Source of the DNA: Paenalcaligenes suwonensis
Lineage (GTDB): Bacteria; Pseudomonadota; Gammaproteobacteria; Burkholderiales; Burkholderiaceae_B
Assembly (NCBI RefSeq): GCF_011290505.1
Contig: NZ_JAANPV010000013.1
Location: 1-62,503, forward strand
DNA length: 62,503 nucleotides
Direction: 5' to 3'
Of the stretch, positions 1-62,503 are shown piece by piece (the stretch's first letter is position 1; each line of letters begins with the position of its first letter). Below the pieces are notes generated by a model. The model made no database searches. It was not told where the DNA came from and was given only the letters and a program-made list of their open reading frames with translations. Both the position numbers and the translations under genes were made by a program.

Positions 1-3000
1 GGGGGGGACGGGTGGGGTCTCTGGCCATGGCGGTAAGGTTAACTTTAGTAATCGTGCCAACATAGAAACTAGTGGTGTAGAGGCGTATGGCGCCCTGTTG
101 CAAAGTGTAGGCGGCGGCGGCGGTGCTGGAGGCAATGCCGTAGGGGTTGCCATGTCATTCATTCCTAAGTATTCAGCCAGTGCGGCTATTGCTGTGGGTG
201 GCGCCGGCGGTACGGGGGACAGTGGCGGGGACATTGAAGCCAGCAACCTGTCGTCTATTAAAACCTTGGGTAACGGGGCCAAAGTGCTGCTGGCGCAGAG
301 TGTTGGAGGCGGTGGTGGCACAGGCGGTTCAGCAGGTACCTTTAGCTTTTCAGCCAGTCTAGGTACATCGCTGTCGTTAGCCGTCAGTGTAGGGGGCAGT
401 GGTGGTGCTGGTGGCGGTGGCGGTGCAGTACAGGTAAACAATGAAGGCGTACTAAGTAGTGTCGGACATCATGCAACAGGTATTCTGGCGCAGAGCGTGG
501 GCGGCGGTGGAGGTGTGGGTGGTGGTGCTACAGCAAGGGCAGTAGCGTACGGTGCTAAGTCTTTTGCAGGGGCGTTATCCATTGGCGGTAAAGGTGGCTC
601 GGGCGGTAATGGTGGCACGATTACTCTGACGCAAAAAGGCACAGTCATGACCACTGGCGATGCCGCCTTGGGTGTGGTGGCGCAAAGTGTAGGCGGAGGT
701 GGTGGCAGTGGTGGTTTAACACACGGCGATACACGGGCCGATAGCGCGAACATTGCTATTGTGCTTGGCCGTCGTGGTGGCAGTGGTGGTGATGGCGGTC
801 AAGTTACGTTTACGCAGAGCAAGCAGGCCACGATCACAACATCAGGGATTAACAGCGATGCTGTGGTGCTACAAAGTGTAGGTGGCGGCGGGGGCGTGGG
901 TAGTGCGTTAGGCGATAGCAATATGCCGCCATGGCCAGAGCCTATTCCTATTCCGGGTGGCAACGGTCTCCCGCAACATCAAGGCTATAGCGGGAGCTTG
1001 ACATTGGCCTTAGGAGGCCAAGGCGGCGCGGGCGGTAAAGCGGGCACAATCACGGCATCACAAAGCGGCATGATTACGACCATAGGTAGACAAAGTATAG
1101 GTTTATTGGCGCAAAGCGTGGGTGGCGGCGGTGGCCGTAGTGGCAGCAGTGCGTCTTCTGCGCCCGGCGGTGATTTATCGTTGGCACTGACTCTAGGTGG
1201 TAAAGGGGGGAGTGGTGGTGATGGCGGCAGCATTACGTTGACGCAGGATGGCACCATCAGCACACAGGGTTTGGATAGTGCGGCCGTAGTGGTGCAAAGC
1301 ATAGGTGGTGGTGGCGGTAATGCGTCCAGCACCGAGGCGGGTCAATCTGCAGGGAAAATCGGTGTCAATGTGGCTTTAGGCGGTGGTGGAGCCAGTGCGG
1401 GGCACGGTGGCACAGTGTTGGTCACGCAGTCTGGCAAGCTATTAACCCAAACGGGTGATGGCTTGATTGCGCAAAGCATAGGCGGTGGTGGCGGTGTGGC
1501 CGGTACGGTGCATGCTGGCCTAGAGGTAGACGAACTGAATAACCTAATTGAAGGGAATGCACCCGGTAGAGGTGCTGCGTTTACCCTAGCGATTGGTGCC
1601 AACGGTGGCAAGGGTGGAAATGGCGCTAAGGTTACGGTAGAGCAACGAGGCACGATCGAAGTAGGGGGCGACACGCGTGCTGCAGCGACGCTGCAAAGCA
1701 TAGGTGGTGGTGGCGGGATGGGGGCGATGGCATCTACCTATTTCAAAACCTCTACTATTGCGCCTGCTGGTGAAAAGATTCAGGTATCGATGGCGGTGGG
1801 GGGTAAAGGTGGTAGTGGTGGTGATGGTGGCGCTGTTATCTGGAAGCAAGATGGAACAGGGCTTGTGAAAGCTATTGGGAAACTGGGGGATGCTCTACGT
1901 TTGCAGAGCATCGGCGGTGGTGGCGGTGTGGCCGGTGGGGTAGCGGTAGGTGCGCAGACTTCGGACCACGGAACAAAGGTTCGTGTAGATAACGCACTGA
2001 TTTCTATCAATGGTAAAGGCGGTGCTGGCGGTCATGGTGCTCTGGTCGACGTAGAAAATGCCAAAGGTTCTAGCTTGATCACGACTGGTGAGGGTGGTAT
2101 TGCTATTGTTGCGCAAAGCATAGGTGGCGGCGGTGGATTGACACAAGCGGTCTATCAACAGGGTATCAATAAAACCAGTATTAACCTGGGTGGTGGAAAG
2201 GGCGATGGTGGGCAGGTGACACTGGCACAGCATGGCTTTATTAATAGCTTTGGTGATGCTGCACATGGCGTCTTAGCTCAAAGTATAGGTGGTGGCGGTG
2301 GCGCGGCTCGTGTCATCGGGGCAACCAGCATAACCACGGCCTTTAACGATACGGTAGCGGGTCAAGGTAATGGCGGTAAAGTCTCGGTGACGTTGGGTGA
2401 GCAAGCCGTTATTAGTACTCAGGGCAAAGGTGCTTATGGTGTGCTAGCGCAGAGCATCGGCGGTGGTGGTGGTTATGTCAACACAGGGACAGCCATGGGC
2501 CCTACAACGGGCACACTCGTGCAAACCCGGGCAGGTAATGGCAATGGTGGCGACGTATATGTAGCCATGAGCGGCAACGTACGTACTGTAGGCGAGAATG
2601 CGACGGCAGTCTTTGCGCAAAGCGTGGGCGGCGGTGGCGGTATGGTAGATGGCGTCGTGGGTAGGGCTGGTGAAGATGGCCAAGGAAGCGGTGGTAACGT
2701 CACTGTTCAGGTAGGCGGGGACGTCGGAGCATTGGGTAAAAATGCTTCGGCAATCGTAGCGCAAAGCGTGGGTAGTACCGCTGGTGTGTTGGCTGTTCAG
2801 GTACTGAAAGATGCCATGGTGTACGGCGGATCTGACGAGGCTGAAGCCATTAGATTGATGGATGGCGGAAGCAATAAGGTAGAGATTGCGAGCGGTGCAA
2901 CGGTGAGCGCGTTATCCGGCGTAGCGATTCGCTCTGTGCGTGGTGACGGGACGCAGGTGACGAACCACGGCACCTTGCAAGGCTCTGCGATCTTCGCACA

Positions 3001-4621
3001 GAACACGACCAACAGCATCGACAACTATGGTTCGCTGTATGCAGGAGAACAACTGCAACTACATGGTGGTACGGTGAAGAACAGCGGTGTGCTGTACGTA
3101 GGGGCGACCGCAGGTACGATGAGAACCACCATGTTGGGGGGAAGCTATGTGCAACGTGAACAAGGTAGCTACGCCCCTACAGTGGACTTTTTGGGTAACA
3201 CCGCGGGTCTGCTCCAGATAAGGAAAACGGCGGATTTAAGCGGTGCTATTGCTGTTCAAGGGGTGAATCATCTACCCGGCGAACACCAATTCACGGTGCT
3301 GCAAGCCACCGATGGTTTAACGGTAAACAAAGGCTTTTACTCTAAAGGAAATGCGGTATTTGATTATCCCGTGCAGCAAGTCGGGAATACGCTGACCGTA
3401 GGTTTGGTGGCGGACTTCAATAAACATAATGCGTTGATGTCCGAAGAGCAGGCCGAGTTGTCCCAATATTTGGGACGTAAATGGGAGGCGGCAGAAGCAC
3501 AGATCGCGGCAAACAACGCGCAAAAATCGGCAGCACCACAACGTAGAATGGCGATGATGGCGGCTGCACCCGTAGCAACAGGGGCTGCGGAACAACCGGG
3601 GCAAGCGTATGTGCATGTGTTTGACACCCTGGCCTTGGCCGATAACACGCAAGCTTATGCGCAAGTGTTAGATCAAATTGCTAACGATGCGATACAGGCG
3701 CCTGTGGCCATTTTGCCGTTGGCAAATCGTATGTTCCTAAATAGAACCATGAGCTGCCCCTCTACCGATGTGGGTGAGCCGCAGTCGCAAGAGAAATCGT
3801 GCTTCTGGGGGGACATACAGGGTAATTGGCTAGACCGTAGTGCCCATCACGATGATTCGGGCTTTGACTACGACTCGGTACGCTACATTATTGGTGGGCA
3901 GCAACCGTTGGGCAATGGCTGGGTGGCAGGTGGTGGCGTGTCGTACGAGCGCGCGCATGGTAAAGCCAAAGATATCGCACTACGCACTCGCGGCGATAAC
4001 TTTAGCAGTATGGCCTTTGTACGTAAAGTGAGTGGCCCTTGGTCTTATGCCGGGGCTTTAAGCGCTGGCTATGGTAATTACAATACCGATCGTACGGTTG
4101 TTACCGCGCAAGGTGTGATTACGCCATCGGCTGATTGGGATGCACACTTTGTGACCCTACGCTTACAAACGGCCTACACTCATCAGCTAGATGGTTTCTA
4201 TATCAGACCTGCTGTGGATGTGGATGTCATTTACCAGCATGTACCGTCCTACTCTGAAAAAGGTGGTGGGGCCTTTAATTTGGCCTTTGATAGCACCAGT
4301 GATGTGCGCACGATGATTAGCCCCTCGGTAGAGCTGGGAGCACGCATAGATAAAGATAAATATGTGTTGCGCCCATATGTGGGGTTGGGTGTGAACTGGA
4401 TGCCCAGCAACGATTGGGAAACCGATGCGCGTTTAAAACACGATAACAGTGGCGATAGATTCCATTTATCGCAAAGCCTACCTTCTGTTTTTGGTGAGTA
4501 CAAAGTGGGTATGGATATTGATACAGGCAGTGATGTAGTGCTGCGTGCCGAATGGCGTCAACGCTTTGGGGATCGCTATAACGACAGGTCCGCTCAGTTG
4601 CAGTTAGGGGTGAAATTCTAA
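1..4621 (+). CDS. Glycine-rich repeat autotransporter (type Va), 5' truncated by window edge
   Basis: The reading frame is open from the first bases, so the signal peptide and start lie outside the window. About 1,540 residues are visible. The passenger carries a block of roughly 65-75 residues repeated many times; each block ends in a QS(V/I)GGGGG motif. I count 14 intact copies and one decayed copy (QSVGSTAG), with GG-x-GG turns and TxGxxA segments between them, as expected for a beta-helix. After about residue 930 the repeats stop; a non-repetitive stretch, a linker rich in Ala/Met/Gln and a C-terminal beta-barrel of about 300 residues follow, ending in Phe as outer-membrane barrels do. 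Two Cys near the barrel start (CPSTD and SCFWGD) could form a disulfide. In this family the barrel inserts in the outer membrane and displays the passenger as an adhesin or surface layer. A terminator follows directly. The family is secure; the ligand is unknown. Confidence 0.9.
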   Translation, partial: GGTGGVSGHGGKVNFSNRANIETSGVEAYGALLQSVGGGGGAGGNAVGVAMSFIPKYSASAAIAVGGAGGTGDSGGDIEASNLSSIKTLGNGAKVLLAQSVGGGGGTGGSAGTFSFSASLGTSLSLAVSVGGSGGAGGGGGAVQVNNEGVLSSVGHHATGILAQSVGGGGGVGGGATARAVAYGAKSFAGALSIGGKGGSGGNGGTITLTQKGTVMTTGDAALGVVAQSVGGGGGSGGLTHGDTRADSANIAIVLGRRGGSGGDGGQVTFTQSKQATITTSGINSDAVVLQSVGGGGGVGSALGDSNMPPWPEPIPIPGGNGLPQHQGYSGSLTLALGGQGGAGGKAGTITASQSGMITTIGRQSIGLLAQSVGGGGGRSGSSASSAPGGDLSLALTLGGKGGSGGDGGSITLTQDGTISTQGLDSAAVVVQSIGGGGGNASSTEAGQSAGKIGVNVALGGGGASAGHGGTVLVTQSGKLLTQTGDGLIAQSIGGGGGVAGTVHAGLEVDELNNLIEGNAPGRGAAFTLAIGANGGKGGNGAKVTVEQRGTIEVGGDTRAAATLQSIGGGGGMGAMASTYFKTSTIAPAGEKIQVSMAVGGKGGSGGDGGAVIWKQDGTGLVKAIGKLGDALRLQSIGGGGGVAGGVAVGAQTSDHGTKVRVDNALISINGKGGAGGHGALVDVENAKGSSLITTGEGGIAIVAQSIGGGGGLTQAVYQQGINKTSINLGGGKGDGGQVTLAQHGFINSFGDAAHGVLAQSIGGGGGAARVIGATSITTAFNDTVAGQGNGGKVSVTLGEQAVISTQGKGAYGVLAQSIGGGGGYVNTGTAMGPTTGTLVQTRAGNGNGGDVYVAMSGNVRTVGENATAVFAQSVGGGGGMVDGVVGRAGEDGQGSGGNVTVQVGGDVGALGKNASAIVAQSVGSTAGVLAVQVLKDAMVYGGSDEAEAIRLMDGGSNKVEIASGATVSALSGVAIRSVRGDGTQVTNHGTLQGSAIFAQNTTNSIDNYGSLYAGEQLQLHGGTVKNSGVLYVGATAGTMRTTMLGGSYVQREQGSYAPTVDFLGNTAGLLQIRKTADLSGAIAVQGVNHLPGEHQFTVLQATDGLTVNKGFYSKGNAVFDYPVQQVGNTLTVGLVADFNKHNALMSEEQAELSQYLGRKWEAAEAQIAANNAQKSAAPQRRMAMMAAAPVATGAAEQPGQAYVHVFDTLALADNTQAYAQVLDQIANDAIQAPVAILPLANRMFLNRTMSCPSTDVGEPQSQEKSCFWGDIQGNWLDRSAHHDDSGFDYDSVRYIIGGQQPLGNGWVAGGGVSYERAHGKAKDIALRTRGDNFSSMAFVRKVSGPWSYAGALSAGYGNYNTDRTVVTAQGVITPSADWDAHFVTLRLQTAYTHQLDGFYIRPAVDVDVIYQHVPSYSEKGGGAFNLAFDSTSDVRTMISPSVELGARIDKDKYVLRPYVGLGVNWMPSNDWETDARLKHDNSGDRFHLSQSLPSVFGEYKVGMDIDTGSDVVLRAEWRQRFGDRYNDRSAQLQLGVKF

Positions 4622-4635
4622 CTGAAACACGCTAC

Positions 4636-4677
4636 AAAAAAGCCCCGCAGTCAGTAGTTGCTGTGGGGCTTTTTTAT
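4636..4677. terminator. Bidirectional intrinsic terminator
   Basis: AAGCCCCGCAG and CTGTGGGGCTT form a GC-rich stem flanked by A6 on the left and T6 on the right. It sits between the convergent autotransporter and GST genes, so it can end transcription from both sides. Confidence 0.85.
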
Positions 4678-4707
4678 TGTCGCAATATGTAGAGAGGGGC
4701 ATGCACG

Positions 4708-5346
4708 TTATGCTTGTGGATCAACCTCTCTAAGCGCGGCCTCCATCCATTTTTGCATGGCGGGTAGGGCTAGAACCTGATCTATCCATGCTTGGCAGAG
4801 GTCGCTTACAGGCAGCTTGTAGTTGCGAACACGCAGAGCCACAGGCACAAAAAACGCATCCACCGTCGTGAATCGTCTGCCTGCTAAAAATGGCCCCGAG
4901 AAGCTTTGCAAACCGCTTTCCCATAGTTCCACAATGCGTGCCAAGTCTTTAGCCAGCGCCTCGTCTATATGCTGTATGGGGGTTTGTGGCCTACAGTTCA
5001 TGGGGCATTGGCTGCGCAAGGCGTGAAAGCCCGGATGCATTTCGGCTGTTGCACTACGTGCCCACACCCGGGCGGATTTGTTTTGTGGCCATGCAGCAGG
5101 GTAGGCTTCGGCAATGTGCTCACAAATAGCTAGGGAATCCCACACCAATAGCTCGCCGTCTTGCAAACAAGGTACTAAGCCGGTGGGCGAGAATTTTTTG
5201 AACTTTTCATAACTATTGCCGCTCTTGCCGTAGGTAGTGAAAGTTTCTACCACTTCATGGAAAGGAGTGCCCAACATTTTTAGCAGAATCCAAGGGCGTA
5301 GCGACCAGGACGACAAGTTTTTATTAGCAATGTAGAGTGTGAGCAT
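4708..5346 (-). CDS. Glutathione S-transferase family protein
   Basis: This 212-residue protein has the N-terminal thioredoxin-like GST fold (LYIANKNLSSWSLRPW, with the Ser/Ser-Trp region where the catalytic residue normally lies) and a cis-Pro segment (SPTGLVPCL) followed by W-D-S-L-A-I-C-E-H. The remainder is the all-helical C-terminal domain. It is a cytosolic enzyme that probably conjugates glutathione to electrophiles or acts as a glutathione-dependent isomerase or reductase; the substrate cannot be read from sequence. The length is normal for bacterial GSTs. It stands alone, converging on the autotransporter through a shared terminator. Confidence 0.85.
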   Translation of the reverse strand: MLTLYIANKNLSSWSLRPWILLKMLGTPFHEVVETFTTYGKSGNSYEKFKKFSPTGLVPCLQDGELLVWDSLAICEHIAEAYPAAWPQNKSARVWARSATAEMHPGFHALRSQCPMNCRPQTPIQHIDEALAKDLARIVELWESGLQSFSGPFLAGRRFTTVDAFFVPVALRVRNYKLPVSDLCQAWIDQVLALPAMQKWMEAALREVDPQA

Positions 5347-5457
5347 CGTTAACGTTGTTGAAAAAATGTAGGAAAAGTCAGGAAATAGTGAAGCACAAAT
5401 AGATTACAGAATTCGCTCTAGTACCTCTCCGGGTAAGCCCATTTCTGTACTACGGTA

Positions 5458-6093
5458 TTAGCGTGTGCCTTGGTGGGCTTTTAGCTGCTGTTCGCGTTCG
5501 TGAGCAGCTAGTTTCTGGTTGTCTGGGTTGCTGGCGTAGTCTAGCCATTCGATGATGATGGGGTGGTCATCTATGGCGCTAGCCTCACGTGCCAGTTGCA
5601 GAGCCTTGTCAACATTAATAGGCATGCAGATGCCACTGAAATAATGCTGAGATAGCATGACTTTTGGGTGGGCTAACTGCATATCGCTGCCGCGTCTTAA
5701 CCAGTTTTGACCTGTCTGTACCACGCTGCAATTGGTGTAGTGATAGCCTATTTCGTAGTAGATCCTACCCAAGGCCATAATAGATTCTTCGTCGCCTTGT
5801 TCTGCTGCCTTAGCAACAGCCAACAACTTTTCTACGCTGATGGGCATATCAGGGTAAAAATTTTGCATTGCCGTTAAATAGCGTATGTCGGGATTACCAC
5901 CGGTGATAGTAGTGCTTAATACCTGTTCGCCCGTAGGGCCGTTATAGTTCGCACCACATGAGCGTGGATAAGGCCCTTGGGGCTTTAAGCATTCGGCTTG
6001 CTCCGCAAAATGATCAGAGAGCGAGCAACCTGTTAAAACGCTTAGGCTCACAACGAGTAATAGCGTGATTTTTGAGAGTAAGGAGCTAAACAC
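5458..6093 (-). CDS. Sel1-like repeat lipoprotein
   Basis: A 211-residue protein with a short N-terminal hydrophobic segment ending in the lipobox LTGC, giving a predicted lipidated Cys at residue 23. The mature part contains Sel1/TPR-like helical pairs (AEQGDEESIMALGRIYYEIG, then a second unit around LAHPKVMLSQHYFSG and DKALQLAREA). Such solenoids usually mediate protein-protein contacts in the envelope. Several Cys in the mature part (CGANY, TNCSV, SGICM) may form disulfides in the periplasm. It is transcribed in the same direction as the thioesterase upstream but is separated from it by a terminator. No specific function is claimed. Confidence 0.75.
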   Translation of the reverse strand: MFSSLLSKITLLLVVSLSVLTGCSLSDHFAEQAECLKPQGPYPRSCGANYNGPTGEQVLSTTITGGNPDIRYLTAMQNFYPDMPISVEKLLAVAKAAEQGDEESIMALGRIYYEIGYHYTNCSVVQTGQNWLRRGSDMQLAHPKVMLSQHYFSGICMPINVDKALQLAREASAIDDHPIIIEWLDYASNPDNQKLAAHEREQQLKAHQGTR

Positions 6094-6268
6094 GTAGAAG
6101 AAAAATAAGAGCTATATAGGAGATAGTTACAAGTTTAAATATATAGCATTTTTATGCTTTGTTTATTTGGAAACTATACGCAACAAGTCTGCAGGATTTT
6201 CCAAATAGGCTAATTAAGCTATGTGTGCCGCTAATTTTATGTTTGATAGAGATATGGAAGCGGAATAT

Positions 6269-6296
6269 AAAAAAGCCCCTGTGTAGGGGCTTTTTT
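6269..6296 (-). terminator. Intrinsic terminator after the thioesterase
   Basis: AAAAAAGCCCCT-gtgt-AGGGGCTTTTTT is a perfect stem with U-tracts on both sides. It lies about 18 bases beyond the stop codon of the thioesterase gene at 6314. Confidence 0.85.
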
Positions 6297-6313
6297 AGTG
6301 TTGTCAGTCTAGC

Positions 6314-6805
6314 TTAAGCAACTGGTGTGCATTTGGCCTGCACTTCGCGTTGGCGTTGCTCAAACTCACGGCGTAGTTCGCGTCTGACTTGTGCGGCCAG
6401 AAAACGGCGTTTTTCATCATCAGTTTGTGGCTGTATCGTAGGCACAGCTATGGGCTTACCGTTTTCAACCGCCACCATGGTGAAGAAGCAGCTATTCACG
6501 TGGCGTACTACACCGCTGCGAATATCTTCGGCAATCACCTTAATACCGATTTCCATGGAAGAGGTGCCCGTGTGGTTAACGCTGGCTAAGAAAGTAACCA
6601 GTTCACCCACGTGAATGGGTTGCTTGAATGTTACCTGATCCACGCTTAACGTGACCACATAGCTCTTGGCGTAACGGCTGGCACAGGCGTAGGCCACTTG
6701 GTCCAGCAGTTTAAGAATGGTGCCACCATGCACGTTCCCGGAAAAGTTCGCTGTATCGGGAGTCATCAATACAGTCATGCTTAATTGGTGGGCGGGCAAA
6801 TCCAT
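6314..6805 (-). CDS. Acyl-CoA thioesterase, YciA/BACH-like hotdog protein
   Basis: A 163-residue single hotdog domain. The signature region reads TPDTANFSGNVHGGTILKLLD: the catalytic Asn/His region and the HGG-x-hhxxxD motif of YciA-type thioesterases are present. It would hydrolyse acyl-CoA to free fatty acid and CoA in the cytosol. The C-terminal 30 residues are strongly charged (RRELRREFEQRQRE), typical of the tail of this group. The gene is monocistronic, ending at a strong terminator. Confidence 0.88.
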   Translation of the reverse strand: MDLPAHQLSMTVLMTPDTANFSGNVHGGTILKLLDQVAYACASRYAKSYVVTLSVDQVTFKQPIHVGELVTFLASVNHTGTSSMEIGIKVIAEDIRSGVVRHVNSCFFTMVAVENGKPIAVPTIQPQTDDEKRRFLAAQVRRELRREFEQRQREVQAKCTPVA

Positions 6806-6998
6806 TGTGTAAGGTCCTTGTTTGAATGCAAATAACGATGCCGAATCAGTGAAAGGGCATCGTTAACGAAGAAAATAACAGTAGGGCAAAGGCAGCTAAC
6901 AGCTGCGCCATCGTTAGGCCCATTATAGGCCACAGCCCGCATAGGCAGGCTGGGCGCACGATGTTTTGCTAGGAAGTGATGTGAAAAATCCTCAAGCC

Positions 6999-8674
6999 TT
7001 AGTTCACCACGATCAGCACAGTGCTATCTACTGTATTGGCCTTAATGTCATCAACGGTGGTGCTAACGGCTTTGCAACCAAAGTTTTGGTATAAGGCTAA
7101 TTGATCATCGTAATGTGGGCTTTTTGTGCCATTGCGATCAATGAAACCGCTTTGGCCGGGAGGCATGGCATCGCAAAACTCTACGGTGTCGCCTAGGAAC
7201 ACAATACGGTTGTTTTCAGTGCCACGGTTTTGATAGCCCGTGAAACTGAAGGTATTGCCCTCGGTTGTTTGTGGGGTGCCGGTAAAGTTTCTATCGCTAA
7301 ACTTATGTACGGAGCTGCTTAGTTTCCAGTTAGATATATCCGCGCCATGTTCCGTGCTTAGGCGTTGGTAGGTATTTTCTAGGGCTTGTTGTATGACCTC
7401 GCTAGAGGGGTGTTGGGCAAAGAAGTTATAACGATTGGCGTCGGGGCTCTGTTCTAACGCCAACGCACGCAGCAACACTTTGGTGCCCATGCTGAGGTTA
7501 ATAGAGCCTGGGTTGGGGCCGGTGGTAGTAGCGAAGCCAGTATTGGTGTAGCTGGCTTTATGGGCTTCGGGCAGAGCAGGTACTAAGACCAGTTTGTACA
7601 TTTCCTCTAGCCAAGTTTTGAAAATCAAACGCTCTGGGCCGTTATTCATGCCTTGGCCATCATCGGTTTCTAAACCATCCCACGCCACTAATAAAGTTGT
7701 CATGTCGTGCGCAGGGCTAGTGGTTGGCTGCGCGGCAGCTGCGTTTTGTAGATGTGGCTGGAAATAGCGCCAGTTCACATCGTGATACGAGGCCTGGCGG
7801 TTGAAGTCCCAAATCTCTTGCACCGTAAAGGTGTCTTTTTCCGCAAACTGCACGTTCAATTCGTTAACCCTATCCCCATAGGTCCAGTAGTACGCATCGG
7901 TATTGGTTTTATCGGGGGCGGGGCGGTTATTCCAGTTGCTTAGGTAGCCTTGTTGCGGGTTGTAGGCTTTAGGGGTGGCGCTGGCTGCTGCATGGATACC
8001 GGTGTCTCAGCCGTAGTGTTGGGCACTGTTGTAGGGGAATGAGGATCATTCACCCATAACAATTCATTGAAAATACGCTGTGCTTGCTCTTTGCCGTGCT
8101 TGGCTTCTAGGTCGTTCAATAAGCTTAAGGACCCCATTTCCAAGTTCACATCGGAAAAACGGTTTGCCATGGAGCCCACCCAAATCATCGCTACATCGAA
8201 GGCCGATATAGGGGTAGGGCGGAAGTCAAAGTCTACGTATTCTTTGGGTAATAACGCAGGGTTTTTAAGCACCTTGGCTAAATAAGCGTTGTAGCCATCG
8301 GCGTAGCCTTGAAAGATGGCGGCATCGTCTGCTGATAACGCGGCTAGCTGTGTGTGGATGGATTCAGGGTTAAAGTTGCGACGCACGTTAATGTCGTAGT
8401 TTAGGTAGGCGTTGTTATCGCCCGCACCTAATACCTCAGCAGTAGTACCTACAAAGGAGCGGCGCGCCATATCCAGTTGGAATAGGCGGTCTTCTGCAAC
8501 CGCATAGCCGTAGCCGTAAAACAGTCCATAGTTGTTGTCAGAAAAAACATGCGGCACGCCATAGGCATCCCTATTGATTTCTACGGTTACGGGCGCCGCA
8601 TAAGCGGCACTTAACAGGGTACTAGCCAATAAACTCAAACCAAAAGCCGTTTTCTTCAAAGCAGAGGATCGCAC
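6999..8674 (-). pseudogene. pac: Penicillin G acylase remnant with internal deletion
   Basis: The 5' part (7940-8674, in the frame starting at the ATG at 8674) encodes a signal peptide ending in AYA and a complete alpha subunit: YGVPHVF, GLFYGYGYAVAEDRLFQ and ARRSFVGTTAEVLG match penicillin G acylases of the Alcaligenes faecalis type. The 3' part (6999-7990, another frame) encodes the second half of the beta subunit: YNPQQGYLSNWNN, YQNRGTEN and PGQSGF. Between them the spacer end and the first part of the beta subunit are missing, by comparison with the family about 250-300 residues. The lost part includes the autocatalytic cleavage site and the N-terminal nucleophile Ser, and the reading frame shifts at the junction near 7975-8015. 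The product cannot mature or hydrolyse amides. An assembly collapse is possible but less likely than a real deletion. Confidence 0.85.
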
Positions 8675-8827
8675 TCGTTGTCTCCATGCGCTATAGGGGT
8701 ATAGCGGTTAATACATTACTTATTTTTGATTAATTAGAGTAATTCTGTAATGTTTAAACGTGAAATAAGGGCTTGTACTAGTTGTTCTACTTTTGCATGC
8801 ACTATGCGTTTCGTGTTTTCTATGGGC

Positions 8828-8863
8828 TTGTCAATAATTCAACAATAGTTGTATTATTGATTT
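8828..8863 (+). promoter_or_regulatory. arsR promoter overlapping an ArsR operator palindrome
   Basis: An inverted repeat spans 8831-8860: arms TCAATAATTCAAC and GTTGTATTATTGA with a 4-base centre and one mismatch. It matches the style of ArsR-type operators. A sigma-70 promoter can be placed over it: -35 TTGTCA at 8828-8833, 18-base spacer, -10 TATTAT at 8852-8857. Its expected start point is at or next to the A of the arsR ATG (8864). No Shine-Dalgarno precedes the ATG, so the mRNA may be leaderless. Repressor binding would cover the spacer between the two promoter boxes. Confidence 0.7.
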
Positions 8864-9217
8864 ATGAAAGAAGCTCAAGTACTCAAATCCTTATCCGCAC
8901 TGGCTCATGAAGCGCGTTTGCGCGTGTTTAGGGCATTAGTGGTGGCCGGCCCCGATGGCCTTACGCCTAGCACACTCGCCGAGAAATTAGACATCGCACC
9001 AAATGCGTTGTCGTTTCATTTAAAAGAGCTGGCATACGCCGAATTAGTGACCCAAGAGCGTCAGGGGCGCAACGTACTGTATCGCGCAACGTTTTCTGCC
9101 ATGAACGAATTGCTAGCGTATTTGCTGGAGAACTGCTGCCAAGGTGCTGCGTGTTTACCTGATGTGAGTATCTGTCAGGTGACACACGATCACAAAACCT
9201 CTGGCGATCAGGAGTAA
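8864..9217 (+). CDS. arsR: ArsR-family arsenic-responsive repressor
   Basis: A 117-residue winged-helix protein of the ArsR/SmtB family with helix-turn-helix TPSTLAEKLDIAPNALSFHL at residues 34-53. A C-terminal Cys cluster (Cys91, Cys92 and Cys97 in NCCQGAAC) resembles the three-Cys As(III) site of the Acidithiobacillus ferrooxidans ArsR rather than the CVC site in the DNA-recognition helix of plasmid R773 ArsR. It should bind the palindrome immediately upstream and release it when arsenite or antimonite binds. It is the first gene of the ars operon; arsB starts 7 bases after its stop. Confidence 0.93.
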   Translation: MKEAQVLKSLSALAHEARLRVFRALVVAGPDGLTPSTLAEKLDIAPNALSFHLKELAYAELVTQERQGRNVLYRATFSAMNELLAYLLENCCQGAACLPDVSICQVTHDHKTSGDQE

Positions 9218-9224
9218 CTAACCT

Positions 9225-10514
9225 ATGTTGATCGCCATTCTGATTTTTATTTTTACCTTGTCGTTGGTTATCCTACAGCCGCGTGGGTTGGGTATAGGGT
9301 GGGGAGCCTTGCTGGGCGCGGCGTTAGCACTGTCGTTTGGGGTGGTGCAGTGGGCCGATATTCCTGTCGTGTGGGGCATTGTGTGGAATGCGACCGCCAC
9401 CTTTATTGCCGTCATTATCATCAGTCTGCTGTTAGATGATGCGGGCTTCTTTGAGTGGGCAGCGTTGCATGTGGCCCGTTGGGGGCGAGGCAGCGGTCTT
9501 AGGCTATTTGCGCTGATTGTTTTGCTGGGCGCGGCCGTGTCTGCCTTGTTTGCTAATGATGGGGCTGCGCTCATTTTGACACCCATTGTCATGGCGATGT
9601 TGGTGGCGATGGGGTTTTCAGCGGCGGCAACATTGGCGTTTGTGATGGCAGCAGGTTTTATTGCGGATACTGCCAGCTTGCCGTTGATTGTGTCTAACTT
9701 GGTCAACATCGTTTCGGCGGACTATTTCAACATAGGCTTCAATGACTATGCTTCGGTGATGGTGCCAGTCAATATGGCATCAGTAGTCGCAAGCCTTGGC
9801 GTGTTGCTTTTGTTTTTCAAGCGCGATATCCCTCAACACTACGATATGGCTCAGCTTAAATCTCCCTCGGCAGCCATCAAAGACCCCCTGACTTTTAAGG
9901 CCGGCTGGGCAGTGCTGCTCTTGTTGCTGGTGGGGTTTTTTGCATTAGAACCGGTAGGGGTTCCCGTGAGTGCGGTAGCGGCTGCTGGTGCAGCACTGCT
10001 ACTGATTGTGGCGGCGCGTGGCAGCGTGATTAGCATCCAAAAAGTACTGCAGGGTGCGCCATGGCAAATTGTGGTGTTCTCGTTGGGTATGTATTTAGTG
10101 GTGTATGGCTTGCGCAATGCGGGCCTAACGGACCATATCGCCGTGTTGCTCAATAGGTTTGCAGAAGGTGGCGTATGGGGTGCCGCGATGGGTACCGGTG
10201 TCTTGTCAGCGCTCTTGTCTTCGGTCATGAATAATATGCCTACCGTGCTAACAGGGGCACTGTCTATAGAGGCGTCTACTGCAAGTGGCGTGATCAAAGA
10301 AGCCATGATTTACGCTAACGTCATTGGCAGCGATTTAGGCCCTAAATTTACCCCTATTGGCAGCTTGGCAACCTTGTTGTGGCTGCATGTATTAGCCAAA
10401 AAAGGTACCACCATTGGCTGGGGCTACTACTTCAAAGTAGGCGTGGTGCTTACGGTTCCAGTTCTGCTAATTACGTTGGCGGCACTCGCCGTGCGTTTAG
10501 GTGCTGGCTTGTAA
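9225..10514 (+). CDS. arsB: Arsenite/antimonite efflux permease ArsB
   Basis: A 429-residue integral membrane protein with about 11-12 hydrophobic segments. It shows the ArsB/IT-superfamily features [14 protein letters not shown] and MNNMPTVL, and a C-terminal [18 protein letters not shown] segment. It expels As(OH)3 and Sb(OH)3 from the cytosol using the proton motive force; an ArsA ATPase is not encoded nearby. A good Shine-Dalgarno (AGGAG) lies 8-12 bases before the ATG, inside the arsR stop region, indicating translational linkage. Confidence 0.95.
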
Positions 10515-10535
10515 TGTTGCAAAGGAAATAACGTC

Positions 10536-10967
10536 ATGACGAATATCACTATTTATCACAACCCAGCTTGTGGCACGTCCAGAAATACCTTAGCCATGAT
10601 TAGGAATAGCGGTGTTGAACCCACAGTAATCGACTACTTGCAGACGCCTCCTACTAGGGAAACCTTGGTGGGCTTAATTGCGGCAATGGGTGTTCCTGTG
10701 CGTGACGTATTGCGCCAAAAAGGAACCCCATACGATGCCTTGCACTTGGATGATGCTGTATGGACCGATGAGCAACTTATAGATTTCATGGTGCAGCATC
10801 CTATTTTGATGAATAGGCCCATTGTGGTGACCCCTATAGGGACCAAGTTATGTCGACCTTCCGAGGTAGTGCTGGATATATTGCCGCAACCGCAACAGGG
10901 AGCATTTGTGAAAGAAGACGGTGAGGCCGTTATTGATGAAAAAGGACAGCGAATTGTTAAGCCCTGA
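10536..10967 (+). CDS. arsC: Glutaredoxin-dependent arsenate reductase ArsC
   Basis: A 143-residue member of the R773-type ArsC family. Catalytic Cys12 lies in [11 protein letters not shown], and basic residues at [15 protein letters not shown] match the anion-binding arginines of the family. It reduces arsenate to arsenite, which ArsB exports, using glutathione and glutaredoxin. It starts 21 bases after arsB, with AAGGAAA as ribosome-binding site, and its end overlaps the start of arsH. Confidence 0.95.
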
Positions 10968-11670
10968 TGTACCCAACGTAGACGAACAGCTGTTTGCTGC
11001 ACCTGATCTATCACGTTTGTTTCCTAGCGAACATGCGAAGCACGCCCCCCGCATACTGCTGTTGTATGGCTCTATACGCGAGCGTTCATACAGCCGATTG
11101 GTCACCGAAGAAGCTGCACGCTTATTGCAAAAAATGGGAGCCGAAACCCGTATTTTTGACCCACGCGGGTTGCCGCAGCCCGATGGGGCTACAGAGGATC
11201 ACCCTAAAGTCAAAGAACTACGCGATCTTGCACAATGGGCAGAAGGAATGGTGTGGACGTCGCCCGAGCGGCATGGCGCCATGACCAGCATTTTGAAGGC
11301 ACAGATTGATTGGATACCGCTGTCGGTAGGTGCAGTTAGGCCCACACAAGGTAAAACCTTGGCTGTGATGCAGGTGTCGGGCGGCTCGCAATCGTTTAAT
11401 GCGGTGAATCAAATGCGTGTGCTTGGGCGTTGGATGCGCATGCTGACTATCCCTAACCAATCGTCGGTAGCAAAAGCGTACTTAGAATTTGATGAGGCAG
11501 GCAGAATGAAGCCATCGTCTTACTATGAGCGTATTGTGGATGTGATGGAAGAGCTGATGAAGTTCACCTTGCTGACTCGTGATTGCGCGGGCTATTTAGT
11601 AGATCGTTACAGTGAAAGACGGGAAAGCGCTGAACAGTTGTCGGCACGTGTTAACCAGCGCAGTATCTAA
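10936..11670 (+). CDS. arsH: ArsH NADPH-dependent FMN reductase / organoarsenical oxidase
   Basis: Flavodoxin-like FMN reductase. The phosphate-binding loop is [13 protein letters not shown] and the ArsH-specific segments [20 protein letters not shown] and [15 protein letters not shown] are present. ArsH uses NADPH and FMN to oxidise trivalent methyl-arsenicals and to reduce metals and quinones. I choose the ATG at 10936 (245 codons), which overlaps the last 32 bases of arsC; an in-frame GTG at 10921 is the alternative. The overlap suggests coupled translation with arsC. Confidence 0.9.
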
Positions 11671-11675
11671 CTTTT

Positions 11676-12866
11676 ATGCTTTTACACCGTACGCATGTCA
11701 CCATCATTTTAGGTATTGCGCAGACGCTGGCGTGGGCGTCTTCGTACTATTTGTTGGCGGTGTTGGCCACACCTATTAGTCAAAGCATAGACATCTCGTA
11801 TTCGTTGGTGTTTGCGGCATTTTCTACTGCCTTGTTGGTGTCTGCCGCCATAGGACCTATTGCGGGACGGCTCATAGACCGTTTTGGTGGGCGGCCAGTA
11901 TTAATGGCTAGTAATCTGGTGTTTGCTGCTGGGTTGTTACTGCTTAGCCAAGCCACGCAAACTATACATGTGTTTGTGGCATGGGCAATCATGGGTGTGG
12001 CCATGGGCAGCGGCTTGTATGAAGCCGCTTTTTCAGCGGTGGTACACCTGTATGGGCAAAAAGCGAGGGGGGTGATTACCGGTATCACCTTATTTGCGGG
12101 GTTTGCCAGTACGGTAGGCTGGCCGCTTTCTGGCTATTTAGAAGGTGTGTATGGGTGGCAAACGGTTTGCCTAGTCTGGGCGGCGTTGCATGTGCTGGTA
12201 GGGCTGCCGTTAAATGCGTGGTTATCGCAAGCCAGTCCAGAAAAAGTCGCTTCTACCCGCAGCGCAGACACTAGCTCTGAGGTTGAAGCCACCAGCAGCT
12301 TGGCGAATAAAAACCGCCGTAGAAATGCTTACTTGATGGCGTATGTATTTGCGGTGTCATGGTTTATTAGTACGGCGATGGCAGCGCACTTGCCGCAAGT
12401 ATTACAAGCCAGTGGGGCCTTGTTGGTGGTAGCCATTGCCGCAGCGGCTTTAGTAGGGCCCGCACAAGTAGCAGGGCGTTTGCTGGAATACGGGTTTTTG
12501 AAGCATTCACATCCGTTGCTGTCGGCTCGTTTGGCCATTCTGGCCCACCCCGTGGCTGCATTATGTTTAGGGGTGTTTGGCGCGTCTGCCGTCTACGTGT
12601 TTACGATATTCCATGGTTTGGGTAATGGCATTTTGACCATTGCCATTGGCACCTTACCGCTAAAAGTGTTTGGCGAACACGGTTATGGGCAGCGACAAGG
12701 GTGGTTAATGGCACCCGCTCGCGTGGTGCAAGCAGGATCACCATTTTTGTTTGGGTTAGCGTTGGCAAGTTGGGGTAGCCAGGCCCTGTGGTTATCGGCG
12801 TTGTTAGCCTTAAGCGCGTTCATAGCATTATGGGCGATGCGCGTCGATACGCAGCCTAGTGAGTAG
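11676..12866 (+). CDS. MFS transporter, last gene of the ars operon
   Basis: A 396-residue protein with 12 predicted membrane helices in two halves joined by a hydrophilic loop around residues 185-215. The MFS loop signature is visible as GRLIDRFGGRPVL after helix 2. It starts 6 bases after arsH with no clear Shine-Dalgarno, so it is probably translated by coupling. It lacks ArsJ's usual GAPDH partner, so I do not call it ArsJ. The context suggests export of an arsenic species or an organoarsenical, or a loosely attached passenger; the substrate is unknown. Confidence 0.85.
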   Translation: MLLHRTHVTIILGIAQTLAWASSYYLLAVLATPISQSIDISYSLVFAAFSTALLVSAAIGPIAGRLIDRFGGRPVLMASNLVFAAGLLLLSQATQTIHVFVAWAIMGVAMGSGLYEAAFSAVVHLYGQKARGVITGITLFAGFASTVGWPLSGYLEGVYGWQTVCLVWAALHVLVGLPLNAWLSQASPEKVASTRSADTSSEVEATSSLANKNRRRNAYLMAYVFAVSWFISTAMAAHLPQVLQASGALLVVAIAAAALVGPAQVAGRLLEYGFLKHSHPLLSARLAILAHPVAALCLGVFGASAVYVFTIFHGLGNGILTIAIGTLPLKVFGEHGYGQRQGWLMAPARVVQAGSPFLFGLALASWGSQALWLSALLALSAFIALWAMRVDTQPSE

Positions 12867-12951
12867 CGTTGTATGCCGCACAATGAGCAGTTTGAGGCTG
12901 TCAAAATGCAGTAAGCTCATAAGATCTCTTTTGCCTTGTAAAGCCCTAGCT

Positions 12952-13416
12952 ATGAGCCATGTTTATTTTGCCAATATTCGCTGGCAGCGCCAGAGTGATG
13001 AAGTGTTTTCCGATAACCGGTACAGCCGTTTGCACCACTGGACTTTCGATGAAGGGGTAAGTATTCCCGCATCGTCCTCTGTGCATTCTGTGCCGTTGCC
13101 GTATTCCACATTAGCGGCAGTTGATCCAGAGGAAGCATTGGTGGCCGCGGTATCCAGTTGCCATATGCTGTGGTTCTTAGGGATCGCAGCAAAGAAGGGC
13201 TGGGTAGTAGATAGCTACGACGATACACCGCAAGGTAGCATGGGTAAAAATAGCCACGGCAAAATGGCGATTACTGCGATTGTGCTAAAACCCAAAATTG
13301 TGTTTTCTGGCAACTACGAGCCCACACCGGCAGAGATAGAAAAAACGCACCATCAAGCACACGAAAACTGCTATATCGCGCACTCTATTGTGGCTACCGT
13401 AACCGTGGAAAGTTGA
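12952..13416 (+). CDS. OsmC/Ohr-family peroxiredoxin-like protein
   Basis: A 154-residue protein from the ATG at 12952; an upstream in-frame extension to 12859 has no homology-like content and overlaps the MFS gene. OsmC-family landmarks are the first reactive Cys70 (AAVSSCHMLWFL) and the second Cys140 (AHENCYIAHS). These reduce organic hydroperoxides through a Cys-Cys relay. The YKW-type start (IRWQ) resembles the OsmC subgroup with a long middle insertion. It is a cytosolic antioxidant, lying 85 bases after the ars operon and 22 bases before the DTW gene, and may be co-transcribed with either. Confidence 0.87.
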   Translation: MSHVYFANIRWQRQSDEVFSDNRYSRLHHWTFDEGVSIPASSSVHSVPLPYSTLAAVDPEEALVAAVSSCHMLWFLGIAAKKGWVVDSYDDTPQGSMGKNSHGKMAITAIVLKPKIVFSGNYEPTPAEIEKTHHQAHENCYIAHSIVATVTVES

Positions 13417-13438
13417 AAGCGCGGTATAGTTTCACGCT

Positions 13439-14056
13439 ATGTCTGAATCAGCGAAGTCCACTCGTCCCACCTGCGTGCGTTGCAAGCGCCCGTTGTCTCA
13501 CTGTTTGTGCGCACACATCAGCGTTGTACCTAACCGTACGCGCGTGTTGGTGCTGCAGCATCCGGATGAACAAAAGCACCCATTAAACACAGCTCGTTTG
13601 GCTGTGTTGGGGTTGCAGCATGCCGAGCTATGGGTAGGGGAGCATTTCGCTCAGCTTGAAGAAACGCTGTCTACTGTGGATTCGGCGTGTTTGCTGTTTC
13701 CTGCACAAGAAGGTTGTGCTGTACAGCCCTTAGCGGCTATAGCGCCTGAGCAGTCATCGCTGTTGATTGTGCCGGATGGCACGTGGCGTAATGCACGCCA
13801 AATTATTAGGTCTAACCCCGTGTTACGTGGCTTACCGCACCTAAGCTTAGCCTTGGGGGAACCTTCTTTGTACCGTGTGCGTAAGGCAAGCGAGCCGGCT
13901 GCCGTAGCAACGATAGAAGCCATTGTGCGTACGCTAAGCGTGCTTGAGCCAGAGCAAGATTTCCAGCCCTTACTTGCGCCCTTTACCGTATTGGTTGAAC
14001 AGCAGATTCAAGCGATGGGGCCAGAGGTTTATGCCCGTAATTATCAACGGGGTTAG
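13439..14056 (+). CDS. DTW-domain protein, probable tRNA-uridine aminocarboxypropyltransferase
   Basis: 205 residues. A zinc-binding Cys set opens the protein (CVRCKRPLSHCLC), followed by the DTW domain with HPDEQKHPLNTARLA and PDGTWRNARQI, the motifs that give the family its name, and SLYRVRKASEP. Characterised members (TapT of E. coli, formerly YfiP) transfer the 3-amino-3-carboxypropyl group from SAM to uridine in tRNA to make acp3U. It converges on the TerC-family gene. The family is secure, the exact tRNA position is inferred. Confidence 0.83.
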   Translation: MSESAKSTRPTCVRCKRPLSHCLCAHISVVPNRTRVLVLQHPDEQKHPLNTARLAVLGLQHAELWVGEHFAQLEETLSTVDSACLLFPAQEGCAVQPLAAIAPEQSSLLIVPDGTWRNARQIIRSNPVLRGLPHLSLALGEPSLYRVRKASEPAAVATIEAIVRTLSVLEPEQDFQPLLAPFTVLVEQQIQAMGPEVYARNYQRG

Positions 14057-14063
14057 TGGTAAA

Positions 14064-14092
14064 TCATCATGACCCATTATGGGCCATGATGA
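14064..14092. repeat. Near-perfect hairpin between convergent genes
   Basis: TCATCATGACCCA and TGGGCCATGATGA form a 13-base-pair stem with one mismatch and a tiny loop, lying between the DTW and TerC stop codons. There is no U-tract, so it is at most a weak or Rho-assisted terminator or an RNA 3'-end stabiliser. Confidence 0.6.
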
Positions 14093-14103
14093 CGTAGTAG
14101 GGT

Positions 14104-15663
14104 TTAGGAAGTGTGCGGTTCTGTGTGCGATAGGCGTGTAATGTCTACGCGAGTAATACGGCGGTTAGCCATCGCCGTAATATCAAAACGCAGATCGTCC
14201 AGCGTCATACTGGCACCTACCTCAGGCAACGTACCAAACAAATCCAGCAGTAGCCCAGCAATAGAGGTAAAACCTTTGCTGTGCGCCAGTAGAGCATCGC
14301 TTTCTACAACTTGGGCCAGATAGTGCAAGTCAGTAGCGCCGTCTACTCGCCAGTGATTAGGCGCTATGGCTTCAATAGCAGGGTGTTCATCTTCATCGGG
14401 AAACTCGCCGGCAATGGCTTCCAAAATATCGATGGGGGTGAGCAAGCCCTGAATCATTCCATATTCATCTGTGACCAGCACTAGCTGCCCACGCGATGTC
14501 TTCAGTATCTCCATCGCATGCAGTACACCAGTGGCTTCATGCACAATGATGGGTTCGCGTAGGCAGGGTAGGTGATTAAAATCGCTACCATCCATCATAT
14601 CGGCCATCAGGTCTTTGGCACGAGCAACGCCTAAGGTGTTGTCCAGTTGGCCGCGGCTTACAGGGAAGAAACTATGCGGAGTTTCACGTAGAAGCTGCTG
14701 TATGACGCTAGGGTCATCGTCTAGGTTTACCCACGATATTTCGGCGCGCGGAGTCATAATCGAGCGTATGGATCTCGCACCCAAGGTGAGTACGCCACTG
14801 ACCATATTGCGTTCTTCAGGGCCAAAAGCCGCCTGACTATCATCTGCCGTATTGTGGTCGTCTGCATCGTGGTGTTCAGAGCGTTTTCTATCGCCCAGCA
14901 AACGTAATACCGCATCGGCGGTACGGTCGCGCAATGGCAAACGTGCTTCGTTTTTAAGCGAGCTGCGGCGGGCCAATTGATTGAAGAACTCAATCACAAT
15001 AGAGAAACCAATGGCAGCGTATAAGTAGCCTTTAGGAATCTTAAAGCCCAAGCCTTCGGCGGTTAACGTTAAACCTATCATCAACAAGAAGCTTAAACAC
15101 AGCACCACAACGGTTGGATGAGCGCTAACAAAGCGTGTTAGTGGCTTAGACGCCCACATCATCATGGCCATAGAAATCACTACCGCCGCCATCATGACCG
15201 GTAGCTCATCCACCATACCAATAGCGGTAATGACCGCGTCTAACGAGAATACCGCATCCAGCACAATAATCTGCGCTACCACTACCGCGAAACTGGCGTA
15301 CGTTTTAGAGCTGCTTTGTTGATGGGGCGTACCTTCCAAACGTTCATGTAGTTCAGAGGTGGCTTTAAGCAAGAGGAACAGTCCGCCTAACAGCAAAATT
15401 AAATCGCGCCCTGAAAAGGAGAACGATGCGATAGAAAACAAAGGTGTGGTTAGCGTGACTAACCACGACACGATAGTAAGCAGACCTAAGCGCATCACTA
15501 AGGCGAGTGACAAGCCTATTAAGCGAGCTCTATCGCGTTGATGCGGTGGGAGCTTATCAGCCAAAATGGCGATAAAAATTAGATTATCTATACCTAAAAC
15601 AATTTCCAGTACGACTAGAGTCAGCAGACCCACCCATATATTGGGGTCTAAAAGCCATTCCAT
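14104..15663 (-). CDS. TerC-family membrane protein with CBS pair and CorC/HlyC domain
   Basis: 519 residues. Residues 1-235 form a TerC-type membrane domain with about seven helices, including the metal-site signatures [13 protein letters not shown] and [21 protein letters not shown] charged linker follows ([17 protein letters not shown]), then a pair of CBS domains (about 285-405; [15 protein letters not shown]) and a C-terminal CorC/HlyC transporter-associated domain. This YoaE/YegH architecture is thought to move or sense divalent metals, and TerC relatives handle Mn2+. The His/Asp-rich linker could bind metal. Its leader contains a hairpin at 15700-15721, but nothing I can match to the Mn2+ (yybP-ykoY) riboswitch. 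Confidence 0.85.
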
Positions 15664-15759
15664 ATAATGCCTACAAAGTAAGTAAAACCAACAGGTGGTG
15701 CATCACTAGCAAAGGTGATGCCCAGAATCAATACGCACGTTGCGGTGCGTAAGCGGCGC

Positions 15760-16092
15760 TTAGGCGCGGGGTGGTCTTCGTAGTGGAGGGTAGGCTACAA
15801 GGTGGGCGCTACAACTATAGGCAACCCATTGCTCACACAAGAGTGGGTTAGCCACGTAGAACTCTGCACTTTTTACAGAATCACTAATGTCTGCGTGTAC
15901 CGCTTGTTGTGAGTAGGGTTTATCCAGCGCAAACGTCGTGCTTTTGAGGATGTTTCTGTGGTCAGACGATGCGCTATCAGCAGCCCCGGTAGTAGAGGCT
16001 GAGTATGGCACTGTAGGTAAGTCGTTAAGCGACTCGGCCAAAACCTGAATAGGCAGAATGAATAGTAAGAAGATGACGATAAATCGTCGCAT
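15760..16092 (-). CDS. Small secreted protein of unknown function
   Basis: A 110-residue protein with a clear N-terminal signal peptide (MRRFIVIFLLFILPIQVLA, cleavage after LA). The mature part is low in structure, with Ser/Ala/Asp-rich sequence and two Cys (PLLCEQWVAYSC) that could form a disulfide in the periplasm. It is not a family I recognise. It lies between a YqaA-like gene upstream and the TerC gene downstream, all on the minus strand, so co-transcription is possible. Confidence 0.6.
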   Translation of the reverse strand: MRRFIVIFLLFILPIQVLAESLNDLPTVPYSASTTGAADSASSDHRNILKSTTFALDKPYSQQAVHADISDSVKSAEFYVANPLLCEQWVAYSCSAHLVAYPPLRRPPRA

Positions 16093-16147
16093 ACTAGCAG
16101 AAGGAAGTTAGAACGCGTTCAGTATAACGTAAGCTTGGGTGATTTCA

Positions 16148-16729
16148 CTAGGAAAACGCTAACCACAAGCCACCAAGTACAACGATGGCAACGGTTGCCC
16201 AGCCTAGGCGGTCTACGTAACGGTGCAATAAGCCTTCCATACGCGGGCCACCCCAAGCCAGTAAACCTGCCACCAAGAAAAAACGCATTCCTCGGCCTAT
16301 CAGCGATGCTAGTATAAATGGCGCAAACGACATTGCCATGGCACCACCGGCGATGGTGAATACCTTAAAGGGTATAGGAGAAAAACCCGCTACAAAAATA
16401 GCCCAGAAACCATAGTCTTTAAACCAGGCGATGGCCGTTTGGTAGGCTTGCCAATAACTGCTGCTTTCTAGCCAGGTTTGTATGGAGCTAAAGGCGTAGT
16501 AGCCAATTAAATAACCCAGTATGCCGCCCACTACCGAGGCTAGTGTGGTCAGCAACGCAAACCACCAAGCACGCTTAGGTGTGGCCATGCACATAGGGGC
16601 GAGCATGACATCGGGTGGGACAGGGAAGAAAATAGACTCAAAGAAACTGAGGGTGCCAAGAAATAGGGGCGCTTTGGGGTCACGAGACCACGTCATGGCA
16701 CGAGCATACAACGGTGAAAAAATCTTCAT
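16148..16729 (-). CDS. YqaA/DedA-family (VTT domain) membrane protein
   Basis: 193 residues with four to five hydrophobic segments. The DedA/VTT features are an N-terminal re-entrant region (FFESIFFPVPPDVMLAP), a G-rich helix with GGILGYLIGYYA, and FSPIPFKVFTIAGGAMAM followed by R-G-M-R-F. Members of this superfamily flip or help localise lipids and maintain the proton motive force; the YqaA subgroup is uncharacterised. The LysR gene lies 20 bases upstream on the same strand. Confidence 0.82.
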   Translation of the reverse strand: MKIFSPLYARAMTWSRDPKAPLFLGTLSFFESIFFPVPPDVMLAPMCMATPKRAWWFALLTTLASVVGGILGYLIGYYAFSSIQTWLESSSYWQAYQTAIAWFKDYGFWAIFVAGFSPIPFKVFTIAGGAMAMSFAPFILASLIGRGMRFFLVAGLLAWGGPRMEGLLHRYVDRLGWATVAIVVLGGLWLAFS

Positions 16730-16749
16730 ACAAGAAGGTAGGGACGCAG

Positions 16750-17688
16750 TCAGTAGGATAAAAAGTGAGTTAACTCACGCGGGCACATAGGTATGTCCGG
16801 ATTCTGCTGTATAAGTTCCAATGACCACTCTACAAAACAACGTACGCGCTTCGATAAGTGCTTATTACTGGGGTACAGAATATGAATAGGCCTAGCGCTA
16901 AAGTGCCAGTTAGCGAGTACTGGTACTAACAGCCCAGCCTGTACAAAGCTTTTTACCGCAAAAGGTGATCCCGGGCAGATTCCGGCACCGGCTATGCACG
17001 AGGTCATGGCAATATCGGGATCATCAAACTGCATGCCGTCGTGATGCGGTACTTCAAACTCTTGTTTGCCCGAGTATAAATGCCAGGCCAAAGGTTGGCG
17101 TTGGCCTGCAAACCAAGAAAGACGGCTATGAATAGACAGTTCGCGTGGGTGCTGTGGTGTGCCAGCGCTGTGAAGGTAAGAGGGCGCTGCATACAGGCCA
17201 AATTGCACATCGGCCACGTGTCTGGCGATGTGGCTGGAATCCTCTAGCGGGCCGCCTCTAAACGCGCAATCTATACCGTCTTCTAGTAGATGGCTCACTC
17301 TATCGCTTGCACCCAGTTGTAGGGTGATGTCGGGGTAGCGTTGTTGAAACTCATGCAGATGCGGGGCCAAAATCCAGCGCGCTACCGAGATCAAGGCTTC
17401 TACACGCAATTTGCCTTTAGGCTCAGATGTAGCGCCTTTTAAAGTGCTTTCAAGCTCGTCTATATCATGCAGAATAGCTTGGCATTTAACGTAATACGCT
17501 TTGCCGTCTTCAGTCAGGGTGAGAGAGCGGGTGGTACGGTGCAGCAGCCTGACATCTAAATAGCGCTCTAAGTCAGAAACACGTTGCGATACGCGGGCTT
17601 TAGGCAGCGCGAGTAACTCGGCCGCTTTAGTAAAGCTGCCGGTTTCTACAACCTGAGCAAAAGCCTGCATGGCAGCTAGTTTATCCAT
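16750..17688 (-). CDS. LysR-type transcriptional regulator
   Basis: 312 residues. N-terminal winged helix-turn-helix (LAAMQAFAQVVETGSFTKAAELLALPKARVSQRVSDLERYL in pieces over residues 3-45) and a C-terminal periplasmic-binding-like effector domain (about 90-300) with the LRVEALISVARWILAP start of the CrgA-type subgroup. It is divergent from the DsbA-like/YdhR/cytochrome b561 operon across a 238-base gap that holds two related inverted operator-like sites. It probably regulates that operon and itself. Confidence 0.88.
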   Translation of the reverse strand: MDKLAAMQAFAQVVETGSFTKAAELLALPKARVSQRVSDLERYLDVRLLHRTTRSLTLTEDGKAYYVKCQAILHDIDELESTLKGATSEPKGKLRVEALISVARWILAPHLHEFQQRYPDITLQLGASDRVSHLLEDGIDCAFRGGPLEDSSHIARHVADVQFGLYAAPSYLHSAGTPQHPRELSIHSRLSWFAGQRQPLAWHLYSGKQEFEVPHHDGMQFDDPDIAMTSCIAGAGICPGSPFAVKSFVQAGLLVPVLANWHFSARPIHILYPSNKHLSKRVRCFVEWSLELIQQNPDIPMCPRELTHFLSY

Positions 17689-17697
17689 AAAGCATTA

Positions 17698-17845
17698 TTA
17701 ACGAATAGTGAACAATAATGGTGTTTTCTGCATACTATACTTGTATTTTGCTCTTGGTGAATTAACCGGTAATAACTTGTAAGCGGTTGATTTCAATGCT
17801 CTACGCTAGATGGTTGATATTTAATTGTTCAGTATTCTTTAACAA
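17698..17845. promoter_or_regulatory. Paired inverted LysR-type operator sites
   Basis: TTAACGAATAGTGAACAATA at 17698-17717 recurs in inverted orientation at about 17822-17842 (17 of 20 bases identical). The second copy contains TTGTT-N11-AACAA (17825-17845), the T-N11-A pattern of LysR sites. The copies lie at the two edges of the intergenic region, one near each divergent gene, which fits looped binding by a LysR tetramer. Confidence 0.55.
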
Positions 17846-17926
17846 TGAAATCAATATTAGCCTCTTACTGCCTTAGGGCTGGATGTGTAGACTTCTACCT
17901 ACTTACTGTGGAAGGAGGCTGCGCAA

Positions 17927-18652
17927 ATGATGAATTGTGATCCAGTAACCGGTGCGTGCGTAGTGCCGGAACTAAACACCGCGACCAACACAACGCCAGA
18001 ACGGTTGCGTCAGGATTTGGCCGTGCATTATGTGGGTGATCCCATGTGCTCGTGGTGTTGGGGCATCTCGCCTACGGTGAAACGTCTAGAGGCTTTTTGT
18101 GCCGATGAAGGCATCGCATTCTCGCTCACCATGGGGGGGCTACGTGCAGGCGGGAGCGACCCATGGAGCCCACAGTTTAAAGACTATCTGCGCAACGAAT
18201 GGCAGCACATTGCTCACGTCACCGGTCAACCCTTTGGGTTTACATTGCTGGATGCGGCTGAGTTTAATTACGACACCGAGCCAGCATGTAGAGCAATCGC
18301 CACCGTCAAGTTGCTACAAGCCAAGCACGCCTTACCGAAGTCTGTGGTGCTTACGTTCTTCTCTGCCGTTCAGCAGAAGTTTTATGTAGCAGGGCAAGAC
18401 ACTACCGAGGTGGACTTCTATGCCGACATTTGTGCCGCAGTAGGTTTGAATGTGGCCGAGTTCACGGCTTTGTTTGATTCAGCAGAAGCGAAGCAGGCCG
18501 TGCATCAAGAGTTTGTGCGTTGCCGGCAGTGGGGGGTACGTTCTTTTCCTACTATTTTGTTGGAGCGTAACGGGGAAATCTCACCCTTGGCTGTAGGGAT
18601 GGTCCACGCAGACCAGTTGCTTACCACACTCAAACATGAAATAGCCGCCTAA
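17927..18652 (+). CDS. DsbA-family (FrnE-like) dithiol oxidoreductase
   Basis: 241 residues with a thioredoxin fold and helical insertion. The active site is CSWC (Cys41, Cys44) in GDPMCSWCWG, and the cis-Pro loop is RSFPTILL. There is no signal peptide, so it acts in the cytosol, as expected for FrnE/HCCA-isomerase-like members. Two more Cys at the N-terminus (MMNC and GAC, residues 4 and 11) precede the fold. A strong Shine-Dalgarno (GGAGG) lies upstream of the tandem ATG ATG. It is the first gene of a three-gene operon divergent from a LysR regulator. Confidence 0.87.
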   Translation: MMNCDPVTGACVVPELNTATNTTPERLRQDLAVHYVGDPMCSWCWGISPTVKRLEAFCADEGIAFSLTMGGLRAGGSDPWSPQFKDYLRNEWQHIAHVTGQPFGFTLLDAAEFNYDTEPACRAIATVKLLQAKHALPKSVVLTFFSAVQQKFYVAGQDTTEVDFYADICAAVGLNVAEFTALFDSAEAKQAVHQEFVRCRQWGVRSFPTILLERNGEISPLAVGMVHADQLLTTLKHEIAA

Positions 18653-18662
18653 GGAGCAGCCA

Positions 18663-18965
18663 ATGCATTACATCCTTCAAGTTGATTTTCCATATAGCGG
18701 TCCATGGGGTGCAGAGATGGTGCCTGCGATGCAAGGCTTGGCGCAGTCTATTGCTCAAGAGCAGGGTTTGATTTGGAAAATCTGGACAGAAAACGAAGCG
18801 ACTAATGAAGCAGGAGGCATATACCTGTTTGCGGATCGTGCGAATGCAGAGCGCTATCTGGCGTTGCACTCAGAGCGTTTAAAACTGGCTGGTATCGCTC
18901 AGGTGAATGCCAAAATTTTTGCGGTGAATGAGGCACTGTCCAAAATTGATGGATGGAGCCTCTAA
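18663..18965 (+). CDS. YdhR-family putative monooxygenase
   Basis: A 100-residue single ferredoxin-like alpha/beta domain. HYILQVDFPYSGPWG at the start and GLIWKIWTENEATNEAGGIYLFAD in the middle (read as two segments) are the hallmark of YdhR, a dimeric small protein proposed to be a cofactor-free monooxygenase. It starts 10 bases after the DsbA-like gene with GGAG before the ATG, so it is co-transcribed. Confidence 0.85.
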   Translation: MHYILQVDFPYSGPWGAEMVPAMQGLAQSIAQEQGLIWKIWTENEATNEAGGIYLFADRANAERYLALHSERLKLAGIAQVNAKIFAVNEALSKIDGWSL

Positions 18966-18998
18966 GCGCGTAGAGCAACGAATTATAAGGAGTACAGA

Positions 18999-19526
18999 AT
19001 GCAGGACAATCATCAACGTTATGGTGTGGTTTCTAGGCTGTTGCACTGGGGGATGGCTGCCATCTTCTTATGGCAGTTCTTAGGCATGGTGCTACTGATT
19101 ATTTTGGGTGAAACACCACTTACGTACTTTTTTCTAGGTACACACGGCCCATTGGGGGCGGTGTTGTTTGTCTTAATTGCTCTACGTTTAGGGTGGTATG
19201 GCCGTAACGCGAGTAATCGCCCAGAACAAGAAGCATCCTGTAGTGGCAAGTTAGCCGGGATGGGGCACAAACTGCTGTATGTGCTAATGATCATTGTGCC
19301 GCTGTTGGCGTTGCTGCGTAGTTATGGTTCTGGCCGTGCATTTGCACCGTTTGGGATTCCACTTTGGGGCGCGAGTGAACAGAAAATTGAGTGGATGATT
19401 GCAGTGGGCAATGCGGCGCATGGCATTTTAGCGTGGGCGTTGCTGGCAATGATTGCAGGCCACGTGGGCTTTGCGCTTTGGCACAAAATGGTGAAGCGTG
19501 ATCAGGTTTGGAGCCGTATGGTGTAA
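18999..19526 (+). CDS. Cytochrome b561 family protein
   Basis: 175 residues with four membrane helices. Conserved His residues suited to two b-type hemes are seen in RLLHWGMAA (helix 1), FLGTHGPLG, GMGHKLLYVLM (helix 3) and GNAAHGILAWAL/AGHVGFALWHK (helix 4). It would pass electrons between the quinone pool and a partner in the inner membrane. As the last gene of the LysR-controlled unit, it may feed electrons linked to the DsbA-like protein or YdhR. A terminator follows. Confidence 0.88.
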   Translation: MQDNHQRYGVVSRLLHWGMAAIFLWQFLGMVLLIILGETPLTYFFLGTHGPLGAVLFVLIALRLGWYGRNASNRPEQEASCSGKLAGMGHKLLYVLMIIVPLLALLRSYGSGRAFAPFGIPLWGASEQKIEWMIAVGNAAHGILAWALLAMIAGHVGFALWHKMVKRDQVWSRMV

Positions 19527-19550
19527 GGGCTGAAAGGTTAAGGCAATAAA

Positions 19551-19577
19551 AAAGGGTGCGTTAGCACCCTTTTTGTT
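19551..19577. terminator. Bidirectional intrinsic terminator
   Basis: AAAAGGGTGC-gtta-GCACCCTTTTT lies between the convergent cytochrome b561 and FMN reductase genes, with A and T runs on either side. Confidence 0.85.
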
Positions 19578-19589
19578 TGGTAGCAGGCC

Positions 19590-20141
19590 TTATTTCTGGT
19601 GCTTGCGTACCCAGTCGGCGTACTTGGTCATCCAGTTTTGCAGGAAGTCTTTACTGCCAGAACCTATATTGCCTTCAGCATCAAAGAAGCCTTCTTTGGC
19701 TTGCAGGAAAATCTCGGGCTGCTGCAGTGTAGGCACATCTAAAAAGGTCAGCACATTACGTAGGTGTTGTTGCGCCAGAGCAGTACCAATAGCACCAATA
19801 GAAATACCAATGACACCGGCCGGTAAACCTGTCCATGAGTTTTGACCATAAGGACGTGAGCCCTGGTCCAAAGCATTCTTTAATACACCAGGAATGGAGC
19901 GGTTGTACTCAGGCGTGACGAACAATAGGCCATTGGAGGATTTAATTTTTTCTTTAAATTCCAAGACAGGCTTAGAAGGGCCGGCATCATCATCTTGGTT
20001 ATATAGAGGCAGGTTCCCAATTTCAACAAAGTCGAAAGCAAAATCACTGGGCGCTAAGCGAATAATGGCGTTCGCCAATTGACGGTTGAAAGACTCTTTA
20101 CGCAGACTACCTACGATAACGGCAATACGGTACTGTTTCAT
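19590..20141 (-). CDS. NADPH-dependent FMN reductase (ChrR/azoreductase-like)
   Basis: The start at 20141 gives 183 residues; it has AAGGA about 10 bases upstream and places the Rossmann strand (YRIAVIVGSLRKESFNRQLA) at the N-terminus. A longer in-frame version to 20240 would add 33 residues of poor quality. Flavin-binding motifs: GSLRKESFNR (phosphate loop), VTPEYNRSIPGVLKNALD. Such cytosolic enzymes reduce quinones, azo dyes or chromate by two electrons with FMN. It is monocistronic. Confidence 0.87.
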   Translation of the reverse strand: MKQYRIAVIVGSLRKESFNRQLANAIIRLAPSDFAFDFVEIGNLPLYNQDDDAGPSKPVLEFKEKIKSSNGLLFVTPEYNRSIPGVLKNALDQGSRPYGQNSWTGLPAGVIGISIGAIGTALAQQHLRNVLTFLDVPTLQQPEIFLQAKEGFFDAEGNIGSGSKDFLQNWMTKYADWVRKHQK

Positions 20142-20431
20142 AGTAAAAGCATCCTTATAAATGTTTACGAACATTGAGAAAGCTGATGGCTTTTCTGTAC
20201 TAGCGGTGGTTCCTGCTGCATTCATCATACCAAGCTGCACGCTACTACTTACTAGAAAAATTATAGTCGTTGATCTAGCAACGTCTGATGACAGTGGTGT
20301 TAAAGAATGTAGCGCAAACGTTGTAGCAATAGTGCGTCGCGCAGTTGTACTGGTATAAAGTCAGCCGTGTTTGGTGATATTCTCAGACACATAAGACAGC
20401 ACGTCTAACAATTCACTGGGTCTGATATGTC

Positions 20432-21064
20432 ATGGCAATGGAACATCTACGCCAATTATTGATTGTTTACGCGGCCTATGTGATTGCTACCGCAAGCCCC
20501 GGACCTAGCAATATGGCCATTATGGGCATGGCAATGAGCAAAGGAAGAGCCTCTGCGCTGCTGCTGGCGTTAGGAGTGATTAGCGGCAGTTTATTCTGGG
20601 CGATTCTAGCAGCCACAGGCATTTCTGCTGTGTTGGCAACGTATGCCGAAGCTCTGTTTGTTATTAAGGTGCTGGGTGGCGTTTATTTGCTGTATCTGGC
20701 CTATAAAGCGGCAAAATCGGCATGGTCAGGGCGTAGGGCTATGTCGGATGCTGCTCGCGCTCCTACTAGTAAGTGGCAGCTTTATCGTGGAGGCCTTTTG
20801 CTGCACCTGACAAACCCTAAAGCGGTATTGGCTTGGATAGCGATTATGTCCCTAGGGCTTGGGCCGAACTCTTCCGTATCCACCTTAGTAGCGATAGTGC
20901 TGGGGTGTGCGGTGCTCAGTATCCTGGTTTTTGGTGGGTACGCCATTGTGTTTTCTACTCTGCCTATGATTCGTGCTTACCTGAAAGCGCGCCGGTGGAT
21001 AGAAGGGATCTTAGCTGCGGCCTTTGGCTATGCCGGTATACGACTCTTGTTATTGCAGCTATAG
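20432..21064 (+). CDS. LysE/RhtB-family amino acid exporter
   Basis: 210 residues, six predicted helices. The family hallmark is ATASPGPSNMAIMGMAMSKG at the end of helix 1, followed by GVISGSLFW and LHLTNPKAVLAW. It exports amino acids or homoserine lactone-like compounds in antiport with protons. An in-frame ATG at 20438 is an alternative start. It is a single gene; the 190-base gap upstream shows nothing I can name. Confidence 0.87.
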   Translation: MAMEHLRQLLIVYAAYVIATASPGPSNMAIMGMAMSKGRASALLLALGVISGSLFWAILAATGISAVLATYAEALFVIKVLGGVYLLYLAYKAAKSAWSGRRAMSDAARAPTSKWQLYRGGLLLHLTNPKAVLAWIAIMSLGLGPNSSVSTLVAIVLGCAVLSILVFGGYAIVFSTLPMIRAYLKARRWIEGILAAAFGYAGIRLLLLQL

Positions 21065-21115
21065 GGCTATAGAAAAGCTCAAGTAGTAACAGAGGTTTTC
21101 TATATAATTGGCGGC

Positions 21116-21541
21116 ATGTTTTCCCTTCCACGCTTCCCGCAAAACCTAAGTTGGCTCACACAACGCGTGTTGTTGTGGCTGCTGCTGTTGGCGATCGTGG
21201 CACGGGGATTAGTACCTGCCGGCTATATGCCCGATGCAGCGGCTGCACAAAATGGGCAGTTAGCGCTTACCTTTTGTACGTCTGATGGCACGGTAAGTAC
21301 GCTGCGTTTCGCCCCTGAGTCTGGTCACGATGATTCGTCATCTTCGGCTGGCGGCGACATGGAATGTGTTTTTGGCGTGTTGTCGCTGCAGGCGACGATG
21401 ATTCCGCCAGAGGGTCTAGTACAGCCACAGCCCGTACTGAAACAGTCGCCATTATTGGTGCGTGCCGAGCAGCATCAGGCTCCGCTGCTATTGGTTCAAG
21501 GGCCACCATTAGGGTCTAGAGCACCACCTGTTGTTAGTTAA
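21116..21541 (+). CDS. DUF2946-family protein
   Basis: 141 residues with an N-terminal membrane helix (VLLWLLLLAIVARGLVPAGYMP; the RGLVPAGYMP part is the family mark), then a secreted tail with two Cys (TFCTSDG and MECVFG) and an acidic/Ser-rich patch. DUF2946 proteins commonly sit beside TonB receptors in metal operons, as here; the function is unknown. It heads the DUF2946-TonB receptor-PepSY operon. Confidence 0.75.
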   Translation: MFSLPRFPQNLSWLTQRVLLWLLLLAIVARGLVPAGYMPDAAAAQNGQLALTFCTSDGTVSTLRFAPESGHDDSSSSAGGDMECVFGVLSLQATMIPPEGLVQPQPVLKQSPLLVRAEQHQAPLLLVQGPPLGSRAPPVVS

Positions 21542-21650
21542 TTTCGCGCGTTTCTGCGCAGCCTACGTTTCACATTGAAAGCGTGGCTGTGTCTCTTACT
21601 TTTTATGGGATAGACACCACGGTGTGGTGTGCCCACGCGTTGGCGACAAC

Positions 21651-23864
21651 ATGCAAATACCTATACATCAGATTGGCGTGGCGGCGATGCTTGCCACTTG
21701 CCCATTCGCGGCTAGCCATGCCGCAGTGCCAGAAAACAGTCAAAGCAGTGATGAAAGCGTACAAACATCTACCTTGGCTCCTATACAAGTACGTGGCTTA
21801 CAAACACGTATTGTGAATGGACCTATAGACTTCACGTCGACAACGACTACAGCGAGTCGCCTTGGCCTGCAAATTAATGAAACACCGGCATCGGTGACGG
21901 TGATTAACAGAGAAACCATCGAGCAACGGGCCGCAGAAAACACCCAAGAAATGCTGCGAGGTGTGCCTGGAATGAGTGCCTCATCACCGCCTGGTGCGGT
22001 GAATGTGAGCTATAGAGGTTTTACGTCTGGGCAAGTTGCTGTGTTGTACAACGGCATTAACCTCCAAGAAACCGGCCAAGCTACACGCCCGGTAGACAGC
22101 TGGATCTATGAACGCGTCGAGGCAATGGGTGGCCCTTCGGGCTTCTTGTCGGGGGCGGGTGCGGTGGGCGGTAGCATCAACTACATTAGCAAGTTAGCGC
22201 AACGTGATGAGTTTTATGATGTGCAACTGCGGGTGGGGTCTGATGATTTACGTAGTGCAGCAATAGGGTTGAACAGGCAGCTAATGGGGCAAGAGGGTGG
22301 CACTGCACATTATGTGCGCATAGATGCATCGCACCGTAGTGGAGATGGCTGGGTAGACCGCAATTCGTCGCGTGCTACTCAGGTAGCGGTGTCGGTATTG
22401 TCAGATCTAACGGCTCAGTTATCGCATACCTTGGCCTACGAGTACCAGCATGAAATAGAGCGCAGTCCTTACTTTGGTACGCCGGTATTGAACCCCAAAG
22501 AGGGCGAGCTAAAAATAGACTCTAAGACACGCACCAAAAACTACAACAGCCGCGATGCACGCTATGAGCAACGCGTGCAGTGGCTACGCTCTATGTTGGA
22601 TTACAGCCTTTCTGATGCTTGGCAGTTTAGAAATACCGCCTATTGGTACGAGGCGAGGCGAGATTTTCGTAACGTAGAAAACTATAACTACACGGCGGAC
22701 AACAGCGCTGTAATGCGTAGCGGGCCTTACCTGCAGCGCCATGAACACCAACTTTACGGCAATAGGCTAGAAACCATTTATAACGGCACTATCGTCTGTT
22801 TGAAAAGCGACTGGGCATTTGCCCTAGATGGCAGCATTAGCTATAGAACCAATTTCCCTAGCAGTGCAACATACCTAAGCGTGGTGGACCCTTATGATTT
22901 TGAGGTAGAGGATTTTTTCGACATACCTGGTATGTACGACAGCTTCCAAAAAGATAGGCGTACCCGATTACGTACGCTGGCTATATCTGCCGAGAATCGC
23001 ACCGAGCTACTGAGCAACGTACAGTTAATTACGGCACTACGCTACGAGCGTTTAAAACTAGATCTGAATAATTATCGCAGCTCTAGCCCTACGAATCCGG
23101 CACATTTTGGGCGTAGTTATTCGGCCACCACAGGACGAGTAGGGCTGGTGTGGGACCCAGCGTCAGGCGTTAATCTGTATGCGCAGTATGCCACTTCAGC
23201 TGATGCACCGGCAGGCAGTTTAACTACTACCAGCTATGCCAATCTAAACGATAACGCTAAGCTAAGTACGGGCAATCAAGTGGAAGTGGGCGGGCGTTTT
23301 AGCTTTTGGGATGATCGCATTACCGTAGGGCTGGCGGCTTACGAGATTAAACGCAAAAACGTCGCTACCCCCGATCCACAGAACCCGCGCACAACGATTC
23401 AAGCGGGTAAGCAATCGTCACGCGGTGTGGAGTTCACGTTGGGCATGCAGCCTACTGCCGCACTTAGGTTGCAAGCTAACCTTGCCTTCGTGGATGCACA
23501 ATACGATAACTTCAGGCAAAAAATAGGCAATGACGCTGTTTCTATGGCGGGTAACAGACCAGTCAATGTACCTAATAGGGTGGCAAACCTGTGGGTGGAT
23601 TACGATTTCCACCCGCAATGGACAGCCAGTGCCGCAGTGCGCCATGTCTCTAAGGTATATGGCAACGTGGCGAATACGTACTACGTGCCAGCCTATACCT
23701 TATTGGATTTGGGCGTGTCGTATAAGTTGAGCTCTAACCTAAGCGTGGCAGCCCGCGTGCGTAATGTCACCAACGAGAAGTATGCCGTAGGGACCAACAG
23801 TATTTCGTACTACTACGCTGGTGCACCGCGTACCTACGAACTGACATTACGTGCTGCATTCTAG
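21651..23864 (+). CDS. TonB-dependent siderophore-type outer membrane receptor
   Basis: Start at ATG 21651 (737 residues) yields a signal peptide cut near SHAA; the GTG at 21624 would bury it. After a TonB-box-like segment (TLAPIQVRG) comes the plug domain (ETPASVTVINRETIEQRA, then NVSYRGF and GGSINYISK) and a 22-strand barrel ending in LTLRAAF with a terminal Phe. The plug style is that of the siderophore receptor family (FhuE/FpvA/FoxA-like). It imports a ferric siderophore or another metallophore with TonB energy. The PepSY protein 13 bases downstream supports an iron role, while DUF2946 would also fit copper. No clear Fur box was seen upstream of the operon. Confidence 0.9.
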   Translation: MQIPIHQIGVAAMLATCPFAASHAAVPENSQSSDESVQTSTLAPIQVRGLQTRIVNGPIDFTSTTTTASRLGLQINETPASVTVINRETIEQRAAENTQEMLRGVPGMSASSPPGAVNVSYRGFTSGQVAVLYNGINLQETGQATRPVDSWIYERVEAMGGPSGFLSGAGAVGGSINYISKLAQRDEFYDVQLRVGSDDLRSAAIGLNRQLMGQEGGTAHYVRIDASHRSGDGWVDRNSSRATQVAVSVLSDLTAQLSHTLAYEYQHEIERSPYFGTPVLNPKEGELKIDSKTRTKNYNSRDARYEQRVQWLRSMLDYSLSDAWQFRNTAYWYEARRDFRNVENYNYTADNSAVMRSGPYLQRHEHQLYGNRLETIYNGTIVCLKSDWAFALDGSISYRTNFPSSATYLSVVDPYDFEVEDFFDIPGMYDSFQKDRRTRLRTLAISAENRTELLSNVQLITALRYERLKLDLNNYRSSSPTNPAHFGRSYSATTGRVGLVWDPASGVNLYAQYATSADAPAGSLTTTSYANLNDNAKLSTGNQVEVGGRFSFWDDRITVGLAAYEIKRKNVATPDPQNPRTTIQAGKQSSRGVEFTLGMQPTAALRLQANLAFVDAQYDNFRQKIGNDAVSMAGNRPVNVPNRVANLWVDYDFHPQWTASAAVRHVSKVYGNVANTYYVPAYTLLDLGVSYKLSSNLSVAARVRNVTNEKYAVGTNSISYYYAGAPRTYELTLRAAF

Positions 23865-23877
23865 GCAGGGGGATAGT

Positions 23878-25416
23878 ATGTGGCGACGTAATCCCAAGAG
23901 CTTTCTGTATTGGTTGCACCGTTGGAGTGGGGTGGCGGTAGCCATCGTGATGTTGCTTTGGTTTTTGAGTGGCATTGTGATGCTGTTTGTAGGCTACCCC
24001 AAGCTGTATCCGTGGGAGCATATGGCAAGGCTAGAACCGTTGCGGCAAGCGTCTTGCTGTGTGCCATTGCAAACCGCGTTAGCAGCGGTGCCGTCTGCTG
24101 ATGGTGCAATCGGCAGTATCAACGTGGTGACAGTAGGGCAACAGCCACACTATCACATCACTAAGGGGGGGCAACGGTATGTCGTTGATGCGCAAACCGG
24201 CGTATTGCTCCCAGAAGCGACTGCCCAACAAGCCGTAGATACGGTAAAGCGTTATCTACCGGGCAGCTCACCCACGTACGAAGGCTTAGTGGAGTCTGAC
24301 TTGTGGACGCGCTCCGGCGCTTTGCACTCACACCGTCCCCTACATAAAGTGCTAGCCCATGATGCGGCCGACACTCTTGTGTACGTGTCATCCAAAACGG
24401 GCGAGGTAGTGCAACTAGCAGATGCCCAGTCACGTGCTTGGAACTACGTAGGGGCGTGGTTGCATTGGCTGTATATGTTTAGGGGGCCTACCCCGGATCC
24501 TATTTGGCATTGGTTGGTGGTTGTGCTGTCGGCAATCGCAGTAGTGAGTACTATCGCCGGTACCGTAGTGGGAATATGGCGTTGGCGTTTTAGAAAACCC
24601 TATGCTTCAGGTGCGCGCACGCCTTATCCCTCCAGGGCAATGCGTTGGCATCATATTGCTGGGTTACTGTTTTGCGGGGTGACCTTAACGTGGATAGTCA
24701 GCGGCTTGCTGTCCATGAACCCTTTTAACGTGTTCTCGCCTGCTCAAACGCCAAATCGTGATGCTTACCAGGCTAAACCTTTGCAAGCGCAGTGGTTTGA
24801 TCGGTCTGCGCAGGACTTACTTGCTGCTATGCCGCCAGATAGCCTACGAGAAATACAGTGGGTCATCGTTGGTGGAAGCAGCTATTTGTTAGGGCGTACG
24901 GCAGACAACCAAACGGTAGTCATGCCAGCAGAAGGTGAGGCTAGCACCATTGTTCAGCAGTTAGATCAAACACAGTTAGTCAATGCTGCTAAGCACTTGT
25001 TTAATGCTCCTATTGCCTCGGTACAGCGTTTAGAACAGTACGACAGTTATTACTACGCAAGAGCACCACAGGCCATGCGCGGAGCGCGCGAAAAGCCCTT
25101 ACCCGTTTTGCGCATTGAGTTTGCTGATCCAGTGAGCAACTGGGTGCATATAGACCCACGTACTGGCGTCATTGAAAGTAGTATGGATAAGCACCAACGT
25201 GTAGGCCGATGGTGGTTTGAACTGCTACACAGTTGGGATTTACCCATGATGTTAAAGGCCGAGGTGCTGCGCAATAGTGTATTGGTGGTGCTTAGCGTAG
25301 GCGGTGTATTGATGAGTGCTACGGGGGTATTGATTGGGTACAGAAGGGTACGCAGCACAGTCATAACTCGTAGGCAGAAACGAGCTAGGCGTGCTTTGCT
25401 TTCTGCTAAAAACTAA
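23878..25416 (+). CDS. PepSY-associated TM helix protein (siderophore-iron reductase type)
   Basis: Start at ATG 23878 behind AGGCAGGGGGA gives 512 residues. It has four to five membrane helices: LHRWSGVAVAIVMLLWFLSG at the N-terminus, a central pair near 210-280 and one near the C-terminus. Large periplasmic PepSY domains lie between them. His residues in LYWLHRW and MRWHHIAG resemble heme ligands. Related proteins (PepSY_TM, FoxB/FsrB-like) reduce siderophore-bound iron in the inner membrane after TonB-dependent import. It directly follows the receptor. Confidence 0.87.
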   Translation: MWRRNPKSFLYWLHRWSGVAVAIVMLLWFLSGIVMLFVGYPKLYPWEHMARLEPLRQASCCVPLQTALAAVPSADGAIGSINVVTVGQQPHYHITKGGQRYVVDAQTGVLLPEATAQQAVDTVKRYLPGSSPTYEGLVESDLWTRSGALHSHRPLHKVLAHDAADTLVYVSSKTGEVVQLADAQSRAWNYVGAWLHWLYMFRGPTPDPIWHWLVVVLSAIAVVSTIAGTVVGIWRWRFRKPYASGARTPYPSRAMRWHHIAGLLFCGVTLTWIVSGLLSMNPFNVFSPAQTPNRDAYQAKPLQAQWFDRSAQDLLAAMPPDSLREIQWVIVGGSSYLLGRTADNQTVVMPAEGEASTIVQQLDQTQLVNAAKHLFNAPIASVQRLEQYDSYYYARAPQAMRGAREKPLPVLRIEFADPVSNWVHIDPRTGVIESSMDKHQRVGRWWFELLHSWDLPMMLKAEVLRNSVLVVLSVGGVLMSATGVLIGYRRVRSTVITRRQKRARRALLSAKN

Positions 25417-25513
25417 GCGAATTCTTTCATTGATCCACGATCTTGGTTTATGATGATTTTTTGTAGGTATACCGATCTACCTACCTTTGGTTGTGGTAGT
25501 GGATTCAAAGAGA

Positions 25514-26426
25514 ATGAAATCAGAAAATAAAGAGTATTTTCTTGGTATTACGGCTGTTTTAGTAGCGTGTTTTTTTGTGGGGAACAACGGGTGTCACAGC
25601 AACATTTGCTCCCGATGTAAGTGCTATAGCCATAGGGGCGATGGCCATGGGCATAGGAGGCATACTGCAAGCAGTCATTGCTGTAAGTTCAATCAAAAAC
25701 CAGGCTTCTGCATTACGAAAGCAGTGGCGGTGGGTGTTATTGGGGGCATTGGCAGTAGCTGTGTACCCACTCGCCTTTTATGCTTCGATGCGCGTGGCAG
25801 GCGTCACTATAGGTACGGTGGTTTCTATAGGCTCTGCCCCCATTCTGTCGGTGATGATTGAACGTGTAATGGATAAAGCTCGTATCAGTGTGAAGTGGTT
25901 GATAGGAGCGGCATTAGGTTTGCTGGGGATGTTCTTGCTAAGTAACACCAGTAGTGGTGCAGACGATGGCGCATCAATGCTAGTAGGTGTGGCATTAGGC
26001 TTGGTAGCAGGGCTAATGTATGCGCTGTACTCATGGGTGGCGCGCCGTTTAATGCAAGGGGGCATTCCATCGCGGGCGGCGATGGGGGTTGTGTTTGGCT
26101 TAGGTGGGGTAGCTCTGCTTCCAGTGCTAGTGCTAATAGGTGGGCAATTTCTAGCGTCTTGGGGAAATGCGGCAGTAGGTGTGTATATGGCCTTGGGCCC
26201 CATGTTTCTGGGCTATGTGTGTTTTGGCTATGCCTTAGCACGCATCAAAGCCAGTGTAGCCATCACCATTACGTTGGTAGAACCTGTTATTGCGGCTGTT
26301 TTAGCTGCAATTATTGTAGGGGAAAGGCTTAGCAGTTTCGGCTGGGTGGGCGTAGGCCTTATTTTTGCCTGCTTGGTGTGCGTTACCTGGCCAACGGGAA
26401 AGCAAGGGGTGGGGCAGAGTTCGTAG
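25514..26426 (+). pseudogene. EamA/DMT-family transporter with a frameshift in the first helix
   Basis: The bulk (25575 onward) is a typical ten-helix EamA permease (GTTGVTATFAP, then MYALYSWVARRLMQ and ITLVEPVIAAVLAAIIVGE). Its start codon and half of helix 1 lie in another frame: from ATG 25514 the frame reads MKSENKEYFLGITAVLVACFF and then runs into nonsense. The frames meet at a run of seven T (25570-25576). With six T the sequence would read VACFLWGTTGVTATF, a normal DMT helix 1. So this is a one-base insertion: a real frameshift, a slippery phase-variable tract or a sequencing error. Substrate unknown. Confidence 0.7.
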
Positions 26427-26433
26427 CAGCAGA

Positions 26434-26982
26434 TTAGCCTTCTTCAGGGTGATCGGGAGTGCTTAAGTTGAGTTGGTAAAACGCAGCGTCTAACCAGCGA
26501 CCAAATTTGTACCCAACTTGGGGAAACGTACCAGAGTGCGTAAACCCTAAACTTTCATGCAACTTAATACTGCCTATATTAGCGGCATCAATACAGCCAA
26601 CTAGAACATGCAACTGTGTTGCGTGTGCACGTTTAATTAGCTCTTGCAGCAACTGCTTTCCTAGCCCACGTCCACGTTGTTGGCTGTGTATGTAGATACT
26701 GTGTTCCACCGTATATTTGTATGCTGGGAAGGCTCGGAATGTGCCCCAGCTAGCGAAGCCCAGTAGTCGCCCAGATGTATCTATAGCACCTACAACGGGA
26801 AAGCCATTAGCGCGTTTGGTTGCAAACCAGCTTGTCATAGACTGCGCAGCGCGCGGCGTGTAGTCGTACAAGGCCGTAGAGTTGACGATGGCATCATTTA
26901 GAATCTCTAAAATAGCCGAAGCATGTTCAGCTTCATTGCAATCGATGAGGAAAACGGTGTTGTGCGCTGCAGAGTGGGTCAT
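26434..26982 (-). CDS. GNAT N-acetyltransferase (PAT/MnaT-like)
   Basis: 182 residues with the GNAT fold: acetyl-CoA loop QQRGRGLGKQLLQEL (Q/R-x-x-G-x-G/A) at about 101-115, preceded by EHSIYIH, and the NxGSIKLHESLGFTHSGTF end motif. The N-terminal ILEILNDAIVNSTALYDY is characteristic of the phosphinothricin/methionine-sulfone acetyltransferase subgroup, which acetylates small amino-acid analogues. It converges on the DMT gene, with 7 bases between the stop codons. Confidence 0.87.
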   Translation of the reverse strand: MTHSAAHNTVFLIDCNEAEHASAILEILNDAIVNSTALYDYTPRAAQSMTSWFATKRANGFPVVGAIDTSGRLLGFASWGTFRAFPAYKYTVEHSIYIHSQQRGRGLGKQLLQELIKRAHATQLHVLVGCIDAANIGSIKLHESLGFTHSGTFPQVGYKFGRWLDAAFYQLNLSTPDHPEEG

Positions 26983-27081
26983 AGAAGGTCTTTGCGTTAC
27001 GACGGTAAGAGACTAAGTGCTTATGCTTATAAACACTTGGTCACGCAGTAGTATGCACGAATTCTCTCAACAATAACGAAC

Positions 27082-28446
27082 TTAGCGCTTACCGCAAGAG
27101 GTCAGCATAAGATGCAGCGGTTGGTCTGGTCTAAGGGTGACGTGCAGGGCGGGTTTTGGGGGCGTCATACCAGTAGGAACAGAGAGCGTCCAGCGCAGCA
27201 AAATCATTGCAGCAATGGTTTTTATTTCAGCACTGGCTAAGTGCTGTCCTAAACAAACACGAGGCCCTATTCCAAAAGGCGCATAGGCGCCACGTGGCGT
27301 GTTTTTGTGATCGCTACCAAAGCGTTCAGGGCAGAATTTCTGTGGGTTGCTATACCATTTAATACTCCCTTGAATCAGCTGCAAAGGCACCATAAAAAGC
27401 GTACGTTTAGGAAATTGCCAAGGCCCTAAGCTTATCGGGTTGATAGCCCTGCGTGTCATTAACACGGGCGCAGCTGGGTACAGGCGCATGGTTTCCTCTA
27501 TGGTTTTAGTAAGGTAGGGAAGATCGGCCAGCTGGTCATACGTGGGTGTAGTGTCCTGCAATACACGGGCAATTTCTTCTTGTGCTTTCTGTTGGCATGT
27601 GGGGTTCGCGGCCATGCACCATGCCCACCACGTTAATGTAGCTGCGGTGGTTTCATGTCCGGCTAGAAACATAGTCATGCATTCATCACGAATAGCTTGG
27701 TGCGGCCATGCGTCTGGTTCGGCTTGCTGTAAATGTAGCAGGTGGGCCAGGAAATCGTCTGGCCAATTATCTGGGGTAGTCTGTAGCCGGTTTTCTATTT
27801 GATGATCAATCAACTGCGTTAATTGTTGTATGGCTTTTTTCTTCTTGCTGGGCAACCACCTAGGCCAACTGGCCATAGTAAAGAATTCTGCATTAGCAGC
27901 TTGGCTGGCGATTTGAACAGCGATTTCTGTTTTTTTGTTGTCATCACCTATACCTTGCGAAAACATGGTTTGCATGATGGCGTCCATGGTCAAAGAGGTA
28001 ATGGCACTTTCAATGTTCCAGCCCGCAGTAGATTCAGGCCATGTGCTGAGTGCATGTTGGGCTACATCGGTAATGCGCTTGTTCGTGTTACGTATCGCTT
28101 TAGGGGTGAAGTAGGGCTGCAAGGCACGGCGTTTTTGTGCCCATTGCTCACCTTCTGAAATCAGCACACTGTTGCCATGAAGTTGCGCCAGAACACGAAG
28201 GCCGCGCTCCCAACGGGTGAGATGGCTGTGATGCGTGACCAGTAATTCACGGGCTAAAGTAGGGGCACTCACTATCACTATATGCTCAGGCCAAACACGC
28301 AGATGAACAAGGTCACCATACTGCTGTTGCCATTCAGAAAGTGTTGCTAACATATCTTTAGACATGTGCCTGAATAGACGCCAGCCCGTTAATCCAGTTT
28401 TGGGTCCAGGTGGCCAAGTTTTACAGGTAGAGTGATGTGGCAGCAT
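27082..28446 (-). CDS. Cytochrome P450
   Basis: 454 residues, full length. Motifs in order: proline-rich start (WPPGPKTG), I-helix oxygen-activation motif AGHETTAATLTWW, K-helix ETMR (E-x-x-R), the PERF segment, and the heme loop FGIGPRVCLG with proximal Cys at about residue 398. No membrane anchor is apparent; it is probably cytosolic. It would hydroxylate a hydrophobic substrate using electrons from a ferredoxin or flavodoxin system, but no such partner is encoded nearby. It is divergent from a broken AraC regulator, which may once have controlled it. Confidence 0.93.
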   Translation of the reverse strand: MLPHHSTCKTWPPGPKTGLTGWRLFRHMSKDMLATLSEWQQQYGDLVHLRVWPEHIVIVSAPTLARELLVTHHSHLTRWERGLRVLAQLHGNSVLISEGEQWAQKRRALQPYFTPKAIRNTNKRITDVAQHALSTWPESTAGWNIESAITSLTMDAIMQTMFSQGIGDDNKKTEIAVQIASQAANAEFFTMASWPRWLPSKKKKAIQQLTQLIDHQIENRLQTTPDNWPDDFLAHLLHLQQAEPDAWPHQAIRDECMTMFLAGHETTAATLTWWAWCMAANPTCQQKAQEEIARVLQDTTPTYDQLADLPYLTKTIEETMRLYPAAPVLMTRRAINPISLGPWQFPKRTLFMVPLQLIQGSIKWYSNPQKFCPERFGSDHKNTPRGAYAPFGIGPRVCLGQHLASAEIKTIAAMILLRWTLSVPTGMTPPKPALHVTLRPDQPLHLMLTSCGKR

Positions 28447-28533
28447 AGAAGTATCCGTTTGAAGAAGAGGGGTCTACGCTGCTATTGCAACCCAGTAGTA
28501 AACACCTGTATTGAACCCAAACGACACACGGCT

Positions 28534-29472
28534 ATGCATGACAACGAAAGCAGCGTCAAACGTCCGTCAGACTATATGGAGCGATCACCCAGAGCGTTTT
28601 CTAGTGAACAGCGTTCATTAGCCATGCTGTACTCAGAAAAAAGCCTAGGTTGTAACGCGATTGTGGCAGTGGTTTGCCGGAATACTCGTGGAGCTATGCT
28701 TAGCGATGCGCAGCGGCTTTCGCATTTTCCCGCTTCGCCTTTGGTATGCCTTTCTTGGCATGACAGTTCTGGCGTAGGGGCTATAGATAGACAGCAGAAA
28801 CCTCCCTTGTGGAAGCCATTTGCCGAAAGTATTCTAATTTCAGGCAGTCAATCCATGCCAACGGTAAGTTGGTCACCGCAGGCTGGGCGTGTTGGGATGG
28901 TGTTCTTTACTGTTAGTGCAGCTCAGGAACTGTTCAATATTGATATAACCGCCATTCAAGATCGCAGTGTATGTGCAAGGCAGTTATTGGGTGCTACCTG
29001 ATTTGTTATGTTTGAGCAGTTGCTTGCATCCACGGACGATGCAACTACTTTAGCCATCCTCAACCGCCATATTTCGTCTCGCTGGTTTAGTACACAATCT
29101 GCTTCTAATCCTGTTCAAGGCTTACGGTATGCTGGGCGTAGGTGGGTTGATGCGCTAGTGTCACAAGCCACCCTATGGCAACGTGGCCGCAGTCTTAGAC
29201 AAGTAGAGCGTAAAGTAAAAGCCTTAAGCGGAAGATCGCTACGCGAGTGGCAAACATTAGTAAGCACAGAAACAGCCTTTTTTGAAACGGCTCAAGATGA
29301 TCGTGATGTACTGAGCAGGGTAGATTGGGCGGCACTAGCATTAGATGCGGGTTTTTCTGACCAAGCTCATTTAAGTCGCGCTGTAAAACGTATCACTGGT
29401 TTTCCTCCTGCGGAGTTTGCTAGGCGATTCGTTGAAGACGAGTCGTTATGGATTTATAGGCTGTGGGTGTAA
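28534..29472 (+). pseudogene. AraC-family regulator interrupted by an in-frame TGA
   Basis: Two halves share one reading frame. The first (28534-29001, from the start codon giving MHDNESS) encodes an effector domain ending in QLLGAT followed by TGA (28999-29001). The second (29008-29472) carries the AraC DNA-binding domain, with WAALALDAGFSDQAHLSRA and KRITGFPPAEFARR as the second helix-turn-helix and signature. A single change, for example CGA to TGA, would explain the break, and read-through would give about 312 residues, normal for the family. An ATG at 29008 could restart translation of the DNA-binding half alone. It is divergent from the P450 gene, its likely target. Confidence 0.72.
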
Positions 29473-29612
29473 AGCAGGGTTAAAGCTTAGGGTTTGTACT
29501 ATTTCGTTAAAAATGAATTCACGTAACTTATTGATTAATATAAAAATAAGTAATATCAATGTAGGTGATAACTAATATTAATTTTGGTTATGTTGAAAAT
29601 TTAACTATATTT

Positions 29613-29635
29613 CCTCCCAATTACAGGAGGTATTT
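29613..29635 (+). promoter_or_regulatory. Strong Shine-Dalgarno that can pair with an upstream CCTCC
   Basis: ACAGGAGG (29623-29630) is an excellent ribosome-binding site for the ATG at 29636. CCTCC at 29613-29617 is exactly complementary to GGAGG and could sequester it in a small hairpin. The 140 bases upstream are very AT-rich, with a CTTATT/AATAAG inverted repeat. Confidence 0.45.
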
Positions 29636-30937
29636 ATGTCTGCTCAGCGACAAGTAGTCTATCAACCCAAACGTGCCTCTATGGCTGCGTTCGTGGGTAC
29701 GATGATCGAATGGTATGACTTTTATATTTATGCAATGGCAGCTGCATTGATATTTGGTCAATTGTTTTTCCCGAACACCAGCGGCTTTTACGGCACACTG
29801 GCCTCGTTTGGTACATTTGCGGTGGGTTTCTTTGCTCGCCCATTAGGCGGCATTATTTTTGGCCACATTGGTGACAAAATTGGCCGTAAAAAATCCCTAG
29901 TGATTACCTTATTCATGATGGGCGGAGCCACTGTCTTTATTGGCTTATTGCCAACCTATACATCTATTGGTGTATGGGCCCCCGTTTTGTTAGTGGTGTT
30001 AAGGCTAATACAAGGTATTGCTGTAGGTGGTGAGTGGGGTGGTGCGGTATTGATGGCGGGTGAACACGCCGAAGATAAGAAGAACCGTACGTTTCTGGCG
30101 TCATTTGCCCAGCTTGGTAGCCCAGCAGGGTTAATCATGGCTACGTTGATGTTTAAGCTGGTAACCAGCTTAGATGATGCAGCATTCTTGGAATGGGGCT
30201 GGCGTGTACCTTTTCTATTCAGCTTTGTAATGTTGGTGATTGGCTTTTTCATTCGTATGAGTGTGAATGAGTCTCCCGAGTTTTTAAAAGCCCAAGAAGA
30301 GCGTCAGAAAACACAGAATGTACCAGCGCAGTTGCCATTGAAAGAAGTGTTGAGCAAGCACACCTTGCTGTTAACAGCAGCGATTGGTGCCAACGTGTTG
30401 GGTATTGCTGGTTTTTACTTCACTAATACGTTCATGCTGGCCTATACCACGCAATATCTGAAGATGGACAGAAGTCTGATCTTGAATGGCTTATTGATGG
30501 TATCGATTATGCAGTTCTTTATCACACCCATTTCAGCGCATATTGCGAAGAAGGTTGGTAATAGCCGGTTCTTAATTATTACTTCCTTGCTGTCCGTGTT
30601 TACGCCCTATGTCATGTTCTCTTTCGTGGATATGGGGACCTTAACGGCAGTAACGATTGGTGTGGGTATTGCTGTGCTGGGATTGGGGGCTTACTACGCT
30701 GTGATTGCAGGTTTTGTGAGTGAGTTCTTCCCAACTAACGTGCGTTATACCGGAATTTCTATGGGTTATCAGGTTTCAGGTGCAATTTTTGGTGGCCTGA
30801 CACCTATTCTGGGCACGATCTTAGCTGAGCGTTTTCAAGGTGAGTGGTGGCCATTAGCCTTGCTATTCAGCGTGATCTCTTTGTTATCACTGGTGTCAGT
30901 GTTAACGCTTGCCTCCAGATATAAGCCAGTTGTTTAA
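29636..30937 (+). CDS. MFS transporter of the MHS (metabolite:H+ symporter) family
   Basis: 433 residues, 12 helices. The family signature is at the start, FVGTMIEWYDFYIYAMAAAL, followed by GFFARPLGGIIFGHIGDKIGRK and RLIQGIAVGGEWGGAVL. Relatives (ProP, ShiA, KgtP, CitA) import organic acids, betaines or shikimate with protons. It is followed after 15 bases by a deacetylase-like enzyme, so it probably imports that enzyme's substrate, although this is an inference. Confidence 0.88.
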   Translation: MSAQRQVVYQPKRASMAAFVGTMIEWYDFYIYAMAAALIFGQLFFPNTSGFYGTLASFGTFAVGFFARPLGGIIFGHIGDKIGRKKSLVITLFMMGGATVFIGLLPTYTSIGVWAPVLLVVLRLIQGIAVGGEWGGAVLMAGEHAEDKKNRTFLASFAQLGSPAGLIMATLMFKLVTSLDDAAFLEWGWRVPFLFSFVMLVIGFFIRMSVNESPEFLKAQEERQKTQNVPAQLPLKEVLSKHTLLLTAAIGANVLGIAGFYFTNTFMLAYTTQYLKMDRSLILNGLLMVSIMQFFITPISAHIAKKVGNSRFLIITSLLSVFTPYVMFSFVDMGTLTAVTIGVGIAVLGLGAYYAVIAGFVSEFFPTNVRYTGISMGYQVSGAIFGGLTPILGTILAERFQGEWWPLALLFSVISLLSLVSVLTLASRYKPVV

Positions 30938-30952
30938 GTAAGGAATTCGGTA

Positions 30953-31972
30953 ATGAAAGCGTATTTTCATGACAATCAACTATTGCATTGTCCTCAGAGT
31001 TATTTTTCACGCGGCAAGATGCGTGTTCCGCAAGAGGTTCCCGCACGTTTAGTAGAACTGCGTAAAGCAGCTGAAAATGTAGGGTTAGAGGTATGTGCTC
31101 CGACGGATGCCGGAGCAGGTCCCATATCCGCTGTACATAATATGGATTACTTACGTTTCTTGCAGTCTGCACATGCAGAGTGGAAGCAGCTCCCAGAAGA
31201 TTGGGGCGATGAGGTAATGTCCAATATTTTTGTACGTGAGCCCAACCCTTTGCGTGGTGTATTGGCGAAAGCCGCTAAGTATTTGGCGGATGGTAGTTGC
31301 CCAGTAGGAGAACATACCTGGCAGGCTGCGTACTGGTCCGCGCAGTGTGCGATTGCAGCAAGTCGTGATGTGTTAGCGGGTGAGCAGTTTGCGTATGCAG
31401 GTTGCCGTCCTCCGGGCCATCACGCCAGAGCAGACGCAGCGGGAGGCTTTTGTTATCTCAATAATGCGGCCATTGCAGCACAAGAGCTACGCCAACGTTT
31501 TAAACGTGTAGTTGTGCTTGATACCGACATGCACCATGGGCAAGGCATTCAAGAAATTTTCTATGACCGTGATGATGTGTACTACATCTCTATACATGGT
31601 TGTCCTGAGAACTTTTATCCTGTAGTCGCTGGCTTTGAAGAAGAGCGTGGGGAGGGTGCGGGCACGGGTTACAACCTTAATTTACCCATGCCACATGGCT
31701 CTGGTGAGGCGGTGTTTTTTGAGAAACTAACACAAGCTATGCAGGCTATTCATCTGTATCAAGCCGATGCGATTGTTTTGTCTTTGGGTTTTGATATTTA
31801 CGAAAAAGACCCTCAAACTCAGGTAGCGGTTACTACAGAAGGCTTTAAGCGCTTGGGGGCGGCTATTCAATCCTTGAATTTACCTACAGTAGTGGTTCAA
31901 GAGGGGGGATACTTCATTGAAGACTTGGCAGAGAATGCTGTGAGTTTTTTCAACGGTGTGCTTAAACCATAA
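30953..31972 (+). CDS. Histone-deacetylase-family amidohydrolase, acetylpolyamine amidohydrolase-like
   Basis: 339 residues. HDAC superfamily motifs: RPPGHHARADAAGGFCYLNN (catalytic His pair), VVLDTDMHHGQGIQEIF (zinc-binding Asp and His), and GGYFIEDL near the C-terminus. The HDAC-like loop that narrows the site in acetylpolyamine amidohydrolases appears to be present (residues 75-115). It would use Zn2+ to deacetylate N-acetylated polyamines or similar cytosolic amides. It is preceded by an MHS transporter and followed by a LysR regulator, all in one direction and tightly spaced. Confidence 0.85.
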   Translation: MKAYFHDNQLLHCPQSYFSRGKMRVPQEVPARLVELRKAAENVGLEVCAPTDAGAGPISAVHNMDYLRFLQSAHAEWKQLPEDWGDEVMSNIFVREPNPLRGVLAKAAKYLADGSCPVGEHTWQAAYWSAQCAIAASRDVLAGEQFAYAGCRPPGHHARADAAGGFCYLNNAAIAAQELRQRFKRVVVLDTDMHHGQGIQEIFYDRDDVYYISIHGCPENFYPVVAGFEEERGEGAGTGYNLNLPMPHGSGEAVFFEKLTQAMQAIHLYQADAIVLSLGFDIYEKDPQTQVAVTTEGFKRLGAAIQSLNLPTVVVQEGGYFIEDLAENAVSFFNGVLKP

Positions 31973-32011
31973 GTGATGGTTGTTCATGCGCGTAGAATAG
32001 GTCACAACATC

Positions 32012-33004
32012 ATGGAATACACTACGGGCATGGACAGAGAGATCAAAGAAACTAAAGGGCGTAGGCATATTTCCGAGCGCATCGATTGGAACTTGTTACG
32101 CACTTTTGTCTTTATTGTGCAAATGCAGGGCATAGGGAAGGCGGCAGAGGCATTAAGCTTAAGTCAGCCTGCGGTGAGCCAAGCCCTAGGCCGATTAGAG
32201 CAGGCGCTGGATGGTGTGTTATTACATCGTCGTCAAGGCGACTTTCGCCTGACATCCTTGGGCGAAGAGGTATATGCAATCGGTAGAGATATGTTTTCTA
32301 CCGCAGCACGCCTAGATAATGTCTCATCGTTAACGCAAAAGAGCTCTGTATTTGGCACCTTGCGCTTGCTGGTGATGAGCAAAGTAAAATCATCTTTGTA
32401 CGATGAGTTTTTGGCTCAGTTTTACAGACGCTATCCCTCGGTTGAATTCCGAGTAGAGGTAATGCAAAGCTCTGCTATTTTGGAAGCATTAGAGCGCGGC
32501 GTACCGGCATTAGGGATTTGTATGGCTCGCAAATTTCCCGCTAAACTTCAACGTCTACTATTTTTGCGTCATCGCTACGCCATTGTCTGCGGTCGCCATC
32601 ACCCCTTGTTCAAACAACAGCGTCCTGTAGAACTACAGGATTTGCTGCATCAAGGCTTTGTGGGGTTCGAGAGCGATCAAATTGGCGATACCTTATCCCC
32701 GCTGACAATCTTCCGTGACGAACAAGGCTTCGATGGCCGTATTATTGCCACCTCGCAGAACATTGAAGAAATTCACCGCATGATTGTTGCGGGGTTAGGG
32801 CTGGGTTTTTTACCAGAACATTTAATCGTTCAAGATGTACTTAATGGCGATTTGAAGCGTTTGCTACCGAGCAAGATAGTGGCAGAGCTGGATGTGTTTT
32901 TGGTGTGGCACCCAGAGCGGCGCATGTCGTTAGTAGAGCAAGTGTTTCTTGAGGAGATGCAAACCTTTTTACAAGGGGCACCCTTAGAGGCGCGTGCGCA
33001 TTAA
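32012..33004 (+). CDS. LysR-type transcriptional regulator
   Basis: The helix-turn-helix (IDWNLLRTFVFIVQMQGIGK and AALSLSQPAVSQALGRLEQ-like segments) is followed by the effector-binding domain. I choose ATG 32012 with an AGG 10 bases upstream; earlier in-frame starts at 31973/31976 lack a ribosome site. It lies immediately after the amidohydrolase gene and on the same strand, so it may be translated from the same transcript and regulate it. Length is about 330 residues, normal. Confidence 0.87.
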   Translation: MEYTTGMDREIKETKGRRHISERIDWNLLRTFVFIVQMQGIGKAAEALSLSQPAVSQALGRLEQALDGVLLHRRQGDFRLTSLGEEVYAIGRDMFSTAARLDNVSSLTQKSSVFGTLRLLVMSKVKSSLYDEFLAQFYRRYPSVEFRVEVMQSSAILEALERGVPALGICMARKFPAKLQRLLFLRHRYAIVCGRHHPLFKQQRPVELQDLLHQGFVGFESDQIGDTLSPLTIFRDEQGFDGRIIATSQNIEEIHRMIVAGLGLGFLPEHLIVQDVLNGDLKRLLPSKIVAELDVFLVWHPERRMSLVEQVFLEEMQTFLQGAPLEARAH

Positions 33005-33055
33005 CGGTGCATCTGCTTTCTCTGAAACGTCCTATAGCCAGTGCAGTGGCACGCT

Positions 33056-33202
33056 TCAGGCGTTGTTCGGTGTTGGTGCTAGCCAGTCATTTGGCAGTTG
33101 CTTGATATAACTGCTCGCTAGCACTCGGAGGCGGTGATCGTTGTATTCAAAAATATCATTATCGTTGACCACACGCGGTTCACCCAGTTCTTGTAGAGCG
33201 CG
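33056..33202 (-). pseudogene. Decayed C-terminal fragment of an unidentified protein
   Basis: Read on the minus strand this stretch encodes ALQELGEPRVVNDNDIF followed by EYNDHRLRVLASSYIKQLP and a stop codon. It has protein-like composition but no start: a TGA lies two codons upstream. The preceding bases (to about 33240) in another frame read GGQKPKDLSDAL, which would join smoothly after a one-base shift. This looks like the tail of a frameshifted gene. I do not recognise the family. Confidence 0.4.
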
Positions 33203-33612
33203 TCAGACAGATCTTTAGGTTTCTGCCCTCCACAGTTCAGGAGTCTGAACTATCTGGCTATAGAGATTTCAGATGCCCTCTGACGATGGAATGTCTCGTC
33301 CATAAATCTGTATATTCGAAACTCGCCTACACTTTAGTATTCACAAAGTCGCTACGTGCATGACACGGCAGAAGCGACATTACTACCCGAAATGCAGTAT
33401 TCATTAGCACTTCTTTTGCTGTGAATTGGGTGCGTATAGTTGGGCAGGCCTGTGCCCGCCTTTTAAGCGTAGGCAAAGAGCAGTAGATGTACTTGAGGCA
33501 GATTACACAGAGTTTTGCTTGATTACATAAGCAGGTGGTGTGAGACATTGCATCACGTGGCAGCTGGGCATAATGCTAGAAATCACGCGAAAGTCACGTA
33601 CAGCAAGCACAA

Positions 33613-33649
33613 AAGGAAAAGGGTTTACAGTCCGGTAAACTGTAAACCC
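33613..33649 (-). terminator. Terminator of the tRNA-Pro gene
   Basis: GGGTTTACAGT and ACTGTAAACCC form an 11-base-pair stem; on the minus strand it is followed by TTTTCCTTTTG. It lies about 20 bases beyond the tRNA 3' end. Confidence 0.8.
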
Positions 33650-33670
33650 TTGATTTTCCTGAGGTATTCT

Positions 33671-33748
<78 letters not shown>

Positions 33749-33827
33749 GAGAATTAAACTATAGCCTATGTAACAGACTTTTGTCAACTAATTCGGGTGT
33801 GCTATACGCAGTTTGTTAGAGACTATT

Positions 33828-34058
33828 TTAGTGCGATGCCTCAATGGTGAGATCTTTAATTAGTACCGCAAAACGGTCAGAGGCGGGCAGGTTACAGCTG
33901 CCTATACGCACATTGACAGTTTCGCCGTACAACTCAGAGAGTGCGCGGGCGATAGTTTGTTCGGTTTCGGCGATGGATTTAGATTTGAATAGTTTTCCTA
34001 CTGCTGGCAGTTCAACCAACTGATCTAAGATGCTTTGATTGGGTCTGTTTTCATACAT
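33828..34058 (-). CDS. Small hypothetical protein
   Basis: Start at ATG 34058 is set by AGGAGA 6-11 bases upstream, giving 76 residues. It is soluble, mixed-charge, with an amphipathic first half (NQSILDQLVELPAVGKLF) and a predicted alpha/beta second half (TVNVRIGSCNLPASDRFAVLI). No known family is recognised. It is divergent from the YqaE/YodC pair. Confidence 0.6.
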   Translation of the reverse strand: MYENRPNQSILDQLVELPAVGKLFKSKSIAETEQTIARALSELYGETVNVRIGSCNLPASDRFAVLIKDLTIEASH

Positions 34059-34201
34059 AATTGTCTCCTGATAGCACAATAGGTTATGTAGCCTCATGGT
34101 AGGGGCTTATGTAGTGCGGTGATTTGTGTCACATCAACAAATGCGTATATTTCACGGACAATCTGTAGGGTTTTATAAAAAAACGCTAGAGTAGGCAGCA
34201 G

Positions 34202-34241
34202 ATCGCTACTGTGAAAGGGGTTCGCACAGTAGAATAGCGAT
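34202..34241 (+). promoter_or_regulatory. Leader hairpin before the YqaE-like gene
   Basis: ATCGCTACTGTG and CACAGTAGAATAGCGAT pair over 12 positions with a small internal bulge, capped by a loop of about 11 bases. The following ribosome site ACAGGAGG (34251-34258) lies 9 bases before the ATG. The structure probably belongs to the 5' leader; its role is unknown. Confidence 0.4.
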
Positions 34242-34267
34242 AGAGCTATTACAGGAGGTAAGTTGTT

Positions 34268-34462
34268 ATGCGTTTGCTGATTGCGCTGTTATTGCCGTGG
34301 TTGGTGTTTTTTACCATCAAGCGTCCTGTTTCTGGCATTATTTGCCTGATTTTACAGATCACGATTATTGGTTGGATTCCGGCTGCCATTTGGGCTGTGT
34401 ATGCGCTTAGCCAATACAATACGGATAAGAAAATCGCAGAGGCGTTTGGACGTAAGTTTTGA
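34268..34462 (+). CDS. YqaE/Pmp3-family small membrane protein
   Basis: 64 residues with two hydrophobic helices (LLIALLLPWLVFFTI and IICLILQITIIGWIPAAIWAVYA, the latter written in parts) and a charged C-terminus. The W-I-P-A-A-I-W-A-V-Y-A end of helix 2 is the Pmp3 signature. Such proteins respond to salt, cold or membrane-potential stress. It is followed closely by a YodC-like gene. Confidence 0.85.
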   Translation: MRLLIALLLPWLVFFTIKRPVSGIICLILQITIIGWIPAAIWAVYALSQYNTDKKIAEAFGRKF

Positions 34463-34473
34463 GTACTAAGGTT

Positions 34474-34662
34474 ATGACAGAAGTGAAGTGGAATATTGGT
34501 GACGTGGTGCAGCTTAAAAGTGGCGGACCGCGCATGACAGTGACCCAACTGGGCTTAACTCACGGCAGGGTAGAGTGTTCATGGTTTGTGGCAGAAACAG
34601 AGTTGCGCTCTGCCTTCATTCACTCGTTGGCGATTGGCCGTGTAAGCGATGTACAGAAGTAA
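34474..34662 (+). CDS. YodC-family (DUF2158) protein
   Basis: 62 residues from the ATG at 34474; a TTG at 34459 overlapping the previous stop is the alternative. The family mark is IGDVVQLKSGGPRMTV followed by a short beta-rich domain ending with a Cys-Ser-Trp-Phe segment. DUF2158 domains form small SH3-like barrels of unknown role. It shares a transcript with the YqaE-like gene and ends at a terminator. Confidence 0.82.
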   Translation: MTEVKWNIGDVVQLKSGGPRMTVTQLGLTHGRVECSWFVAETELRSAFIHSLAIGRVSDVQK

Positions 34663-34666
34663 AGAA

Positions 34667-34697
34667 AATAGCCCGCATTAAGCGGGCTATTTTTTTG
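34667..34697. terminator. Bidirectional intrinsic terminator
   Basis: AAAATAGCCCGC-atta-AGCGGGCTATTTTTTT: a strong stem with a T7 run, between the YodC-like gene and the convergent exonuclease gene. Confidence 0.88.
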
Positions 34698-34698
34698 T

Positions 34699-35364
34699 TT
34701 AAAAGGTGGCTTGTACGGCCATTTTTACGTACGGGTCTAGACTGTCTTGGCGCAGTAGCCAAGCTTTGTAGTCAGGCGGTAGATCTGCAATAGGCATACC
34801 ACGGTGTTTACCAAAGGGCATAATGCTAGGCACACGAGCTTGTTCAGAATAGCGCCACAGTTCTTCCCATGTGCTGATAGGGGTAGTCATGGCGTGTAGC
34901 AAGGCGCGCAGCACGTCTAAGCAGTTGCGTACATCCGCTAATGCAGAGTGAGCATTTTTTAGGCGTTCGCGTGCGTTGGCCCTGTCAATGTAGTACACCA
35001 ACGCTGATTGGCTGTGGCTATCGACTTGTGGGAATAGCTGTTTGCTTAGCGCCAAGGTGCAGATGCGTTTGACGTCGGGTTTGCCGGCAACTTCCCAGTC
35101 GTAGTCTACGTTGTGACCAATAATGTATTGGGTATCCGCAGGAAGTTGGAAGGTGGTGTGTGCTGGGCAACTAGCCAACTCTTCATCATAAATGTGGTGT
35201 ACAGCCAGTGCGCCCAGAGTAATGGCTTCGCTGGGTTTATAACGCTGTTCAAACTCTTCAAGTACGGTGAGGTTGGCAGGGGTGTCCAGCTTAAGCCAGG
35301 CGGCTTCAATGACTTGCGGGGCGCGGGTGCCCGTGGTTTCTGTATCAAATAATAGCGCACTCAT
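34699..35364 (-). CDS. DEDDh 3'-5' exonuclease (ExoX-like)
   Basis: 221 residues. Exo I is LLFDTETTGT (Asp7, Glu9), Exo II IIGHNVDYDWEV, and Exo III HSALADVRNCLDVL (His and Asp). A C-terminal DUF3820-type tail follows (PFGKHRGMPIADLPPDYKAWLL). This architecture occurs in exodeoxyribonuclease X-like proteins that trim single-stranded DNA during repair. It is a single gene, converging on the YqaE/YodC operon through a shared terminator. Confidence 0.86.
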   Translation of the reverse strand: MSALLFDTETTGTRAPQVIEAAWLKLDTPANLTVLEEFEQRYKPSEAITLGALAVHHIYDEELASCPAHTTFQLPADTQYIIGHNVDYDWEVAGKPDVKRICTLALSKQLFPQVDSHSQSALVYYIDRANARERLKNAHSALADVRNCLDVLRALLHAMTTPISTWEELWRYSEQARVPSIMPFGKHRGMPIADLPPDYKAWLLRQDSLDPYVKMAVQATF

Positions 35365-35469
35365 CAGCCTTTTCCTGTGTAGGGTTCACTCTTCTACGTA
35401 CCGCCCCGCAAAGGGGCGGCCTGATCAGGAATTGTAGACCGCTTGTAGGTGCTTTTGCTAGGGTGCGGT

Positions 35470-36834
35470 TTAACCCACTTGGAAGGGGGTTTCAGGGTAA
35501 CGTATACGGCTGCGTGTACGGCGCGCAATAGTGTAGACCAAGGTAAGAGGCCCTAAACGCCCCACAAACATCAACACCGCCAACATGGCTTGGCTAGGGC
35601 GAGTAAGTTCGGGGGTAATGCCATGGCCCATACCGGTAGTGGTAATGGCGGACATTACTTCGAATAGCACGCTACGAAAGGGTTGGTGGCCATCAAAAAT
35701 CGTCACAAACATCACCCCAAATACAAACCATACGCTGGTGATAAAGGCCAAGGCTAAGGCTTTTTGGGTGATAGCTGGTGAAATTGTCCGTCCACCAATA
35801 ACCACTTCTTCGCGGTGCCGTATATAGGAAAGCACGGCGGCTACCAGCACAATGAAAGTACCGAGTTTGATACCGCTGGCGGTACTTAATGAGCCGCCGC
35901 CAATAAACATGTACATCATCATTAGCATGGTAGAGCTGTCGTGCATATCGACGACGCTCATGGTGCTAAAGCCAGCGGTACGGGTAGCAATGGCTTGGAA
36001 CCAAGCAGCAGTGGCTTGTTGGCCAAGGGGTAGGGGTTCTAGCGTGGCGGGGTTGTTGGCTTCAAACGCCCAAATCGCCAAGAAGCCCACGATGTTCAAG
36101 GCCAAGGTGCCCAGCAAGATTAAACGTGTATAGAGCTGCAGTTTGGTCCAGCGGCGTTTCTGGATGATGTCCATCAACACAGGAAAGCCTAAGCCGCCCA
36201 AGATGATCATGAACGATAGGGTCATGATGCTAAAGGTGTCGGGCACCATGCTGCGCAGGCTTTGGTCGTAGAGCGAGATCCCCGCGTTATTAAACGCCAT
36301 ACTGACGTGGAAATAGGCCTGATAAAACGCTTCTTTCCAGGGATCGTGGCGCGACCACCATAGACCTAGTATCACAATCGTGATGATCTGTATGGCAGCC
36401 GAAATTTTAATTACCGCCAACGCTGTCTGATGGATTTTTCCTACGTTGGTTTGGTTAAAGGCTTCTAGCGCTAAGGCTTGTTGATTGAGGCTGATGCGTT
36501 TTTGAATGCTTTGCGCGGCTAACACCGCAAAGGTAATGATCCCTAAACCACCTAGCTGCACCAAGATGGTCAAGATGACTTGGCCTGTGGTGGTAAAGGT
36601 GGTGGCAGGTTCAACCACAGCCAAGCCGCTGACTGTTACGGCGGACGTCGCCATAAACAAAGCATCAAACCAGCCTATAGGGCGTTGGGTAGATACGGGT
36701 AGTGATAACAGTACTGAACCCAGTACGATCAGCAAGAAAAATCCCAGAGCCAGTACAGCGGGTGGACTGGCATTCAGGGTGGTACGACGATCTACCTGAA
36801 AGGGAAATCGGTCGTGAGTGCGACGTGTCTTCAT
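35470..36834 (-). CDS. TrkH/KtrB-family potassium uptake channel subunit
   Basis: 454 residues with four M1-P-M2 repeats. Selectivity-filter loops are visible: TSAVTVSGL, FNNAGISLY, TRTAGFSTM and TTTGMGHG. It conducts K+ (or Na+) into the cell and is gated by the RCK protein encoded immediately upstream, whose stop codon overlaps its start by one base. The length fits KtrB/TrkH of the short type. Confidence 0.9.
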   Translation of the reverse strand: MKTRRTHDRFPFQVDRRTTLNASPPAVLALGFFLLIVLGSVLLSLPVSTQRPIGWFDALFMATSAVTVSGLAVVEPATTFTTTGQVILTILVQLGGLGIITFAVLAAQSIQKRISLNQQALALEAFNQTNVGKIHQTALAVIKISAAIQIITIVILGLWWSRHDPWKEAFYQAYFHVSMAFNNAGISLYDQSLRSMVPDTFSIMTLSFMIILGGLGFPVLMDIIQKRRWTKLQLYTRLILLGTLALNIVGFLAIWAFEANNPATLEPLPLGQQATAAWFQAIATRTAGFSTMSVVDMHDSSTMLMMMYMFIGGGSLSTASGIKLGTFIVLVAAVLSYIRHREEVVIGGRTISPAITQKALALAFITSVWFVFGVMFVTIFDGHQPFRSVLFEVMSAITTTGMGHGITPELTRPSQAMLAVLMFVGRLGPLTLVYTIARRTRSRIRYPETPFQVG

Positions 36835-37484
36835 CAGATCAGTTTAGGCGCAATAGTACGTAAAGCCGTGAGCGGGCCAAACAATACAATCACATCTTTA
36901 GCCTGTAACAAGAAGTCGTGGTCGGGGCGTATGGTGACTTGGCCGCGCCGTTTAATCAGCAACACCTCAACATTTGGCTTGTTTTGTAGGATAGACTGTA
37001 TGGCGAGATCCTCCAGATTATCACTGGCAATAATCTCAACGATGAATTCTCCATTTCCCAGAGAGATATAATCGTTTACCATTGGGTAGCTGAGCATTTG
37101 TGCTACGCGTATACCCATCTCTTCTTCGGGGTGAACAATACGTTGTACACCTAGCTTGCCCAAGATAAGGTGCTGGGCGTGTGATACAGCTTTCACCCAG
37201 ATGTTTTGCAGCCCCATGGATTTTAAGTGCACAACGCACACCAGACAGGCTTGCACATCATCACCAATAGCAATGAGTACGGCATCGTAGTTTTCTAAGC
37301 CTAGCTCTTCTAATGCTGCTTTGTCGGTTACATCTACGATGACAGCGCGGGAGATGTCGTCGGCATAGCGTTCTACAAGTTTGGGGTCATTATCAACGCC
37401 AAGTACGGCGTGTCCCATTTTTGTCAGCTCCAGCGATGCGGCGGAGCCGAAACGTCCCAGGCCGATGACGGCGAACTGTGCCAT
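36834..37484 (-). CDS. TrkA/KtrA-family potassium channel gating protein
   Basis: 216 residues. An RCK-N Rossmann domain (AVIGLGRFGSAASLELTKMG, then VLGVDNDPKLVERY) and an RCK-C domain (about 135-216). It binds NAD(H) or ATP/ADP and forms the octameric ring that gates the TrkH-type pore encoded by the next gene. The stop and start codons overlap (TGATG), implying coupled translation and equimolar synthesis. Confidence 0.9.
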   Translation of the reverse strand: MAQFAVIGLGRFGSAASLELTKMGHAVLGVDNDPKLVERYADDISRAVIVDVTDKAALEELGLENYDAVLIAIGDDVQACLVCVVHLKSMGLQNIWVKAVSHAQHLILGKLGVQRIVHPEEEMGIRVAQMLSYPMVNDYISLGNGEFIVEIIASDNLEDLAIQSILQNKPNVEVLLIKRRGQVTIRPDHDFLLQAKDVIVLFGPLTALRTIAPKLI

Positions 37485-37631
37485 TTTTTGTCCTGATTGT
37501 TGCGGTTCTAGAAAAGTTTGGAATAAGAGATTGGTAGTCTACTCCAATTTCTGGTAAAAAAACCTTATTCGGGAAACTACGGATATCATGTCTGCAGCTG
37601 ATATTTTTACTCTGTAAATGGCAATGTTGTA

Positions 37632-38687
37632 ATGGTAAGTTTGTTTGATGCTTGTAAAGCAGGGGATCTGACGATGGCAAATCGCATCGTCATGGCTCCC
37701 ATGACGCGTACGCGTGCAACCGATGCACGCGTGCCTAGCGATCTAATGCGCAATTATTATTGCCAACGCTCCAGTGCGGGTTTGATCATTTCGGAAGCCA
37801 CTTCGGTGTCACCGCAAGGCGTGGGCTATTTGCGCACGCCTGGTATCTGGAGCTCGGCCCAAGTTGACGCATGGAAAAATATTGTTCAAGCGGTGCACGC
37901 GCGTGACGGCAAGATTTTCTTGCAGTTGTGGCATGTGGGGCGTGTGTCAGACCCTGAGCTGCTGAATGGCCAAATGCCTGTCGCACCGAGTGCTATCGCT
38001 TGTCAGGGCAATGTGAGTTTGTTGCGACCACCACGTGAATACGTTGTGCCTCGCGCCCTTAGCACGGAAGAAATTGCTGGTATCGTTAAGGACTTCAAAA
38101 ATGCAGCGCAAAACGCCATGGTGGCAGGTTTTGATGGTGTAGAAATACACGCTGCAAATGGTTATCTGATTGACCAATTCCTTAACGATAGCAGTAATCA
38201 CAGACAAGACGACTATGGTGGCAGCATTGCAAACCGTAGTCGTTTTCTTTTTGAGGTAGTAGATGCATGTGCGGAAGTATGGGGGCATGGGCGTGTAGGC
38301 GTGCATTTGTCGCCACGCGGTACCGTGCATTCTATGCATGACTCTGCACCAGCCAGCTTATATACCCACGTAGCCGCCGAGCTAGAGCGTCGTAAAGTTG
38401 CTTTTGTATTCTGCCGTGAAGCCAATGGTAGCCAAGACATTACTGCTGTTGTGCGCCAAGCTTATAGCGGAATGCTAATTGTGAATGAAAGCTACGACTT
38501 AGAGCGTGCGGAACGCACCGTTAGCTCGGGGCGTGCCGATGCAGTAGCTTTTGGGCGGTTGTTTATTTCTAACCCTGACCTGGTAGAGCGTTTCCGTCAA
38601 CGCAGTCAATTATCGGACGCGGATAGCAGCTCATTTTATGCGGATGGGCCACGGGGTTATACCGACTACTCCAGTCTAGAGCAGTAA
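37632..38687 (+). CDS. Old yellow enzyme family alkene reductase (NemA-like)
   Basis: 351-residue (beta/alpha)8 FMN enzyme. Motifs: RIVMAPMTRTRA near the start, LQLWHVGR with the substrate-binding His, GVEIHAANGYLIDQFLNDS with DDYGGS, and a C-terminal AFGRLFISNPDLVERF. Usual NemA enzymes have His-Asn or His-His at the carbonyl-binding site; here HAANGY agrees. It reduces activated alkenes, maleimides or nitro compounds with NADPH. It is a single gene, divergent from the trk pair. Confidence 0.9.
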   Translation: MVSLFDACKAGDLTMANRIVMAPMTRTRATDARVPSDLMRNYYCQRSSAGLIISEATSVSPQGVGYLRTPGIWSSAQVDAWKNIVQAVHARDGKIFLQLWHVGRVSDPELLNGQMPVAPSAIACQGNVSLLRPPREYVVPRALSTEEIAGIVKDFKNAAQNAMVAGFDGVEIHAANGYLIDQFLNDSSNHRQDDYGGSIANRSRFLFEVVDACAEVWGHGRVGVHLSPRGTVHSMHDSAPASLYTHVAAELERRKVAFVFCREANGSQDITAVVRQAYSGMLIVNESYDLERAERTVSSGRADAVAFGRLFISNPDLVERFRQRSQLSDADSSSFYADGPRGYTDYSSLEQ

Positions 38688-38696
38688 GGCGTGTGT

Positions 38697-38719
38697 CGCA
38701 GCCCTGTAGTAGGGCTGCG
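38697..38719. terminator. Hairpin between convergent genes
   Basis: CGCAGCCCT-gtagt-AGGGCTGCG is a perfect 9-base-pair stem between the ene-reductase and thioesterase stops. The following U content is weak (TGCTTTAC), so it may be Rho-assisted. Confidence 0.5.
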
Positions 38720-38723
38720 TGCT

Positions 38724-39155
38724 TTACACACGGGTATTGCGATCTCGTTTACGCACCACTTTAAAGCTGGCTGAGGCCGTAGCAACAAGACGTTGCTTGC
38801 TGTCTCGGGCTTCGGCGGTGCAGTACGCAATTTCATCAATGATTTGCAGGCATTGTGCCGTGAAATCTATATCGCCTTTGGCTGGGCTCAGAAATTGCGT
38901 AGACATCTCAATTGTGGCCATCCCAGATTCGGGGATATGCGCACGCGCTGCCGCACTTAAGGTGTAATCCAGTGCACTCATTAACGCACCACCGTGCACA
39001 TCACCTCTGCTGTTGGTGTTGTCCTCGCGCCAAGGTAGGCGTGTGGTGGCGGCTTGCGGGTCTGAGTGTACAGAGAGTAAGCCAATGGCCTCCATAAAGG
39101 GAATATGCAGGCCAAAGTGCTCACCCGTGAGCGGTGGTGAAGCGACTTCGCTCAT
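38724..39155 (-). CDS. PaaI-family thioesterase (hotdog fold)
   Basis: 143 residues. The hotdog signature is NSRGDVHGGALMSALDYTLS with the catalytic HGG and Asp, and the AATIEMSTQFL-type strand (here MATIEMSTQFLSPAKGD). It hydrolyses acyl-CoA or phenylacetyl-CoA-type thioesters in the cytosol. Its ATG overlaps the stop of the upstream YqeY gene (ATGA), so the two are translationally coupled. Confidence 0.87.
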   Translation of the reverse strand: MSEVASPPLTGEHFGLHIPFMEAIGLLSVHSDPQAATTRLPWREDNTNSRGDVHGGALMSALDYTLSAAARAHIPESGMATIEMSTQFLSPAKGDIDFTAQCLQIIDEIAYCTAEARDSKQRLVATASASFKVVRKRDRNTRV

Positions 39156-39616
39156 GCGGCATTCAGGGTTTGTTTAACCTGTGCGGCTACTGCAGCCATA
39201 TCAGCGCGACCCGCCAGTTTTGTACGTACACCTGTCATGACAGCGCCCATCAGTGCAGGGCCTTGAATGCCTTTAGCTGTAGCTTCGTCAATAACCGCCT
39301 TAATGGTGGCGAGTATTTCTTGCTCGTCGGCTTGAGCGGGCAGGTATTCTTGCAGAACCAGCAATTCAGCTTGTTCTTTTTCAGCGAGTTCAGTGCGGCC
39401 AGCTTGTTCAAAGGCGACAATGGATTCGCGGCGCTGTTTCACTTGCTTTTCGATGATGCTTTGCACATCGCTGTCATTTAGTTCGCTTTGACTATCAATT
39501 TCACGACTTTTGATCGCCGCTTGCAAAAAGCGCAGCGTGCCTAGGCGCACTTGTTCGCGGGCGCGCATAGCAGTTTTGATGTCATCGTTGATTCGAGTTT
39601 TAAGCGTTTGGCTCAT
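39152..39616 (-). CDS. GatB/YqeY domain protein
   Basis: 154 residues, helical. Family marks: INDDIKTAMRAREQVRLGTLR, IIEKQVKQRRESI, and a C-terminal PALMGAVMTGVRTKLAGRAD. It matches the tail of GatB, a tRNA-binding domain, but stands alone; cellular role unknown. In many betaproteobacteria yqeY follows rpsU, which is not the case here. It is the first gene of a two-gene unit with the thioesterase. Confidence 0.88.
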   Translation of the reverse strand: MSQTLKTRINDDIKTAMRAREQVRLGTLRFLQAAIKSREIDSQSELNDSDVQSIIEKQVKQRRESIVAFEQAGRTELAEKEQAELLVLQEYLPAQADEQEILATIKAVIDEATAKGIQGPALMGAVMTGVRTKLAGRADMAAVAAQVKQTLNAA

Positions 39617-39653
39617 GATAGTTTTACTATAGAGGTGTGAAATCGGGATGGCG

Positions 39654-40097
39654 TTAAGGCTTAGCCGACCAGTTCAGATCAAGTGCTGTGTTCTTATTGT
39701 CTTGGATCGTAATTTGACGGGTTTGGGTAACGCCTTCATAGGTGCTATGCAGGGTGTATGAGCCTGCGGGCAATTGAATCAGGCAGAAAGGACCATCGCT
39801 GGTAATGTTCAGCACAGTATTGCTATCGCTTTGGTCGCGAATAACAACTTGCACGTCGCTGACAAATGCCGCGCGGCCTTCAGCGGTGCTAGCAGAAAAA
39901 TTCAGGCTTAATGAGTACTTAGAACGTACGCGTCGGAATGCGGCGGTTTCATCGCTACCAATGCCGCCAGTGACATAGACTATAGAGCCATGGTATTGCG
40001 GTGGGGGCAGGGCGGTAGGCGCTTCTTGAGCGTGCAGCGCTGCGCTAGACAACGTAGCTGAGAATAACCAAGCAAATAATAAGAAGAATTTTTTCAT
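39654..40097 (-). CDS. Secreted protein with carboxypeptidase-regulatory-like beta fold
   Basis: 147 residues. Signal peptide MKKFFLLFAWLFSATLSSAALHA (shown as a hydrophobic N-terminus; cleavage after LHA). The mature part has a transthyretin/CarboxypepD_reg-like pattern late in the chain: CLIQLPAGSYTLHSTYEGV then TRQITIQDN, as in periplasmic sandwiches. A GGIGSDETAAFR segment near residue 45 resembles proteins of the Enterobacteria/Bordetella group without assigned function. It may be co-transcribed with pbpG 65 bases upstream. Confidence 0.6.
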   Translation of the reverse strand: MKKFFLLFAWLFSATLSSAALHAQEAPTALPPPQYHGSIVYVTGGIGSDETAAFRRVRSKYSLSLNFSASTAEGRAAFVSDVQVVIRDQSDSNTVLNITSDGPFCLIQLPAGSYTLHSTYEGVTQTRQITIQDNKNTALDLNWSAKP

Positions 40098-40161
40098 GGT
40101 CGCAAGAAAACAGGAATACAGGCAGGGGATCTGCCTGTGATGCGACTATTGTAGCGTTATC

Positions 40162-41142
40162 TTAGAGCATCGCCAGTTGTGAACTGCCTTCAACCAGATT
40201 ACGTAGTCGTACGGCATCACCAATACGTGAGTAACGGCCTTGTGCATTTAACAAAACAATGGCTACGTCACGCCCATCTATCTTTGTTAGCATGACTAAG
40301 CACTCGCCGGCTTCATTAATAAAGCCGGTTTTAGAGATTTGTATATCCCATTTCTCGTTTTGTACCAGTCTATTGGTGTTGTTGAACTGTAGTTCACGCC
40401 CACGGCTAGGCTGTACCGAGTAATGTTCACTCGTGGTGTAGCGATGAATAATGGGGTGCTGTGCCGTAGCTTGCAGCAGTTTTACTAAGTCTTGTGGGCT
40501 AGAGACGTTTTGGCTGTTTAAACCAGTAGGCTCAACAAAATGCGTTTGACGCATACCCAAGGCACGCGCTTTGTCATTCATGGCGCGTGTGAAAGCTGGC
40601 AACCCACCAGGGTAGTGACGGCCCAGTGAGTTAGCAGCACGGTTTTCAGACGACATCAGCGCTAGGTGCAGCATGTCGGTGCGGCTAAGTTTGCTGCCAA
40701 TCGCCAAGCGCGAGCTAGAGTTTTTAAGCGTGTCCACGTCTTCACGGGAAATTTCCAGCAGCTCATCCATGTCTTGACCAGACTCGGCGACTACCAATGC
40801 TGTCATCAGTTTAGTGATAGAGGCGATAGGGCGTATTTCTTCGCTGTTTTTCTCGTACAGCACCGTAGAGCTTTCTAAGTCTTGCACCAAGGCGATTTCA
40901 GAATGCAGGGCTGCAGATTTGCTTTGGCTCAGCGGTAAAATAGTGGGGCGCTCAGCAGGAGCAAAACCTACAGGGCGTAAATTCTGCTGAAAACTTAAGT
41001 ATGGCTGGTTGTAAACCGGGCTGGTGGCAGGGCTCATGGCTGTTTCTGCTAAGACCGCAACAGAGCTTAGGCTTAAACCAATGCAGGTCACCAGCGAGGC
41101 TGGAAATTTGTAGAGTAAGCGGGCAGATGTTTTTAGTGTCAT
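40162..41142 (-). CDS. pbpG: D-alanyl-D-alanine endopeptidase (PBP7 family)
   Basis: 326 residues. After a signal peptide (cleaved near VLAETA), the peptidase S11 domain shows the three penicillin-binding motifs: SITK (Ser108-Lys111), SEN (Ser165-Asn167) and KTG (271-273). Low-molecular-weight PBPs of this type cut DD-crosslinks in the peptidoglycan in the periplasm. The protein stops soon after the catalytic domain and has no C-terminal amphipathic anchor, which fits PBP7 rather than PBP5. Confidence 0.9.
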   Translation of the reverse strand: MTLKTSARLLYKFPASLVTCIGLSLSSVAVLAETAMSPATSPVYNQPYLSFQQNLRPVGFAPAERPTILPLSQSKSAALHSEIALVQDLESSTVLYEKNSEEIRPIASITKLMTALVVAESGQDMDELLEISREDVDTLKNSSSRLAIGSKLSRTDMLHLALMSSENRAANSLGRHYPGGLPAFTRAMNDKARALGMRQTHFVEPTGLNSQNVSSPQDLVKLLQATAQHPIIHRYTTSEHYSVQPSRGRELQFNNTNRLVQNEKWDIQISKTGFINEAGECLVMLTKIDGRDVAIVLLNAQGRYSRIGDAVRLRNLVEGSSQLAML

Positions 41143-41263
41143 GGCCAGTCTGTGCAGAGAGCGTGTGGTGCAGCAATAATAGCAGAGTTTTTTGATTTAA
41201 ATTAGGGGCTTACGAGCTAAACTTGAAAAAAACTTCAAGTAGAGTAACAAGGTGTTTTATATA

Positions 41264-41707
41264 ATGAAAAAAGCTGATTTTTCATACAGTGGTTTTGTGG
41301 CGGCGCGTACGGTTTTGATGAAAATCGGGGTGATTAGTACGGTTGCGATGCTGTGGCTGCCCACCGCCAGCATGGCTAAAGATGCTCGTGCGTATTCTGC
41401 CGTGAGCCCTGGTATAGAGCGCCTAAAGAGCGAGATGTCCTACCCCATAGCGAACACAGGGCAGCAAGATACGCTAGATAAAGTCTATATAGCAGTGAGT
41501 TATGCGGGTAATGCGACGGTTCACTCGGAGCTTTGTCATGGCAGTGGCAGCCCTTGCATTCAAGTGGGGCGACAAGGCAGGCAAAGTGATGCCTTTAAGG
41601 GCTTAGCGGCGTCGCCGGGGTTTATCCTGACGCATACGGTGCAACAGTGGGGTACTAGCCCACGGCCATTATTTATACAAAGCGATCTGTCTTTATGGAC
41701 GCAGTAA
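41264..41707 (+). CDS. FlhE-like periplasmic protein
   Basis: 147 residues from the ATG at 41264. A long N-terminus carries a signal-like segment (VISTVAMLWLPTASMA). The second half fits the FlhE pattern: ELCHGSGSPC (two Cys), G-x-x-x-x-x-F-K-G-L-A-A-S, and PRPLFIQSDLSLW. FlhE is a small periplasmic flagellar protein linked to proton leakage through the export gate. The similarity is by eye, but the next two genes are MotA and MotB homologues, which supports a motor-related role. Confidence 0.55.
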   Translation: MKKADFSYSGFVAARTVLMKIGVISTVAMLWLPTASMAKDARAYSAVSPGIERLKSEMSYPIANTGQQDTLDKVYIAVSYAGNATVHSELCHGSGSPCIQVGRQGRQSDAFKGLAASPGFILTHTVQQWGTSPRPLFIQSDLSLWTQ

Positions 41708-41834
41708 CTGTCTGATTTGTATGGATTCATTGATACGCATCAAGTATCACACCTAAACTAAAGCCAATTCATGCCGATACCAGAGGGTTGTCTTGTTGCC
41801 TAGACATTCTGTTTGGGCTGCTTTGGTGAGTATT

Positions 41835-42632
41835 ATGAATCCCTCCACACTAATTGGAATCGTGGCCAGCGTATTGCTGCTGGCCGTTGTGTTGTTCTTC
41901 TCGGCAGAAGATGCATCACTGTTTCTGGATTGGCCCAGCTTGGGCATTGTGCTCATAGGCACACTGGCGGCTACGTTTATTAGTTATCCGCTGAGTGAAG
42001 TGGTACGAATATTCGGGTTAATAGGCACCGTTTTGCGTAACGAGAAGCTCTATACCCAGCACGATATTGATGAGCTAGTGAATATCTCTAGGCTTTGGAT
42101 CGCGGGCGACATACGTGCCGTTGAAAATGCGCTCGATAACGTCTCTAACCCTTTTCTCAAAACGGGGGTGCAGTTAGTGATTGATATGACCCCAGAAGAG
42201 GAGATTATTGAGCTACTGCAATGGCGTATTTCACGTATGCGTGCACGTGAGCATGCTGAGGCTCAGTTGTTTCGCGTGATGGCAAGTTATGCGCCAGCCT
42301 TTGGGATGGTGGGGACACTAATTGGTTTAGTTAACCTGATGTTCTTGCTGGGTGATGGCGATATGACAGCGATTGGGCAGCAAATGGCCTTGGCGTTGAT
42401 GACCACCTTCTATGGCGTGCTATTTGCGAACTTGTTGTTCAAGCCCGTGGCAGTAAAGCTAGAACGTCGTACCGAGCAGCGTGTGGTGCTGATGAATATG
42501 GTGCTGCAAGGTATTTCCTTAATGAGTCAAAAGCGTGGTCCTGCAGTGATGCGTGAAACGCTGAGCTCGTTTATGGCGCAGTACCAAGATGAGATTAACG
42601 ACTCTGACATCCGCCATGAGTACGCGGAATAA
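41835..42632 (+). CDS. MotA-like stator / TolQ-ExbB superfamily proton channel
   Basis: 265 residues from ATG 41835; an upstream in-frame extension to 41793 is unlikely. Four membrane helices (two near the N-terminus, two around 150-200), a large cytoplasmic loop (about 65-145) and the signature FGMVGTLIGLVNLM and TTFYGVLFANLLFKPVAVKL of MotA. It would form the ion-conducting pentamer around two MotB copies. The MotB-like gene follows after 36 bases. No flagellar genes are in this window. Confidence 0.87.
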   Translation: MNPSTLIGIVASVLLLAVVLFFSAEDASLFLDWPSLGIVLIGTLAATFISYPLSEVVRIFGLIGTVLRNEKLYTQHDIDELVNISRLWIAGDIRAVENALDNVSNPFLKTGVQLVIDMTPEEEIIELLQWRISRMRAREHAEAQLFRVMASYAPAFGMVGTLIGLVNLMFLLGDGDMTAIGQQMALALMTTFYGVLFANLLFKPVAVKLERRTEQRVVLMNMVLQGISLMSQKRGPAVMRETLSSFMAQYQDEINDSDIRHEYAE

Positions 42633-42668
42633 CCTCGTGCATTGCACTATTTATTCAGGAGCAATCAC

Positions 42669-43511
42669 ATGAGTCAACAAGGTGATGCGTTAGCTGTTAG
42701 TCAATTGACGGCGCGAGCGAAGGCCTTAGAGGCAGAGTTGCAGCAAGCGAGGCGCTTACAAGGGCGTAGCAAAGGGCCTCGTAGCACCAAAGATTGGTTG
42801 AACGAAACCGCCAACCCCATCAAAGAAGATGAGGATGCGTGGTTTGTGACCTATTTGGATATGATGACCTTGTTATTGGTGCTGATGCTGGTGATGTTAG
42901 CGTTTGCTGGCAATTACAACGGCTCAGATGGCAATGGAACGGGTAAGGGCGGTGGTGGCTCAACCGTGAATGTAGCAGGTACAGCGTCTGGTGCCGGTGG
43001 CGTTGGTGGTACGGGGGCAGCCGGAAGCGTAGGCGCATTAACCGGAGACGGCGAGCACAGTGGCAAGCCAGGGCGCAGTCTGTCAGACCTAGGTTTAGAT
43101 GGCTTGGGTGACGATATTGATGTCTTGCTCAATGACCAATCGGTGAGTTTCCGTATTAATAGCGAAATCTTATTTCCATCGGGGCAGGCTGATCTGAGTT
43201 TGGCAGGGATGAACGTGCTACGTAAGCTTAGCCATGTGCTGAATCAGACGCTTTACCCCATAGCAGTAGAAGGGCATACGGACTCTATTCCTATGCGCGG
43301 CTCCCGTTATCCTTCTAACTGGGAGTTATCAGGGGCAAGGGCGGGTAGCGTTGTGCGTTATTTTGAAGCCAATGGTGTGGCGAAGGATAGATTGCGTGCT
43401 GTGGGATACGCCGATACGCGGCCTATTGCAGACAATGCCAGTGCTACAGGCAGAGCCAGCAATAGGCGTGTGGAGTTGGTGATGGATATACCTGCGGCAG
43501 AACAGCCGTAG
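42669..43511 (+). CDS. MotB-like stator protein with OmpA peptidoglycan-binding domain
   Basis: 280 residues from ATG 42669, set by AGGAG. A cytoplasmic N-terminus is followed by one membrane helix with the ion-carrying Asp (WFVTYLDMMTLLLVLMLVML), then an unusually long Gly/Ser/Thr/Ala-rich linker (about residues 87-145) where flagellar MotB has its plug, then an OmpA-C domain (GHTDSIPMRGSRYPSNWELS, ASNRRVELVM). It anchors the stator to peptidoglycan. The glycine linker is odd for a MotB and suggests a divergent stator. Confidence 0.87.
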   Translation: MSQQGDALAVSQLTARAKALEAELQQARRLQGRSKGPRSTKDWLNETANPIKEDEDAWFVTYLDMMTLLLVLMLVMLAFAGNYNGSDGNGTGKGGGGSTVNVAGTASGAGGVGGTGAAGSVGALTGDGEHSGKPGRSLSDLGLDGLGDDIDVLLNDQSVSFRINSEILFPSGQADLSLAGMNVLRKLSHVLNQTLYPIAVEGHTDSIPMRGSRYPSNWELSGARAGSVVRYFEANGVAKDRLRAVGYADTRPIADNASATGRASNRRVELVMDIPAAEQP

Positions 43512-43520
43512 TTGTAGAGG

Positions 43521-43560
43521 GAAAAAAAGACGTAGGGCGATTGAGCCCTACGTCTAAAAA
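43521..43560 (-). terminator. Terminator of the TPP-regulated symporter gene
   Basis: AGACGTAGGGC-gattga-GCCCTACGTCT is a perfect 11-base-pair stem. Read on the minus strand it is followed by TTTTTTT. It lies between the convergent MotB-like and symporter genes; in the plus direction it lacks a U-tract. Confidence 0.75.
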
Positions 43561-43630
43561 GGTGGTGTACTAAAATTCGCATTCGCGCTCTTGAGCAACC
43601 ACCTTGCCACAACTGGTCAGGTGCAAATCA

Positions 43631-45097
43631 TTATGTTAGATCCGCACTGCGATCAATACCTCTGATTTTAAACTTTAAACTGTCTAGATCAAATTGATGG
43701 TTGCTACTTATAGACTTTAGTATAAGCCACGTTACCCCAACGGGGACCATGGCAGCAAGCAAAAATGATTCCAGCAAGTAGTCCATTGGAGCACCGGGAG
43801 CCGGGAAAACAGCTAAGCCAGCAACCAGTCCGCACAGCGTACTGATGGTTGCCGTCTTACCGGATATTTTTCGGCTGTAAAGCCCGTAAAACACCGGAAA
43901 AGCAGCAGCAGAGCATAGCAGATCAGCCAAAAGGAATAGGTATAAAACACTGTAACCTTGCGCTGACGCAATAAAAACTGGGATCATCAACACGATCACT
44001 AACCAACGTGATAGTTGTCTCAAAGTTTGTGCTGGCGTACGCGGACGTAAACGTTGCAAATCTACAGCAATAATGCTGGCGATGGCACTAATTGCGGTAT
44101 CAGCGCTGCTCATAACCAACGATAAACCCAGTGGTATAAGCACAATCACAAACCATGTTGGCAGTACTGGGGTGATGACATTAAAGAGAGCAACGGAGCT
44201 ATCGCCTCCGGGTGTAAAGGCCATAAACGCTAAGCCAAACAAGCCCATAACGAAAATAAAGGGCGCAACCAGCAAGCCACCTAACAGAAAGCCACGGCGC
44301 ATAGAGCGGGTGTCTTTGGCTGAATAAACACGTTGCCAGTTACCTTGGTGAAAGAGCCCGGTCAGCAAAATAGCCACAAAAAAGGTTAAACCGGCTTTAA
44401 TGCCCATCGGGTCGGTGAATGACAGCAATTGTGGTGCGCTTTGTTGCAAAGCGTTGACGGTAGGCGTGATGCCGCCAATAGCCTTCCAACCAAAGGCCAC
44501 CAAAATAACCAGGGCCGGAACAATGATTAGCATCTGTACTTTGTCGGTAAAAATGCTGGCACGTAAGCCGCCGTACGAGGTGTAGATCAAGGTAGAGATC
44601 AACACAATCCCAGCGGTTACCCAAAGCGGGATAGGCGCAATTAATTGCACCAGCTTCGCCATGGCAGTGAGTTCCGCTGTGAGGGCGATAAAAATATAGA
44701 ACAGCATGATCAACAGCGTTAAGGCATACATAGGTTTGCCATAACGGCTGAGTACGAATTCGCTGAGGGTGTGTCCTTCAGGGATCAGCTCACGCATACG
44801 CTGACCCAAAGGAATCATGGCCAAACGCGGTGACATAGAGCCAATGGCGTAGCCGGTGACGGCGGCTAGTCCACCCCACGTGGCGGCTTGCGCCGGGGAA
44901 AATAGAATCCATGCCCCTAGGGACGAGGCGAGCAAGGTAAGGATGGTAGCCGTAGAGCTTTGGCTATTTCTGGCAACCACGAAATCCTCTAGGCTCTCTC
45001 GAGCGTGGCGGGCATAGAGCACGCCAGCTAATGCAAAGACCGCTGCAAAAGCGATCAGCCACCACAAGGTGGCAGTAGATGGTAACAACACGAACAC
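43631..45097 (-). CDS. thiV: Sodium:solute symporter under a TPP riboswitch (ThiV-like)
   Basis: SSS-family permease with about 13 helices (TLWWLIAFAAVFALAGVLY at the start, GLFHQGNWQRVYSAKDTRSM as the SSS signature). The long open frame extends into the riboswitch at 45185, so upstream codons are non-coding; I place the start at a GTG near 45097 (TTG/GTG alternatives at 45121 or 45091; CAGGAA lies just upstream). TPP riboswitch-controlled SSS transporters have been named ThiV and are predicted to import thiamine or its pyrimidine/thiazole precursors. Transport of such a precursor is therefore the best guess. Confidence 0.82.
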   Translation of the reverse strand: MFVLLPSTATLWWLIAFAAVFALAGVLYARHARESLEDFVVARNSQSSTATILTLLASSLGAWILFSPAQAATWGGLAAVTGYAIGSMSPRLAMIPLGQRMRELIPEGHTLSEFVLSRYGKPMYALTLLIMLFYIFIALTAELTAMAKLVQLIAPIPLWVTAGIVLISTLIYTSYGGLRASIFTDKVQMLIIVPALVILVAFGWKAIGGITPTVNALQQSAPQLLSFTDPMGIKAGLTFFVAILLTGLFHQGNWQRVYSAKDTRSMRRGFLLGGLLVAPFIFVMGLFGLAFMAFTPGGDSSVALFNVITPVLPTWFVIVLIPLGLSLVMSSADTAISAIASIIAVDLQRLRPRTPAQTLRQLSRWLVIVLMIPVFIASAQGYSVLYLFLLADLLCSAAAFPVFYGLYSRKISGKTATISTLCGLVAGLAVFPAPGAPMDYLLESFLLAAMVPVGVTWLILKSISSNHQFDLDSLKFKIRGIDRSADLT

Positions 45098-45184
45098 AGC
45101 TTCCTGTAACAGTGACTCCACAACACGGAGGGACCGGCAGGCAAGCGAATAGGAGAGGGCACAGAGAGAGTGCGAGATGGTTAT

Positions 45185-45274
45185 CCTTCCCTTCGCCGGC
45201 ATTACCCGGATCAGGTTCAAAGGGTTACGGTAGGAACCGAATCTCAGCCTGACTAATCAGGCCCCCCTAGGAAC
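45185..45274 (-). ncRNA. TPP riboswitch (THI element) before the ThiV-like gene
   Basis: On the minus strand the conserved THI blocks appear in order: GGGGGGCC, CAGGCTGAGAT, then ACCCTTTGAACCTGATC, GGGTAATGCCGGCGAAGGGA. The three-way architecture (P1, pyrimidine-sensing CTGAGA arm, pyrophosphate-sensing ACCTGA arm) is complete. It lies about 90 bases before the likely start codon and should turn expression off when TPP is plentiful. Confidence 0.93.
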
Positions 45275-45281
45275 AAAAGCT

Positions 45282-45354
45282 AGCTTAGTAGATGGTGCTT
45301 TATTCGTCAAATAACGCTGGTGTGTATTGTGAAAATACTAGTTTGTGCTACTCT
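45282..45354. promoter_or_regulatory. Divergent promoters between the two TPP riboswitches
   Basis: Minus strand: -35 TTGACG (45305-45310) and -10 TAAGCT (45282-45287), 17-base spacer, feeding the thiV riboswitch. Plus strand: -35 TTGTGA (45327-45332), extended -10 TGcTACTCT with TACTCT at 45349-45354, 16-base spacer, feeding the second riboswitch. Both placements are by eye. Confidence 0.45.
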
Positions 45355-45365
45355 TTTAAGTCTTG

Positions 45366-45447
45366 ACGCGGGGTGCTTCGCCAACAGCGACGCTGAGATC
45401 ATACCCGTATAACCTGAACCAGATAATGCTGGCGTAGGGATGTCTCT
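45366..45447 (+). ncRNA. TPP riboswitch (THI element) before the SDR/monooxygenase operon
   Basis: The plus strand shows GCGGGGTGC, GACGCTGAGATCATACCC, AACCTGAACCAGATAATGC and TGGCGTAGGGA, the full set of THI blocks. It starts only about 90 bases from the opposite riboswitch. The expression platform is the hairpin at 45468-45498. Confidence 0.95.
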
Positions 45448-45467
45448 AGCTTTAGCCATAAAGCCAT

Positions 45468-45499
45468 AGCCTCCTCGCGCCGTTGTGGAGGCTTTTTTC
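45468..45499 (+). terminator. Riboswitch expression platform: terminator that also hides the Shine-Dalgarno
   Basis: AGCCTCC (45468-45474) pairs with GGAGGCT (45487-45493), followed by six T (45493-45498). The GGAGG of the 3' arm is also the ribosome-binding site for the ATG at 45500, with 8 bases between. So one hairpin can both terminate transcription and mask translation when TPP is bound. Confidence 0.7.
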
Positions 45500-46279
45500 A
45501 TGTCTGCAGTTGTTTCTCTTCCCTTGAATCAGCAAGTCGTGCTGGTGACTGGCGGTGCACGTGGTTTGGGCGCGCAGTTGTCTAGAGTCTTCCTAGAACA
45601 AGGTGCCAAAGTGGTGGTGAACTACTTTCAAAGTGCCGAAGCAGCACGCGCCTTGGTAAGCGAGTTTCCTGAGACGGCCTTAGCATGGCAAGCAGACGTG
45701 TGTGATCTTAAACAAGTGAAGTCCATGGTGGCCGCCGCTGCTTTGCATTTTGGGCAACCTGTCACAACGGTGATTAATAACGCTTTGCCGCAGTTTTCCT
45801 TTAATGGGGATGCACGCCCCCATGCCGATACCATTAGTTGGGCGCAGATGCAGCAGCAATTAGAGGGCGTGGTGGCGGGCGCGTTACATAGCATACAAGC
45901 GTGTTTGCCTGGCATGGAAAAACTGAAGTTTGGCCGTGTGGTAAACATTGGTACGAATTTGTTCCAAAACCCCGTCGTTCCTTACCATGATTACACCGCA
46001 GCCAAAGCTGCCTTGTTGTCGCTCACGCGTACCTTAGCAAATGATTTAGGGCCTAAAGGCGTGACCGTGAATATGATTTCAGGTGGTTTATTGCGTACGA
46101 CTGATGCGTCTGCTGCTACCCCAGAAGCTGTGTTTGATTTAATCGCGGCCAACACACCGTTGCGTCGCGTGACCACACCGCGCGAGTTTGCCGAAACAGC
46201 ATTGTTCTTTGCGTCACCATGGTCTAGTGCGGTAAGCGGGCAGAATCTGATTGTTGATGGCGGGATGGTGAAGAACTAA
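45500..46279 (+). CDS. TPP-regulated short-chain dehydrogenase/reductase
   Basis: 259 residues. Rossmann start VVLVTGGARGLGAQLSR (TGxxxGxG), the NN-A motif (INNALPQF, in place of the usual NNAG), a catalytic Tyr-x3-Lys in YHDYTAAKAAL, and DGGMVKN at the C-terminus. It is an NAD(P)H-dependent oxidoreductase, commonly auto-annotated as 3-oxoacyl-ACP reductase. Its ATG lies 8 bases after the riboswitch hairpin and its last base is shared with the start of the monooxygenase gene. The TPP control suggests work on a thiamine-related molecule rather than on fatty acids. Confidence 0.85.
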   Translation: MSAVVSLPLNQQVVLVTGGARGLGAQLSRVFLEQGAKVVVNYFQSAEAARALVSEFPETALAWQADVCDLKQVKSMVAAAALHFGQPVTTVINNALPQFSFNGDARPHADTISWAQMQQQLEGVVAGALHSIQACLPGMEKLKFGRVVNIGTNLFQNPVVPYHDYTAAKAALLSLTRTLANDLGPKGVTVNMISGGLLRTTDASAATPEAVFDLIAANTPLRRVTTPREFAETALFFASPWSSAVSGQNLIVDGGMVKN

Positions 46280-47574
46280 TGAAGCGTCAACTGCATTTAA
46301 ATCTGTTTATCTATGGCTGCGGTCACCATAGGGCGGCATGGCGTCACCCTAATTCTAGTGTCGATCAGTTAGGGGATATCAGCTATTACCAGTCGTTAGC
46401 GCAATTGGCCGAGCGCGGTAAGTTTGATGCGATTTTCTTTGCGGATGGGCAATATACCGATAGCGTGTCAGATGGCCCGCGTTGGTTTGTTGAGCCGCTC
46501 ACTACCTTGTCGGCCTTAGCGGTGGCAACGGAACGTGTAGGGCTGATTACGACGGTTTCTAGCACCTTTTACACGCCATTTCATGCGGCTCGTATGTTGT
46601 CGTCCTTAGACCATGTTTCTAAGGGGCGTATAGGTTGGAACGTGGTGACGTCCATGTACGACGCCGAGGCCAGAAATCATGGCCACGAGTCTATGCCCGA
46701 TCACGCGTGGCGCTATGCTCGCGCGGCAGAGTTCATTGAGGTCACCAAACGGTTATGGGATTCCTGGCACGATGCCGCATTGAAGATAGATAAGCAGGGC
46801 GTGTATGCCGATGAAAGCTTAGTACATCAAATTAAGCATCAGGGTGATCATTTTTTGGTGGATGGTCCCTTAACGTTGCCTCGTTCGCCCCAAGGCCACC
46901 CTGTGTTGTTCCAAGCAGGGGCCTCAGAACAAGGTCGAAATTTAGCGGCTTTAGAGGCCGAAGCCATTTATGCTGTGGCGTACGATCTACCGGCTTCGCA
47001 AGCGTACTATAGAGACATCAAAAAACGCGTGAAAGCGGCAGGTAGAACGGTGGATGTGCCCATTATGCCCGGCTTGGTCACGTACGTGGCTTCAACGCAG
47101 GCCGAAGTGCTCGCGAAGCAGCGTGAGCTGGATGTGCTACTACCGGCAGATGCGTCCTTGCGCCAATTAAGTATGTTTGTAGGGCAGGATTGCATGCAGT
47201 GGGAGCTAGACGCCCCCGTGCCTGATCTACCAGCGCTAGAAAGCTTTACTGGTCCTAAAGGGCGTTACGGCACGATTCTGCGCATTATCGAGAAAGAGCA
47301 GCCTACCGTTCGCCAGCTATTGGGACGCTTGGCGGCTGGGGGCGGGCACTGCACGATGGTGGGTACCCCCGATGTGATTGCGGATCAAATGGAACAATGG
47401 TTCTTAAATGAAGGGGCTGATGGTTTTAACCTAATGCCGCCTGCGCTGCCTAGCAGTATTGAGGACTTCATTGAGCATGTGGTGCCGATCTTGCAGAAAC
47501 GTTGCCTTTTCCGAAAAGACTACAGCGGTTTCACATTGCGGGATCATTTAGGGTTAAACAGACCGGCAGCCTAG
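46279..47574 (+). CDS. TPP-regulated LLM-class FMN-dependent monooxygenase (NtaA/SnaA/DszA-like)
   Basis: 431 residues in the bacterial-luciferase-like fold of the nitrilotriacetate monooxygenase subgroup: LHLNLFIYGCGHHRAAWRHP at the start, FDAIFFADG, ITTVSSTFYTPFHAARML, RIGWNVVTSMYDAEARNHG, and LFQAGASEQGRNLAALEAE. Members use FMNH2 from a separate reductase and O2 to oxidise S, N or ring carbons. No flavin reductase is adjacent. The start codon overlaps the SDR stop by one base, so both are made together under TPP repression. The substrate might be a damaged or oxidised thiamine fragment; this is inference. Confidence 0.88.
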   Translation: MKRQLHLNLFIYGCGHHRAAWRHPNSSVDQLGDISYYQSLAQLAERGKFDAIFFADGQYTDSVSDGPRWFVEPLTTLSALAVATERVGLITTVSSTFYTPFHAARMLSSLDHVSKGRIGWNVVTSMYDAEARNHGHESMPDHAWRYARAAEFIEVTKRLWDSWHDAALKIDKQGVYADESLVHQIKHQGDHFLVDGPLTLPRSPQGHPVLFQAGASEQGRNLAALEAEAIYAVAYDLPASQAYYRDIKKRVKAAGRTVDVPIMPGLVTYVASTQAEVLAKQRELDVLLPADASLRQLSMFVGQDCMQWELDAPVPDLPALESFTGPKGRYGTILRIIEKEQPTVRQLLGRLAAGGGHCTMVGTPDVIADQMEQWFLNEGADGFNLMPPALPSSIEDFIEHVVPILQKRCLFRKDYSGFTLRDHLGLNRPAA

Positions 47575-47620
47575 TAGGTTACCAAGTCTAGGGAAAACCC
47601 CTAGTTGGTCCATGGTCATA

Positions 47621-47672
47621 CAGTCCAACCGTATTGAATACTCTTTTTATTCAATAGGTTGGACTGTTTTTT
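47621..47672 (+). terminator. Intrinsic terminator of the SDR/monooxygenase operon
   Basis: CAGTCCAACC-TATTGAATA and TATTCAATA-GGTTGGACTG pair over about 18 positions with one bulged G, followed by T6. A second small hairpin (CTAGGG-aaaac-CCCTAG, 47588-47604) precedes it. Confidence 0.85.
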
Positions 47673-47993
47673 ATGGGGGTATAAAAGGTGGAAAATAGCC
47701 GATGTATAGCGCTATAGAAAGGGTGTCGACGTTGATTTGAGCCGCAAACGCGGCAATAATTTACCCTTGCAAAATACTAGCACCGCTTTTGCGCAAGCTG
47801 CTGCTTACTATTTTTGCTCAGGGTGTGGGTCACTTTACGCGTGCCTCCCCACCTATTTTGTACGTTTGGCTTACACAGATTGGCGTCTGTGAGGCCTAAA
47901 CCTTTCTCGTGATGAGTGCTGCGTGAAGTACCTACTTCACGCGTAAATAACGACCGTGATTACTTGGGCGTAATCGGGTCGTGAGGATATGTT
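47673..47993 (+). promoter_or_regulatory. Structured leader of the aromatic amino acid permease gene
   Basis: The 320 bases before the ATG hold no credible gene. Two strong hairpins lie at its end: GCGTGAAGTA-cc-TACTTCACGC (47921-47942, perfect 10-base-pair arms) and CGACC/GATTAC...GTAATC/GGTCG (47951-47981). The second ends 3 bases before the GAGGA ribosome site (47983-47987). A 12-codon frame at 47702 (no aromatic codon enrichment) is too weak to call a leader peptide. The arrangement suggests post-transcriptional control, but I match it to no known riboswitch. Confidence 0.45.
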
Positions 47994-49241
47994 ATGCAGT
48001 CTACAAATGTAGCAACTGCTGCCGAGTCGTCGGCGGTAGGGGCAGCTCCTACACGTAAATCCCTGACCTTTTTAGAAGGGGTGGCAATGATTGTAGGTAC
48101 CAACATTGGTGCCGGCGTTTTGTCTATCGCGTATGCATCGCGTAAAGCAGGCTTTATGCCCTTGCTGTTCTGGCTGATTTTGGCCGGGTGTTTAACCACC
48201 ATCACCATGTTGTATGTGGCGGAAACCACCTTGCGCACTAAAGCGCATTTGCAGTTAAGTGGTTTGGCGAAACGCTATGTAGGTAATTTTGGTTCGTGGC
48301 TGATTTTTGCCTCCGTGTGTGTGAACTCGGTAGGTGCGTTGATTGCCTACATGGACGGTAGCGGCAAGTTGTTGGCATCGTTGTTGGGCATTTCCCCTAT
48401 GTTGGGTAGTGTGCTGTTCTTCGTGCCTGCAGCCGGTGTGCTGTATCTGGGCTTGAAAGCCATTGGTAGGGGCGAGAAATACATCAGTATCGGTATGGTG
48501 ACCATGCTGACCGTACTGATTATCGCTACGGCTTTGCACGAGTACACCGATATTGCACGTGCGATGCACGGCGAGTGGAAATACATGATCCCCGTGTTTA
48601 ACGTGGCGGTGTTTTGCTTCTCGGCACAGTATATTGTTCCAGAAATGGCGCGTGGCTTTACCGATAAACCCGAAAAACTGCCTAAGGCCGTGATGACAGG
48701 TATGTTGATTACCTTCATCTTGCTGTCCTTGGTACCGTTTTCTGTGATCACACTCAATGGCTTGGATAACATCTCGGATGTGGCCACCATTAACTGGGGT
48801 CAAGCTTTGGGTGAGTGGGCATTTTTCTCGGCGAACATCTTTGCACTGTGCGCAATGCTGACGTCTTACTGGGGCCTGGGTGGTAGTTTCTTCACCAATA
48901 TTTTTGACAAGTTCAACTTGGGCGAAGAAGACAAAGCACCCGCTAAACGACGCTTTGTTGTGTTGATGGTGGTAACACTGCCGCCTTTCATCATGGCGTA
49001 TAGCGGCTTGGTATCGTTTGTGAATGCCTTGTATATCGCCGGTACCTTTAGTGGTGTGGTGTTGTCTATTATGCCTATTTTGATGTTGCGCGGTGCCCGT
49101 AAAAAAGGTGATATTACCCCCGCGTGGCAATGTGGTTGGATTACCCATCCTGCGTTACAAATCAGTATCGTCGTGCTGTACTTGTGTAGTGCTGCATACG
49201 CTATTGCATCGTTGTTTGGTTACTTACCAGCAGGTTGGTAA
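47994..49241 (+). CDS. HAAAP-family aromatic amino acid permease (Mtr/TyrP-like)
   Basis: 415 residues, 11 predicted helices. Signature GVAMIVGTNIGAGVLSIAYA at the first helix (the G-x-N-x-G-x-G-x-L pattern of hydroxy/aromatic amino acid permeases) and CFSAQYIVPEMARGF in the middle. It imports tryptophan, tyrosine or a related amino acid with protons. It is a single gene between a long structured leader and a terminator shared with the convergent guanidino operon. Confidence 0.85.
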   Translation: MQSTNVATAAESSAVGAAPTRKSLTFLEGVAMIVGTNIGAGVLSIAYASRKAGFMPLLFWLILAGCLTTITMLYVAETTLRTKAHLQLSGLAKRYVGNFGSWLIFASVCVNSVGALIAYMDGSGKLLASLLGISPMLGSVLFFVPAAGVLYLGLKAIGRGEKYISIGMVTMLTVLIIATALHEYTDIARAMHGEWKYMIPVFNVAVFCFSAQYIVPEMARGFTDKPEKLPKAVMTGMLITFILLSLVPFSVITLNGLDNISDVATINWGQALGEWAFFSANIFALCAMLTSYWGLGGSFFTNIFDKFNLGEEDKAPAKRRFVVLMVVTLPPFIMAYSGLVSFVNALYIAGTFSGVVLSIMPILMLRGARKKGDITPAWQCGWITHPALQISIVVLYLCSAAYAIASLFGYLPAGW

Positions 49242-49261
49242 GTAGACAGCTTGCGCAGAAG

Positions 49262-49291
49262 CAAAAACCGCCCTTAGGGGCGGTTTTTTTA
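49262..49291. terminator. Bidirectional intrinsic terminator
   Basis: AAAAACCGCCC-tta-GGGGCGGTTTTTTT lies between the permease gene and the convergent aldehyde dehydrogenase gene, ending both units. Confidence 0.88.
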
Positions 49292-49307
49292 TAGCGAGTA
49301 GGTTTGC

Positions 49308-50753
49308 TTACGTTGGGCTGTAAATGTGGCTAATACCTTGGTAGGCTTCTAGCCCCCAAGGGCCTAGTTCTCGGCCTATGCCACTGCGACCATAGCCGCC
49401 CCAGGAGCCGGCTGCGGGCACAAATTGATGGCTATTTATCCATGTCACACCACTGACCAGTTGCTGAGCAATGCTATGGGCTTGTTGCGCGTTGCCTGAA
49501 ATCACGGTTGCCGCCAAACCAAATTGCTGCTGATTGGCTAGGGTGATGGCGTCTGCCGTGTCACTAAACTCTTGCACACATAACACCGGGCCAAAGATCT
49601 CTTTTTGCCATAGATCGTGGTCACTAGGTACATTCAAAAAGATACTGGGACGCACAAAGTAACCGCTAGCTGGCAATGTAATCGGCACGGACTCTAATAG
49701 GTCTACCAAACCGTCTTGTTTAGCGTGCTGTTGAAAGGCCTGCACGGTTTTTTGCTGTGTGGCACTAATCAGTGGCGCAAGGCTAGTGCGAGCTTCGGCT
49801 GGGTCACCGGCGATGAACTCTTTGGCGCGTAGCTTCAGTGCGGCATACAACGCAGGTGCGATGCGTTGATGTACTAGCAACCTAGAGGTGGCCGAGCACA
49901 TCTGTCCGCTATTGGTGAAAATACCGCTCCAGACCCAATCGCAGGCGTTGTCTATGTCGCTGTCTTCCATCACGATAATGGGCGATTTACCGCCCAGTTC
50001 TAACGACACAGGACGCGTACCTTGTGCCGCAGCACGCATTACCTGTTCACCTACAGCATTGCTACCAGTGAACGATATTTTGTTGACCAAAGGGTGTGCG
50101 CAAAGCGGAGCGCCTACGTTAATGCCATCACCGTGAACCATATTCAGTACCCCGTTTGGTAAACCAGCGGCTATAGCGCAGGCGGCAAGATACTGTTCAG
50201 GTAAGGGAGTAAGCTCAGAGGGTTTCCATACTATCGTGCAGCCAGCGGCCAAGGCGGGAGCAATCTTCCAAGCGGCTGTGACTAAAGGGAAATTCCACGG
50301 TGTAATCATGGCTACCACGCCTAAGGGACGACGGTAGCAACGCGCTTCAAAGCCGGGGGATTGTATGTCGCGCACTTGGCCTTGCTGGGCATCCAAGGTG
50401 TTGGCGAGTTCGGCGTAATACCTAAAGCAAGCAATGGCGTCTTCCACGTCTAGCTGGGCTTCACTGATTAGCTTGCCAGAAAAACGTACACTGTCGGCGA
50501 TTAGGATTTCTGCACGCGAGGCGAGCTCAGTAGCGATAGCGTCTAAATACTGGCCGCGTTGTGCTGCGCTTAGGGCGCTCCATACCGGAAAAGCGGCGGC
50601 TGCAGCGTGAACAGCGTGGTCTACATCCGCAACACTACCACGCGTAAGTTCCGCTTGTAGTGCCCCGGTTACGGGTGAATACAGGCTTTGCGTATGCGGC
50701 GACTGGCTTGGTACCCACTGGTTGTCAATAAGATGTTGTGTCAGTGTCAGCAT
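49308..50753 (-). CDS. Aldehyde dehydrogenase, probable 4-guanidinobutyraldehyde dehydrogenase
   Basis: 481 residues. ALDH motifs: ITPWNFPLVTAAWK, FTGSNAVGEQ (NAD site), catalytic Glu in SLELGGKSP, catalytic Cys in FTNSGQMCSATSR, and EIFGPVLCVQEF. It would oxidise the aldehyde made by the decarboxylase encoded just upstream (gap 6 bases) to 4-guanidinobutyrate, with NAD+. This is the KauB-type step of the arginine transaminase pathway; the substrate is inferred from operon context. It is the last gene of the operon. Confidence 0.87.
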   Translation of the reverse strand: MLTLTQHLIDNQWVPSQSPHTQSLYSPVTGALQAELTRGSVADVDHAVHAAAAAFPVWSALSAAQRGQYLDAIATELASRAEILIADSVRFSGKLISEAQLDVEDAIACFRYYAELANTLDAQQGQVRDIQSPGFEARCYRRPLGVVAMITPWNFPLVTAAWKIAPALAAGCTIVWKPSELTPLPEQYLAACAIAAGLPNGVLNMVHGDGINVGAPLCAHPLVNKISFTGSNAVGEQVMRAAAQGTRPVSLELGGKSPIIVMEDSDIDNACDWVWSGIFTNSGQMCSATSRLLVHQRIAPALYAALKLRAKEFIAGDPAEARTSLAPLISATQQKTVQAFQQHAKQDGLVDLLESVPITLPASGYFVRPSIFLNVPSDHDLWQKEIFGPVLCVQEFSDTADAITLANQQQFGLAATVISGNAQQAHSIAQQLVSGVTWINSHQFVPAAGSWGGYGRSGIGRELGPWGLEAYQGISHIYSPT

Positions 50754-50759
50754 AATCAG

Positions 50760-52367
50760 TTATAGGCTTTGTGCCCAAGCATGTGCGTCAATTTCAATAA
50801 TTAATGGTGCCGTTTGCGTCCAGCCTTGCAGTTGCTGGCTAAGCTCATCGGGGTTGTTTACCCGTTGGTAGGCCGCACGTACGCTTTGGCTTAAGGCAGC
50901 GAAATCAGGTGGTGGAACGTTCACGCCAATTCGAGCTACCGAGGCTTTATCCATGGCGCGTCGGATCTCGTCGTAACCGGTGTTATTCCAAATTAGCACC
51001 ACAATATTCAGTTGTTCATCCACCATGGTGGATAGCTCTGCCACGGTGAACATAATGCCGCCATCGCCCATCAAGGCCACTACAGGGCTGTTAGGGCGTC
51101 CTAACTTGGCGCCTAATGCCGCCGGTAAGGCGTAACCCAAGGTGCCATAGCCGGTAGAGGCATTAAAGTAATGGCGTGCTTTAGGTAGGCTGACAATATG
51201 GTTGCCGGCATAAACGGTAGCGGTAGAGTCTCCTACTAGCGTGGCATGAGGTAGATGCGTTTCTATAGCCCTATAGAGCGGGTAGAAGGGGCTAAAAGCT
51301 GGGTCAGTTTCTAGCGCGAGTTCAGCACGTAGTTGTGCCGCTGTGTGAGCGCCGTTATGAGGTAGGGTGTGAGGAAAGTGCACGAGTAAGGCGCGAGCAA
51401 ACTCACCCGCATCAGACACCAGAGCGAGGTGAGGGCGTTGATTGCCCACTAACTGAGCTGCATCAATGTCTACACGTAGTAGCTTGCCTTGCAGTCTGAA
51501 GCCATCGTCAAACACCACGTCGTAGTCGGTTTCACCTAGTTCGGTGCCCAAGGCCAATATGACATCGGCGTGTGCGGCGTACTGGCGTACTGCCGTAAAG
51601 GCAGCATTTGCACCAATATCCAGTGGATGGGGCTGCTCCACACTACCGGGCAAAATGCCTTTGGCATTAATGGTGGTGATGACGGGGGCGTTGAGCGTTT
51701 CGGCTAAACGTAACACCGCATCCGCGTTAGCAGCACAACCGCCACCCACTAAGAGCAGTGGACGTTTGGCTTTTAACAGCAATGTGGCGCATTCGGCGAC
51801 GGCTTGCGGATGTGCTCCAGCAGGGTAAAAATTAGGCCGTGGCAGCAGCGGCGTATCTATAGGGGCGGTAAGTAAATCTATAGGGATTTCTATGTGCACG
51901 GGGCCAGGGCGGCCCGAGCTAAAAATCGCCATAGCACGTTCTAGCGCCTGGGGCAGTTGCTGTGGATCCAGTATGGTCTGGCTAAAACGTGCCACTTGGC
52001 TAACCAGAGCCTGTTGCGAGTGCAGTTCATGCAAACGCCCTTGCTGGCTCCCCAAGGTGTCACGCCTCCCCACGCTGGAAATCACCAACATGGGGATGGA
52101 GTCGGCCAAGGCTTGCCCCATGGCCGTAAGGATGTTGCTCATGCCCGGGCCAGTGATGATAAAGCACACTCCCGGTTTGCCTGTGGTGCGAGCGTAGCCA
52201 TCAGCCATAAAACCAGCACCTTGTTCATGTCTAGGGGTAATGTGCCGTATACGACTTTGCTCTAGCCCTCGGTACAGTTCAATGGTGTGCACGCCAGGTA
52301 TACCAAATACCTGTTCTACACCCCAGTGCTCTAGTTGTTGAATAAGGTATGCGCTACAGCTATACAT
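50760..52367 (-). CDS. aruI: ThDP-dependent decarboxylase, probable 5-guanidino-2-oxopentanoate decarboxylase
   Basis: 535 residues in the three-domain ThDP enzyme fold. The N-terminal part, VFGIPGVHTIELYRGLE with catalytic Glu in RHEQGAGFMADGYAR and ITGPGMSNILTAMGQA, is the pattern of AruI rather than acetolactate synthase. The C-terminal ThDP/Mg2+ motif is MGDGGIMFTVAELS...NN. AruI removes CO2 from 2-ketoarginine to give 4-guanidinobutyraldehyde. Guanidinobutyrase, symporter and ALDH genes in the same operon support the call. The arginine aminotransferase AruH, which makes the substrate, is not in the window. Confidence 0.85.
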   Translation of the reverse strand: MYSCSAYLIQQLEHWGVEQVFGIPGVHTIELYRGLEQSRIRHITPRHEQGAGFMADGYARTTGKPGVCFIITGPGMSNILTAMGQALADSIPMLVISSVGRRDTLGSQQGRLHELHSQQALVSQVARFSQTILDPQQLPQALERAMAIFSSGRPGPVHIEIPIDLLTAPIDTPLLPRPNFYPAGAHPQAVAECATLLLKAKRPLLLVGGGCAANADAVLRLAETLNAPVITTINAKGILPGSVEQPHPLDIGANAAFTAVRQYAAHADVILALGTELGETDYDVVFDDGFRLQGKLLRVDIDAAQLVGNQRPHLALVSDAGEFARALLVHFPHTLPHNGAHTAAQLRAELALETDPAFSPFYPLYRAIETHLPHATLVGDSTATVYAGNHIVSLPKARHYFNASTGYGTLGYALPAALGAKLGRPNSPVVALMGDGGIMFTVAELSTMVDEQLNIVVLIWNNTGYDEIRRAMDKASVARIGVNVPPPDFAALSQSVRAAYQRVNNPDELSQQLQGWTQTAPLIIEIDAHAWAQSL

Positions 52368-52372
52368 GGGTA

Positions 52373-53788
52373 TTACTCTCCGGATACAGGGCTAGGAATA
52401 GAGGTGTTACGTGAGCGGGGGTTAGGGTCGCTCAAGCTAAACACAATAAAGGTTAGTAGCCCAATGGCCAAACTGAAATAAATAGGCGTGTTAGCCAGTA
52501 GGCCGTCTTTAATCATGAAAATGGATGCAGTGATTGCCCCGGTGGCCATGCTAACAATAGCGCCACGTGTAGAGGCACGTTTCCAGAAAATGCCGCCAAT
52601 CAGTGGGATTAACATGCCACCTACCAACAGGTTGTAGGCCATGGTCAGCGCACTAATTACGTCGCCAATGGTGGGGGCAATGGCTAACATCAGTAAACCG
52701 AATAATAGTGTAAACACACGGTTTAAGGTAACGGAGTCGCTTTCACGGTATTTTTTGCCGCGCACTAAAGGCCAGAGGTCTTGGGCGACGGTGGTAGAAG
52801 CAGCTAACAAGCCTGCACTAGCTGTAGACATTAATGCAGCCAAGCTGGCGGCAATCACCAAGCCACGTAAGCCCACGGGCAATACCTCGTTGATCATGGT
52901 AGCAAAAGCGGTGTCGGGTGCCTCTAACTCTGGCAGTACCAGTTTGGCGGCCATGCCAATCATCGCCATCGCTACGCCGTAAAGAATGCAGTACAAACCG
53001 CTTAGTACGCCGGCACGTTTAGCGACTTTTTCACCTTTGGCAGTAAACACACGCTGCCAGATATCCTGACCAATAAACACGCCTAAGAAGTAAATCAGGA
53101 AGTAGGTAAGAATGGTGTCGTAACCAATATTACTGAACGAGAAGAAAGCGTCAGGCAACTGTTGGGTCATGGTTTCCCAGCCCCCCGCGTTATACACGGA
53201 GGCGGGTAGCAAAATGAACACTAAGCCTATGGTCATGATGATGAACTGAATCATGTCTGTTAAGGTGAGTGACCACATGCCGCCTATGGTGGCGTATACC
53301 ACGACTAGACCACCGCCCAAGATAATGCCGGTGATAAAAGGCAGATCAAAAATCACGGCCAAGATCGTGCCGGTTGCAATGGTGGACGTCACGCCAATCA
53401 TCAAGGCGTAGATCAACATGATCACAGCACTAGCATTACGGGTTGCAGGGCTGTAGTAGCGTTCTAGTACTTGGGTAACGGTGTAAACGCGCAAGCGCAG
53501 CAAGGGTTTAGCCAGCACCAAGCTTAATCCCATAATACCCAGGCCTAGCGTGGCACAGAGCCATAGCCCTGAAATGCCATACAAATAGCCTAGGCGTACC
53601 GAGCCTATGGTGGCGGCTCCTCCTAATACTGTAGCCGCCATGGTGCCGGTGTAAAACACCGGTCCTAAGTTTCTACCTGCCACCAGGAAGTCATCTTTGT
53701 TTTGAATGCGGCGCATTCCTATCCAACCAAAAGACAGGATAACGAGCGCATAAAGTATGACTACACCTAAATCAATACTGATCTCCAT
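52373..53788 (-). CDS. Sodium:solute symporter of the guanidino-compound operon
   Basis: 471 residues, about 13 helices. SSS signatures: RNLGPVFYTGTMAATVLGGA, GQDIWQRVFTAKGEKVAKRA and ASLAALMSTASAGLLAASTT with the Na+-site region. It probably imports 4-guanidinobutyrate, 2-ketoarginine or a similar guanidino compound. It sits 42 bases after gbuA and 5 bases before the decarboxylase. Confidence 0.85.
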   Translation of the reverse strand: MEISIDLGVVILYALVILSFGWIGMRRIQNKDDFLVAGRNLGPVFYTGTMAATVLGGAATIGSVRLGYLYGISGLWLCATLGLGIMGLSLVLAKPLLRLRVYTVTQVLERYYSPATRNASAVIMLIYALMIGVTSTIATGTILAVIFDLPFITGIILGGGLVVVYATIGGMWSLTLTDMIQFIIMTIGLVFILLPASVYNAGGWETMTQQLPDAFFSFSNIGYDTILTYFLIYFLGVFIGQDIWQRVFTAKGEKVAKRAGVLSGLYCILYGVAMAMIGMAAKLVLPELEAPDTAFATMINEVLPVGLRGLVIAASLAALMSTASAGLLAASTTVAQDLWPLVRGKKYRESDSVTLNRVFTLLFGLLMLAIAPTIGDVISALTMAYNLLVGGMLIPLIGGIFWKRASTRGAIVSMATGAITASIFMIKDGLLANTPIYFSLAIGLLTFIVFSLSDPNPRSRNTSIPSPVSGE

Positions 53789-53830
53789 GTTTGTCTCCTT
53801 GTTATAGCTTTAGTGATAGAGCAGTGAGCG

Positions 53831-54784
53831 TTACTTGGTGGCGTAGCGCACACCGGGGAAGACGCACAACATTTCGTAGGCGATATTGGCGCCTAGCAAG
53901 GCTGTGGTGCCGCTTTGGTCATAAGGGGGGCTCACCTCTACAACGTCGGCACCAATGATGTTGACGCCACGCATACCGCGTACGATTTCTAATGCTTGAG
54001 GTACGGTTAAACCGCCAATTTCAGGGGTGCCTGTGCCGGGGGCGTAAGCGGGGTCAATACCGTCAATATCAAACGAGAAATAGACTGGGCCATCACCTAA
54101 GCGCTCGCGCACTTCGGCCATGATGGGTTCTAGGCTACGGTGCCAGCACTCGTGGGCTTGGTAAATGGTGAAGCCTTGTTGGGTACACCAGTCAAAGTCT
54201 TCGGCAGCATAGCCAGTACCACGCAAGCCAATTTGTACAACGCGGTCGCAATCCAATAGGTCTTCTTCGGCGGCGCGTCTAAATGGGGTACCATGAGCGA
54301 TTTTTTCACCATTCATGGTGTCGTTAACGTCGGCATGGGCATCAATGTGTACCAAGCCTACTTTGCCGTATTTCTTCTTAATGGCGCGCAAGATGGGCAA
54401 GGTCATGGTGTGATCGCCGCCTAAGGCGATTAGCTTACAGCCCGAAGCAATCAGGTTACCGTAGCCTTCTTCAATTAACCGTACAGAGTCTTTCAGGTCG
54501 TAAGGGTTGATGGCAATATCGCCCACATCGGCCACTTGCAGGCTGTCGAAGGGTGCGGCGCGAGTCGCCATGTTATAGGGGCGCAGCAACGAGGACTCAA
54601 AACGAATGGCCTTCGCACCAAAGCGTGTACCCGAGCGGTTGGAGGTGCCAATGTCTAAGGGAATGCCGGTGAATGCGACATCCAAACCAGCGGTATTTTG
54701 CACATAAGGTAAGCGCATCATGGTGGCAATGCCGCCCGCGCGTGGCATGTCGTTACCGCTCAGAGGTTGATTAAAAGTTGTCAT
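53831..54784 (-). CDS. gbuA: Guanidinobutyrase (agmatinase/ureohydrolase family)
   Basis: 317 residues from the ATG at 54784 (GAGAG upstream); an extension to 54850 is poor. Binuclear Mn2+ ligands are all present: GGDHTMTLP, HIDAHADVND and SFDIDGIDPAYAPG. The N-terminal QPLSGNDMPRAGGIATMMRLP and LDIGTSNRSGTRFG are nearly those of Pseudomonas GbuA, which splits 4-guanidinobutyrate to 4-aminobutyrate and urea. Agmatinase activity is the main alternative. First gene of the operon, divergent from a LysR gene. Confidence 0.88.
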   Translation of the reverse strand: MTTFNQPLSGNDMPRAGGIATMMRLPYVQNTAGLDVAFTGIPLDIGTSNRSGTRFGAKAIRFESSLLRPYNMATRAAPFDSLQVADVGDIAINPYDLKDSVRLIEEGYGNLIASGCKLIALGGDHTMTLPILRAIKKKYGKVGLVHIDAHADVNDTMNGEKIAHGTPFRRAAEEDLLDCDRVVQIGLRGTGYAAEDFDWCTQQGFTIYQAHECWHRSLEPIMAEVRERLGDGPVYFSFDIDGIDPAYAPGTGTPEIGGLTVPQALEIVRGMRGVNIIGADVVEVSPPYDQSGTTALLGANIAYEMLCVFPGVRYATK

Positions 54785-54868
54785 GGTAGCTCTCAAAATA
54801 AAACAAAGGGGATGGTTATGAGAGTAAATCGTCCTTGGGGGGACTACCATGAGCAGCTGTGAATTGAT

Positions 54869-54888
54869 ACATTGATAGATATCAATGT
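54869..54888. promoter_or_regulatory. Palindromic operator between gbuA and its LysR gene
   Basis: ACATTGATA-ga-TATCAATGT is a perfect inverted repeat with 9-base arms in the 131-base divergent gap, 27 bases before the LysR start codon. It is a likely binding site of the LysR protein encoded at 54916. Confidence 0.55.
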
Positions 54889-54915
54889 AATGAATATCAT
54901 ATTAGGGTTTCTACT

Positions 54916-55842
54916 ATGTTAGTCAATGTAAGGGATTTGGATTTACGACTGATACGCGTGTTTTTAGCGATTGTGGATGCCAATGGCATCTCAGCGGCGC
55001 AAGAGCGTTTAGGCGTCAGCCAATCTACCATCAGCACGCAATTGGCCACCTTAGAGGTACGCCTAGGTTTTAAGTTGTGTGAGCGTGGTCGCACAGGGTT
55101 TAGGTTAACGGCCAAGGGTGAGCGCTTTGTGAATTTGGCGCGCCGGTTGTTGTCTAATTTAAGTGAGTTTGCGTTTGAAACGCAGCACTTAGAAAAGAAG
55201 TTGATTGGGCAGTTGAATGTGGGGTTAATTGGGCATTTATCGCGTAGCGATAGCTGGCGGTTAAGCCAAGTGGTGGCGCGCTTTAGAAAACGCGACGAGG
55301 CAGTACGTTTAAACTTCTACATCCACTCGCCCGACCAGCAAGAAGAGATGCTGCTCTACGGTAGACTACATCTGGCTATAGGCTATTTTCTACGACGTAC
55401 CCAAAACTTGCGTTACACCACATTATTAACCGAGAAACAGGTGGCGTATTGTGGGCATGGGCATCCCTTGTTTGAGCAAGCGGGCAGGGTAGATGTAGAA
55501 GACGCCATTAACTACTCATGGGTAAGTCGTGGCTATACGCCGCCTAAAGCACACTTGCAGGTACCGCAACAAAACATCAGGGCGACAGCTAACAATATGG
55601 AGGCTGTGGCCATACTGGTGATGTCTGGTGAGCATTTAGGCTATTTGCCCCAAGAGGTAGGGGAGGAATACGTGCAGCAGGGGCTAATGCGTGCCTTAAA
55701 CCCTTCTAAGATGCATTATGACGTTACCTTGCATACGGTGGTTAATAGAGTGACCGAGCACGATGACGAAGCGCTGCAAGCGTTTCAGCAGGATTTAAAA
55801 GCGGTATTTAGTCAGCGCCACGAGGAACCTGCTTTTTTATGA
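54916..55842 (+). CDS. LysR-type regulator of the guanidino operon
   Basis: 308 residues. N-terminal helix-turn-helix (VFLAIVDANGISAAQERLGV and SQSTISTQLATLEVRLG) and the C-terminal effector domain (about 95-300). It is divergent from gbuA with a palindrome between them, so it probably activates the operon with a guanidino compound as co-inducer, and represses itself. Confidence 0.87.
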   Translation: MLVNVRDLDLRLIRVFLAIVDANGISAAQERLGVSQSTISTQLATLEVRLGFKLCERGRTGFRLTAKGERFVNLARRLLSNLSEFAFETQHLEKKLIGQLNVGLIGHLSRSDSWRLSQVVARFRKRDEAVRLNFYIHSPDQQEEMLLYGRLHLAIGYFLRRTQNLRYTTLLTEKQVAYCGHGHPLFEQAGRVDVEDAINYSWVSRGYTPPKAHLQVPQQNIRATANNMEAVAILVMSGEHLGYLPQEVGEEYVQQGLMRALNPSKMHYDVTLHTVVNRVTEHDDEALQAFQQDLKAVFSQRHEEPAFL

Positions 55843-55852
55843 TGCTAATGAA

Positions 55853-55882
55853 GGCACTGCGTCACCAACGTCACGCAGTGCC
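55853..55882. terminator. Hairpin between convergent LysR and cyanase genes
   Basis: GGCACTGCGT and ACGCAGTGCC pair over 10 bases across a 10-base loop, between the two stop codons. No U-tract follows, so termination is uncertain. Confidence 0.5.
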
Positions 55883-55890
55883 GGTGGTGA

Positions 55891-56334
55891 TTAGTAGGTT
55901 TTGTAGGGCAAGAACTTACCGCTCATGGTGATCTTCACACGGTCACCATTGGGGTCGGGTTGGCGGGATAGGTCCATATTGAAGTCGATGGCGCTCATGA
56001 TACCGTCGCCAAACTCTTCATGTATCAGCTCTTTAAAGGTAGTGCCGTATACGTTGATGAGCTCGTAAAAACGGTAAATCAACGGGTCTGTGGGCACCGA
56101 GGTAGGCAGTGAGCCTTTGTAAGGTACTACTTGCAGCAGTTCTACGGCCTCATCGGGTAGCTCTAGCGCTGCAACCACGGCCTGAGCTTGCTTTTTCGTT
56201 AAGGTCATTTGCCCCAATAAAGCGGCAGTAGACCATTCTTTGCTATGACCGATAATCTCTGCAAGCTGCTGCCAACTGAGTTTGTGGCGACGTTTAGCGA
56301 GCAGGATTTCTTGGGTTAGCTCTTGGCGATTCAT
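55891..56334 (-). CDS. cynS: Cyanate hydratase (cyanase)
   Basis: 147 residues, normal length. The N-terminal half is a helical domain (LAKRRHKLSWQQLAEIIGHS) and the C-terminal half is the cyanase catalytic domain. The catalytic triad matches E. coli Arg96-Glu99-Ser122 at Arg88, Glu91 (IYRFYE) and Ser114 (GIMSAIDF). It converts cyanate and bicarbonate to ammonia and CO2. No cynT carbonic anhydrase or cynR regulator is adjacent, so it stands alone. Confidence 0.93.
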   Translation of the reverse strand: MNRQELTQEILLAKRRHKLSWQQLAEIIGHSKEWSTAALLGQMTLTKKQAQAVVAALELPDEAVELLQVVPYKGSLPTSVPTDPLIYRFYELINVYGTTFKELIHEEFGDGIMSAIDFNMDLSRQPDPNGDRVKITMSGKFLPYKTY

Positions 56335-56408
56335 GGTGAAGCTCCTCTAGTAAAAGCAGTTCAGACTGTACGGTTGAGTATAGGCAAAAAGCCCTAGAGA
56401 AAGAAGCC

Positions 56409-56442
56409 GCCATCCTAACTAGCTAAAAGGAACTAGGATGGC
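56409..56442 (-). terminator. Hairpin downstream of sbcC
   Basis: GCCATCCTA and TAGGATGGC form a 9-base-pair stem, extendable, just past the sbcC stop codon. On the minus strand a weak pyrimidine tract (GGCTTCTTTCT) follows. Confidence 0.5.
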
Positions 56443-56457
56443 ACAGTACCTAGGGGA

Positions 56458-59400
56458 TTATCGTGTAATTGCTTGGCAACCCGGGCCTACTAGACGGCTG
56501 CGCCCTCCCGACTGCGGCACCACCTGAATTTGCGTGCTAATGCGTTCTTTGAGCACAGAAACGTGGGAAATAATGCCTATAAGCTTGCCATGTTGCTGTA
56601 GTTCAGCCAGCGTTTCCAATGCTACATCCAGAGCCTCTTCATCCAAGGTACCAAAACCTTCGTCTAAGAATAGCGAGTCCACCCGTATACGGTGGCTAGC
56701 CATGTTCGATAGGCCCAGAGCGAGTGACAAGCTCACAATAAAACTTTCGCCACCAGAGAGGTTTTTGGTAGAGCGCACTTCACCCGCTTGGTCGTTATCA
56801 ATCACATTCAGTTCTAACGGCTGTTGCAGGTCGCGTATCAGCACATAGCGGCTACTCATTTTCTGTAGCTGTTCGTTAGCATGTGCCACCATGATCTCAA
56901 ACGTCAGCCCTTGGGCGAAATTACGGTATTTTTTTCCGTCAGCAGAACCGATCAGGTCGTGCAGCATAGACCACTGTTCGCAGCGCTGTTGTTGTGCGCG
57001 TATGTGGTGTAGTTGCTGGGCTTGTTGTTGTAGGTTTTGGTGATGGGTGTCCAGTTTATTGTTAAGCGCGCCTAGTGTTTGCTGCAACTGCTGCAGTTGG
57101 CTTTGTAGGTGGTCTTGTTGCGCTTGCAGAGTGGCAGTGCTGTTGCTGGTAAGCGCACGCTGGGTTTCGTGTGCGAGTAACTGCTGTTTATCGTGCAGCA
57201 AACTGTGCAGTGAGGTGCTATCGCGTTCTAACGCGTGCGCCTCTTGCTCTAAACGTAGCCGTTCTGACTCGGGTAGCAACGCTTCTAAAAAGTGTGCTTC
57301 ATCACGCAGGTTGTGGTGCTGGCAGCGTTCTGCAAACGCTAGCGTTTGTTGGCTGATCAGCGGCGTTAGGGCTTGGCAGCGCTCGGTAAGCTCGCTGATG
57401 CGTTGCTGTAGGTTTTTCTCGTTTTGACTGGCGTGCTGCCAGTGTTGTTGACGTGTATCTTGCTCGGTTTGTGCAGCGTGTAGCTGTTGGCTAAGCGCAC
57501 GTTCTACGTCATCCGGTTGCTGCTCGCCAAATAGCTCGTGGCGTTGGGTGACAAGCGTTTGCAATGCCGAATTTTGTGCCTCTACGTGTGCTTGCAGCTT
57601 CTTCAGACTTTGCTCTTGTGTGCTCAGCTGTTTCGCATTTTCGGCTTGCTGTACCTCCACACTGCGCAGCGATTGGACTAGCTCTTGCTGTTGTTTAGCA
57701 CGATGAAGCCGTTGCTCACGGCGTTGACGCAAGTGTTCATAACAATCCGCTAAGCTGTTCGCATCGGTTTGCAACGTGCTAATGCCATAAGGGGCGAGCT
57801 CAGCCAGTAAATCGTGCAGCATACGCTGTTGTTCAGTGGCTAGCGCTTCTTGCTGTGCAGCGGCCTCATCCGCGCGGGAGAGTGCATGTTGCAGTTCTTG
57901 TTGAGCCAATGCAAGGGCATGGCTATGGTGACGCTGCTCTGTAGCGGCTTGCTCGTGCTGGGTTTGTAGTGCAAGTATCTGCGCCTGTTGGTGGTCAAGT
58001 GCAGCCAATTTTTCAGTCAAAGTGGTGAGCGCTTGCGTGTGCTCGTGCTGCAGCGTTTGAAATGTCTCTACCTGTAGCTCGGGCATGTGTTCAAGCCCCA
58101 AGCTTTGTACCTGTGCGGTAAGTTGCTCTATGCCTTCTTGCTGCTGACGTGCGGTGTAGGCGATCTGTTGTTCGGTATGGCGTACTTTTTCCTGCAGTTC
58201 AGCGCTGCGTATGCGTTGCTCTGTATGGTGTTGGCGCAGTTCCTGTACCCGCAGCTCCGTTTGTCTGGTAGCCGTAGCCAGCGTGTCATCGGCGTCGGGT
58301 ACATGCAGGGCATAGGGGTGTTCTGTGGCACCACATAAGGGGCAGGGGTCGCCATCGTGCAGTGCTGCTCTGGCAGCTTCTAAAGACAATACCTGTTGCT
58401 GCAATTGTTGCTGTTTGAATTGTAGAGCAAGGTGCTGCTCTTGTTCGCTAACCTGTTGTTCTAGCTGCGTTTGACGTGTACTAGAGAGCTCTAACGCCTG
58501 TTGATGTTGAGCTAGCTCGTGCTGCAACTGTGCTAAACGCTGCGTGATGGCTTGCTGTGTGTTTAACCCTTGTAGAACGCTTAGGTAGGCTTGTTGTTGT
58601 GCTTTATGGGTAGCTAAGGCTTGCTGCCAATAGCTAATGCTTTGTCCTGCCAAGTGCTGTTGCAGTGCAGCGTGCTGGGCTTGTAGTTGCTTTTCAGTGT
58701 GTTCAACGCGTTCCTGTGAGCGCACATTCGCTTCGTGATGGGTGTTTACGGCAGATTGACGGCTTTGGCGCTTTGCGAGGGTTGCTTCTTGGTTCTGTTG
58801 GGCGCTTAGCAGTGCAGTTTGTTTAGCGGCTAGGCTATCGAGACGGCTTTTAAGACCTGCCAGTTCACCAACCAGCAATTCATCCTGCTGGCTTTGTGCT
58901 TGTTCAGCATTGACTTGTTCAAGGCGGTGTTGGTGTGCGGCGTGGGTCGTGTTTAGCTCTTTTTGGCTTGCTAACAATAATTGCTGCTGGCGCTGAAGCT
59001 CAGTCAGAGCCTCGTGATCACGTTGCAGCGTTTGGCGGCGTTCGCTTAACTGCGTATCAAGTTCACGTACACGTCGTAGTGTGGGTAGGGCATCGTGTTG
59101 GGCCGTCTGCGCCTGAACGTAGTGTTGCTTTGCTGTGTGAAGGGCAGTAGCGCTTTGTGTGACGAGCGTCTGTAACTCAGGCAGTTGCTGTTGGCGTTGT
59201 TGTACGTCTAGTGTCAGGGCTTGCAGTTGCTCACGTTGCGTAGACAGAGCGGTATAGGCAGCATGCAGACTAAGCGCGCGTTGTGCTAATTGTAGGCGTT
59301 GTTGTTGGGGGGCGAAGTCTGTACGGCGTTGTTCCAACTGTTGTTGGCGTTCACCCAAGCTAATTAGCTCAGTTTGTAGGTTGTCTACACGCATGCGCCA

Positions 59401-60141
59401 TTGCAGTTGCTGTTGGGCAGTAGAAAGTTGGCTTTGTACGGCAGTGCTTTGTTCTTGAGCCAACGCACGTTGTTGCTTAAGTTCTGTTTCCTCTTCTTCG
59501 CTTAACAGTTGCAGGCCAGATAAGCTGCTTTGTAAGTGATCTAACTCGCGCAGTGCCTGACTACGCGTTTCGTGCACACGCATCGAAATTTGGCTATAGA
59601 TCTCTGTACCGGTAATCTGTTCCAAAATGGGTGCACGCTCATCGGCGGGCGCTTGCAGAAAAGCCGCAAACTGGCCTTGTGCCAACATCATCGAACGCGT
59701 AAAACGCTCAAAATCCATGCCTGACAGTTTTTCTACCTGTTCGGTAACATCGCGCAGTTTAGACGCTAAAAGGGCACCAGTTTGCGCATTGGCAATTTCG
59801 TGTTTGGGCGGTTGCAGTTCACCATCAGGCTGACGGCGTGATCGGTGTTGGCTCCAGTGGCATCTAAAGACCCCTTGTGTGCATTCAAAGGTAACTTCAG
59901 CAAAGCACTCGCCGGTTTGGCGTGAGAGGATCTCATTGCTACTTTTGCTAAGCTTTCCCAAACGGGGTGTTTGACCATACAGGGCCAAACAGATGGCATC
60001 CAGTAAGGTGGTTTTGCCGGCTCCGGTAGGCCCAGTAATTGCAAAAATACCGCTGTTCTCAAAGGCTGGATCAGTCAGGTCTACACGCCACTCGCCTACC
60101 AAGGAGTTCAGGTTTTGAAAATGAATAGTCAGAATTCGCAT
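56458..60141 (-). CDS. sbcC: SbcC, ATPase subunit of the SbcCD nuclease
   Basis: 1227 residues of the Rad50/SMC type. N-terminal Walker A GPTGAGKTTLLD (37-48) and Q-loop (MMLAQGQF), two very long Gln/Leu/Ala-rich coiled coils, a central zinc hook CPLCG near the middle, and a C-terminal ABC signature NLSGGESFIVSLSLALGLSN with Walker B SLFLDEGFGTLD. With SbcD it cuts DNA hairpins and protein-blocked ends. The coiled-coil arms are glutamine-rich, including many QQQ runs. It follows sbcD by 8 bases. Confidence 0.94.
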   Translation of the reverse strand: MRILTIHFQNLNSLVGEWRVDLTDPAFENSGIFAITGPTGAGKTTLLDAICLALYGQTPRLGKLSKSSNEILSRQTGECFAEVTFECTQGVFRCHWSQHRSRRQPDGELQPPKHEIANAQTGALLASKLRDVTEQVEKLSGMDFERFTRSMMLAQGQFAAFLQAPADERAPILEQITGTEIYSQISMRVHETRSQALRELDHLQSSLSGLQLLSEEEETELKQQRALAQEQSTAVQSQLSTAQQQLQWRMRVDNLQTELISLGERQQQLEQRRTDFAPQQQRLQLAQRALSLHAAYTALSTQREQLQALTLDVQQRQQQLPELQTLVTQSATALHTAKQHYVQAQTAQHDALPTLRRVRELDTQLSERRQTLQRDHEALTELQRQQQLLLASQKELNTTHAAHQHRLEQVNAEQAQSQQDELLVGELAGLKSRLDSLAAKQTALLSAQQNQEATLAKRQSRQSAVNTHHEANVRSQERVEHTEKQLQAQHAALQQHLAGQSISYWQQALATHKAQQQAYLSVLQGLNTQQAITQRLAQLQHELAQHQQALELSSTRQTQLEQQVSEQEQHLALQFKQQQLQQQVLSLEAARAALHDGDPCPLCGATEHPYALHVPDADDTLATATRQTELRVQELRQHHTEQRIRSAELQEKVRHTEQQIAYTARQQQEGIEQLTAQVQSLGLEHMPELQVETFQTLQHEHTQALTTLTEKLAALDHQQAQILALQTQHEQAATEQRHHSHALALAQQELQHALSRADEAAAQQEALATEQQRMLHDLLAELAPYGISTLQTDANSLADCYEHLRQRREQRLHRAKQQQELVQSLRSVEVQQAENAKQLSTQEQSLKKLQAHVEAQNSALQTLVTQRHELFGEQQPDDVERALSQQLHAAQTEQDTRQQHWQHASQNEKNLQQRISELTERCQALTPLISQQTLAFAERCQHHNLRDEAHFLEALLPESERLRLEQEAHALERDSTSLHSLLHDKQQLLAHETQRALTSNSTATLQAQQDHLQSQLQQLQQTLGALNNKLDTHHQNLQQQAQQLHHIRAQQQRCEQWSMLHDLIGSADGKKYRNFAQGLTFEIMVAHANEQLQKMSSRYVLIRDLQQPLELNVIDNDQAGEVRSTKNLSGGESFIVSLSLALGLSNMASHRIRVDSLFLDEGFGTLDEEALDVALETLAELQQHGKLIGIISHVSVLKERISTQIQVVPQSGGRSRLVGPGCQAITR

Positions 60142-60149
60142 AGTAGGCC

Positions 60150-61394
60150 TTACTCGCTGTGGTGATCGCTTTCGTCTAGCGACTGCACAATATGCTGGTA
60201 GTGCTCGCGTAGTATAGGGCGCTGCTCGTCAGGGATGTCGTGCGCGGTTAAACAGCGTTCAAACACTTCTGTTACGCTCATTTCTTCCAAGGTTTCGGTT
60301 TGGTGGGTACGTTGCAGCAGGCGTTCAATCACACGTTGGTTTTGTACCCGCAGTACATCAATGGTGGTGTCGTGTATGCAGTCATCAATGCGTTCACGTA
60401 AGTTGCCTATCAACTCCTCGCCGTCATAAATGATTTCCACCCATACCGATTCGGTGGATGTAGCGAGCTGTTGTAGTGTGGCCTGTATATGCGGCCAGTC
60501 CCCGCGTATGGACACTAATTTCTGAAACACGGGAATAGGCAGCAAAGACAACTCTATTTGCTGATGCTGCAAACGCACCAAGCACACCGATTTTTGTTGG
60601 GCAGCCTCACCAAACCCCATAGGCAGGGGCGAGCCACTGTAACGGATGCGCGGATCTTGCGCGACCATTTGCGGTACATGCAAATGCCCTAGGGCAACAT
60701 AGCTAAACACCGAAGAAAATGCCGAAGCGGGCACACGGTTTAGTGAACCTACATACAGCTCCCGCACGCCATCACCATCTATGGTCTGGCCACCTGTCGC
60801 AAATAAGTGTCCGGTAGCAATAATGGGGGGACGCGAAGCATGCTGTGCTTGAACTTTTTCCGCCTGTGCGGCGATAGCCTGGTAATGCGCATGAATGTTC
60901 TGCAATAGCTGCTGGTTTTTCTCGTCGGGGCTTTCACCCGCTTGGGTAGAGCGTATGTCTTTATCGCGTAGATAAGGCACGGCACAAACAATGAGTTCGG
61001 CGTGTTGGTGTGCATCATATAACACCAAAACATCCTCTTCTATCGTAGCGCTAGGGCTACCCACCACATGGATGCGCAATGCTTTAAGTAGCGATTTAGG
61101 CGCCTCCAAAAAGGAGGGAGAATCATGATTCCCCGCAATAATCACCACGTGTCGGCAAGGCGACTGGGCTACTTGCTGCAAAAAGTGGTAGTACAGCTCC
61201 TGGGCTTTGTTGCTAGGTGTGGTGGTGTCAAAGATATCCCCGGCAATCAGCAACACATCTATATGCTGTTCATGCAACTGTGTGAGTAACCAGCGTAGAA
61301 AATCCTCAAACTCTTGATAACGTTTCTTGCCATACAAGGATCGCCCCAAGTGCCAATCGGAGGTATGCAAAATGTTAAGAGGGGTAGAGGTCAT
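60150..61394 (-). CDS. sbcD: SbcD, nuclease subunit of the SbcCD complex
   Basis: 414 residues from ATG 61394. Calcineurin-type phosphoesterase motifs: LHTSDWHLGRSLYG (D-x-H), LIAGDIFDTTTPS, VIIAGNHDSPSFL (GNHD), and ATGHLFATGG and ALGHLHVPQ (GH/GHxH). These bind two Mn2+ and give 3'-5' exonuclease and endonuclease activity together with SbcC. An upstream in-frame start at 61448 is possible; neither has a strong ribosome site. First gene of the sbcDC operon. Confidence 0.92.
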   Translation of the reverse strand: MTSTPLNILHTSDWHLGRSLYGKKRYQEFEDFLRWLLTQLHEQHIDVLLIAGDIFDTTTPSNKAQELYYHFLQQVAQSPCRHVVIIAGNHDSPSFLEAPKSLLKALRIHVVGSPSATIEEDVLVLYDAHQHAELIVCAVPYLRDKDIRSTQAGESPDEKNQQLLQNIHAHYQAIAAQAEKVQAQHASRPPIIATGHLFATGGQTIDGDGVRELYVGSLNRVPASAFSSVFSYVALGHLHVPQMVAQDPRIRYSGSPLPMGFGEAAQQKSVCLVRLQHQQIELSLLPIPVFQKLVSIRGDWPHIQATLQQLATSTESVWVEIIYDGEELIGNLRERIDDCIHDTTIDVLRVQNQRVIERLLQRTHQTETLEEMSVTEVFERCLTAHDIPDEQRPILREHYQHIVQSLDESDHHSE

Positions 61395-61649
61395 AAGCGG
61401 GGTATCAGGAAGGGAGCTGCGGGGGAAGTTGCTATGGTAACAGTACAATAGTATTCCAAACCCACATCACGGTTATTGAACAAAGACTTTACAAGGGTTG
61501 CGATGAAAACTGTGCTTGGGGCGCCTTAACGCGAATTCACGCACTGTGTCTACATTGAGATTATCCAGCGCTTGGTTGAAAATGGGGCAGAGGCAGTTAT
61601 TCTTACCTTAAAGGCAGTAGCGACCGAAGGCTTAGGTTCAGGAGGTGGC

Positions 61650-61892
61650 ATGTTAGTGACTATTTGCAGATACAGTTTCCCCTATGAAGCTCATGTTGCG
61701 CGTGCTTTATTAGAGTCTGAAGGTATTCCGGTTTTTTTGGCCGACGAACATACCATTAACATGCAGTGGCTGTATTCAGATGCGTTGGGAGGGGTGCGCT
61801 TACAGGTGTCAGAAGCGTTTGTTGAGAGAGCGGTAACGTTGCTACAAGAGCTACCTAGCTCTGGTGTGGGTGATGAGGACTGCACACCTTAA
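61650..61892 (+). CDS. DUF2007 (putative signal-transducing) domain protein
   Basis: 80 residues from ATG 61650, set by AGGAGG 5 bases upstream; an in-frame start at 61572 is weaker. The DUF2007 pattern is clear: VTICRYSFPYEAHVARALLE, then SEGIPVFLADEHTINMQWLY and LGGVRLQVSEAFVERA. The domain adopts a GlnB-like fold, but its ligand is unknown. It is divergent from sbcD. Confidence 0.83.
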   Translation: MLVTICRYSFPYEAHVARALLESEGIPVFLADEHTINMQWLYSDALGGVRLQVSEAFVERAVTLLQELPSSGVGDEDCTP

Positions 61893-62216
61893 GCAATAGG
61901 GCATCACATTGCTATTTTGGCTATGTTCCAGCTATATGCTAATGGTTTGGTTGGTTATATAGCCATTAGCTTTAAATGGTTTGGTTGTAGCAGGTCTCTA
62001 CCTAGAATGAGTTCAACAATGTTTGTTTTCTGACAGCAGAAAACAGCGCCAAGTACACGTAAACATGGTGTGTTGAATGCGACTCTTTCTACAGCATAAA
62101 GCAGTGTGGCAGCGTAAGCTGATCGCCTTTTTGAAATGGGCGAAAAGCGTGAACTTACCGCATGATTAATCACATAAACATGGCACTGGTGATGCGCCAC
62201 CAGTGCCATAAACCTC
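61893..62216. other. Intergenic region with one strong hairpin
   Basis: No credible gene in 324 bases; the minus-strand frame at 61955-62209 has no protein-like features. TGGCACTGGTG-atgcgc-CACCAGTGCCA (62181-62208) is a perfect 11-base-pair hairpin just past the cytochrome c stop and probably marks its transcript end. Confidence 0.55.
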
Positions 62217-62503
62217 TTAATGCACGGCGCGGGCTATGCCCTGCACTTGATCAGTGGTGACAGCAGCGGCTTGGCCACCCCATTCAGCACGCATCCAAGT
62301 AGACAAATCAGCAATCTCTTTGTCGCTCAGTTCATGCGCAAACGGCGGCATGGCATACATGCGTTGGTTGCCTGTAAAGGTCTGAGTGGGGATACCGTTT
62401 AGTACTACGCGGATCAAGTTTTGTGCAGTATCCATGGCGAGTGTTGCGTTGCCATACATGGCGGGAGCCACGTTAGGAATGCCTTCCCCTTTACTGCCGT
62501 GAC
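62217..62503 (-). CDS. Cytochrome c family protein, truncated by the window edge
   Basis: Only the C-terminal 95 residues are visible. The first codons read HGSKGEGIPNVAPAMYGN, the typical continuation of a CxxCH heme site, so the Cys pair lies just outside the window. The Met ligand is in MYAMPPFAHELSDKEIADLS and the final helix ends at ARAVH. It is a periplasmic single-heme electron carrier or the cytochrome subunit of a dehydrogenase; the missing 5' part prevents a finer call. Confidence 0.85.
   Translation of the reverse strand, partial: HGSKGEGIPNVAPAMYGNATLAMDTAQNLIRVVLNGIPTQTFTGNQRMYAMPPFAHELSDKEIADLSTWMRAEWGGQAAAVTTDQVQGIARAVH

Follow-up and report, generated by a model that had tools for sequence, protein, structure and literature searches.

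We identified a divergent module in which a ThiV-like symporter, an LLM monooxygenase and an SDR would together form a TPP-repressed route that salvages a thiamine-derived pyrimidine to HMP, a reading to which we give a probability of roughly one half. The module lies in the window, by which we mean the whole 62,503-nucleotide stretch of Paenalcaligenes suwonensis contig NZ_JAANPV010000013.1 that was analysed. Its TPP regulation and its linkage to thiamine are well supported by sequence, and three bacterial phyla seem to share the salvage route. The features are as follows:

43631..45091, minus strand: ThiV-like sodium:solute symporter, about 486 aa (SSF PF00474, 88.6 bits)
45171..45278, minus strand: TPP riboswitch aptamer in the symporter leader (RF00059, 81.1 bits, E 1.8e-14)
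45359..45457, plus strand: TPP riboswitch aptamer in the leader of the SDR-LLM operon (RF00059, 67.2 bits, E 4.8e-11)
45468..45498, plus strand: candidate expression platform in the SDR leader, a hairpin AGCCUCC...GGAGGCU followed by a U-tract
45500..46279, plus strand: SDR oxidoreductase, 259 aa, NF006393/PRK08642 (NF006393, 422.4 bits, cut-off 292)
46279..47574, plus strand: NtaA/DmoA-type LLM FMN-dependent monooxygenase, 431 aa (TIGR03860, 520.3 bits, cut-off 279.7)

An Rfam search of the whole window returned both TPP elements as full-length RF00059 matches above the cut-off of 54.3 bits, and besides them one tRNA only. The two elements are arranged back to back, the minus-strand one leading to the SSS symporter and the plus-strand one to the SDR. 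The first-pass annotation had placed them at 45185-45274 and 45366-45447, and both intervals fall within the Rfam limits. Its gene assignments, namely an SSS transporter, an SDR and a nitrilotriacetate-monooxygenase-like LLM, were borne out by matches to PF00474, NF006393 and TIGR03860, as was the one-base overlap between the SDR stop codon (TAA 46277-46279) and the LLM start codon (ATG 46279). Across 32 aligned copies of the aptamer, 86.8% of the pair cells held standard pairs, both sides had changed at 19 of the 27 pairs, and the covariation score was reached by none of 500 shuffles. The variable arm after CUGAGA in the plus-strand aptamer is absent from the Rfam alignment. A covariance model, R2, was built from these 32 copies with Rfam's structure, and its matches to them hold by construction; its matches beyond the training copies include both L026 elements, L038, L203, L206, the second L027 element and the thiC leaders L113, L119 and L117.

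The hairpin in the SDR leader contains the GGAGG Shine-Dalgarno sequence directly before ATG 45500 and, together with its U-tract, is possibly an expression platform. Its fold (-12.9 kcal/mol, z -1.43) is by itself not significant, and the hairpin was absent from the output of the terminator scan. Among the leaders elsewhere, L026 carries a hairpin similar to that of the window and L033, L034 and L036 carry hairpins with U-tracts; the hairpins of L027, L028, L029, L031, L152 and L153 are without a clear U-tract.

The SDR-LLM pair recurs together with its riboswitch. A TPP element lies upstream of every one of the 12 pairs found, which are spread over Pseudomonadota, Actinomycetota and Bacillota; Rfam detected it in 11, and in L027 it was matched by R2 only. 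Six of the 12 loci also have the ThiV arm, which in every case has a separate TPP element on the minus strand. As a control, R2 was run at E up to 1 on 774,626 bases from 66 loci of unrelated SDRs and found a TPP element in none of them, indicating that the elements at the SDR-LLM locus are not there by chance. The SDR clade considered by itself gave a mixed picture, with a TPP element above the cut-off in 26 of 35 rows and none above it in the other nine, and eight solo SDR loci lacked a TPP element and gave no tblastn match to a thi gene. The possibility, raised at the outset, that homologues would mostly lack THI elements was thus dispelled for the pair and only partly for the SDR alone.

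The SDR is also tied to thiamine by its neighbours, which in several loci are thiamine genes. In other genomes it was found in TPP-controlled thiM-thiE-thiD-SDR operons and in the TPP-controlled order thiT-TPK-SDR-thiD-thiM, and in actinobacterial loci it comes after ThiT and TPK. The earlier proposal that the module serves thiamine supply is supported by these operons and by the riboswitch at every pair. The motif IGTNLxQxPVVPYHDYxxxKAAL is invariant in 14 aligned SDR sequences. The model NF006393/PRK08642 bears the name '3-oxoacyl-ACP reductase'; we read the protein as a putative reductase of an oxidised thiamine pyrimidine.

The longest ORF of the symporter (43631-45220) extends into the aptamer; from the N-termini of orthologues, its start was corrected to a probable position near GTG 45091. 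TTG 45086-45088 is an alternative possible start. Like ThiV, the protein belongs to the SSS family and has an upstream TPP riboswitch; it scored 110.8 bits against TIGR00813, under the cut-off of 184. It aligned end to end with a haloarchaeal symporter (38% identity, 264 bits) that adjoins two tenA-family genes with thiD nearby; against the other SSS protein of the window it scored 69 bits. Homologues of ThiV on haloarchaeal plasmids were matched in seven records, and tenA stood beside the symporter in both of the two inspected. In a study of SAR11, Tyr78, Asp139 and Phe254 (SiaT numbering) are given for HMP/thiamin symporters (PMC11452348). In the window symporter an F-H-Q stretch was noticed by eye, without SiaT numbering; none of the 12 chains matched bore the name SiaT.

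The locus is without a classical thiamine biosynthesis gene, as had been stated from the sequence, and thiC, thiG and thiD lie elsewhere in the genome of the window's host. ThiC, ThiG and ThiD were matched in all six genomes with the ThiV module. Since these hosts make HMP via ThiC, salvage would be auxiliary. In the same six genomes no match was obtained for HET kinase (ThiM, PF02110), for TPK or for ThiK, the ThiK model being narrow (above its cut-off in one of 14 controls); these absences rest on draft genomes, with completeness values of 99.87 and 100 for two of the six. An imported vitamer would therefore enter only via ThiD, as HMP, an argument limited to the six ThiV-module genomes. The substrate, originally given as a damaged thiamine, thiazole or pyrimidine, could in this way be narrowed to the pyrimidine. 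Of the partners whose co-occurrence had been suggested, the ThiV arm accompanies half of the pairs, and in those six genomes thiD is always present and tenA is in three, while thiM was matched in none. PF03070 matches occurred in all six, and by eye the copies L162, L163 and L164, which adjoin PqqB/D/E-like ORFs, are PqqC by context. TenA was assigned in G000, the window's host, whose own copy scored 140.8 bits against TIGR04306 (cut-off 130), in G657 by near-identical sequence and in G658 by eye. A plain replacement of TenA by the pair was rejected, as its presence in three of the six genomes gives no clean pattern.

Based on these results, we propose that falling cellular TPP would release expression from both riboswitches, as expected from the riboswitch family, and that the symporter would import a pyrimidine vitamer of thiamine. 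The LLM and the SDR would convert this pyrimidine back to HMP, which ThiD would phosphorylate and ThiE would couple to the thiazole made by ThiG. The full aldehyde chemistry of the pair is a more tentative proposal. The LLM, with FMNH2 and O2, would oxidise the exocyclic C5' carbon beside its heteroatom, with the amine of AmMP, the formamide of FAMP, the sulfonate of sulfite-cleaved thiamine and the thiazolium nitrogen of thiamine as candidate targets, and would release 4-amino-2-methylpyrimidine-5-carbaldehyde, which the SDR would reduce with NAD(P)H to HMP. At SDR-only loci, the SDR would rescue the aldehyde arising elsewhere. The riboswitches, the arrangement of the genes, their recurrence and the thiamine genes matched or not matched in the hosts are seen in the sequences themselves; every substrate and reaction given here for the pair and the symporter we infer from sequence and context. 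The nearest solved structures of the LLM include CmoJ/YtnJ, NTA monooxygenase, BdsA and the riboflavin lyase RcaE, and solved LLM relatives act on C-N or C-S bonds. RcaE removes the ribityl chain of riboflavin (PMC12746152). The protein scored 314.6 bits against CmoJ/YtnJ and 293.7 bits against 3sdo, taken for nitrilotriacetate monooxygenase proper, and its identity to the best 25 PDB fold matches was 31-38%. Its predicted model matched the fold of CmoJ (E 3.9e-33) at a mean pLDDT of only 69.5, and that of the SDR had a mean pLDDT of 75.0; both have low-confidence stretches around the presumed active site, and for this reason we make no pocket-based argument.

A further reading, which we regard as doubtful, would make the LLM an oxidative thiaminase: a flavin monooxygenase breaking the methylene bridge in thiamine itself, or in an adduct of thiamine with sulfite or an amine, to give the pyrimidine carbaldehyde, again reduced to HMP by the SDR. 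Such an enzyme would render exogenous thiamine usable by bacteria without a thiamine kinase match, and its vitamin-cleaving chemistry would parallel riboflavin lyase. It is also rather unlikely that the pair repairs the side chain of intact thiamine, for example from thiamine aldehyde to thiamine, with ThiV importing thiamine. The actinobacterial position of the SDR after ThiT and TPK and the TPK match in G838, a pair host without the ThiV arm, agree with this, but the lack of TPK and ThiK matches in the six ThiV-module genomes means that repaired thiamine would not be directly phosphorylated there, and the LLM would be left without an obvious role. The thiazole half could be what is restored, the LLM oxidising a thiazole derivative and the SDR reducing the aldehyde side chain of HET. 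We consider this unlikely: the SDR does share operons with thiM, and ThiM is present in both Corynebacterium pair hosts (G661 and G662, without the ThiV arm), but rescued HET would be unusable in the six genomes, where no HET kinase was matched, and the same genomes have ThiG.

Phylogeny of the LLMs bears on an equally unlikely explanation, that the riboswitches are real and the pair is TPP-regulated in an unrelated role such as sulfur or amine scavenging. Unpaired LLM relatives, at about 50% identity, lie after ABC transporters whose binding protein resembles SsuA but scores under the cut-off of that model, and solo SDRs without thiamine neighbours occur, both of which would suit such a role. 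However, all 11 rows of paired LLMs group together (support 100/100), separate from the ten unpaired LLMs, 20 positions are invariant in the 11 paired rows and absent from the ten unpaired ones, and R2 found a TPP element in none of eight unpaired loci (L147-L150, L231-L234), whereas all 12 pairs found have one. It is improbable that the pair, instead of supplying the vitamin, inactivates an antimetabolite of thiamine that lowers TPP, for which bacimethrin and oxythiamine are examples; LLM enzymes have varied substrates and low TPP would raise expression, but genes linked to uptake and to thiM/thiE/thiD, as these are, follow the pattern expected for supply, and none of our results points to an antimetabolite. 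Replacement of a de novo step by the pair, for example supply of iminoacetate for ThiG in place of ThiO/ThiH, is highly improbable, for although NTA-monooxygenase relatives oxidise N-CH2-COOH groups, G838 has the THI-SDR-LLM unit with only a partial ThiG match (30.6 bits), making membership of the pair in thiazole synthesis unlikely, and the SDR occurs in G361 and G572, without a ThiG match, and in G1215 (35.8 bits).

In nature, thiamine and its fragments are in short supply and soon decay, and those salvage enzymes that are known to us are hydrolytic. If the pyrimidine salvage reading is true, three phyla would have a second route, based on redox chemistry, that leads from damaged vitamin B1 to HMP, and there would be a function for an SDR family presently named as a fatty acid enzyme. 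The SDR-LLM pair is a two-enzyme system open to direct assay.

Parts of the module have precedents. OarX, a 3-oxoacyl-ACP reductase-like gene, was reportedly noted by Rodionov in 2002 as THI-regulated and associated with thiV in Methylobacillus, and the window SDR is presumably of the same family. The link of the SDR to thiamine has thus reportedly been published already under the name "oarX"; we know of no LLM partner or divergent double-riboswitch unit described for OarX, and among the literature matches listed there was neither an account of the LLM partner nor a title on a TPP-controlled SDR-LLM pair. TenA and ThiXYZ-YlmB salvage returns the pyrimidines of thiamine breakdown to HMP, and the haloarchaeal plasmids on which ThiV homologues adjoin tenA add to the likeness; TenA and YlmB are hydrolytic, whereas the SDR-LLM pair would act oxidatively and then reductively. 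The window LLM belongs to the TIGR03860 family, as do the NtaA/DmoA-type enzymes CmoJ, NTA monooxygenase, BdsA, EmoA, DmoA and RcaE, but unlike these the paired LLMs form their own TPP-controlled clade. For SAR11, ThiV is reported as the likely HMP symporter, with an upstream TPP riboswitch, and an excess of AmMP altered HMP uptake by <15%, which suggests a rather narrow specificity of SAR11 ThiV for HMP itself and so weighs against our reading (PMC11452348). The window symporter is likened to it by family and context, both being SSS proteins with an upstream TPP riboswitch; SAR11 is an HMP auxotroph, whereas the host of the window has thiC and a ThiV arm paired with the SDR and the LLM.

The window carries two divergent TPP riboswitches spaced 80 bases apart, both matched at full length by the Rfam model (cut-off 54.3 bits):

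45171-45278, minus strand: TPP riboswitch, 81.1 bits, with the SSS symporter downstream
45359-45457, plus strand: TPP riboswitch, 67.2 bits, with the SDR and the LLM monooxygenase downstream

The SDR and LLM genes behind the plus-strand element share one base. The first-pass annotation had described two back-to-back THI elements with a symporter on one side and an SDR-LLM pair overlapping by one base on the other, and the analysis bears this out. The longest symporter ORF extends into the aptamer, and homologues suggest that translation starts near GTG 45091. The plus leader terminates in a hairpin and U-tract, the hairpin including the SD of the SDR; taken alone, this hairpin is not significant (z -1.43), and it was absent from the terminator scan output. 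A similar hairpin was found at L026, leader hairpins with U-tracts at L033, L034 and L036, and leader hairpins without a clear U-tract at L027, L028, L029, L031, L152 and L153. Further along the window (49308-53788), genes for an aldehyde dehydrogenase, a second SSS symporter and an enzyme resembling TPP-dependent 5-guanidino-2-oxopentanoate decarboxylase (NF005712, 740.5 bits) may form a cluster for arginine breakdown; Rfam identified no TPP element there.

Adjacent SDR and LLM genes were found at 12 loci (the window, L014, L026, L027, L028, L029, L030, L031, L152, L153, L157 and L194), with hosts in Alcaligenaceae, Methylobacillus, another member of the window's order, Pseudochrobactrum, Corynebacterium, Rhodococcus, Mesobacillus and a genome of the Sporosarcina phylum. 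A search of other genomes for THI elements upstream of such pairs had been proposed in the first-pass annotation, and an element was present upstream of the SDR at all 12, 11 by Rfam and L027 by R2 only (51.1 bits), R2 being a covariance model built from 32 aligned TPP elements. Six of the 12 loci also have a ThiV-like symporter opposite the pair, and this gene has a TPP element of its own. As a control, R2 was run on the surroundings of unrelated SDRs (66 loci, 774,626 bases) and gave no match at E up to 1. Two loci have damaged LLM genes: in Corynebacterium pollutisoli (L030:6775-8043) an in-frame stop interrupts the LLM (ORF end 7863) beside the SDR and TPP element, and in a thirteenth case, on an Exiguobacterium plasmid (L156:6812-7877), a TPP element and SDR accompany an LLM gene with broken frames, a state that would fit ongoing loss of the LLM step.

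In three genome samples drawn independently of TPP, with SDRs counted above the NF006393 cut-off, an SDR with a TPP element near it or at the operon head occurred in 4/10, 2/3 and 8/9 of the SDR-bearing genomes (samples of 398, 299 and 296 genomes), and in 11/19 overall when the window's genome and two other centre genomes were removed. The SDR tree (53 rows) places the window inside a 35-row clade (support 100/97). In 26 of these rows there is a TPP element, identified with R2 in L027 and with Rfam in the others, and in L036 it lies about 1 kb upstream; nine rows have none, one of them (L200) with a weak match of 20.8 bits. A separate six-row actinobacterial clade carries the element throughout, while it is missing from another clade (0/8) and from four distant rows (0/4). 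The paired LLMs (11 rows, L030 and L156 being left out) form a single clade with support 100/100, apart from 10 unpaired LLMs that include the host's own paralogue, and the paired rows share 20 invariant positions that the unpaired ones lack. Among four plasmid loci opened for unpaired LLMs, three (L231, L232, L233) have the LLM after an ABC transporter with a sub-cut-off SsuA-like binding protein, and at the fourth the genes opposite the LLM are those of an ABC transporter and a TauD-like protein. The LLMs of L231-L233, about 50% identical to that of the window and with no TPP element at their loci, possibly have a separate scavenging role.

The SDR also occurs among thiamine genes. thiM-thiE-thiD-SDR operons under TPP control are present at L151, L154 and L158, which belong to Gemmobacter, Neorhizobium and Rhizobium, and at L145 and L146, from two further genomes of that phylum. 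The gene order in the actinobacterial clade is TPP element, ThiT, TPK, SDR, ThiD, ThiM. ThiT and TPK were verified with HMMs at L201 and read by eye at L203 and L205; thiD and thiM are present at L201, L203, L204 and L205. Seven Bacillota-like loci (L033-L039) have an SDR with a TPP element and no adjacent LLM of the pair's family; at one of these, in Pseudogracilibacillus (L034:6969-7964), the gene after the SDR encodes a different LLM, of the MsnO8 family (TIGR03558, 359.4 bits). Eight solo SDR loci (L032, L138-L140, L142-L144, L155) showed neither an above-cut-off TPP element nor a thi gene by tblastn. A link between the SDR-LLM pair and thiamine is very probable. The SDR family was reportedly linked to thiamine in 2002 ("oarX"); the literature matches listed gave no account of the LLM partner or of the divergent double-riboswitch unit.

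Among named relatives, Alcaligenaceae bacterium 429 is the closest to the window's host (SDR 95%, LLM 97%). The host genome (99.87% complete) contains three TPP matches, the two of the window and a sub-cut-off one of 48.1 bits (L003, G000:C5:24786-24893). This third match lies upstream of thiC, its end 27 bases from the longest ORF of that gene and 516 bases from the match to the ThiC profile. R2 scored the thiC leaders L113 and L119 at 42.4 and 40.3 bits, and Rfam listed neither; to judge by these three leaders, some thiC switches of this group seem to fall below the Rfam cut-off. The host genome has thiC, thiD and tenA (L168, TIGR04306 140.8 bits, cut-off 130), and gave no match to HET kinase, thiamine pyrophosphokinase or ThiK. 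Two equal ThiG matches of 348.8 bits were seen (G000:C2:612288-613031 and G000:C6:46792-47535), and its close relative G657 likewise has two.

All six ThiV-module genomes (G000, G657, G658, G659, G660, G619) have ThiC, ThiG (each at least 347 bits) and ThiD above cut-off. TenA and PqqC were distinguished in this set by neighbour genes read by eye. HET kinase and TPK were found in none of these six drafts, two of which have a completeness figure, nor was ThiK, by a narrow model that exceeded its cut-off in 1/14 controls. Because no thiazole or thiamine kinase matched, gene content indicates that a rescued compound can only join the pathway as HMP through ThiD in these genomes. The pattern does not extend to pair hosts that lack the ThiV arm: G661 and G662 have ThiM, and G838 has TPK. 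We infer salvage of a thiamine pyrimidine by the SDR-LLM pair with a probability of about one half.

Over its full length the ThiV-like protein aligns with a haloarchaeal symporter (38%, 264 bits); its score against the window's other SSS protein is 69 bits. The haloarchaeal gene adjoins two tenA-family genes with thiD close by, and a second haloarchaeal symporter also adjoins tenA (two loci opened among seven matched plasmid records). A SAR11 study reports ThiV, with a TPP riboswitch upstream, as the likely HMP symporter, and an effect of AmMP on HMP uptake below 15% (PMC11452348).

Within such a salvage route, the LLM would act on the C5'-heteroatom bond common to its candidate substrates, AmMP, FAMP, thiamine and the pyrimidine sulfonate that sulfite cleavage of thiamine gives, and would yield a pyrimidine aldehyde. 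The SDR is best read as a putative reductase of this aldehyde to HMP, because it adjoins such an LLM and occurs in operons with ThiD. The aldehyde chemistry in full is a tentative proposal that we think rather unlikely to hold in every step. The solved relatives of the LLM include CmoJ/YtnJ, NTA monooxygenase, BdsA, EmoA, DmoA and the riboflavin lyase RcaE, enzymes that oxidize a carbon adjoining N or S, after which the bond is cleaved. RcaE is reported to strip the ribityl chain off riboflavin (PMC12746152).
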